NCBI GenBank assembly: GCA_025056555.1
Contig: JANWVZ010000015.1
Coordinates: 1-35,457 of the forward strand
Direction of reading: 5' to 3'
Source of the DNA: Gemmatales bacterium
GTDB taxonomy: Bacteria; Planctomycetota; Planctomycetia; Gemmatales; HRBIN36
DNA length: 35,457 nt
In this document: positions 1 through 35,457 of the stretch, piece by piece
Numbering within the stretch: position 1 is the stretch's first letter
Layout of the letters: every line of letters starts with the position of its first letter
Position numbers and translations under genes: made by a program
The notes under the pieces: model-generated
What the model saw: the letters and a program-made list of their open reading frames with translations, nothing else
What the model was told of the DNA's origin: nothing
Database searches by the model: none

Positions 1-66
1 GCTGCGCAGGACAATCAAGACGTTGGCGTTACAGCTTTTGGTGGCCTGAGATGGCGCCTGTGGGCA

Positions 67-1599
67 GTGAGTTTGCAAAGTCAAGGCAGGCCTACTGGCG
101 TGCCTGAGGATTTCGGCGTTGAACAACTCCTGCAACAAGCCAGTTCGGCAGCACTAGAATACAGGCGCCGACGAAGACGTCAGAGCTTCCTGGCAGGATG
201 GTACGGCCTGTTGAGTTTGGTAATGCTTGCAGGATTGGTGAGCGGCTTGTGGCTATTGGGGAAGCGTTTCTACGAGCCTCGGCCAGTTATGCCAGTCGAA
301 GAAGACCCGACTCAATATCTTCCGCCGTTAGAACGGCTGGCGTGGTGGACGGATCGGGGCAGGCGTCTGTTACGATGGGAGGATTGGCGCCAAGGCGCGG
401 TGCTGGTCGTGGATTGGTCCAGTTGGCTTCAGGCGGTGCATCGGTATCAGCAAGCCATTACGCGGTTGCCCCGGGTGGAGCAGCCGGAGGCTCAAGTGTG
501 GCATCGCGCCTTGCGCGAAGTAAGCGAGCAGTTGGCGCGGGTGCGGGCACGGGCATGTGTTCTGGGGGTGGAAGGGGCATGGGAGGCAGGCGTCGAAAGG
601 GAGGTCCGCGTGCAGCCACCTTTTGCGTTTTCACTGCAGTGGCCACACACAAATGAAGGAAACAGCCCACCGCAGTTGCAGCCAGGGAATGCCTTTGAAG
701 CTTTCCATGCAGATGTGTCCACGCGATTGCAGCACCTGCGAAAGTTTTTCCCTGCATTGGACCTGCAGCCCTTACCAGGGGATATACCGTTTGAGGTGGC
801 GGAAGATTTGCGTCAACTGGCCGAGCAACGTTACCGGGCGGTGCTCGAACCGGTTCGAGCGGAAATTCGACGCCAGCTTCTGCGTCATGGGGAGGGACGC
901 GAGACGTTATCCGCATGGCGCGAATTGGTGCAACGCGGTTGGCTTGGGGGCGCTGCACGTCGCGAACTTCATGACTGGTTGACCATAGTGCACACCTTGC
1001 AAGTCTGGGGCGGACGAACTCCAACCGATCCCCTGGATGCCTTGAATCAGTTTGTCCTGCAAGAGGGGGTTTTGTTGCCTTTAGGCAGATTATGGCTGGA
1101 GTGGCCTATGGCAGGCGAAAGGCAAAATGACGGCGACGCTGACACACGGGGTAGTCAGAAGGAATCGAGTTCTCAGAAGCCCGGTCGAGTCAGGAGCATC
1201 ACCAGCCCTCCGAGTCAGCTGACGATTACCCTGCTCATGTCCGAAGGGCGCGAAACAGTCTTGCTCTATCAGCGATGGGAAACACCCCCGCTGCAATTAT
1301 CCGAAACGCGTCGCCAGGAATTTCGCCTGGCCACCCACGTTTCCTGGCCTGGAGAGTGTTACCTGTATCGTCCAGGGGTGGGTATGCGGGTGCAAGCGCA
1401 ATTCAGGGATGAACAGGGCCAAGCTTGGCAACTGACGTGGTCGGAACGGGAAGCGCGTTCTCAGGTGTTCGGATTTAGTGTGCTGGAATTGACACCGCGT
1501 TGTCACTTGCCGGGGCAAGCGCCTGAAGAAGGGGAGTTCCTTCATGGCGTGCGGCTGCGGCTGAGCCTACCGTTACCGCTTCCTGATCTGTTGCCCTGA
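67..1599 (+). CDS. Membrane-anchored protein of unknown function
   Basis: I do not recognise a family. The 510-residue product has a short N-terminal part ending in a run of six arginines (about residues 33-38), one strongly hydrophobic segment (about 41-65), and a large remainder that should lie outside the cytoplasm by the positive-inside rule. Residues 100-320 are rich in Arg, Leu, Gln and Glu and probably helical. A charged Ser/Gly/Lys stretch near 355-380 separates this from a probably beta-rich C-terminal part. The start is uncertain: GTG at 67 has no clear ribosome binding site, the frame is open to the window edge (so the gene could be 5' partial), and GTG at 100 is preceded by an AGGCAGG-like stretch. 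It ends 20 bases from the convergent OPT transporter gene. The coding call is firm on length; the function is unknown. Confidence 0.8.
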   Translation: MSLQSQGRPTGVPEDFGVEQLLQQASSAALEYRRRRRRQSFLAGWYGLLSLVMLAGLVSGLWLLGKRFYEPRPVMPVEEDPTQYLPPLERLAWWTDRGRRLLRWEDWRQGAVLVVDWSSWLQAVHRYQQAITRLPRVEQPEAQVWHRALREVSEQLARVRARACVLGVEGAWEAGVEREVRVQPPFAFSLQWPHTNEGNSPPQLQPGNAFEAFHADVSTRLQHLRKFFPALDLQPLPGDIPFEVAEDLRQLAEQRYRAVLEPVRAEIRRQLLRHGEGRETLSAWRELVQRGWLGGAARRELHDWLTIVHTLQVWGGRTPTDPLDALNQFVLQEGVLLPLGRLWLEWPMAGERQNDGDADTRGSQKESSSQKPGRVRSITSPPSQLTITLLMSEGRETVLLYQRWETPPLQLSETRRQEFRLATHVSWPGECYLYRPGVGMRVQAQFRDEQGQAWQLTWSEREARSQVFGFSVLELTPRCHLPGQAPEEGEFLHGVRLRLSLPLPLPDLLP

Positions 1600-1619
1600 C
1601 CCTTGGGGAGTATCGAGAA

Positions 1620-3551
1620 CTATTCGATGAAAATGTCGAGGATGTTGAGGAAAATCCCCATCAACGAGCCACCGGCGATCAGGCCAGCGCAGATCGCCTC
1701 CTGATTCTGCACGAGCCAGCGATCCCAGCAGTTTTGCGGTTGGCGCAGCCTGTCGGCCAGCCAGAAAACAAAAGCGCCCAGGAACATAATGGCGCACGTC
1801 TGAAACGGGATGACGAAGCCAAGAGCCAGGCCGATGGGAGAAAGAGGCGACTTGCCCCGCAGACGCAATCCCTCCAGCACGACCCCGCCAAGCAGGGCCA
1901 GCAGCGCCGACCATCGTGCCGAGAGGGGAATGGCATGAAGCCCGTCGGCGAGGATATCGGCTACTGCGCGCCAAATGGTCGCCGAGGGCATGGGGTAATC
2001 GCCGAAGTCAATCTTCGCAGTGTAAGCAGGCGGTTGCAGGGCCGACTGCCAATCGAGGCGTTGTTCACCAGCGCGGAGGAAGACAAGGTAGAACACGGGC
2101 GTGGCCAACAGCGCGCCAGCGAAGGCCCCCAGAACGTGCCCCAGCGCCTGTTGACGGGGTTTAGCGCCGAGCATATAGCCAGGCTTAATGTCCATAAGCA
2201 GATTCGCTGAGTTGCTGGCAACTTCGCCGGTGATGCCTGCGGTCATGAGATTGACGCCTTTGTCGCCCGGCGCCAGGATAGCGAACGTCAATTGGGTCAG
2301 CTTGCCCATGGCCCCGATGGGTGTGATCGAGGTCAGACCGGTCGAGTTGATGGCAATTAGGCAGAAGAAGAAAGTCAAGACCACGGCCAGGGCACTATAG
2401 AGCGGTGAAATATCGAAAAAAGCCCAGCCCATGAGACACACCAATCCACCGACGAGCGGCACCCCAAGAAGCGAAAGTTGCACGGGCAGCTCGATGTGCG
2501 CCAGGACATCGCGCTGAGCGGTTTGCTGTCGGGTGAACAAACGACGCAAGGGCGCCCAGATAATTGCGGGTTTGGCGAAGAAAGCCAACAAGGAAGCGAC
2601 GGTCATCATGGCGACGCCACTCCACAATGACCAGAAGGTGATTTCGCGGAAGCCGATGGTACCAGCAGGGCCCGGTGTAATGTCGCCCCTCTGGATGAGC
2701 CAGGGGGCCAGCACCAGGAAGTTCAGGGTCGCTCCCAGGAGCATCGAAGCCCCGACGCGAATGCCAATCAGTCCGCCGGCGCCGAACATGGCGACATCAA
2801 ATTCGATGCCTACAGTGAGCCGATCCAACCGTGTGCCGAACCAGCGGGGAATATCCTCAGCTCGATGGTACAACCATTCCCAAAGCGACTCATACAGGCG
2901 AAAGGGCAGGTGCAGTAGTTCGACGAACTTTTCACTTTGCAACAGCTTGATACCCGAAGCCACCACTGCGCAGCCGGCCAGAATTTTTGCCTGAAAGACT
3001 CCATGTTCAGCCTGGCCGTGATGCAAGGTGTCCATGACAATGCCGGCAGCTCGGCCCTCCGGGAAAGGTTGTTGTTCCTCGTTGATGAAGCGGCGTTTAA
3101 AAGGAAAGGCAAAAAGCACACCCAGAACTGCTAATGCCACCACCCACAAGACGACCTGCCAAAGCGGCACAATCCGCTGTTGCACCATCATGTAAGCGGC
3201 CAGGCTGGAGATCAGAGGTGAGGTCATGTACCCGGCCGCGGTAGCCACCGATTGCATGGCATTGTTCTCCAGGACTGTCAACTCCTGGGCCAGCCCCAGC
3301 CGTGACAGGATGCGGAAGGCGGCGAACGCCAGGATCACCGAGGTGATGCCGACTCCGAGCGTCCAGCCGGTCTTTGCACCCACGTACAAATTGGTCAAAG
3401 AAAGCAGCCCGCCGAGCAGCATACCGGTCAGGGCTGCACGCACGGTGAGTTGGGGCATGTCGCCGCGAAACACGTTCTCCAACCACCAGCGATCTTTCTG
3501 TTCCAGTGTCCAGATGCGAATCTGCTCCTCGTTGAGTTCATGAATGGGCAT
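1620..3551 (-). CDS. OPT-family oligopeptide transporter
   Basis: An integral inner-membrane transporter of the OPT superfamily, which moves oligopeptides or metal-chelate compounds, probably by proton coupling. The exact substrate cannot be read from sequence. The 643 residues begin with about 35 soluble residues, then many hydrophobic segments spread to the C terminus. The family signature around residues 51-70 includes NLYVGAKTGW, and a later segment carries NSANLLMDIKPGYMLGAKPRQQ, typical of bacterial members (cited from about residue 450). Length fits the family. The ATG at 3551 has a GGAGG-type site six bases upstream, so the start is well supported. The gene stands alone, between ruvB (same strand, upstream side) and a convergent unknown gene. 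Confidence 0.92.
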   Translation of the reverse strand: MPIHELNEEQIRIWTLEQKDRWWLENVFRGDMPQLTVRAALTGMLLGGLLSLTNLYVGAKTGWTLGVGITSVILAFAAFRILSRLGLAQELTVLENNAMQSVATAAGYMTSPLISSLAAYMMVQQRIVPLWQVVLWVVALAVLGVLFAFPFKRRFINEEQQPFPEGRAAGIVMDTLHHGQAEHGVFQAKILAGCAVVASGIKLLQSEKFVELLHLPFRLYESLWEWLYHRAEDIPRWFGTRLDRLTVGIEFDVAMFGAGGLIGIRVGASMLLGATLNFLVLAPWLIQRGDITPGPAGTIGFREITFWSLWSGVAMMTVASLLAFFAKPAIIWAPLRRLFTRQQTAQRDVLAHIELPVQLSLLGVPLVGGLVCLMGWAFFDISPLYSALAVVLTFFFCLIAINSTGLTSITPIGAMGKLTQLTFAILAPGDKGVNLMTAGITGEVASNSANLLMDIKPGYMLGAKPRQQALGHVLGAFAGALLATPVFYLVFLRAGEQRLDWQSALQPPAYTAKIDFGDYPMPSATIWRAVADILADGLHAIPLSARWSALLALLGGVVLEGLRLRGKSPLSPIGLALGFVIPFQTCAIMFLGAFVFWLADRLRQPQNCWDRWLVQNQEAICAGLIAGGSLMGIFLNILDIFIE

Positions 3552-3694
3552 AGTCGCCTCCAGCTTAGATTCTGTTCAGGAAGCCCGCAGGCTCTCCGTC
3601 GGGAGACCATTCGAACAAACCCTCGAGAATGTTAGCGTCTCGAAACCTGGTTCCTGACGAGCGGAAACACCGTATGGCCGGCGAGGATCCATCT

Positions 3695-4732
3695 TCAGGT
3701 AAAAAGCTCCCGCTGAGGCGGATGGACTCCATTGGAGGGCAACGTCCGGCCCAGGTGAGCATAGGCTTTCGGCGTGGCAACTCGGCCACGGGGCGTGCGG
3801 ATGATGAATTGGGCACGCAGCAGGTAGGGTTCGACCTCATCGGCGAGGGTATCTTGGGCAAGGTTGAGCGTGGCGCTCAGGGCTTCGATGCCTACCGGGC
3901 CGCCCCCAAACACCTCCACCAGAACTTCCAGGTAACGCCGATCCTGGCGGTCGAGCCCGGCCTCGTCGATCTCCGCCATTTGCAGCGCGGCACGAGCGAC
4001 GTCCAAAGTGATCGCGCCTTCATGTTCGCTGGCGGCGTAATGGCGCGCCCACCAGAGCCGGGCGTTAGCCAAGCGGGGCGTACCCCGACTGCGCTTGGCC
4101 AGTTCCCAGGCTGCTTCTTTCTCAATGGGAGTCTTCAGTTTGCGGGCGTTGATGAGCACGATCTCGGCTAATTCCTCCACGCTATAAAACTCCAGGTGTT
4201 CGTGCATCTTAAAGCGGTCTCGCAGTGGGCCGCTGAGCATTCCGCTGCGCGTGGTTGCACCGACCAGAGTGAATCGTTTTAACGGTAACGACACGGTGCG
4301 GGCGTGGAGGCCCTCGCCCAACACCAGATCCACCCGGAAATCTTCCATAGCCGTGTATAAGAACTCTTCGACCACGCGCGGCAGGCGATGGATCTCGTCT
4401 ATGAACAGAATCGAACCTTCCTGGGCATTAGTGAGATAAGGCATGAGGTCGGCAGGCTTGGTCAGTGCCGGCCCGGAGGTCATCTGAATGGTCGTTTCCA
4501 ACTCCTGAGGAAGAACTGTGGCGAAAGTGGTTTTGCCCAGCCCGGGGGGGCCGTCAAACAGAATGTGAGAAAGTGGCTCCCCCAATTTCTTGCAGGCATT
4601 GATGGCAATACGCAGGCGCTCGACGACCGCTTTCTGCCCAATGACTTCCGAGAGACGCTTCGGTCGCAGCGCCTCGTCCCGCGCACGTGTTTCCGCGTCC
4701 GGTGTGTTCCTCAACAGCGGTTCCCGCGGCAT
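3695..4732 (-). CDS. ruvB: Holliday junction branch migration ATPase RuvB
   Basis: RuvB is the hexameric AAA+ motor that, with RuvA, drives branch migration of Holliday junctions in recombinational repair. In the 345-residue product I see Walker A GPPGLGKTT at 61-69, Walker B ILFIDEIH at 108-115, the sensor segment LVGATTRSG near 156-164 and the arginine-finger region SGPLRDRF near 167-174. The C-terminal winged-helix DNA-binding part includes PRGRVATPKAYAHLG. A TTG 33 bases further upstream is in frame, but ATG at 4732 is preferred because GGAG lies eight bases before it and the length then matches the family. No ruvA or ruvC is in the window. Confidence 0.97.
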   Translation of the reverse strand: MPREPLLRNTPDAETRARDEALRPKRLSEVIGQKAVVERLRIAINACKKLGEPLSHILFDGPPGLGKTTFATVLPQELETTIQMTSGPALTKPADLMPYLTNAQEGSILFIDEIHRLPRVVEEFLYTAMEDFRVDLVLGEGLHARTVSLPLKRFTLVGATTRSGMLSGPLRDRFKMHEHLEFYSVEELAEIVLINARKLKTPIEKEAAWELAKRSRGTPRLANARLWWARHYAASEHEGAITLDVARAALQMAEIDEAGLDRQDRRYLEVLVEVFGGGPVGIEALSATLNLAQDTLADEVEPYLLRAQFIIRTPRGRVATPKAYAHLGRTLPSNGVHPPQRELFT

Positions 4733-5363
4733 GGCCTGATCTCCGTGTCGCGTTATTGTACCCAAATTCGCCCAGGAGCGGTGAGAGCAGTTTCCCTTGG
4801 TCCCCTAACGCCTTCCTTGCTGATTTCTCTCGGCATAATGCATCAGGCCAACTCTTCATACTTTCAACAGACGTCAGTTGCTTCTCACGTCTCACCAGAG
4901 TGAACCAGAGAAAAACCGAGACCATTGGCTGCTCTGTCGGTTACGGATCAGGAGCAATGGGCAATCGGATTAACTTGATGAACAGCTTTCCAACTCTTTT
5001 CATGTCGGCCGACTCAGTGCGTGCCATCGGGATTTGGATTACTCGCCCTGCTCCAGTGCTGCATGGAAGCTCAGCTTCGTGCTCTCGAGGTAATTTGGCA
5101 TCTGACGTGTTCCTGGTCGGATAGCCCTGGATTCGCGACGCGGGGTCCCTGTCTAGCAGTCGGCGCGGCAAACCGCCAAAGTAGCTTATTTCGTGCAATG
5201 GGGGAGAAAAATCGGAAAGGCGCCGACCTCGCTAAACCGTCGGGGACATTAGTGTGACGCAGCCTGTTGTCGGACACAACCTGGTGCCGCACGGAAGCCG
5301 GTGGCGTAAAAAATTCCTGATTCCGAGGCTTGCGTTCCGATTGCACGATGTTCCAGAGTCTGA
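4733..5363. other. Intergenic stretch of about 630 bases without a convincing gene
   Basis: This lies between the 3' end of the aminotransferase gene and the start of ruvB. Short open frames exist on both strands, but none has a good ribosome binding site, a recognisable domain or a plausible protein-like composition, and they contradict one another. A small inverted repeat, GTTGT-CGGAC-ACAAC, sits near 5266-5280 (minus-strand side, downstream of the aminotransferase), without a clear T-run. I looked for hallmarks of tRNA, tmRNA, RNase P RNA and SRP RNA and saw none. It probably contains the ruvB promoter, which I cannot place with confidence. Confidence 0.5.
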
Positions 5364-6557
5364 CTAGCCACGAACAACCTGTTGAGCATAGACACGGTTA
5401 GCGGCAGCCAGACTGGCCCCTTCTGGAATCTTCAGCCCTTGCAGAATCAAAGATTGTTCCAGCGCCGCCAGAAACAACAGAACATTATTCGCGCGGCAGG
5501 AATATCCCATCAGGCCGATCCGCCAGACCTTACCCTTGAAGTCGCCCAGTCCGCCCCCGATTTCGATGCCGAAGCGATCCAGGAGCGTGCGGCGGGTAGT
5601 GACGTCGTCCGCGCCGGGCGGAATCCAGACTGCGTTCAGCTGGGGGAGTTGATAACCTTCCACAGCAGCATAGCGGATACCGAGAGCTGCCAGCCCCGCC
5701 TTCAGAGCGCTATGATGCAGGCGATGTCGGGCAAACCGTTGTTCGAGGCCTTCTTCCTGAACCAGTCGCAAAGCCTCCCGCAAGGCGTAAATCATGGTAA
5801 TCGGAGCGGTGTGATGATAGAAACGTTCCTGGCCCCAATACCGCTGCACCATGGTTACATCGAGGTACCAACTCTGCACTTTAGTCTTGCGGCGCTGAAT
5901 GGCTTCGACGGCCCGCGGACTGAAGGTCACCGGCGCTAAGCCCGGCGGCGCGCTCAAGCACTTCTGCGTCCCGGAATAAACCGCATCGGCTTGCCAATGG
6001 TCCACCTCTACCGGGATTCCGCCCAGGGAAGTTACCGTGTCCACAAGCAAGAGCGTGTCGTACTCATGGCAGAGTGCGCCCAAACCGTCCATGGGCTGGC
6101 AGGCCCCGGTGGAAGTTTCCGCGTGGACGATGCCCAAGACTTTAGGGCGGACTTTCTTAAGAGTTTCCCGAATCAGGTCCAGAGGAAATATGTCGCCCCA
6201 GGGCCGCTCTAATACCGTGACCTCGGCCCCGGCACGCTGGGCCACATCCAGCATACGTTGCCCGAATACGCCATTCACACAGACCACCATGCGGTCGCCG
6301 GGCTCGACAAGGTTAACTACGCAGGTCTCCATGCCTGCGCTCCCGGTGCCGGAAACCGCAAACGTCAGGGGGTTCTGCGTCTGGAAAACGTATCGCAGCA
6401 AGGCCTGGGTTTCGTTCATCAGGGCCAGAAACTCTGGGTCCAAATGGCCCACTAAAGGTGTGGCCATAGCGCGGAGCACCCGCGGGTGCACGTCACTGGG
6501 CCCTGGACCCATCAGAATTCGTGGTGAGGGATTCAGTTCTCCCAAGACCTGATTCAT
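5364..6557 (-). CDS. Class V aminotransferase (alanine-glyoxylate / serine-pyruvate type)
   Basis: A PLP-dependent fold-type I aminotransferase of the alanine-glyoxylate, serine-glyoxylate or serine-pyruvate group, cytoplasmic. The 397-residue product opens with a typical [13 protein letters not shown] segment (16-28), has the cofactor loop SGTGSAGME (69-77), the PLP-pyridine Asp in [11 protein letters not shown] (Asp173), and the Schiff-base lysine in [13 protein letters not shown] (Lys199). The C-terminal RIGLMGYS segment binds substrate carboxylate in relatives. A longer frame reaches 6635, but ATG at 6557 is preceded by AAGGA at seven bases and starts where the family starts. Its natural amino donor could be alanine or serine; photorespiration-like glyoxylate detoxification or serine metabolism is possible but not decidable here. 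Confidence 0.92.
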
Positions 6558-6820
6558 GGCGAGTTCCTTGGTCAGTGTTTCTTTGTGGCAGTTCGGCTCA
6601 GGTGACATCGTACCACGTGACGCAGCCGATGACATTAGCTATAGCGGAGGTTTTTTCCATCGTTGGAAAGAGGAACGCACTTTGAGTTGGTTTAAGGTGC
6701 GCGCGGATCCTCGGCAACCGTGCTGGTTCCAGGAGGATATGTATCAATTCCATGGCGTTTCCATAGCCCCGAGCGGTAATATTGTGGGGAGAAACGGCGG
6801 CCCAAGGCGGTTGCAGGATC

Positions 6821-7396
6821 TCAGCAAACTGACAGAGCATGAGCCCGTTCCTGAACCAAACGACTGAACTCCTTGAACTCGGCCGTGCCCGCCCGCTGCA
6901 ATAATTCAAAACCAACCGATTCGACGCTGCTGAGGATGGCCCCGGCGGTACGCATACGCTCAAGGGCAACTCGATGGTCCAATTCAAAACGAGCAGCTAC
7001 CGCGTCTACAGGCACGTGCACCTGAAAACCGTGGGCCAACAGGTCGAGCACAGTCTGCAGCACACAAACATGCGTTTCGATCCCAACCACCACAATCTGA
7101 CGGCGTTGAGCATCGCGAAACTGGGCCACCACCTCGGGCACGCCGCAGCAGCTGAAGTCAAGTTTCTCCTTTCGTGGTGGCAACAGAGGCACCAATTCGC
7201 CCGTGGTGGGACCAAGTCCTTTGGGATACTGTTCCGTAGCCTGTACCGGCAATTGCACTAATCGAGCAACTTCCAGCATGAAGCGGATATTAAGAATCAA
7301 CGAGGCTGTCTGCGGAATCAACGGCAGCAGCTTTTCCTGGACATCTACCACTAAGACAGCTGCCTGCTTGCGGTCGAGTAAGGTCGGATGACGCAT
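6821..7396 (-). CDS. Isochorismatase-family cysteine hydrolase
   Basis: A small cytoplasmic hydrolase of the isochorismatase/nicotinamidase superfamily. The 191-residue product shows the expected catalytic triad: Asp18 in VLVVDVQ, Lys78 in KEKLDFS, and Cys111 in GIETHVCVLQT, the last also containing the usual cis-peptide region. It resembles the YcaC-like and isochorismatase-domain groups more than true EntB, since there is no aryl carrier domain. The substrate is unknown. The open frame extends upstream to 7558, but those residues look unlike a protein and ATG at 7396 begins exactly where the family domain begins; the ribosome binding site is weak. It is co-directional with the aminotransferase, with a 263-base gap, so an operon is uncertain. 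Confidence 0.9.
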   Translation of the reverse strand: MRHPTLLDRKQAAVLVVDVQEKLLPLIPQTASLILNIRFMLEVARLVQLPVQATEQYPKGLGPTTGELVPLLPPRKEKLDFSCCGVPEVVAQFRDAQRRQIVVVGIETHVCVLQTVLDLLAHGFQVHVPVDAVAARFELDHRVALERMRTAGAILSSVESVGFELLQRAGTAEFKEFSRLVQERAHALSVC

Positions 7397-7597
7397 GTTC
7401 GGTTCCGCGGTGAAGGGGCAAAGCCAGTTTGTGAAATCTCCCAGTGATTCCAGCGGACAATTCGGGCAGAATGGCGAAAGCGTTTGACGAATCGTCGTTT
7501 TGCGCGCCTTAGACGTGATTCGAGAGGATCGGTTCGGGGTGCCTCCGTCCGAGTACAAGGAGCCTTTCCTGGGCAGCAGCTGTTTCTGCGGACACGA

Positions 7598-10018
7598 CTA
7601 AGGCTTTTGCACAAGTTCGAGCCAGCGGGCCAATTCGCTTAGTTGAGCACGAAAGTCGGCTAATTCCGATGATGCCGGCGGAATACCAGCAAAACGATAA
7701 CGGTAATATGCTTCGGTCATACGTACCGGCAGATTGCATAAGGCTGAGGAGGGACATCCATGGGCTTGGAGCCAATTCTGGGCTGCTTGGGCATACTCCA
7801 GCAAAGATTGGTGCGTCGGTCGCGCCGGCAGAATACGGCTCAGCCATTGAACCAATGTTCGCTCCCACTCGGTTGTAGGCACCAAAGTATCGGAGCGTTG
7901 GAAACGGGCATCGCGGCGTGCACGCAAACGCTGCCAAACGATGAAGGCAATCACGGCTAGGGCCAAGGCTCCCGCCGCCCGCCCTAGTGCCAGCAGCAAC
8001 TCCTGGCTCTCTAAATCTGCCAGGTGCCATTTTTCCAGCAGGTTGTTTATAGTAGCGAAGGAGCGAAAACCCTGCCCGGTGGCCCCATCCAGCATGATGA
8101 TCTCCCACAGGAAGCGAAGGTCATCCATTAACATACGCCACCACGAAGCCTGACGAATTGGCAGAACAGACAGTGCCGTGGAGGGTGTCGGCTCAAAAGT
8201 AAGCCAACGGCCTTGTGAGATACGGCCATCCAGACCGCGAGGCCCGATGAAGGCTTCGACCCAAGCATGCGCATGGTAGGCGCGAATCTCATGCGTGCGC
8301 CAATTCGGATTCCATTCCCCGCCGCGAAAGCCGATGACAATCCGGGCGGGAATCTGTTGAGCCCGTAACAGCAAAGCCAACGCGGAGGCGTAATGTTGAC
8401 ACCAGCCCGCTTTCTTGCCATCGGGAGTCACCGGTTCCAGCAGGAACTCTTCTGTGGGATCCAGGTCATGTCGCAGTCGGGACCGACTCAGAGCGTAAAC
8501 GAACTCCGTCGGATTATTCGCCAAGTAGCCTTCCAACACCTTGACTTTGCTCAAGACCTGATCAGCATCTTCGCCCGGAACAGGCCGGGGCGGTAAACGG
8601 TGACGTTGCAGGATTTGCATGGAAAGTTTTTCCAGACGGCCGCTGTTACGCAAGGAGCGCGGGAGTTGGTCTAACGGTTCGTAAGCCAGGTCGCGCGTCG
8701 GTGCGGTAGAGAACCATGGCTGGGCGAATGATGGAAGCCGCAGCAGATCTGAAGTGCGCGGCTGGGGTAGAGGCCCTTCAGGCGAGGTGGCGCTGCGGTC
8801 ATAGAGCTGTTCATACCGAAGGATACGCGCGGAGCCTGCCAGGGCCACCCAGACGGCCGGTTCTCGCTGAACCACGCCGACACCCATCAATTCCGTATCT
8901 GCATGAAACCAATGGGCCCATCGTGGCTTGGCGAGCGCTGGATGAGGCTCAGCCAGGGGCAACGGATAAGCACTGCTGAAGCGCCATTGCTCCAGGCCCG
9001 GTACGTCCAAGCCCACCGCTGCAGGCAGTTTGGTCAAATCCGCATGAAACTGTAACCGATAACTACCAGCGCTGTTGGTCGAAATGGGATACCGGTAGGG
9101 AACGTATGTCAGATCATCCTGCGCACCCGGGCGCCATTTGCCCAGGCTGTAGCTGCTGCAGGTCAGCACGCGTAACCGCAGGTCTTCTCCCAGCCAGACT
9201 TTGTTGCCCGCAGAGTCCCAGGCATCCATGCGGACGACCAGTTCATCACTGAGCCGCAATGTATCGCCCACTGTCAGATCAATTCCCCCCGAGATCCCGC
9301 TGAGACTTTGCGACAGCGTGCCGACCCGCAACCAGGAAGTATCCGAGGAACTGCCCAAACGCGGAATCGTCAGAAACAAGATTAGCGCCAGGACTAATCC
9401 CAGACTGCACCACCACAGTCCCGAACCTACCGCGAGGCGCCAAAGCCAGAAGCGTCTTGGGGTGATTGGTGCGGTCTGGCCAGGGTCGCCACTGGCCGAC
9501 TCCCGATACATTTGCAACACAATGACCGCCCAAACACCGCTCGCCAGGTAAAGCAGTAATAGGAACGGGAACCAGCGGTAACCCAAGTCCTCCGGCCGCG
9601 TCACCAGCGTGGCACAGGCCAGTACTACTTGCACCAGGGCCAGAGCGTGCATCATCCAGTAATCGCCGGCGCTGCGCGGCCTGAGCCACTTGGCCAACAG
9701 CAACAGTGCCAAGAGTGTCCCGCCGCGAATAAAACCGACCCGCAACCCTTCGTCGCCCGACAACCGGCCTCCAGAGTGCTGGGAAGAAAACTCCCAGTTG
9801 ATCCAGATCAGCCACGCAATGATCAGCCCCAATCCCAATAGGTTGGCAGCCAGCGCACTGAGGTTCCACCGGCCCGGATAGGCCATTACCATCGTCAGGG
9901 CCACACACAACATCGGATATAACCATATCGGAGCCGTAGTGTCCACCACGGCCAAGCACGTTAACGCCAAGGTAAAGGTAAGCCAATGGCTGATGGAAAA
10001 CATCCAGTTACGCTGCAT
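7598..10018 (-). CDS. TgpA-type membrane transglutaminase-like protein
   Basis: An 806-residue inner-membrane protein with the TgpA architecture. It has a hydrophobic N-terminal block with about six or seven helices (roughly residues 10-220, DUF3488-like), a periplasmic transglutaminase-like core, another membrane helix (about 690-715) and a C-terminal cytoplasmic DUF4129-like tail. Catalytic residues in the core are Cys540 (GWCQHYAS) and His584 (HAHAWVE). The third member, usually Asp in a DPTP motif, is here Glu609 in FEPTP. It is the third gene of the MoxR-DUF58-TgpA set, a conserved association thought to act on cell-envelope proteins or stress response. The gap from DUF58 is 145 bases. 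The fold call is firm; substrate is unknown. Confidence 0.93.
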   Translation of the reverse strand: MQRNWMFSISHWLTFTLALTCLAVVDTTAPIWLYPMLCVALTMVMAYPGRWNLSALAANLLGLGLIIAWLIWINWEFSSQHSGGRLSGDEGLRVGFIRGGTLLALLLLAKWLRPRSAGDYWMMHALALVQVVLACATLVTRPEDLGYRWFPFLLLLYLASGVWAVIVLQMYRESASGDPGQTAPITPRRFWLWRLAVGSGLWWCSLGLVLALILFLTIPRLGSSSDTSWLRVGTLSQSLSGISGGIDLTVGDTLRLSDELVVRMDAWDSAGNKVWLGEDLRLRVLTCSSYSLGKWRPGAQDDLTYVPYRYPISTNSAGSYRLQFHADLTKLPAAVGLDVPGLEQWRFSSAYPLPLAEPHPALAKPRWAHWFHADTELMGVGVVQREPAVWVALAGSARILRYEQLYDRSATSPEGPLPQPRTSDLLRLPSFAQPWFSTAPTRDLAYEPLDQLPRSLRNSGRLEKLSMQILQRHRLPPRPVPGEDADQVLSKVKVLEGYLANNPTEFVYALSRSRLRHDLDPTEEFLLEPVTPDGKKAGWCQHYASALALLLRAQQIPARIVIGFRGGEWNPNWRTHEIRAYHAHAWVEAFIGPRGLDGRISQGRWLTFEPTPSTALSVLPIRQASWWRMLMDDLRFLWEIIMLDGATGQGFRSFATINNLLEKWHLADLESQELLLALGRAAGALALAVIAFIVWQRLRARRDARFQRSDTLVPTTEWERTLVQWLSRILPARPTHQSLLEYAQAAQNWLQAHGCPSSALCNLPVRMTEAYYRYRFAGIPPASSELADFRAQLSELARWLELVQKP

Positions 10019-10101
10019 CTTCTCTGTGGAGCCTCACCGCTTTGCCCTGCGATGCTTTTACTTCTACCTGAGGGCACTGGCGTCCGCGTCATTAGCAATA
10101 A

Positions 10102-10114
10102 GGAGCTAAGCTCC
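10102..10114. repeat. Short perfect inverted repeat between DUF58 and tgpA-like genes
   Basis: GGAGCT and AGCTCC are separated by a single base. On the minus strand the right arm is followed by TTATT, so a weak attenuator or a protein site is possible. With only one spacer base the innermost pairs could not form in RNA, which makes the real stem short. Confidence 0.25.
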
Positions 10115-10163
10115 AAGCCCCCTGCCGCGGCGCGTCTTCGCAGGGATATCGTTCCAGTTTATC

Positions 10164-11351
10164 CTATGCCGAATGGCTAGCTGCGCCTTGAGTCTTCGGA
10201 GGACTGTACCAAGTCAGGGCGCTGATGTCCTGGCCGCTGATGATCAGCGCTACGGTGGAGAGGATATCCGATGCCACCTGAGAGCTTGATCTCGAGGTGA
10301 TCCAGATGACGGGCAGCCGCAACAGCTCACTCGGCATCTGCTCTGTCCAACGCAGGGCAGGCCCCTCGCTGTACCCCTGCACCAGGGCCAGACTTTCCAG
10401 CAATGACCCGATCTGCGACGTCCCCGTCTGAGCAGTGGCGATGTTCAGTTGGCCATCGAAAACAACCAGCCCGACTTGACGACCTGGATCGCGATTAAAA
10501 GCCACCAGCAAACTGGCAGCTAAACTGACAGCGGCTTCCAATGGGCCGTACAGTTGTGCTGACTTCTTGGCCGGTTCCTGAGAAACAGGACGCCAGGCGT
10601 CCAACACGACCAAAACTTGTTCCGTTGCAGGGGGTTCCATTTCCCTCACCAGTAGCTTGCCCACACGCGCTGAACTCCGCCAATGCACGTAGCGGGGACT
10701 GTCTCCGCTGCGATACTCGCGCAACCCATGAAACTCAAATTCTGCTCCTGGCCACGGACGATGCCACGGTCGAACTCCCGCTAATCTCTGCGACTGCACC
10801 TGAAGCATCCAGTCCAGGTGAGCCAAGTTGACCTGGCCCAGCGCGGGATAGACAATCCGCTCTTCCTTTTGTGGCACAATTAGCTCACGCCGAAGCAGTC
10901 CCAACGGAAATCCCGTACCGACACGAACCTCTTTCCACTGATGACAGCCCCGTTTCCCCAAGACTATCGCCTGCCGTAACACCCGCTTTTCTCTTCGCCG
11001 CAATAAGGGAATATACCATCGCAGCTGGCCCTCATCGCATCGGTCTTCTAATCGTAAGGCTAGTTGTCGGCCGTTGGGGTTCTCCAGCTCCACCTCCACG
11101 AAACAGGGGGTGCCGGCAAAGATGGTCGCCGGTAAGCGCCTTATCACTCGCAAGTAACGCAACCCCCGACGCCAACAGACGATATAGATCCCCTGAAGCA
11201 CTAACAATCCAAACAAGAAAAACGCTAAGAATGCTAACAGTCCGATGTTACGATACCAACCTTGCGTCAACAGTACCGCAGCAAGCAGGAACCAGAACAT
11301 TCCCTCCCAAGTCGGCCTGATTCGACTGCGAGCGGACAGCTGTCTTTCCAC
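10164..11351 (-). CDS. DUF58 domain-containing protein
   Basis: A 395-residue membrane protein with two close hydrophobic segments near the N terminus (about 16-56), then a soluble part ending in a DUF58 domain. The signature YRSGDSPRYVHWRSSAR lies at about 213-229, and the following VLVVLDAW (about 246-253) starts a von Willebrand factor A-like fold. Such proteins are encoded with MoxR ATPases and are thought to be scaffolds or targets of the ATPase. Two in-frame GTG starts compete. The one at 11351 has AAGGGA about nine bases upstream and is chosen; GTG at 11369 would add six residues. No ATG start is available. It is the middle gene of the cluster. Confidence 0.88.
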   Translation of the reverse strand: MERQLSARSRIRPTWEGMFWFLLAAVLLTQGWYRNIGLLAFLAFFLFGLLVLQGIYIVCWRRGLRYLRVIRRLPATIFAGTPCFVEVELENPNGRQLALRLEDRCDEGQLRWYIPLLRRREKRVLRQAIVLGKRGCHQWKEVRVGTGFPLGLLRRELIVPQKEERIVYPALGQVNLAHLDWMLQVQSQRLAGVRPWHRPWPGAEFEFHGLREYRSGDSPRYVHWRSSARVGKLLVREMEPPATEQVLVVLDAWRPVSQEPAKKSAQLYGPLEAAVSLAASLLVAFNRDPGRQVGLVVFDGQLNIATAQTGTSQIGSLLESLALVQGYSEGPALRWTEQMPSELLRLPVIWITSRSSSQVASDILSTVALIISGQDISALTWYSPPKTQGAASHSA

Positions 11352-11369
11352 AGGTGAGCTTCCCTTCAC

Positions 11370-11908
11370 TTCATCTCATTTCAGCTAAGGTCACTCGGCA
11401 GTTCTCTTTCTTTTTGCGGGCACCGCAGTGAAAAGTTCCGCGGCCCCAGACGAAATTCAGGTAACACATTATCAAAATGCAGTTCTCGTTGGTCCTCCAG
11501 AATGCACACCGATGTTGCACTGGTATATCCATCAACCGGCTGTACCAGCGGTGCACGTTCCCCATACCCGCCGCACGCCTCAACGGAAACGGTCATCCTC
11601 CTTTGGTACCAAGTTCTCCCTTGTCTCGCTTGGGTTAATCACTTCCACTTTGGGCAAAGACATGTAGCAGAAAGCCCTGGAATTCGATTCTCCACAGGGT
11701 TGCCCGTAGTAATCATTGCCATGGCTAGCTAGTTGTGGGCAATATCCCGCTACCACGTTCCACTTCCCCATTTTCGTTGCCACTGCGATTTGACATTTAC
11801 TGGATCGCCGTCTCTATACATAGTCTTATAGTGGCGCTCGAACTGCGGGCATCCGTCGGTTCTGCCTCACGGAGTGTTCTCTAAGCTCAACAGAGATGCG
11901 GTAGGATG
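11370..11908. other. Spacer inside the MoxR-DUF58 cluster, possible gene remnant
   Basis: About 540 bases separate two genes that are normally adjacent. On the minus strand two small frames overlap: 11580-11783 (67 codons, GTG start) and 11381-11596 (71 codons, ATG start at 11596). An AAGGAGG directly abuts the second ATG, too close to serve as its ribosome binding site. Neither product shows a family I recognise. The pair could be the remains of a frameshifted gene, a recent pair of small genes, or chance. On the plus strand TTGACA (11790-11795) and TATACA (11815-11820) resemble a promoter, but the 19-base spacing is long. Confidence 0.35.
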
Positions 11909-12847
11909 TCAAACAGGCACAGGGGTGGCCTCCAGGATTTCAGCCATAATGCGCTCGCTGCTTTGCATCTGGCCATTGTAGCGATAGCCGACGGGGAAAA
12001 TGCGGTGAGCAAGCACAGGGATTGCCAGGCGTTTGATGTCATCGGGCACGACAAAATCACGACCTTCACAGTAAGCTAACGCCTGGGCACAGCGATACAG
12101 AATCAGCGCCCCGCGAATACTCACTCCTAACTGCACATCATCCCGTTGCCGCGTTGCTGACACAATGTCCAACAAATAATCGTATAAACAGTCGTCCATC
12201 CGCACCTGGCGTACCTCGGCTTGCATGGCGAGAATATCGTCGCGGGTGACTACCGGTTGCAGCGTGTCCACAGGTTCGCCTGACCGGTGCTGCACCAGCA
12301 CCGACCTTTCAACTTGCCGATCCGGGTAACCTAACCGCAGGCGTAACGCGAAGCGATCCAGTTGATTTTCTGGTAAGGGATAAGTGCCCTGGTATTCATA
12401 AGGATTCTGGGTGGCCACTACCAAAAAAGGCGCTTGCAGCGGATACGTGACGCCATCCACCGACACCTGCCGATCACTCATTGCTTCCAGTAAGGCACTT
12501 TGCGTTCGCGGTGTGGCACGGTTGATTTCGTCCGCCAGGACGATGTTCGCAAAGATCGGCCCGGGCTTGAACACAAATTCGTTGCTCGGCGGGTGAAAGA
12601 TGCTGGTCCCAATGACATCGCTTGGCAGCAAATCCGGCGTGAACTGAATGCGGTGGAAGATGCCATCAATGCTGCGAGCCAGTGCTTTCGCTAACAAGGT
12701 CTTGCCAACGCCAGGGACATCTTCAATGAGAACGTGCCCTTCAGACAAGAGGGCGACCACGGCCAGACGCACTACTTCGGGTTTGCCCAGCAGTACACTG
12801 TTTACGTTGTGTTCCAGCAAACGCAATCGTTCTCGCCAATGGTTCAT
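11909..12847 (-). CDS. MoxR-family AAA+ ATPase
   Basis: A cytoplasmic AAA+ ATPase of the MoxR group, chaperone-like proteins that help mature or activate partner proteins. The 312-residue product has Walker A VPGVGKT at 44-50, Walker B IVLADEI at 102-108, the following NRATPRTQSALLEAM segment, sensor 1 in VATQNPYEYQG, and a C-terminal helical lid. Length fits the family. It is the first gene of the MoxR/DUF58/TgpA set, so its probable partners are the DUF58 and transglutaminase proteins downstream. ATG at 12847 is the only reasonable start, though no good ribosome binding site precedes it. Ninety-five bases separate it from the oxidoreductase gene upstream. Confidence 0.95.
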   Translation of the reverse strand: MNHWRERLRLLEHNVNSVLLGKPEVVRLAVVALLSEGHVLIEDVPGVGKTLLAKALARSIDGIFHRIQFTPDLLPSDVIGTSIFHPPSNEFVFKPGPIFANIVLADEINRATPRTQSALLEAMSDRQVSVDGVTYPLQAPFLVVATQNPYEYQGTYPLPENQLDRFALRLRLGYPDRQVERSVLVQHRSGEPVDTLQPVVTRDDILAMQAEVRQVRMDDCLYDYLLDIVSATRQRDDVQLGVSIRGALILYRCAQALAYCEGRDFVVPDDIKRLAIPVLAHRIFPVGYRYNGQMQSSERIMAEILEATPVPV

Positions 12848-12942
12848 GGGATTCGGTCGTTTGTTGCAGCACTTTCACTCCAGGAAAGCAGCGGGGTCTT
12901 CTCAAAAGCACTCAGCATTGGCATTGTACCGCGGTTCTCAGC

Positions 12943-13977
12943 TCATTTGCCAGCGCGAATAACAATTTTGCCAAACATCCGGCGCTGCTCCATGTGTTCC
13001 TGAGCCTGGCGAGCCTGGTCCAGGGGAAAGACTGAGTCAATGACTGGTCGCAATTCGCGCCGCTCCACCAGCTTCAAGACGGTGAGCAAATCATGACGGC
13101 TCCCCATGTAGGCGCCGGTGACCACCAGCTGTTGGGTAAAGAAGAAACGCAAATCCAGTTCGACTTTCGGCCCGGTAGTGGCTCCGCAGGTAACCAGACG
13201 ACCGTTCCGCGCGAGCGACTTGAGCGCCGCCTGCCACATCGCTTGTCCCACGTGCTCGACCACGACATCCACACCGCGCCCCTGAGTGATCTTGCGCACC
13301 TCTGAGGCGATGTCGTGTTGGGTGTAATCCAATACGTAATCAGCCCCCAGTTCTTCCGCGCGGCGACATTTCTCCTTTCCACCCGCCACCGCCAGGACGC
13401 GCGCCCCGACGAACTTGGCAATCTGGATTGCCGCCACCCCGACGCCACTCGACGCTCCCATGACCAGAACATCCTCCCCGGCTTGCAAGTTGGCCCGTCG
13501 CAGCAGCATGTTCCATGCGGTCAGGAACGTCAGCGGTACCGCCGACCACTCCTCAAAAGACCACGCTTCGCTTATGGGAATGACATCACACGCACGGGCC
13601 TTACTGAACTCGGCAAAGCCACCCTGCGTCTGGTAGCCGTGAATGCGGTAGTCCGCATCCAGGTGGTCCAGACCGGCCGTCGTCCACTCGCTGATCGTTC
13701 GGGGCAACAAACCGGGAGCAATCAGGACACGTTGGCCGATAGTTAAACCCGTTACCTTCGGTCCCGTAGCAGCCACAATGCCTGTAACCTCGCAACCGCC
13801 GATGTGCGGCATCGGACTAACCCCCGGCAGGCCACGACGTACCCAGAGATCCAGATGATTAAGTGCACAGGCGCGCACCTCTACCAGGACTTCGTCCTCC
13901 TCCAGCGTTGGCATAGGCACGTCCCGCACCTCCAGGACCTCCGGCCCGCCGTGTTGCTCGAAGATTACCGCTTTCAT
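12943..13977 (-). CDS. MDR-family zinc-type alcohol dehydrogenase / quinone oxidoreductase
   Basis: A medium-chain dehydrogenase/reductase of 344 residues. The N-terminal GroES-like part includes ACALNHLDLWVRRG (36-49), and the Rossmann part has the nucleotide-binding VMGASSGVGVAAIQIAK (172-188). Members of this subgroup often carry four cysteines binding structural zinc between about residues 88 and 110. Here that stretch (PGLLPRTISEWTTAGLDHL onwards) has none, and the canonical catalytic zinc ligands are also not evident, so it may be a zinc-free, NADPH-dependent enone or quinone reductase. The start at 13977 is chosen over the in-frame TTG at 14001 because GAGGAA lies eight bases before the ATG. 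It sits downstream of meaB on the same strand with a 179-base gap. Substrate is unknown. Confidence 0.88.
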   Translation of the reverse strand: MKAVIFEQHGGPEVLEVRDVPMPTLEEDEVLVEVRACALNHLDLWVRRGLPGVSPMPHIGGCEVTGIVAATGPKVTGLTIGQRVLIAPGLLPRTISEWTTAGLDHLDADYRIHGYQTQGGFAEFSKARACDVIPISEAWSFEEWSAVPLTFLTAWNMLLRRANLQAGEDVLVMGASSGVGVAAIQIAKFVGARVLAVAGGKEKCRRAEELGADYVLDYTQHDIASEVRKITQGRGVDVVVEHVGQAMWQAALKSLARNGRLVTCGATTGPKVELDLRFFFTQQLVVTGAYMGSRHDLLTVLKLVERRELRPVIDSVFPLDQARQAQEHMEQRRMFGKIVIRAGK

Positions 13978-14117
13978 CGCCAGATTCCTCGTGTGGACCA
14001 ATCATGACTGGATAAACCCATCTTCCAGTGTGATTTATCTTAGACCCTGAAGCCGATCCTGGGAATGAACTGTCCCTCGTTTTTCACCTAAGCCGCTCTG
14101 TGAATTTCTGACTAGTG

Positions 14118-14139
14118 GGCGGCAGTACAGATTTCCGCC
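14118..14139 (-). terminator. Weak hairpin after meaB
   Basis: GGCGG and CCGCC flank a 12-base loop in the gap downstream of the meaB stop. There is no T-run on the minus strand, so intrinsic termination is doubtful. Confidence 0.2.
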
Positions 14140-14156
14140 GTCATTGCACTTGAAGA

Positions 14157-15107
14157 TCAGTGTCCATTTTCGCTGAGTCGGCGCGCTAATTCGCAGGCGG
14201 CCTCCCAGGTATCCCAACCGTTTTGTCTGGCTTCCTCCAGCACTCGCGCGACTAAATCTTTTTTTTCGGCAAAACGTTCCGCTAATATTTCCTGCGCCAG
14301 GAGCAATAACCGTCGCGCATAATATTCCTGAAGACGGCGTCGCCGCGGACTCTGCATCAGCCGGGACACGAGATCACTAAGTCCCAGGTTCTTAGCCGCA
14401 CTGACTACGGTGACAGGCTTAGGAGGGAACCCCGGGAGATTCAGCGTCTGCTGTAATTGAGCGGCTGTACGTGCGGCGCCTGGTAAATCCCCTTTACTAA
14501 CGACCACTAAGTCGGCTATCTCCAGCAACCCGGCTTTTTCCCATTGAATTTCGTCCCCACTTTCCGGCGGAATCAGTAATACCAGGAAGTCCACCAAATC
14601 ACCAATAGCGACGTCGGCCTGACCGACACCTACGGTTTCGATGACGACCCAATCAAAGCCGAATTTTTCTAATAAGGCAATTCGGACATCTAAGTTTTCA
14701 GCAATCCCCTGTCGTCCCGGAGGTGTGGCCAGGCTGCGGATATAGATGCCTTGTTCGTCCACAGGTACCGGCATACGAATGCGGTCGCCTAAGAGTGCAC
14801 CTCCCGTGAGAGGGCTTCGCGGATCGCAAGCCAGTACCGCCACGGTACGTCCCTGTTGTCGTAGCAGTGGCAGCAGTTTGCCGATCAGAGTGCTCTTACC
14901 AGCTCCCGGACTGCCGGTAACCGCGACGGTAAGACTCGTCTGCTCCGGGAATGCGTGGGCCAGACATTTATAGATGGTCCGTCTGTAGGCTGCCTGGTCC
15001 ACCAGAGTCAATAGACGGGCCAACGCGCGCCGCTCACCTTGTTGATAGGCAGCCCAAAGAGATTTCAGGACTAAATCTAAGTCCTGGGCAGATTCACCTG
15101 CTTGCAT
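14157..15107 (-). CDS. meaB: Methylmalonyl-CoA mutase-associated GTPase MeaB
   Basis: A G3E-type P-loop GTPase that protects methylmalonyl-CoA mutase and gates delivery of adenosylcobalamin. The product from ATG 15107 has 316 residues, with Walker A TGSPGAGKS at 64-72, a DPRSPLTGGALLGDRIRM segment typical of MeaB/ArgK, the switch region ETVGVGQ, and a base-recognition motif VSKGD in place of the more common NKAD. The frame extends to 15182, but the longer N terminus would run deep into the mutase small-subunit gene. ATG 15107 overlaps that gene by 14 bases, implying translational coupling; ATG 15119 is a near alternative. Direct linkage to both mutase subunits supports the role. Confidence 0.95.
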   Translation of the reverse strand: MQAGESAQDLDLVLKSLWAAYQQGERRALARLLTLVDQAAYRRTIYKCLAHAFPEQTSLTVAVTGSPGAGKSTLIGKLLPLLRQQGRTVAVLACDPRSPLTGGALLGDRIRMPVPVDEQGIYIRSLATPPGRQGIAENLDVRIALLEKFGFDWVVIETVGVGQADVAIGDLVDFLVLLIPPESGDEIQWEKAGLLEIADLVVVSKGDLPGAARTAAQLQQTLNLPGFPPKPVTVVSAAKNLGLSDLVSRLMQSPRRRRLQEYYARRLLLLAQEILAERFAEKKDLVARVLEEARQNGWDTWEAACELARRLSENGH

Positions 15108-15501
15108 GACTATCCACATCCTGGAAATAGCGAACGATGTCGGACAGAGAGGAACCCGGGCCGAAAACTTTCGCCACACCACAGGCTAACAAAGCCGCTA
15201 CGTCTTCCTCAGGAATTGTTCCACCCACAACGACGCGCACATGATGGAGACCTTGCTGACGCAACAGTTCTACTACTTTGGGGACTAAGATCAGATGAGC
15301 ACCGCTCAGGAGACTGATGCCGAGCCAATCCGCGTCTTCCTCGGCAACGACCCGCACCACTGCCTCCGGACTGAGCCACAGGCCCGGATAAATGACCTCG
15401 AAGCCGGCATCGCGCAAGGCGCGCGCTACCACCTTGATGCCGCGATCATGGCCATCTAAGCCGACTTTCGCTAACACAATTCGCCGCGTGCGTGCTGCCA
15501 T
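15094..15501 (-). CDS. Methylmalonyl-CoA mutase, cobalamin-binding small subunit
   Basis: A stand-alone B12-binding domain of 135 residues. The signature DGHDRG at 16-21 contains the lower axial ligand His18, followed by the GISLLSG and VVGGTIPEED segments that cradle the cofactor tail. In many bacteria this domain is fused to the mutase catalytic chain; here it is a separate gene, as in archaeal and some bacterial two-subunit mutases. It begins 21 bases after the large-subunit gene and overlaps meaB, so the three form an operon. It should bind adenosylcobalamin and assemble with the large subunit. Confidence 0.95.
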   Translation of the reverse strand: MAARTRRIVLAKVGLDGHDRGIKVVARALRDAGFEVIYPGLWLSPEAVVRVVAEEDADWLGISLLSGAHLILVPKVVELLRQQGLHHVRVVVGGTIPEEDVAALLACGVAKVFGPGSSLSDIVRYFQDVDSHASR

Positions 15502-15522
15502 AGCGAGCTCAGTCTCTCGCGG

Positions 15523-17175
15523 TTACCACGAGGGAGGACGTTCATAGCGACCGAAAACATCGGCCAGCGCCTGCATGGCTTCGCCGACGCTTATGCGGGC
15601 CCGTGCCGCTTCTATCAGAACGGGGACCAGGTTTTCGCCGCGCTCAGCTGTCTGACGAATTGCCTTCAGATGCCGCGCTACTTCCTCCGCGGAGCGACAG
15701 GCCTTGATCCGGCGCAGCCGTTCAACCTGCTCACGCTCCACCGCCGGGTCCAAGCGGAGGATCTCCAATTTAGTCTCTTCAGGTTCGACAAACGCGTTGA
15801 CTCCGACTATGATCTTGTGCCGCAATTCTACTTCCCGCTGATAGGCGTAGGCAGCGTCAGCAATTTCACGGCGGAAAAAGCCGTTCTCTATACCGGCGAT
15901 TACACCCCCCATCTCTTCAATGCGTCGAAAATAATTTTCGGCCTCGTACTGCATCTGTCGTGTTAAGGCTTCGACATAATAACTGCCTCCTAACGGGTCC
16001 ACCGTGTTAGTGACCCCTGTTTCATAGGCAAGAACCTGCTGGGTTCTCAAGGCCAGGGTTGCGGTGTGTTCGGTGGGCAGGGAAAGGGTTTCATCGAGAC
16101 TGTTGGTATGCAGCGATTGACAGCCCCCTAAGACCGCAGCGAGTGCCTGATAGGCGACGCGGATCAGGTTGACTTCCGGCTGCTGGGCCTGGAGTGAGCA
16201 GCCTGCGGTTTGGGCATGGAACCGTAACTTCCAGGAGTTAGGGTTTCTGGCGCCGTAGCGCTCGCGCATCGCCTTGGCCCATAAGACCCGCGCCGCTCGA
16301 TACTTCGCTACTTCCTCGAAAATATCGTTATGGGCATTGAAGAAAAAACTTAGTCGTGGAGCAAAGGCATCTATATCTAAGCCGCGTTCTAAGCATCGGC
16401 CCACATAGTGAAAGGCGTCTGCCAAGGTGAAGGCCAGCTCCTGTACGGCAGTAGCTCCTGCCTCGCGGATGTGATACCCGCTGATCGAAACTGTGTTCCA
16501 CTGCGGCACGTGTTCGGTGCAGAATTCGATGAGGTCCACCACCAGACGAACCGAAGGCTCCGGCGGAAAGACAAACTCATTCTGAGCATGAAATTCCTTC
16601 AGGATATCGTTTTGGATGGTGCCCCGAAGTTTTTTCCAGTCGAAACTGCGCTCGCGGGCGTGCGCCAGGAAGAAGGCAAAAATCACGATAGCTGGCGCAT
16701 TAATCGTCATGGAAATGGAAACCTGATGCAAATCTATGTCGGCATATAAGTCGCTGATGTCGTCTAAGGTGTCTACCGCGACCCCCAGTCGGCCAACCTC
16801 TCCAGCGGCCCGGGGATCATCGCTGTCCAGCCCCATGAGGGTGGGAAGGTCGAAAGCCGTGCTTAGTCCGGTTTGCCCCTTGGCCAGCAGGAAGTGGAAA
16901 CGCTGATTAGTCTGCCGAGCATTCCCGAACCCGGCAAATTGCCGCATCGTCCAGAGCCGACCGCGATACATAGAGGCATGAATGCCCCGTGTATAGGGGT
17001 ATTGTCCCGGATAGCCGAGTTCGGTGTCGTAATCGAAGCCGGGCAGAGCTTCGGGAGTATAGAGGGGAGCTACTTCCCGGCCACTTACTGTGGTCGGAGG
17101 TTCAGGTCGGCTCGGACTATGGCGCAATTCCTCCTCATAAGCTAAACGCGCAGCATCTAAAGTAGCAGGGGGCAT
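15523..17175 (-). CDS. Methylmalonyl-CoA mutase, large (catalytic) subunit
   Basis: The catalytic chain of adenosylcobalamin-dependent methylmalonyl-CoA mutase, interconverting methylmalonyl-CoA and succinyl-CoA in propionate, odd-chain and branched-chain metabolism. The 550-residue product carries the TIM-barrel substrate signature [20 protein letters not shown] (61-80) and later conserved segments [33 protein letters not shown] and [13 protein letters not shown]. It stops before a B12-binding domain, which is supplied by the next gene. I cannot exclude a related mutase such as ethylmalonyl- or isobutyryl-CoA mutase, but adjacency of meaB and overall similarity favour methylmalonyl-CoA. ATG 17175 has GAGGGA about five to six bases upstream. 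Confidence 0.95.
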
Positions 17176-17366
17176 GGTAATCCCTCGCTCTGGCTACCTG
17201 GCCAGCATCCTGTTGCGAACTTCAGCAAGACTATATAAGTCCACACCAAAGTGATACTGGCGGCAGCCGGTTGAGGCTCGGAACTGGTGTTGGGGCACTG
17301 TGCTTGTTGCAAGGAGTAATAGAGCGTGCCTCACTGAGAAGCCCTGATAAGTCCTCAGTCTGAGAA

Positions 17367-17382
17367 GACAATTATGATTGTC
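17367..17382 (-). terminator. Possible hairpin downstream of the thiolase gene
   Basis: GACAAT and ATTGTC are separated by four bases, just past the thiolase stop codon on the minus strand, followed by TTCTC. A second short inverted repeat, CTCAG-T-CTGAG, lies beside it at 17354-17364. The stem is A/T-rich, so this is a weak terminator candidate at best. Confidence 0.3.
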
Positions 17383-17422
17383 GCATAAAGCGATAGCGAT
17401 AGAGAGGTCCTCCCAGCGTCCG

Positions 17423-18604
17423 TCAGGAAATAGCCTCCAGGAGCATAGCGACCGCATTGCCACCTCCTAAGCATAGGGCCGCTATGCCCGTGCGAAGCTG
17501 GCGCTGTTTGAGAGCATAGAGGAGTGTTGTAAGCACGCGAGCCCCGGAAGCGCCAATGGGATGGCCTAGAGCCAGGGCCCCCCCGTGAACGTTGACCTTG
17601 TCCGCAGGCAACTCTAATTCGCGTAAACATGCGATCATTTGCGCAGCGAAGGCTTCGTTGATTTCGATAAGGTCTATATTCCGCAAAGCAAAGCCCGCCT
17701 GATCGCAAACGGCGCGAATGGCAGAAACCGGAGCAATGAATAAGTCCTTGGGTGCCACGCCGGAAGTAGCATAAGCAAGGATGCGGGCTAAAGGTCGAAC
17801 ACGAAGACGCTCAGCGACCCGAGAGTCTGCGACCAGGAGGGCAGCGGCTCCGTCACTCAGCATCGAGGAGTTGCCGGCTGTGACCGTGCCTTGCGGATGA
17901 AACGCGGGGGGTAATTTCGCCAAAGCCTCCAAGCTGGTATCGGGTCGGAATCCTTCATCCTGCGCGACGGTGCGGGTCTGACCTTGAGCAGTGAAGGTTA
18001 ACGGGACTGTTTCCGCGCGAAAGTAGCCTTGTTGCCAGGCATGAGTGGCACGGCGATGACTTTCCAGGGCATAAGCGTCTTGTTGGGCGCGGGTAATGCC
18101 ATACTTCGAGGCGATATACTCGGCCGCTTCGCCCATGTGCCAGTTCTCCCAGGCGCAGCAAAGACCGTCTCGGAGCAAGGCGTCGTGAACTTGCTGATGG
18201 CCATAACGCCAATGTTGGCGAACCCCCTGGAGCAAGAATGGCGCCTGGCTCATACTTTCCATGCCCCCGGCGAGGACCACCTGGGCGTCCCCGGCGCGGA
18301 TGGCCTGCGCGGCAAGCATCACTGCCTTCAGTCCGGAGCCACACACCTTGTTCACAGTGAACGCGGATACCGCGGGCGGCAAACCGCTACGCAAGGCCAC
18401 CTGACGCGCAGGGTTTTGCCCTTGCCCGGCCTGAAGAACTTGGCCGAATATGACTTCGTCAATCTGCGCGGCAGGAAGCTGAGCGCGCCGAAGGACTTCA
18501 CGAGTGGCGTAGGTAGCCAGCTCCACAGCAGCCAGACTGCTCAACGCACCCAGGAACTTGCCAATGGGCGTGCGCACCGCCGCTATGATGACTGGTTGCA
18601 CCAT
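17423..18604 (-). CDS. Acetyl-CoA C-acyltransferase (thiolase)
   Basis: A cytoplasmic thiolase that condenses two acetyl-CoA or cleaves 3-ketoacyl-CoA. The 393-residue product shows the nucleophile Cys88 in NKVCGSGLKA, the NEAFA motif at 316-320, His348 in GGALALGHPIGASG, and the second active-site Cys378 in LCLGGGNA, so it should be active. Chain length preference cannot be read; the compact size fits acetyl-CoA acetyltransferases. The in-frame TTG at 18619 is rejected in favour of ATG 18604, which has GGGGAGG about six bases before it. It lies upstream of the methylmalonyl-CoA mutase genes on the same strand with a 247-base gap, so shared function in acyl-CoA breakdown is likely but co-transcription is not certain. 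Confidence 0.95.
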   Translation of the reverse strand: MVQPVIIAAVRTPIGKFLGALSSLAAVELATYATREVLRRAQLPAAQIDEVIFGQVLQAGQGQNPARQVALRSGLPPAVSAFTVNKVCGSGLKAVMLAAQAIRAGDAQVVLAGGMESMSQAPFLLQGVRQHWRYGHQQVHDALLRDGLCCAWENWHMGEAAEYIASKYGITRAQQDAYALESHRRATHAWQQGYFRAETVPLTFTAQGQTRTVAQDEGFRPDTSLEALAKLPPAFHPQGTVTAGNSSMLSDGAAALLVADSRVAERLRVRPLARILAYATSGVAPKDLFIAPVSAIRAVCDQAGFALRNIDLIEINEAFAAQMIACLRELELPADKVNVHGGALALGHPIGASGARVLTTLLYALKQRQLRTGIAALCLGGGNAVAMLLEAIS

Positions 18605-18700
18605 CCCGGCCTCCCCCAAGGTACCGTTCTAGTTAAATCTATGCGGAACTTCCGCCCGGTGTGGGGTAAGCGATTGTTTTTTCGTGAAGGATAGGGACAA

Positions 18701-19378
18701 TCAGCGGCTTAAATCGGGAGGGGCATGGGCGAAGTCATTGGCGATTCGCTCGACCTGGATCGTGTCCAGCGGAGTGCGGACATAGGTCGCCAGCAACCGC
18801 GTTCGTAAGACCACGCCTTTTTCCAGGTCGTCATGAAAAAGCCCGAAGCGAATCAGACCGTCCTGGACATGCAGCTCGTGCACGTCGTAGCGCGGTGCGA
18901 GTTCAAGATAAGCCCAATCGGGAGCCAATGCTGGGTGGAGCAAGGCGGCCCGTACGTCAGGATGCAACTCTGGTGATGCATGTTGATGACATTGACTCAG
19001 GTAGCTTTGTGTGTAACAGGTCAAGGATTCCAGGCGGGAAGGCGTCAAAAGTGAGATTTCGAGCCAGAATCGGTGCAGTTCAAGAATCCACCGTGCATGA
19101 ATCTCGATAGGACGTTGCGGCGTGGCCTGCCAACTGGCCGTGATGCGATCACCCTGAATGAAAACGTCGGCCGGTGAATCGTGGCTCAGGTTCCAGGACC
19201 GAGAGAGCGAAGTAAATTCGGCCAAACCGAGCATACTGGGAATCTCCCAACCCGATGAAGAAAGACGGAAGCGCGTCAGTCCGCGAACCGGGTGCCAGAC
19301 CAACTCCCACCACGGGCTGTGCACGCGGTAACTGTTCTCGTGGGTGGGCGACCAGATGAGGTCTGCGGAATTCGGCAT
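18701..19378 (-). CDS. Hypothetical protein, 225 residues
   Basis: I do not recognise a family. The product has no signal peptide or membrane segment and is rich in Trp and His (for example PWWELVWHP near residues 22-30). Alternating hydrophobic and polar residues suggest a mostly beta fold in the first two thirds, such as a beta-sandwich or carbohydrate-mutarotase-like shape, but this is a guess. ATG 19378 is the only sensible start; it lacks a clear ribosome binding site. It is divergent from the secreted protein gene at 19753 and ends about 96 bases before the thiolase gene's start on the same strand. Confidence 0.75.
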   Translation of the reverse strand: MPNSADLIWSPTHENSYRVHSPWWELVWHPVRGLTRFRLSSSGWEIPSMLGLAEFTSLSRSWNLSHDSPADVFIQGDRITASWQATPQRPIEIHARWILELHRFWLEISLLTPSRLESLTCYTQSYLSQCHQHASPELHPDVRAALLHPALAPDWAYLELAPRYDVHELHVQDGLIRFGLFHDDLEKGVVLRTRLLATYVRTPLDTIQVERIANDFAHAPPDLSR

Positions 19379-19752
19379 AATTATCTTTGCGCAAGGCGTT
19401 TCTTGGAGTATTCAGCCTTCAAAGGACAGCGTATGCACGAAGTAGGACGTCCTGTGTGCAGCAGAATAGTTATAGGCAGCACCACTGCGCTCAGGCGTGG
19501 GTTCGTCTGGGAGTCCTTTGTTTTTCTCCGCAGGATGATTTTTTCTGGCTTGTTGAAGGTGCACGAGCTATCATTACCATGAATGAGAGAAATACGGTGC
19601 CGACGACGAAGGCAGCTAACTTTTGAGCCGGGAAGTGGGAGGTCCCCCGACTGGAAAAGTCGGGTCATTTCTCAGCGCAAATCCGGGGAGGTAGGGAGCG
19701 TAATATCTTAACGGAAAGGGCAGGGCGTCGCCCGAACAACAAGGAGCCAGCT
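19379..19752. promoter_or_regulatory. Divergent intergenic region with leader hairpin
   Basis: This 374-base stretch holds the outward promoters for an unknown gene (-) and a secreted protein (+). No gene is supported in it. A perfect seven-pair hairpin, CCCGACT-GGAAA-AGTCGGG, lies at 19646-19664, followed by TCATTT. A small GGGC-GTC-GCCC hairpin is at 19723-19733, just before the AGGAG ribosome binding site (19742-19746) of the plus-strand gene. These could form a structured leader. Individual promoter boxes could not be assigned with confidence. Confidence 0.45.
19646..19664 (+). other. Perfect hairpin in the leader of the secreted-protein gene
   Basis: Seven paired bases with a GGAAA loop, about 90 bases upstream of the start codon at 19753. 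The following sequence, TCATTT, is a weak T-run, so it could be an attenuator or a terminator of an unrecognised small transcript. It is also nearly symmetric and could act on either strand. Confidence 0.4.
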
Positions 19753-21063
19753 ATGTTACGACAAATCGGGTTAGTGGGATGCCTGGTGCTGCCGGTGATG
19801 GTGCTGGGGCAGGGGAAGCCGAACGCCGTGGATAATTTTTTGGCTCGGCAACAAATCGAGGCCCAGCGCGTCGAAGCGGACATTCAGACGCTGCTGAGTC
19901 AGGCTGGAAAGGTTATGGCCAGCGATCCGGCGACGGCTATTAGTCTGATACAGGCGGCCCAGCGTATCCTTGAGCAGGATCGTGCTCTGGCCCCTGGTCG
20001 ACGAACTGAGCTGCGAGGATTGGTAGCACAGCGACTACGAGAGGCAGAGAACCAACTGGGGCAAAGGGCATCGAAGCCGACGGCGCCGCCTCCGCCGGCC
20101 CAACTGAAGGGAAATCCCGCGGACAACCTGCCCTTGCGCCAGGAATTGGACACCATCCGCCGACTGATTGAACTGCGCGAATACTCGGCCGCGACAAAAC
20201 TGCTGGCAGACCTGGAAAAACGATACCCCAACCATGAGCAGGTGCAGCAGCTGTCGGCGGTGTTGCGTCGGCAGACGGGCATGGCTGTGGAACTGCGTGA
20301 AATCCGTGACCTTCAGCGGGAGCGCGAAGTAGCCGCCTCGAAAGTCATGCGCGACTTGTTAGCCGCTTCCACGCCCATCACGGGCGATATCACCTATCCG
20401 CCGGCGGAACAATGGGCCCGGATCAACAAACGCGCCGAAAAATACCGCGATGGCATGGTGCCCCTGACGGAAAAAGAAAAGGCTATCCTCCGCTCCCTGA
20501 GCGAAACCATTGCCGAGCCGATCAACTGGGAAGGAGTGTCTCTGGAAAAGGTCCTCAAAGACCTGGAAAAACTCCTGGGCCAGCCCATTGTTGTGGACGA
20601 AAACGAACTGAAAGACGCCAACGTGGATCTGCAGATTCCCATCAGTGTACGTTTACCGAAAGGGGTTACCAAGCGAACGGTGTTGCGAACAGTGCTGGCG
20701 CGGGTTGGTCTGGAGTATGTAGTCAAGAACGAGGTGATCCAAGTGATGACACCAGCACGAGCCGCGCAGCAGTTGGTAACGCGCTATTATCCGATAGAGG
20801 ACTTACTGGGGGTGAATGGCTGGTTCGGCGCTTTCTCTTTCACGCCTCTGGGGCAATGGCTGCAGGCACAAAACGAAGCGTTTCAGGTGGCGCAGCTGGT
20901 GCAGATCATCATGACCACAGTGGCGCCCGACAGTTGGCGGCAACCCGACGGTAGTGGTGGTCCAGGCACGATCGTGTACGATCCTGTTCGTAAGGTGCTC
21001 ATCATCCGCAACCGCGCAGAGGTCATCAACGCCCTGGGCGGTGGCCTACGCCAGTATCCGTAA
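19753..21063 (+). CDS. Secreted protein with secretin-N (STN)-like domain
   Basis: A 436-residue exported protein. A signal peptide covers about residues 1-20, with a likely signal peptidase I site near VLGQG. Residues 25-100 are helical and Gln/Ala-rich, a Pro-rich linker follows (about 110-120), then a helical segment of TPR-like character (130-180). Residues about 250-340 contain VSLEKVLKDLEKLLGQPIVV and VTKRTVLRTVLARVGLEYVV, which resemble the short STN/secretin N-terminal fold found in secretins and TonB-system proteins and often repeated in planctomycete secreted proteins. No secretin pore domain follows. ATG 19753 has AGGAG seven bases upstream. Partner unknown; an envelope scaffold or secretion-related role is inference. 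Confidence 0.8.
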   Translation: MLRQIGLVGCLVLPVMVLGQGKPNAVDNFLARQQIEAQRVEADIQTLLSQAGKVMASDPATAISLIQAAQRILEQDRALAPGRRTELRGLVAQRLREAENQLGQRASKPTAPPPPAQLKGNPADNLPLRQELDTIRRLIELREYSAATKLLADLEKRYPNHEQVQQLSAVLRRQTGMAVELREIRDLQREREVAASKVMRDLLAASTPITGDITYPPAEQWARINKRAEKYRDGMVPLTEKEKAILRSLSETIAEPINWEGVSLEKVLKDLEKLLGQPIVVDENELKDANVDLQIPISVRLPKGVTKRTVLRTVLARVGLEYVVKNEVIQVMTPARAAQQLVTRYYPIEDLLGVNGWFGAFSFTPLGQWLQAQNEAFQVAQLVQIIMTTVAPDSWRQPDGSGGPGTIVYDPVRKVLIIRNRAEVINALGGGLRQYP

Positions 21064-21127
21064 CGCCTGAACAGGCAATGGCAGACCTTGAAGACGACTC
21101 TCTGAGGCCAGGAGCGGGCAATATTTC

Positions 21128-21469
21128 ATGAGCCAGAAGTTGCCCTTGCCTTTTCCCAAGGCGGAGGATTGTCCACGTCATGAGATTTTTCCGGGGGTTT
21201 GGATAAGCACCTGGTGGGGTGAAAACGTCATGTGTTCGTTGGTAGAAATGAGGCCGGGCGCAGTAGTAGCACGGCATGAACATCCGCACGAGCAAATCGG
21301 CTTGGTACTCGCAGGTCGGGCATTATTCCGCATCGGGGAAGTTGAGAGCGAATTGACTGCGGGCGACCGTTATATCATTCCCAGTAACGTACCTCATGAG
21401 GTGATTGCCTCCGCAGAGGGACTTCGAGCACTGGATGTGTTTTGTCCGCCTCGGCGTGAATATCAATAA
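21128..21469 (+). CDS. Small cupin-domain protein
   Basis: A 113-residue single-domain cupin. Motif 1 is visible as GAVVARHEHPHEQIGLVLAG, with the metal-ligand candidates His, His and Glu, and motif 2 as GDRYIIPSNVPHEV with the later His. It should form a metal-binding beta-barrel; its reaction or ligand is not readable, and relatives include isomerases, dioxygenases and sugar-binding regulators. It follows the secreted-protein gene on the same strand after 64 bases. An AGGAG lies upstream of the ATG but at a longer-than-usual distance. It converges with the phosphatase gene, 15 bases apart. Confidence 0.88.
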   Translation: MSQKLPLPFPKAEDCPRHEIFPGVWISTWWGENVMCSLVEMRPGAVVARHEHPHEQIGLVLAGRALFRIGEVESELTAGDRYIIPSNVPHEVIASAEGLRALDVFCPPRREYQ

Positions 21470-21484
21470 GCGGACAATCGGTGT

Positions 21485-22312
21485 TCAGGTAATGCGGTGG
21501 GACTCCGCAAAGTGTTGTGGGTCAAAATCACGAGCACAGTGTTGACTTAAGATGCCGAGAATTTCGGCATGCACTTGACCATTGCTGGCCAAAACGTCTG
21601 GGCGCAGAAAGGTGCGCTGGCCTGACCAATCGGTGAATTGACCGCCGGCTTCCTCCACGATGGGGACAATAGCAGCTACATCCCACGGATGGACGCCGTA
21701 ATCAATCATGGCTTCCCCCGAACCTTGAGCGATGAGCGCGAAGCCGTAACAATCGCCGAAGCCGCGTTGACGTTGAGAACGCAAACACATTTGGACAAAG
21801 GCCTCGCGGCAGCCGCTGGCGAGGAACCAACTGGCCCCTGAATAAAAAAGCATGCCTTCGGCCAGCTGCTTCACCGCGGAAACCCGAATCGGTCGTTCGT
21901 TACGGAAGGCGCCATCACCACGCAAAGCTCGATAAACCAGCCCCAGGGCAGGAAAGACGACCACGCCGGCGATGGGTTCTCTGCGGTATTCCAATGCCAC
22001 CAGCGTGCCCCATAATGGTATGCCCCGCACGAAATTGCGCGTGCCATCTATGGGATCGATAATCCATCGGTATCCACTGCTCCCCGGTTGCTGGCCAAAC
22101 TCCTCGCCCCAGAACCCATCCTGCGGAAAGCGGGTTAGGAGTGCTTCCCGCAAGGCGATCTCCGCTTCCCGATCCGCCACGGTTACGGGGCTGAGGTTCG
22201 ATTTCCATTCGACGGGCAAGTCCTCCCGGTCGTAATAGCGGAGGGCTAACCGCGCGGCGTGTTCTGCCGCCTGAACACCCGCCTCATAGCGCGTTCGCCA
22301 TTCACTCTTCAT
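21485..22312 (-). CDS. Inositol monophosphatase-family phosphatase, HisN-like
   Basis: A magnesium-dependent phosphatase of the IMPase superfamily. The 275-residue product has GEEFG near 69-73, the metal-binding WIIDPIDGTRNF at 83-94 (Asp86, Asp89), and the late HPWDVAAIVPIVEEAGG motif. The RGIPLWGTLVALE segment after the metal site resembles histidinol-phosphatases of the HisN type, so dephosphorylation of histidinol phosphate is the best guess; inositol-1-phosphate is the alternative. The frame extends to 22471, but ATG 22312 is preceded by GGAG at eight bases and matches family length. No other his genes are in the window. Confidence 0.9.
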   Translation of the reverse strand: MKSEWRTRYEAGVQAAEHAARLALRYYDREDLPVEWKSNLSPVTVADREAEIALREALLTRFPQDGFWGEEFGQQPGSSGYRWIIDPIDGTRNFVRGIPLWGTLVALEYRREPIAGVVVFPALGLVYRALRGDGAFRNERPIRVSAVKQLAEGMLFYSGASWFLASGCREAFVQMCLRSQRQRGFGDCYGFALIAQGSGEAMIDYGVHPWDVAAIVPIVEEAGGQFTDWSGQRTFLRPDVLASNGQVHAEILGILSQHCARDFDPQHFAESHRIT

Positions 22313-22849
22313 AGTATTGCTCCGATTTGCCAAGATTATCCTATGCTTCGCGTTGTCTAGTTCCTGCTGCAGTCGCGATCCACCGAACAAATGCGTGCAC
22401 TGGTATGACGGTGAATGGCAGGGGTAAAAGCGATTGCTTGGCTCAGATTGGCCGGTGGCAGAAGACGCCACCCTGCCGTGCTCTGTGCAACGGGACCTGT
22501 TCAGCCTGGGAACCGGCTATTTGCGAGCATGAGCGAAAACGTTCCACGCCAAGGACATAGCTGCGGCGGCCCGCCCGAAGTGCGCTAGTGTACACTTAAT
22601 AGACAGTCCTGGCAAATGGCTCAGTCTGACGTCACGACCGTGCCGCTGGCCAGCACCGTCGTGGAAAGACCAATGCGGTCTTATTGCGAAAACGCCATAC
22701 ACTGAAGACTCTTCACCACATTCGTGTGCGATCGCTGCACACGGATGCAGATAAGACACCTTTCGGGCAACGTCTATCCCAAGGCGCTGGATGTGGAAAA
22801 ATATGATTTTTCGTCGGCGGATCAGCGGAAATTTTACGGGGGAAGAAAA
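22313..22849. promoter_or_regulatory. Divergent intergenic region rich in inverted repeats
   Basis: About 540 bases lie between the phosphatase and prepilin peptidase starts (410 if the peptidase starts at 22724). No gene is supported. It contains several inverted repeats: GGTGGC-7-GCCACC at 22454-22472, AAGTG-10-CACTT at 22578-22597 with the palindrome GTGTACAC inside, a 31-base imperfect palindrome at 22633-22663, and AAGACC-5-GGTCTT at 22666-22682. None has a convincing T-run. The last two lie in tandem on the plus strand ahead of the prepilin peptidase and may form a structured leader. Confidence 0.45.
22633..22682 (+). other. Tandem hairpins upstream of the prepilin peptidase gene
   Basis: The first hairpin pairs CACGAC with GTCGTG and GTGC with GCAC, broken by one C-C mismatch, around a nine-base loop that overlaps the palindrome GCTGGCCAGC. 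The second, three bases later, pairs AAGACC with GGTCTT around AATGC. Function unknown: a leader regulatory element, a small RNA or a protein-binding site are all possible. Confidence 0.45.
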
Positions 22850-24040
22850 GTGCTGAGCGGACTGGCAGGATTGGTGCTGGATCACAGCTGGGTGGCGCTG
22901 AGTGTGGCTTTTGTCGCGGGGGCAATCGTCGGCAGTTTCCTGAATGTGTGCATCTATCGGCTGCCGACGGAGCTGAGTATCTTCTGGCCCCCTTCGCGCT
23001 GCGGTAGTTGCGGACAGTCCATTCGTTGGTACGACAACATTCCGCTCATAAGTTACTGGGTATTACGAGGGCGGTGTCGGCATTGCGGCACACGTTTTGC
23101 CATGCGCTATTTCTGGATTGAGCTGCTGACCGCCTTAGTGTTCAGCGTTGGCTTCTGGTGGGTGGTGCAGCGCGATGGTCATGGTTTCGTAACCCAGGGC
23201 GGCGCTTCATTATTCACCCGCGAGGAAGTCCAGGCCCTGGACGGCTTGGCCGCAGAACAGCGTCTGCGGGCCTTGCAGGAAAAGATAACCTTGCGCCTGA
23301 TGGGGGTGTGGTTGTATGACATGGTATTGGTGAGCCTGCTCGTTGTAGCAACGTTCACCGACATAGACACGATGACGATTCCGCTGCGATGGACGGTTAG
23401 CGGAACAGTGCTGGGATGTCTGGCCGGAGCGTGGGTGGCCTGGCCCTGGCCGATGGCTGCGGAGTTGCCGAATCTTTCTCCCTGGGAAAGGCAACTGGTG
23501 CAATATGGCGGTATCGTAAACACAGGGACCATTATGCCCGTGCCTCTGGGGGCGCAGATGTGGCCGATATGGTTTCCCTTGCCGGATTGGCTGCCGCCTG
23601 GAAGCTGGTGGACAGGCTTGGCGAACGCAATAGCGGGTGCGGTATTTGGTACATTGCTGATGCGCCTGATTCGCGGGGTGTTCTCGTGGGCATTCCGCCG
23701 GGAAGCGCTTGGCTTAGGCGATGCCGACCTCATGATGCTCATTGGCGCGTTTCTCGGTTGGCAGGGAGTGCTGGTAACTTTGACGGCGGCAGTATTTCTC
23801 GCCCTAGGCTACGGCTTGTTCCTGCTGATCACCGCTCGCGGGCGGGAACTCCCCTTCGGTCCATTTCTGGCCGGGGGTGCACTGCTGACGCTTTGGGGAG
23901 CCGCGTGGCTAATGCGGCCTGCGCAAGCAATGTTTTTTGATCTGCCGTTGTTGTTGCTGCTGGCTGGGGCCTTCACGATACTGTCCGTGTTCCTGGGCAT
24001 GGCTATACGGTTGATTACGCTCATCCTGTGGGCGCGGTAG
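22850..24040 (+). CDS. pilD: Prepilin peptidase (type IV leader peptidase, A24 family)
   Basis: An inner-membrane aspartyl protease that cleaves and usually N-methylates type IV prepilins and type II secretion pseudopilins. Numbering from GTG 22850 (396 residues), I see GSFLNVCIYRLP at 28-39, the zinc-type cysteine pairs at 51/54 and 76/79, the first catalytic Asp in TDIDTMTIP (Asp171) and the second in GLGDADL (Asp291), plus several membrane helices. It is longer than typical enzymes: extra soluble stretches occur at about 107-150 and 200-250. GTG 22850 has GGGGGAAG immediately upstream; the frame stays open to GTG 22724 and ATG 22745, which would add 42 or 35 residues of unlikely composition and lack ribosome binding sites. 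No pilin genes are in the window. Confidence 0.93.
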   Translation: MLSGLAGLVLDHSWVALSVAFVAGAIVGSFLNVCIYRLPTELSIFWPPSRCGSCGQSIRWYDNIPLISYWVLRGRCRHCGTRFAMRYFWIELLTALVFSVGFWWVVQRDGHGFVTQGGASLFTREEVQALDGLAAEQRLRALQEKITLRLMGVWLYDMVLVSLLVVATFTDIDTMTIPLRWTVSGTVLGCLAGAWVAWPWPMAAELPNLSPWERQLVQYGGIVNTGTIMPVPLGAQMWPIWFPLPDWLPPGSWWTGLANAIAGAVFGTLLMRLIRGVFSWAFRREALGLGDADLMMLIGAFLGWQGVLVTLTAAVFLALGYGLFLLITARGRELPFGPFLAGGALLTLWGAAWLMRPAQAMFFDLPLLLLLAGAFTILSVFLGMAIRLITLILWAR

Positions 24041-24045
24041 CGAAA

Positions 24046-24063
24046 CTGGTTCCCGAATACCAG
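24046..24063 (+). terminator. Weak hairpin after the prepilin peptidase gene
   Basis: CTGGT and ACCAG pair around eight bases, six bases past the stop codon. No T-run follows. The element CAGGTACCG then occurs twice within about 45 bases (from 24061 and again near 24097), which may be chance. Confidence 0.25.
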
Positions 24064-24277
24064 GTACCGTAAGCGAAAAGTAATCCGCGTTGGGTCAGGT
24101 ACCGAAAAACGTGCTTGGGTCCTGTGAATTCTTGAAGCGAATAACGACAAATCCATTTCGCTCATGGTTTCGTGAGTTATGCTTTGGAGAGATTCCCAGC
24201 TTGGATCATGAGCATCTGAGTCCATTATTTTTGAGAATGACATCATATCTAAGTCCTTATCCTTGAAGGGACAGAGA

Positions 24278-26287
24278 ATGCGAGAGGGAGTTTGTGAACT
24301 GGTGTCCTGTGGCGGAGCGCCGTCGGCGCAAAGAAAGGGCTGGCGTCCGTATCTGGCCCGTTTTGATGAGATGAAGGCCACTCGGCAACTGCCAAGTCCG
24401 ACCGGAGTGGCGATGGAAATTGTGCGGTTGACGCAGGATGAGGGCGTCTCCTGCGGCTCGCTGGCGCGGGTGCTGATGGCGGATCCGGTGTTGTCCGGAA
24501 AAGTGATCAAGTTTGCGAATTCGGCCCTGATGCAAACGGGACGTTCGGTAAACTCGGTGCAGGAAGCAGTGCTGCGCTTGGGGGTCGGAACGTTGCGGCG
24601 GATCGCGCTCAGTTTCTCCCTGGTTTCGGCATATCGGCAAGGGCGCTGTGAGGCCTTTGATTATCAGGCTTTCTGGTCGCGCTCTCTGGCTCAAGGTGTG
24701 GCTGCGCAGGAACTGGCGCGGCAGACGCGTTTGGTGCCGCCGGACGAAGCCTTTACCACCGGCCTGTTGGCTCACATCGGACAATTGGCCCTGGCCAGCG
24801 TATATCCCGACAAGTATGCCGAAGTGCTTCGCCAAGCGCAGGGAAAGCCCCTCGAGGGCTTGCTACTGCTGGAGCAGGAAGTATTCGCGGCTAATCATTG
24901 TGAACTGTCGGCAGCGATGTTCCTGGATTGGGGATTGCCTGCGGAGCAAGCGGTGGCGGTGGAGCGCTACGTCTTCGGAGAACCCGAAGATGCCTATGAA
25001 GGCACAAAGCGATTGGTACGCCTGTTGCGAGTAGCCCACCTTGTCGCCGATTTATGCCTGACGGACAGCCAGCGCCGTGCCGCGGTGGCTCAACAATTGT
25101 TAGCCCGAGCGGAGCCCTTACCATTGGCACCGCTGCAACTGGCCGAACTGTTTGATCGGTCTGCCGCAGAATGGCAGAGTTGGGGACGCATCCTCGATAT
25201 TCGCACGCACTCGGTCGGTTCCATCCGCGATTTGGTACAGCAGCAACAAGCTGTATCCTCGGTGGCGACTAATCCCGCGGAAGGTGTGTCATCCGATGCG
25301 GCTGGGCCGAAGTGGCGAGCCCTGGTGGTGTTTGCAGACCTGCCGCCGGGACCCGTACTCAGCGAAACATTGCAGCAGGCCGGTTACGAAGTCTTGCGCG
25401 CCCATGATGCGGAAACCGGTCTGGCGCTGGTGCTGGAAGCACTGCCCCAATTCATCCTGGCGCCGTTGCAGGTGCGCAGCCGGGCCGGCGCTGCCGCGAC
25501 CCCACCAGCTTGGGATGCTTTGCGCTGGTGTCGCCAACTCCGAGAGACCCAGGTAGGGCGACAGTTTTATCTGCTGCTCTTAGCGGAACAGGCCTCTGAG
25601 GAGCAAATCGTAGCGGGTTTTGAAGCTGGGGCTGATGACGTCATCAGTTGGCCCCTAGCCCCACGAATTCTCCTGGCGCGCTTGCGCGCCGGCCAGCGGG
25701 TCGTTGAACTCCAGCGCGAGATCGAACGCGAACATGAGGAATTGCGTCGGGTAACCGCTGAACTGGCTATTGTCAATCGAAAACTGCAGGACGCCGCTCT
25801 CACCGATCCGCTTACCGGTCTGCCGAATCGCCGCTACGCTTTCGAGCGACTACAGCAGGAATGGCATGAGGCCACACGACACGAGTTGCCCTTATCCTGC
25901 TTAATGCTGGATGTGGACCACTTCAAACGGATCAACGATACGCATGGCCACGATGTCGGCGATGTCGTGCTTCAGCAGACTGCCGACTTGTTGCGTCAAG
26001 CAGTGCGCCGCAGTGATGTTCCCTGCCGCATCGGTGGAGAGGAATTCCTGATTGTTTGTCCGCGAACCAACTTACAAGGTGCTGCTACTCTGGCCGAACG
26101 GATTCGACATTTGGCCGAACAAAAGGTTTGGGGCACGGACAAGACACAGATGCGCGTTACTCTGAGTGTGGGTGTGGCAACCCGCTCGGAGAAAGCGCGG
26201 GTTCCGGAGGACCTTATCCGCCTCGCCGATCAGGCCCTGTACGCGGCCAAACAGGCAGGACGAAACCGGGTCCGCTGCTCTTCCTAA
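24278..26287 (+). CDS. HDOD - degenerate receiver - GGDEF protein (diguanylate cyclase)
   Basis: A 669-residue cytoplasmic signalling protein with three parts. Residues about 35-235 are an HDOD domain, with the typical LPSPTGVAMEIVRL opening. Residues 345-475 fold like a response-regulator receiver, but the phosphoacceptor Asp is Ala395 (FILAPLQV), the acidic pair is missing from LVVFADLP, and the conserved Lys is Trp458 (SWPL). A helical, probably coiled segment (475-505) leads to a GGDEF domain with LTDPLTGLPNRR (508-519), LDVDHFKRINDTHGHD, and the active-site GGEEF at 586-590. The inhibitory-site RxxD is present at 577-580. The cyclase should make c-di-GMP, with product feedback. ATG 24278 has AAGGG seven bases upstream and replaces an in-frame TTG at 24263. 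It converges on flgL, 36 bases apart. Confidence 0.93.
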   Translation: MREGVCELVSCGGAPSAQRKGWRPYLARFDEMKATRQLPSPTGVAMEIVRLTQDEGVSCGSLARVLMADPVLSGKVIKFANSALMQTGRSVNSVQEAVLRLGVGTLRRIALSFSLVSAYRQGRCEAFDYQAFWSRSLAQGVAAQELARQTRLVPPDEAFTTGLLAHIGQLALASVYPDKYAEVLRQAQGKPLEGLLLLEQEVFAANHCELSAAMFLDWGLPAEQAVAVERYVFGEPEDAYEGTKRLVRLLRVAHLVADLCLTDSQRRAAVAQQLLARAEPLPLAPLQLAELFDRSAAEWQSWGRILDIRTHSVGSIRDLVQQQQAVSSVATNPAEGVSSDAAGPKWRALVVFADLPPGPVLSETLQQAGYEVLRAHDAETGLALVLEALPQFILAPLQVRSRAGAAATPPAWDALRWCRQLRETQVGRQFYLLLLAEQASEEQIVAGFEAGADDVISWPLAPRILLARLRAGQRVVELQREIEREHEELRRVTAELAIVNRKLQDAALTDPLTGLPNRRYAFERLQQEWHEATRHELPLSCLMLDVDHFKRINDTHGHDVGDVVLQQTADLLRQAVRRSDVPCRIGGEEFLIVCPRTNLQGAATLAERIRHLAEQKVWGTDKTQMRVTLSVGVATRSEKARVPEDLIRLADQALYAAKQAGRNRVRCSS

Positions 26288-26323
26288 ACCGCTGACCTGA
26301 CCAGAATAAGTCCGCGACACAAT

Positions 26324-27781
26324 TCACCGCAGGAAGTCCAACAGATTCGGTTGCAGCACCATAGCGGTCGCTCCCAGCAGCAAAGTCATCAGATTTTGTC
26401 GTGCCTGCAGCTGCACCACCAGTTCCGCCAGGTCTGCTTCTTCCAGGTGTCCGAGCCGTTCCTGCAAATCGAGTTTCGCTTGCTGCATCTGTTCTTCCAG
26501 GGTGTCTAACCCGGCTAACGTGGCTGACTGTTCACCCAGCGCGTGTAATACTCTGGAGTGAGCGGATTCGATAGCCGAAATCATGCGACTGATTGCCTCA
26601 ACTTGCTCTCCACCTGACAACGAGCGAAACTGGGCCAAATCATCGCGCAAGCCTATCAAGGCGGTGAAGATGTCATAACTTTGCGGAAACTCGATCCAAT
26701 TTTCGCCAACCCGTCGGACAGAAGCAGTGTTTAGAAACAGAACATTCCCCTGCCCGTCCTGGAGAATCTGATCCGTAGTGAAGGCAATCGCACTCGCGGA
26801 GGCTCCGCCATCGAGCGACATGGTTCCATGGGCCGTGATTGCCACCGAGCCTGCGAATCCTGGAGTGATGTTCGTGGTGTCAATAAACACCACTTCGCCG
26901 TGCGGACCAACGACACGCAAATCAGTATCACTATTGGTCCAAGTGATCGTCGGGCCACCATTGAGCCAGACCACGCCGCTTGTTCCCGTTCCGCTGGTAT
27001 CCTGGAGAAACAGAGTGTGGGTCCCGCTGGGCCCTAAAATGGTGTCGCCATGTGCGGAACTGGCGCCCGGCGCCACCCCCGAACCACCGGCATAAATCGT
27101 GGTGGTGTGTGAGAGCAACACGCGCACACGTCCCTGGACACGACTGGTCCCCGTGCCTAAGGCCAAGCCTGTTTCATCGCCGATGATGAAGCCGTTATCT
27201 GGCCGAAGCCCGCCGAGGAGTTCCAGCCCGCTGTAAAGAAAACGAATCCACTCGCCGTGGGCGACCGGCGCTGTTGCTGTTCGAGCGTCGCCCCGATATT
27301 CAACACGGACGATTCGTCCCTGATCGTCCCGAATGGCCTGGAATGGCGGTTGAGCGGTGGTGCTGCCGGCGAAGACATAGTGATCCGGCGTGCGACTATT
27401 CGCCAAGGTCAATGCCTGTTCCAATAGGCCATTAACTTCCGCCGCCAGCGCCCGCCGGGAGTCTTCGGTAAGGGTGTCGTGAGCACCTTCGCTGGCCAGG
27501 GCCCGCGCGCGCATCAGGATACCACTCATCTGTTGCAACGCCTGTGTGGAAGCCTGCAGGGTCAGGCGTGCGTCACGCAGGTTATTACTCCACGTTTCGA
27601 TTTGTTCCAAGGTGCTGCGGTATGCCTGCGCCGTGCTGAACCCCACCGGATTGTCCGAAGGCCGCAATAACTTCTTACCCGTAACGGCCTGAATGTGCAG
27701 CCTCTCGACCTCCCTGAGGGCGGCATGCAAATGACTGATCGAGAGATGGACCAGATTAGTAAAAGTAGTGCGTTCCAGCAT
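26324..27781 (-). CDS. flgL: Flagellar hook-associated protein 3 FlgL
   Basis: FlgL is the second hook-filament junction protein, exported through the flagellar type III system. The 485-residue product keeps the flagellin-like helical ends: the N terminus through LRPSDNPVGFSTAQAYR (39-55) and TPDHYVFAGS (131-140), and a C-terminal coiled region from about 370 to the end. Between about residues 200 and 365 is a Gly/Thr/Asp-rich, beta-like insertion that makes it much longer than the E. coli protein of about 317 residues. Start ATG 27781 has GAGG six bases upstream; an in-frame TTG at 27799 is rejected. It is the last gene of the flagellar operon. Confidence 0.94.
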   Translation of the reverse strand: MLERTTFTNLVHLSISHLHAALREVERLHIQAVTGKKLLRPSDNPVGFSTAQAYRSTLEQIETWSNNLRDARLTLQASTQALQQMSGILMRARALASEGAHDTLTEDSRRALAAEVNGLLEQALTLANSRTPDHYVFAGSTTAQPPFQAIRDDQGRIVRVEYRGDARTATAPVAHGEWIRFLYSGLELLGGLRPDNGFIIGDETGLALGTGTSRVQGRVRVLLSHTTTIYAGGSGVAPGASSAHGDTILGPSGTHTLFLQDTSGTGTSGVVWLNGGPTITWTNSDTDLRVVGPHGEVVFIDTTNITPGFAGSVAITAHGTMSLDGGASASAIAFTTDQILQDGQGNVLFLNTASVRRVGENWIEFPQSYDIFTALIGLRDDLAQFRSLSGGEQVEAISRMISAIESAHSRVLHALGEQSATLAGLDTLEEQMQQAKLDLQERLGHLEEADLAELVVQLQARQNLMTLLLGATAMVLQPNLLDFLR

Positions 27782-27837
27782 GGCTGCCTCACTTTGCAAA
27801 AGTCTAGCATACCAACAACTCCGGAGGCGTGCTGCGA

Positions 27838-29799
27838 TTAAACCAGGCGCAGCAGTTCCTCCAGGGTTTCGTTCACCACGGCGACATAGCGGGCTGCAAG
27901 CTGAAAGGCTCGCTGATACTGTAACAACCGCACCAGTTCTTCGTTTGCATCCACCCCAGAAAGGGCCTGCTGCTCGGCACGAAGTTGCTGGCCCACGGCT
28001 TGAAGATGTTCCTGAGTTTGCCGGGTCGCCTGTACTTGGGCGCCCAGATCCGCCATCAATCGCTCGAAAAATCCTGACAGTGTCAGGCCGTTGTCAAAGA
28101 CCACCTGTTCACGCACAGCCACCATCTGCCGTAACCGACCAGTGTCGGCGGAGGCGCCGCTTTGCGAAACTGCCAGGCGTTGCGGTGAGGCCAACAACTC
28201 GGCATGTACCTGTATCGTGCTGGCATCGGTTCCCGTAAAAAGCGTGTTCAGACCCAAGGCCGTCAGTAGCCCAGTGGTATCGGGTTGGGCAATCACGGGT
28301 AGCTGGAAGGTGTCCCCGGCATGGATTGTCCCTGCACTGAGTTCCAGGACCAGTCCGTCTCCGAAGGCCACGGCGCTATGAGGAGCATAGCCTTGGCCCA
28401 CGGACACCGTTCTCAGCAGCTGTCCAGCACTGTTGCGCACTTCCAGCGTGAGATTCGGAGTCAGCCCCACCGTACCGCTGTTCACTGCGGTAACCGTGTA
28501 CACGTCATTCTTGGTTCCCGTGTAGGTGCCGTGGACTCGAGGCTGTGCTGTGCCGGAAATCGAGGTCGTGAACTGCGTGGGAATTCGCCCGGCAAAGTCG
28601 AAAACGTATCCCGGTTCCGCCAGAAACTGCAAGGTTCCTGTCTGAGCATCCACAAGGGCCTGCAAATGAGGCACTGTACTGAAAGCCGAGGCCACCTGGG
28701 CCAGCGTTTGCACCTGGGGATTGATGCTGACGGCGTGAACGGTCCTTTCGCCCGTGTTCAAGTTTGTTATACTGACCCACACCGTCCCACTCCGCACTGG
28801 AAATGCTGGTTCGGCTCTTTCCAGGGGAACCTGAATGTTGGCCACGCCGCGCCCGCCCGACAGGAAACTGAATTCCCCAGATAGCCCCAAACCCACCGCG
28901 TGAATCTGGTCCAGATTTGACATCATGGCCCGCGCTAACTGATGGAGCCGATTTATGACCTCGGGGAGCACTTCGTTGCGTACCGCCAGCATTCCAGCCA
29001 GGGCGCCAGAAGCAACGTTCAACGGCTCGGTTACGCCCTGCGCAAGAATCTGCATCCGATTCTGCCGGTCCATCTTGACTTCCAGGGGAACGGTCGCTTC
29101 CCCGGTTACCAGGAGCACGCCTCCGGCCAGTACGTTCACTTGTTCCTGAGGTTGTTCGATTACCTGAACACCTACCAACTCTGCCAGCTGTCCAAGGACC
29201 TGATCGCGGCGATCCAAGGCATCATGGGGCGTAATGCCACGGGCTACGCCCCGAGCGATTTGCCGGTTCAGTTCTGAAATCTCCCCCGCTAATGCATTGA
29301 CGCGATTGATGGTCGTTTGGGCTTCCTCGAAAAGGCGCTGTTGCAAGGCCCGAAACTGATCATGTAAATCGCGAAAACGATTTGCTAATCGCTGGGCTGC
29401 ATCCACAACCAGTCGCCGCACCGTCTCATCCGCAGGTCGCACCGCCAATTGTTCCAGCTGATTGAAAAACTCGTCTAACAGACCGCGCAGGGATTGCGCT
29501 CCCGTGCCTGACAGGGATTCGATTTCCTCCAGGCGTGGTAGTCGGTACTGGAAATCCGCAGCTTCAGAAGTAAACTGCAGGATGGTTTGCTCCAGGACAT
29601 CATCGCGAATACGGCGAATGTCGGCAATCTCGACACCGGAGCCGACCGGGTTCTCCGCGACAAAGCGCGGTGCCAGGATCGCCTCGCGACGATGGTATCC
29701 GGGGGTGTGAACGTTCGCGACATTCTGGCCGAGCAGCTCCAGCACCCGCTGATGGACTTGCAGGGCCGATAAACCGGTCGAAAAATTCCCGATGGCCAT
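27838..29799 (-). CDS. flgK: Flagellar hook-associated protein 1 FlgK
   Basis: FlgK forms the first layer of the hook-filament junction. The 653-residue product opens with the rod/hook family signature (GLSALQVHQRVLELLGQNVA and HTPGYHRRE in the first 40 residues) and closes with the matching helix QYQRAFQLAARYVAVVNETLEELL. The N-terminal third is helical, and a large variable beta-rich centre (about 310-530) probably projects outward. It is somewhat longer than E. coli FlgK at about 547 residues. It starts five bases after the flgN stop, so translation is probably coupled, and flgL follows after 56 bases. Confidence 0.96.
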   Translation of the reverse strand: MAIGNFSTGLSALQVHQRVLELLGQNVANVHTPGYHRREAILAPRFVAENPVGSGVEIADIRRIRDDVLEQTILQFTSEAADFQYRLPRLEEIESLSGTGAQSLRGLLDEFFNQLEQLAVRPADETVRRLVVDAAQRLANRFRDLHDQFRALQQRLFEEAQTTINRVNALAGEISELNRQIARGVARGITPHDALDRRDQVLGQLAELVGVQVIEQPQEQVNVLAGGVLLVTGEATVPLEVKMDRQNRMQILAQGVTEPLNVASGALAGMLAVRNEVLPEVINRLHQLARAMMSNLDQIHAVGLGLSGEFSFLSGGRGVANIQVPLERAEPAFPVRSGTVWVSITNLNTGERTVHAVSINPQVQTLAQVASAFSTVPHLQALVDAQTGTLQFLAEPGYVFDFAGRIPTQFTTSISGTAQPRVHGTYTGTKNDVYTVTAVNSGTVGLTPNLTLEVRNSAGQLLRTVSVGQGYAPHSAVAFGDGLVLELSAGTIHAGDTFQLPVIAQPDTTGLLTALGLNTLFTGTDASTIQVHAELLASPQRLAVSQSGASADTGRLRQMVAVREQVVFDNGLTLSGFFERLMADLGAQVQATRQTQEHLQAVGQQLRAEQQALSGVDANEELVRLLQYQRAFQLAARYVAVVNETLEELLRLV

Positions 29800-29804
29800 G
29801 ACTC

Positions 29805-30305
29805 TTAGCCCATTATCTGGAGCAAATGTCCCAAACTCGTTTCCGTGATGGTTCCCTGCCTTCCATATTGACCTGCCTGTTCCTGTACGCCGAAAATCGC
29901 CCGCAAAAGCCTACCATACAATTCCTGACCGAACCACGCCATTACCGCAACCTGTCTGAGCTGGCTCTGAACTTGCACCAGCCACCTACCCACTCGCTCC
30001 CGTTGCCGGCGAAGCGCCTGCCTTGCCGACTCATCTAGCTTCGATTCCAACTCCAGCCAATGGATCTTCCCAGACTCGTCTCGGGGCAAACGTCCTGCCA
30101 GCCCCTGGCGCAGGCTCTGGAAAGCATGGGCTTGGCGTGAATGTTCCAGGAAACTGCCAATCGCCCCTTCCAACTTCTCGACCGAGCCACTCACTAACGC
30201 TTTCTTCAACTGTTCCAGTTCCCGGCTCAGCGCTTCCAACCGCGCTTCTTCCCGCTCAAGATACTGCAACACCTCTGCCACCAGTTTCCCTGCCGCTTCC
30301 ATCAT
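29805..30305 (-). CDS. flgN: FlgN-family flagellar export chaperone
   Basis: A 166-residue, nearly all-helical, charged protein that I assign to the FlgN family, the chaperone of FlgK and FlgL. Support is position (directly before flgK and flgL), size, the helical-hairpin pattern with long heptad-like Leu/Glu/Arg/Gln stretches, and the C-terminal YGRLLRAIFGVQEQAGQYG, resembling the ending of FlgN proteins. Sequence similarity alone is weak, as usual for this family. ATG 30305 overlaps the flgJ stop as ATGA, so the two are translationally coupled; the longer frame to 30437 is rejected because it lies inside flgJ. Confidence 0.8.
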   Translation of the reverse strand: MMEAAGKLVAEVLQYLEREEARLEALSRELEQLKKALVSGSVEKLEGAIGSFLEHSRQAHAFQSLRQGLAGRLPRDESGKIHWLELESKLDESARQALRRQRERVGRWLVQVQSQLRQVAVMAWFGQELYGRLLRAIFGVQEQAGQYGRQGTITETSLGHLLQIMG

Positions 30306-30778
30306 GAGACTGTTTCGCGTTCTTGGCTCAACCGGCTGACCGTGCCGGCTGAAGTAGTCTTTTCCGATGTCACGGTGTTCTCTAACGAGCGACCTGACAA
30401 ATCCCGCCCAGCAACTTCCTCCACGGGACTCGACCAAGGCTGTCGCGCATACTGTTCCTCAATGAGCCGCGCTATACCCAATCCGCGGCCTTGAGCGAGA
30501 AATTGACCGAGATAATAGTCGAATAGACCACCATAGATGTCTGCTTCATCCCCAGCAAAAAGTCCCTCGCCCATTTCCTGAGTACTGGTGCGTAAGTGTT
30601 TCACAATCAGACTGGCAAAAATCGCCTCAAAGCTTTTCGCTGCCTGGTGCATGGCCCGGCGGGATTGGTCTGGTTCCTCCGCGCTTCCGAGCCGATTAAC
30701 TCCCATGTGCTGAGCCAGTCGCTCTACCTGCGTTCCCAGCACGTCTATGGCCACGCGCGGCACACCTAGCACGTCCAT
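30302..30778 (-). CDS. flgJ: FlgJ-like rod-binding protein (no muramidase domain)
   Basis: A 158-residue protein matching only the N-terminal, rod-binding domain of FlgJ. The core FEAIFASLIVKHLR, followed by DIYGGLFDYYLGQFLAQGRGLGIARLIEEQY, fits the conserved rod-capping domain. Enterobacterial FlgJ is about twice as long because it carries a C-terminal peptidoglycan hydrolase; that part is absent, so another enzyme must open the wall. The C-terminal 40 residues are polar and probably unstructured. ATG 30778 has GAGGG upstream and is preferred to GTG 30793. It lies between flgI (56-base gap) and flgN (4-base overlap). Confidence 0.88.
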   Translation of the reverse strand: MDVLGVPRVAIDVLGTQVERLAQHMGVNRLGSAEEPDQSRRAMHQAAKSFEAIFASLIVKHLRTSTQEMGEGLFAGDEADIYGGLFDYYLGQFLAQGRGLGIARLIEEQYARQPWSSPVEEVAGRDLSGRSLENTVTSEKTTSAGTVSRLSQERETVS

Positions 30779-30834
30779 GATCTTCCCTCTCACCTTGCCT
30801 CGGCTGATTGTGGCCTGCTTCAGGGCTATACAAG

Positions 30835-31977
30835 CTACTCAATAATCAGCTCCGCGTGCAGAGCCCCAGCGGCTTTGAGCGCCTGGAATATCGCGATCAG
30901 ATCCCTGGGAGTTACTCCTAACGCATTCAAGGCGCGCGCCAACTCCGCCACCGTTACGGATTGCTCCACCACCGCAAGTCCCCCGCCTTGCTCCGTGACG
31001 TTCAGCTGCGTCCGGGGCACGACTGTGGTTTGACCACGACTGAAGGGCAATGGTTGCGACACCTCAGGGTTCTCCGCCGTTACTATCGTTAAGTTGCCGT
31101 GCGCGACCGCTACTGTAGAAATCTTGACGTGCTGTCCCGCGACAACTGTACCTGTCCGCTCATTAATCACTACCACGGCTACTGCATCCGGCGCCACCTC
31201 CAACAAGCCGATCTCCCCGGCGAATCCTACCACGTTGCCCCGTTTGTCCCGCGGGATGGTTACCTCAACCGTTCCCGCATCCAACGTGATTGCGGCTTCT
31301 GGAAATTTCTGATTGATGGCTCGAGCGATAGCCTGGGCTGTCGTAAAATCTGGTTTTTTCAGCAATAAGCGCAGCCGACCGTTACAGACAATTTCACCTC
31401 GGGCCTCGGCCTCGACAATGGCCCCGCCGGGAATACGTCCCACTGTCGGAAAATTCTGCTGCGCGGTCGCCGCCCGTCCTCCTGCGACAAATCCTCCTAC
31501 CGAAACCGGTCCCTGCGCCACAGCATACACTTCTCCATCTACACCTCGCAGCGGAGTCAGTAACAGCACGCCTCCCTGTAAACTCCGCGCATCATCCAGG
31601 GCTGACACGGTCACGTCTATTCGACTGCCTTTTCGCGCAAACGGCCCTAACTCTGCCGTTACCATAACTGCGGAAATATTCCCTGAACGAAACACAGGGT
31701 CGATTTGCAGTTCTCGTACTGCCTTGGCATTTACCGACATCCTCTGCAACATATCCGCCGCCACCTGCTGCGTAAATTGGCTTCGGCCTCCCGTATTTCC
31801 TAGTCCCACCACTAAGCCGAAGCCATAAAGCTGATTAGGCCGCGCGCCCTCGAAATCCGTAATATCCTTGATGCGGACGGTCTGCGCCCCGGCCTCCGTG
31901 CTAAGGAGAGCTATACTGATCCAGGCCAGCAGTTTCCTAATCTGAAGCCTGCTTAGAACAAGCACTGGTTTTGTCAT
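30835..31977 (-). CDS. flgI: Flagellar P-ring protein FlgI
   Basis: FlgI builds the periplasmic P ring around the rod. The 380-residue product has a signal peptide (about 1-32, ending near EAGAQ) and conserved segments RIKDITDFEGARPNQLYGFGLVVGL (33 onward), GSRIDVTVSALDDARSLQGG and the late VTPRDLIAIFQALKAAGAL. Length matches E. coli FlgI at about 365 residues. A P-ring gene implies an outer membrane and some peptidoglycan. A GGGAGG lies upstream of the ATG but about 12 to 13 bases away, so initiation may rely on coupling to flgH (33-base gap). Confidence 0.96.
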   Translation of the reverse strand: MTKPVLVLSRLQIRKLLAWISIALLSTEAGAQTVRIKDITDFEGARPNQLYGFGLVVGLGNTGGRSQFTQQVAADMLQRMSVNAKAVRELQIDPVFRSGNISAVMVTAELGPFARKGSRIDVTVSALDDARSLQGGVLLLTPLRGVDGEVYAVAQGPVSVGGFVAGGRAATAQQNFPTVGRIPGGAIVEAEARGEIVCNGRLRLLLKKPDFTTAQAIARAINQKFPEAAITLDAGTVEVTIPRDKRGNVVGFAGEIGLLEVAPDAVAVVVINERTGTVVAGQHVKISTVAVAHGNLTIVTAENPEVSQPLPFSRGQTTVVPRTQLNVTEQGGGLAVVEQSVTVAELARALNALGVTPRDLIAIFQALKAAGALHAELIIE

Positions 31978-32010
31978 AGAGCCGGCGTTACCTCCCTGAT
32001 CAAGCCACTT

Positions 32011-32667
32011 CTAAAATGGCCAGAGAACGTTCATAATACGGCCCCACCAATTGGGATCGTTATAACTCGATTCGTAACCGCGCCCGAGATATTCAATCGC
32101 CAAGTTAGCGATAAACTGCGACTGTATCGTGTTATTGCTGGCGATGTCTATAGGTCGCACAATGCCGCGCAGCCGGAGCACTCTTTGTTCCCCACTCACA
32201 AACCGACTGCGATAACCTTCCACTACTAAGTTTCCATTCGGCAAGACCGCGATAACCTCAACGGTCATACGATCAGCCATACGCCGATCGGCACGATAAT
32301 CGGCGCGTCCTTGAAATTCCCGTTGCGCATCATTAGCAATGTTCAGATCGGCCGCTGCCTGCCGCGTGGAAACGTTTCCCTGCGTTTTGCCTCGGAATTG
32401 AAATACCTCAGCACTGCGCGTCTGCTTTTCCATATTGCGGTTATCTCGATGTTCTATGTCCGTAGATTCATTGATTATGACAGTTAACACGTCTCCTACC
32501 CGCCGAGCCCGCTGATCTACAAACAGGAATGCGCTGTTCGGATGCCGACGATCCCATAACGATTCCCCCCATAGGTTTCGGCTTAAACCTCCAGACAGGA
32601 TTTCACTAACGATCAGGACGACGCCAAAAATAAGCTTAGTTATTGCAGCTGACTTAGCTTCACACAT
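32011..32667 (-). CDS. flgH: Flagellar L-ring protein FlgH
   Basis: FlgH forms the L ring in the outer membrane. The 218-residue product has conserved segments SLWDRRHPNSAFLFVDQRARRVGDVLTV (from about residue 36), with NGNLVVEGYR and LRGIVRPIDIASNNTIQSQ in the C-terminal half. A hydrophobic segment covers about 11-28. Proteobacterial FlgH is a lipoprotein with a Leu-x-Gly-Cys lipobox, but here the only early Cys is residue 2 and no Cys follows the hydrophobic stretch, so this FlgH looks non-lipidated. ATG 32667 has AGGGGAGG about five bases upstream; ATG 32691 is the alternative and adds eight residues. Confidence 0.95.
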   Translation of the reverse strand: MCEAKSAAITKLIFGVVLIVSEILSGGLSRNLWGESLWDRRHPNSAFLFVDQRARRVGDVLTVIINESTDIEHRDNRNMEKQTRSAEVFQFRGKTQGNVSTRQAAADLNIANDAQREFQGRADYRADRRMADRMTVEVIAVLPNGNLVVEGYRSRFVSGEQRVLRLRGIVRPIDIASNNTIQSQFIANLAIEYLGRGYESSYNDPNWWGRIMNVLWPF

Positions 32668-32768
32668 TGATGCCTCCCCTAAGTCTGTCATTGGCTGAAT
32701 CCGGTTACTGCGCCAAGACTCGCGTATGCGAGTCCAGATAGATCTGGTCGCCGGCTCAGGGCTTACTG

Positions 32769-33614
32769 CTAATAATCTACCTGACAGGTGGCCGGGCGTA
32801 TAATGCGTGCCTGGATGGTCTGCTTAGATTCCGTATTGCGGACCGGGATCACCTGCCCCAGTTTACCATCGGCTAAAGCCTCACCCCGCGTGCTGATTTC
32901 CAGGGGACCAACGCGCGCAATCAACCGCACCCACTCCCCTTTCTTAACGACTATACCGCTCCCCTCACCGGCAGGGCGCATGATATTTCCTGGATAGGCA
33001 TTTCGCGGTTGCCCAGTTCCGCTAATATCGGATCCCCCGTTAACTAAAGACCGAGCGTCCTCGATGTTGCTCCCTGGACAGGTTGACTTGGACGTTTGGT
33101 CGGGTTTTCCCGGCGATGCCAAAGATAGGGGTTTCGCAGGAGTTGCGGCATAACTTGCTGGTATTTCGACCGCCTGTGCGTTTCCGCACCACCTGACTCG
33201 CACCGCCTCTGCTCCGGTGACCTGTACCGTGCCTGGATCCCACCCGGCAAGCTGCAGCCGGTAAATGATTCTCCGCCGGCTAATAAGTGTTTCTGATTCC
33301 ATCCCATGGGACTCTTCTAAGTCGAGACGCGCTAAACGTTGCCGCAATACTTGCGAACCTCCTGCCAGGTCGGCAACGTCACCAACCGTGATTCGTTCCC
33401 TCGTGGTCACGATTTCATTTCGCAACCGCATTTCAATTACTGAACTGTCTGACTGGCACTTAGTCGCTGCCGGGACAATTATGATCGCAATAAGGCTCAA
33501 CCATATCAGCTTCCGTGACAACTGCTGGTTCTCCGCACTAAAGTGTTCAGTATGATTATTCTTTTTCATATACATGCGCTTCTCTTGTCGCGGGCCAATT
33601 TCATAAATCGCCAT
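32769..33614 (-). CDS. flgA: Flagellar P-ring assembly chaperone FlgA
   Basis: FlgA is the periplasmic chaperone for P-ring assembly. The 281-residue product has a hydrophobic segment at about 36-50 after an unusually long polar start, an N-terminal domain (about 57-148), a Ser/Gly/Pro/Asn-rich linker (150-215), and a C-terminal SAF-type domain with VVKKGEWVRLIARVGPLEI at 222-240 and LADGKLGQVIPVRN at 247-260. The linker makes it longer than E. coli FlgA at about 219 residues. ATG 33614 has AGGAGG five bases upstream. If translation instead began at Met14 or Met16 the signal peptide would be more normal. It is followed by flgH after about 100 bases. Confidence 0.9.
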   Translation of the reverse strand: MAIYEIGPRQEKRMYMKKNNHTEHFSAENQQLSRKLIWLSLIAIIIVPAATKCQSDSSVIEMRLRNEIVTTRERITVGDVADLAGGSQVLRQRLARLDLEESHGMESETLISRRRIIYRLQLAGWDPGTVQVTGAEAVRVRWCGNAQAVEIPASYAATPAKPLSLASPGKPDQTSKSTCPGSNIEDARSLVNGGSDISGTGQPRNAYPGNIMRPAGEGSGIVVKKGEWVRLIARVGPLEISTRGEALADGKLGQVIPVRNTESKQTIQARIIRPATCQVDY

Positions 33615-33733
33615 AGAGCCTCCTAGCTGGCAAACTGGTGCTAGACAATTCACAATATAATCAGTTTGTCCCCTCAGAAGAAACCTAATCTCAGCATCCG
33701 ACCAGGTGGAGCTGGGGCAAGAGTCGAAGCCCG

Positions 33734-34525
33734 CTACCGCACGAGTTCGTTCGAAGTAGCCAGCATGTCATCGGCGACGCGGATAGCTTTCGTATTGAAT
33801 TCATAGGCGCGTTGCGCCAGGATTAAGTTGATAAGTTCCTGCACGACATCCACGTTCGACCGCTCCAGGAACCCCTGGCGAATGGTCCCCAATCCGTCCT
33901 GTCCCGGAGTCCCTTCAACAGGGGCGCCGGAAGCCGCTGTATCCACATAAAGATTGCGTCCTTCGCTGCTTAGCCCCGCGGGATTGGGAAAGCGAACCAG
34001 CACCAGATTGCCGACAACGTTCGTGGTATTCGGTGCGTCTGCAGTGATTACCGAAACCGTGCCATCGGTGGCGATAGATATCGAGAGCGTATTATTAGGA
34101 ATCGTGATCGGCGGGTCTAAAAGGAAACCGTCGGAGGTAACCACCTGGCCATTAGCGTTGATGCGAAACGCACCGTCCCGAGTATAGCGAAATGCACCAT
34201 TAGGTAACTGAATACGGAAGAAGCCTTCCCCTTCGATAGCCAGGTCTAAAGGGTTGTTCGTGTTTTCTAACACTCCTTCGCTGAACAGTTTAGTATTCCC
34301 GGCAATGCGCACTCCACTACCCACCTGAAGGCCATTTTGTTCCTGCTGACCCGCAGCGGTCTCAGCACCAATAGGTCTTTGAGTGATATAAATCAGGTCC
34401 TGAAAAGAAACTAAGCTGCGCTTAAATCCCGTGGTATTAACGTTGGCGAGGTTATTAGCGGTATTATCCACGACGGTCTGCTGGGCCGCCATGCCGGTAG
34501 CACTGGTGAATAAAGACTTGATCAT
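33734..34525 (-). CDS. flgG: Flagellar distal rod protein FlgG
   Basis: FlgG polymerises into the distal rod. The 263-residue product has the N-terminal signature SATGMAAQQTVVDNTANNLA and NVNTTGFKR, the central PLDLAIEGEGFFRIQLPNG and YTRDGAFRINANGQVVTSDG segments, and the C-terminal ERSNVDVVQELINLILAQRA. Length equals that of E. coli FlgG at about 260. The ATG has AGGAGG seven bases upstream. It follows flgF after 21 bases and is separated from flgA by a 119-base gap that includes an A/T-rich stretch (33645-33665) where an internal promoter could lie. Confidence 0.97.
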   Translation of the reverse strand: MIKSLFTSATGMAAQQTVVDNTANNLANVNTTGFKRSLVSFQDLIYITQRPIGAETAAGQQEQNGLQVGSGVRIAGNTKLFSEGVLENTNNPLDLAIEGEGFFRIQLPNGAFRYTRDGAFRINANGQVVTSDGFLLDPPITIPNNTLSISIATDGTVSVITADAPNTTNVVGNLVLVRFPNPAGLSSEGRNLYVDTAASGAPVEGTPGQDGLGTIRQGFLERSNVDVVQELINLILAQRAYEFNTKAIRVADDMLATSNELVR

Positions 34526-34546
34526 GGTTTGGCCTCCTGGTGATCA

Positions 34547-35278
34547 TCAGTTATTAGGGCGCGTTTGCCAATGTAGGCTGTCGGCTAATACCACCAAGGC
34601 CCGTTGGGCCGCCTCGAAATGCCGCAAGGCCGTGATGAGCTGAACTAATTGACCCACGATATTAACATTAGAACTTTCACGATAGCCCTGTAACACCGAG
34701 CTTTGGCTGGCTTCCTGGACTGCTGCGTCGGGGACTCGAAAGAGCGTGGCTCCTACAGGTACCAGGAACTGAGGCTCGCCGATTTCGATCAGGCGCAGTT
34801 GGCCAACGGGTTGACCATCAGCAAAGATGGTGCCATCCTGAAGGACAGTAATCGTCGTAGCTTGTTGCGGAATGGTAATACGTCCCCCAATCCCCAGAAC
34901 CGGGTGGCCGCTGGAGGTGACTAATTCCCGCGCGGCATTGAGCGAGAGCGTTCCCGCTCGCGTATACAAGGGACCCTCCGGCCCTTCAACCACGAAGAAC
35001 CCTGGCCCACGAATGGCCAAGTCCAACGGTGCGCCTGTGTACTCGATAGGCCCCGGAGTAATATCTACAGAAACCGGGAGTGCCTTGGTACCGTAGCGTT
35101 CCAAGGTGCCGGGTTGTTCCAACGAACCGAGTAAGTTTTCAAAAGTTCCGCTCGCACTATAGCGCTGGCGATAGCCGGGTACGTTAACATGAGCGAGATT
35201 ATAGGCCGCCAGTTCATGATGTTGTTGGGCGCGTTCCAAGGCCGTAGCTGCACTATAAAAGCCAGTCAGCATAGGCAT
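34547..35278 (-). CDS. flgF: Flagellar proximal rod protein FlgF
   Basis: A rod protein of the FlgF type. The 243-residue product shares the family layout: N-terminal GFYSAATALERAQQHHELAA and HVNVPGYRQR, central PLDLAIRGPGFFVVEGPEG and YTRAGTLSLNAARELVTSSG, and C-terminal ESSNVNIVGQLVQLITALRH. It is shorter and more diverged than FlgG, and stands first, which fits FlgF; a second FlgG-like protein is the alternative. Start is ATG 35278 or ATG 35272 (two residues shorter), with a weak GGGA upstream. It has tandem stop codons and is the first gene of the operon within this window. Confidence 0.93.
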   Translation of the reverse strand: MPMLTGFYSAATALERAQQHHELAAYNLAHVNVPGYRQRYSASGTFENLLGSLEQPGTLERYGTKALPVSVDITPGPIEYTGAPLDLAIRGPGFFVVEGPEGPLYTRAGTLSLNAARELVTSSGHPVLGIGGRITIPQQATTITVLQDGTIFADGQPVGQLRLIEIGEPQFLVPVGATLFRVPDAAVQEASQSSVLQGYRESSNVNIVGQLVQLITALRHFEAAQRALVVLADSLHWQTRPNN

Positions 35279-35343
35279 TTTCCCGTCGCATCTGCGTGGG
35301 GCCCGGGAAGAGCACAGCTACGCACCCCACGGCAGACTAAGCA

Positions 35344-35353
35344 TACATATGTA
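35344..35353. promoter_or_regulatory. Palindrome in the flagellar operon leader
   Basis: TACATATGTA is a perfect ten-base palindrome about 65 bases upstream of flgF. On the minus strand TTGATC lies 18 bases before TACATA, a weak housekeeping-type promoter match. It may be an operator or simply A/T-rich promoter DNA. Confidence 0.25.
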
Positions 35354-35432
35354 CAAATGCCCCCTGTCCGAGATCAAAGGAGGAAAATTCTGCGGGCTTT
35401 ATCGAACATAGGGGCTATGACCATAGTGATTT

Positions 35433-35453
35433 CGTCTCCCGATTTGGGGGACG
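35433..35453. terminator. Hairpin upstream of the flagellar operon
   Basis: CGTCTCCC and GGGGGACG form eight pairs including one G-T wobble around GATTT at the right edge of the window. It may terminate the gene lying beyond the edge. The minus-strand tail AAATCA has no clear T-run. Confidence 0.35.
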
Positions 35454-35457
35454 ATAA

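Follow-up and report, generated by a model that had tools for sequence, protein, structure and literature searches.

What controls a putative diguanylate cyclase whose receiver domain can apparently no longer accept a phosphoryl group? The question is raised by a gene of a Gemmatales bacterium (Planctomycetota; assembly GCA_025056555.1, contig JANWVZ010000015.1), found within a stretch of 35,457 nucleotides that was analysed as a whole and is here called the window. Its product combines an N-terminal HDOD domain, a receiver-like middle domain and a C-terminal GGDEF domain. Our preferred explanation, to which we give a probability of roughly 0.6, is that it is a predicted cyclase of the MmoQ type in which the receiver has become a pseudo-receiver acting as dimer clamp and relay, input having moved to the HDOD domain.

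The gene and its surroundings

An initial annotation of this DNA had placed the gene at 24278-26287, between a prepilin peptidase and a flagellar operon; the reading frame, its forward strand, its coordinates and its neighbours all proved correct (Table 1). The gene encodes 669 residues, with the prepilin peptidase gene upstream and the flagellar genes downstream on the opposite strand. The latter include flgL, flgK, a sub-threshold match to FlgN, flgI, flgH, flgA and two genes of the flgE/F/G type. In a second genome of the same genus (hereafter the sister), flgL-flgK and a prepilin peptidase gene flank the gene in the same way, and the gene begins at the equivalent ATG. The HDOD and GGDEF domains were also found on either side of the middle domain as described (Pfam, E near 1e-50 each), together with the GGEEF motif and the RxxD pair R577/D580. 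The motif and the metal- and substrate-site residues expected of a diguanylate cyclase (GGEEF, D545, K550, N553, D554 and D562) are all there.

A scan for promoters and terminators at the gene gave no signal above that of shuffled sequence, and a search of the whole window with Rfam models gave nothing at gathering scores. A short block 5' of the gene (24164-24186; ATGGTTT, TGA, TATGCTTTG) is kept in the sister, the intergenic region around it having otherwise drifted; the block itself gave no promoter-like match and no Rfam match.

Table 1. Features of the cyclase gene, its product and the adjoining genes (positions in the window)
Feature	Position	Strand	Basis or remark
Prepilin peptidase (type IV leader peptidase) gene	22724..24040	+	upstream of cyclase gene; likewise in sister
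HDOD-pseudoREC-GGDEF diguanylate cyclase gene (predicted)	24278..26287	+	669 aa; ATG 24278, stop 26287
HDOD domain, residues 38-228	24389..24961	+	Pfam 4.4e-50; best solved match HDOD of MmoQ (3ljx, 3p3q)
Degenerate receiver domain, residues 345-478	25310..25711	+	five-strand receiver fold predicted
Phe352-Ala353 where acidic pair belongs	25331..25336	+	alignment columns, 119 members
Pro396 at phospho-accepting Asp column, end of predicted beta3	25463..25465	+	alignment, structure model
10-residue insertion, beta3-alpha3 loop, residues 400-409	25475..25504	+	2/119 members: window and sister only
Ala436 for conserved Thr/Ser	25583..25585	+	alignment
Trp458 for conserved Lys	25649..25651	+	alignment
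alpha5 and continuous helix 462-507, likely coiled-coil linker	25661..25798	+	predicted structure, alignment
GGDEF domain with DPLT, D545, GGEEF, R577/D580	25796..26269	+	Pfam 507-664, 4.4e-51
R577/D580 inhibitory-site pair (RxxD)	26006-26017	+	alignment
GGEEF motif	26033-26047	+	alignment
flgL-like flagellar gene (Pfam Flagellin_N)	26324..27799	-	convergent with cyclase gene; likewise in sister

A receiver by fold but not by its residues

The proposal that the middle domain is a receiver was upheld by structure prediction. An AlphaFold2 model of residues 341-482 (32 aligned rows; pLDDT 90.8) confidently adopts the receiver fold, and its 50 listed structure matches are the receivers of PleD, ArcA, KdpE, WspR and others, with Z scores of 18.1-19.6. 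The top match among those listed, with many ties, is to residues 2-129 of PleD (Z 19.6, rmsd 1.5 over 128 residues), and the PhoB receiver is also present (Foldseek and a second aligner). At the level of sequence profiles the resemblance is fainter: the NCBIfam PhoB and YycF models match far under their equivalog cut-offs, and Pfam Response_reg matches residues 361-469 with 20.4 bits (E 6e-4) against a cut-off of 30.2 bits.

The five residues of the phosphotransfer signature read F, A, P, A and W in the window protein and G, I, P, A and W in its sister, when aligned among 119 family members. The initial annotation had put the phospho-accepting position at Ala395; the Asp column in fact coincides with Pro396, where predicted beta3 (392-396) ends. 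It had been right that the acidic pair is missing (Phe352-Ala353 stands in its place) and that Trp458 replaces the conserved Lys, and to its list we add the loss at the Thr/Ser site (Ala436). Three residues before the Lys position there is a Val (Val455), where 104 of the 119 members have Tyr or Phe. Beta3 ends without an Asp, and the nearest acidic residue beyond the strand, Asp413, is Gly in the sister and so does not qualify as a substitute. The domain therefore fails to qualify as a true receiver of PF00072, which requires a score above the cut-off and an intact DD, D, T/S and K. It answers to the description of an aspartate-less receiver, having Pro396 at the acceptor position, and to that of a pseudo-receiver, being recognisable as a receiver by fold (Z 18.1-19.6) while keeping none of the five phosphotransfer residues. 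All this supports the earlier idea of a phosphorylation-incompetent pseudo-receiver between an HDOD domain and an intact-looking GGDEF domain.

In a model of the full-length protein (45 rows, pLDDT 89.2) a single helix, residues 462-507, runs from alpha5 of the receiver through to the cyclase; the pTM of 0.54 makes the arrangement and orientation of the domains in this model unreliable.

Erosion of the receiver across the family

The family alignment contains the window protein and 118 other members, to which 143 frames had been reduced by omitting L001, L006-L009, L011, L012 and L015 (duplicates or other proteins), further duplicates, and frames spanning no more than 520 model positions. Most partial matches, a few other members and those under the E-value limits are lacking from the set, so that erosion may be undercounted in what follows. 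In scoring signature residues as kept, Asp or Glu was accepted at the acidic pair, and either Thr or Ser at site four.

By this measure, all five residues are kept in 94 of the 119 members and the phospho-accepting Asp in 110. Severe erosion, with two or fewer residues kept, affects 13 of the 119 (one of them, L109, is gapped at the Lys column), and only the window protein and its sister keep none. On a quick tree built from the HDOD and GGDEF columns alone, with 30 of its 116 inner branches open, severe erosion requires at least nine changes; several relatives have lost parts of the receiver switch independently. As to whether the complete loss is conserved, a point raised by the initial annotation, it is common to the one same-genus genome compared but is not family-wide, so it is lineage-specific and older than the split of the two species. 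Since that second, independent genome has the same loss, with no insertion or deletion in 669 residues, sequencing error and a fresh pseudogene can be rejected as explanations.

Two further observations concern the gene copies themselves. At L093, L096 and L097 there are tandem cyclase pairs in which one receiver is intact and its neighbour's is eroded, and the HDOD-REC-GGDEF gene L014, carried on a Thauera plasmid next to another GGDEF gene, encodes a receiver that is partly eroded.

What has been kept and what has drifted within the genus

Over the 669 aligned residues the window and sister proteins are 73% identical; the closest named match to the window protein, from a Gemmatales MAG (isolate SKYB77), is the same protein as that of the sister, and we treat the two records as one genome. 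The identity is unevenly spread, at 86% for the HDOD domain, 60% for the receiver and 81% for the GGDEF domain, whereas in all five of the remaining pairs whose GGDEF domains are more than 60% identical the receiver is the better conserved of the two. Compared with close intact pairs, the receiver of this genus thus changes faster, although in part this is a family trait, as the receiver averages 4 points below the GGDEF domain (sd 8) when window and sister are excluded and all pairs are taken together.

Might the receiver then simply be decaying under relaxed constraint, as a mere spacer in a constitutive cyclase limited by expression and product feedback? The low identity would fit, as would the drift of alpha1 (2 of 10 residues identical between window and sister), of the beta4-alpha4 connection (1/4) and of alpha4 (4/9). 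Identity is also low in beta4 (3/6) and the beta3-alpha3 loop (3/17). Yet the linker length has been kept exactly, there is no indel along the entire protein, 42 of 43 core hydrophobic columns are still hydrophobic in the window protein (41 of 43 in its sister), and beta5 (4/4) and alpha5 (15/17) are nearly unchanged, so that we regard mere decay as distinctly unlikely. The other well-kept elements are beta1 (5/5), the coil (25/29), alpha3 (7/9) and alpha2 (7/11), and outside the receiver the cyclase site is kept as well.

These figures are best read beside those of the intact pair L039/L040, in which alpha1 (9/10), alpha4 (9/9), beta5 (4/4) and alpha5 (17/17) are all conserved (in the row for the loop, gaps shared by this pair were counted as identical). 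Because beta5 and alpha5 are equally kept there, their conservation in the window genus is what would be expected of any working member. Alpha4, which forms part of the dimer face in DgcR, has drifted, so that constraint is not evident over the full alpha4-beta5-alpha5 face. Elements through which dimerisation of a receiver is read out nevertheless persist, as does the RxxD pair for product inhibition. Asp454 and Arg468 are both present in the window protein, 14 residues apart like the pair D104-R118 of the DgcR dimer (PMC8041772, where D104 is once printed as D109), and all but one of the 13 severely eroded members, the two of this genus among them, have Asp or Glu at 454 together with Arg468; the exception is gapped. 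The Lys column and the Asp of DxLT lie 52 apart in 116 of the 119 members, among them the window protein. Along the helix, a single heptad line takes in Leu503, Leu496, Leu489, Ile482 and Val475, and Ala506 and Ala507 occupy the two alternative positions, in keeping with the register-switch model; the pattern is imperfect, as Arg or Gln is frequent at position 489 across the family.

A maximum-likelihood estimate for the receiver in this pair gave dN 0.303 and dS 3.8. With dS saturated, neither dN/dS nor the pattern of conservation amounts to a formal test of selection, and dN/dS was dropped as a proof of it.

The main rival to our preferred explanation is that the pseudo-receiver is itself a sensor, whose binding of a small molecule (c-di-GMP or another ligand) or of a partner protein sets the output of the cyclase. 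There are precedents: the pseudo-receiver of ShkA binds c-di-GMP on its beta5-alpha5 surface and that of KaiA has a ligand near the beta3-alpha3 loop, according to the accounts in PMC12632262 and PMC7010744. In the window protein, beta5-alpha5 ranks with the best-conserved elements of the receiver, and the beta3-alpha3 loop carries the 10-residue insertion specific to the genus. Against this, the inserted loop is the least conserved element between the two species and also the least confidently modelled part of the receiver (pLDDT 61), which speaks against a pocket there, and the conservation of beta5-alpha5 in the intact pair means that no new function need be invoked for it. Conservation falls on beta5-alpha5 and the coiled coil rather than on a pocket, and we consider a sensory role of this kind unlikely.

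Phosphorelay partners of the family

If the ancestral receiver was a working switch, what phosphorylated it? Three genes adjoining intact members encode HPt proteins of 130-155 residues by Pfam, and when 21 genomes were searched for HPt with Pfam, 12 had a match situated upstream of a family gene (in genome G341 it lies upstream of a second family copy, itself a partial match). With a model trained on the HPt proteins so found, an HPt domain was detected upstream and on the same strand for 77 of 117 scoreable members. It lies 20-132 bases from the family match in 59 of the 117, at loci including L041, L042, L043 and also L013, where it is the end of a hybrid kinase; in a further 18 it lies at 1.8-2.7 kb, a distance that fits a tandem cyclase copy in between, as seen where both copies were collected. 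We conclude that linkage to an HPt gene is, on this evidence, the commonest state among planctomycete members, and one in which the window gene is not found: the Pfam HPt model detected nothing near it. Among open-licence papers we found no report of a planctomycete pair of HPt and HDOD-REC-GGDEF genes.

In a plain table, HPt linkage is more frequent with intact than with eroded receivers (68 of 94 against 9 of 23, Fisher p 0.006; the sister was included and the window protein left out, and one of the 118 was dropped for too short an upstream stretch). Scored by the phospho-accepting Asp alone, the values are 72 of 109 where it is kept and 5 of 8 where it is lost (p 1.0), and for independent pairs on the tree the median p is 1. 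An association between HPt absence and receiver loss is accordingly not claimed, as it vanishes once relatedness is considered. Moreover, the intact members of the window gene's own clade, L013 excepted, have no linked HPt either, so that any order of events in the loss of relay and receiver is conjectural.

Among the neighbours scanned, two intact proteobacterial members have a kinase close by. L013, on a Methylomonas plasmid, has the same HDOD-REC-GGDEF order and stands directly behind the gene for a PAS-GAF-HisKA-HATPase-REC-REC-HPt kinase, and at L003 a kinase gene is the third downstream, on the other strand. Neighbouring reading frames in GC-rich loci were chosen by codon-position GC, so that missing neighbours at such loci are weak evidence.

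The window genome has a single HPt match, on another contig, in a CHASE-PAS-HisKA-HATPase-REC-REC-HPt kinase. Together with a second protein of the genome, a REC-GGDEF protein with a well-scoring receiver (76 bits, well over the Pfam cut-off), this hybrid kinase could be taken to favour the idea that the unphosphorylated domain still answers a two-component partner, either by pairing with another receiver or through contact with a kinase. Alpha1, with which receivers engage kinases and HPt proteins, is the most changed helix of all in the window genus, and among ten neighbouring window proteins scanned there is no kinase or other two-component gene product. Although models of this sort are discussed for CmrT (in PMC12632262), we hold such an arrangement to be very improbable here.

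Distribution and relationship to known systems

With the thresholds used, the gene is present in at least two of 102 genomes of the order, at least 23 of 294 drawn from the phylum (some through REC-GGDEF parts only) and at least 76 of 154 from the class of genome G256; these are lower bounds, the best-ranked candidates of each genome having been scored. Members also occur in Proteobacteria. In trees, the window and sister proteins fall within a 10-row clade (support 100/99) with proteobacterial sequences and a single planctomycete family (L016 and L017), a mixture which suggests that horizontal transfer took place at some point in the history of the gene; the trees are unrooted, and bear on transfer but not on its direction.

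By domain order and homology the window protein is MmoQ-like (it belongs to this clade, and its HDOD domain matches 3ljx, the part of MmoQ that was compared). Its HDOD part matches the protein from Methylococcus capsulatus (the organism given in PMC7994243) over residues 37-311 (E 1.9e-56). The gene arrangement on the Methylomonas plasmid recalls the mmoQ-mmoS pair (PMC7994243), but that relative has an intact receiver and an adjacent kinase, whereas the window protein has neither a functional receiver nor a linked kinase or HPt gene.

In having a degenerate receiver directly before a helix and a GGDEF domain, the protein also resembles PleD of Caulobacter, a receiver-pseudo-receiver-cyclase protein in which the degenerate second receiver serves, in part, for dimerisation of the cyclase (PMC12632262). 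PleD is among its best sequence matches (residues 410-665, E about 4e-48). Ahead of the degenerate domain, however, PleD has a phosphorylatable receiver where the window protein has HDOD (38-228). As in DgcR and WspR, its alpha5 extends as a single helix up to DxLT, and Leu, Ile or Val occupies one heptad line along it, in agreement with the register-switch model (PMC8041772), but DgcR is activated via its phosphorylatable Asp (PMC8041772), and the window protein lacks the switch residues and has the extra HDOD domain.

Pseudo-receivers and aspartate-less receivers in general have the receiver fold without phosphotransfer residues (PMC12632262, PMC4395418), and GGDEF and HDOD partners are described as enriched or highly associated with the aspartate-less kind (PMC4395418). 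The window protein differs from other pseudo-receivers in the loss of all five residues at once, in an HDOD-GGDEF protein that has many intact relatives of the same architecture. Within a single architecture, with a near-fixed linker and one readout, the family provides receivers that are intact, half-eroded or fully eroded, so that the step from phosphorylated switch to structural module should be directly measurable in it, and the poorly understood HDOD domain becomes a testable cyclase input.

How the output may be set

Our preferred explanation, with the receiver as clamp and relay, would run as follows. The ancestral protein would have been switched by an HPt or hybrid-kinase phosphorelay, phosphorylation of the receiver changing the alpha5 coiled coil and so the cyclase dimer. 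In the genus of the window bacterium this phosphorelay input would have been lost, leaving the receiver as a dimerisation and relay module only, which would hold the alpha5 coiled coil over the pair of GGDEF domains. Control would probably have fallen to the other sensor domain, HDOD, at the N terminus; contact of HDOD with a partner protein or ligand may then set c-di-GMP output, as the initial annotation had supposed some such signal to do, expression of the gene and feedback by the product at the RxxD site being further influences. Flagella would be the likeliest output, in view of the position of the gene and of the motility functions of HDOD proteins in other systems (SadB and GsmR, PMC6543031; I2285, PMC9040570), though this is the weakest step of the scheme.

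A broader and much more tentative proposal is that the HDOD-REC-GGDEF proteins form a natural series, in the course of which control of a c-di-GMP enzyme by phosphorelay was repeatedly taken apart. It would lead from an intact, HPt-linked ground state, through partly eroded copies (which at three or more loci stand in tandem with an intact copy), to the genus of the window bacterium, where the signature residues are gone and HDOD might be the sole input, driving flagellar behaviour in a genome with two detected cyclases.

The window and sister genomes agree in their counts of c-di-GMP-related domains, each having two GGDEF proteins, three PilZ matches and five HD_5 matches (one of those in the sister has stops), with no match to EAL in either. 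At 87% and 93% completeness, respectively, some genes may be missing from these counts. By domain matches, both bacteria have a very small c-di-GMP network.
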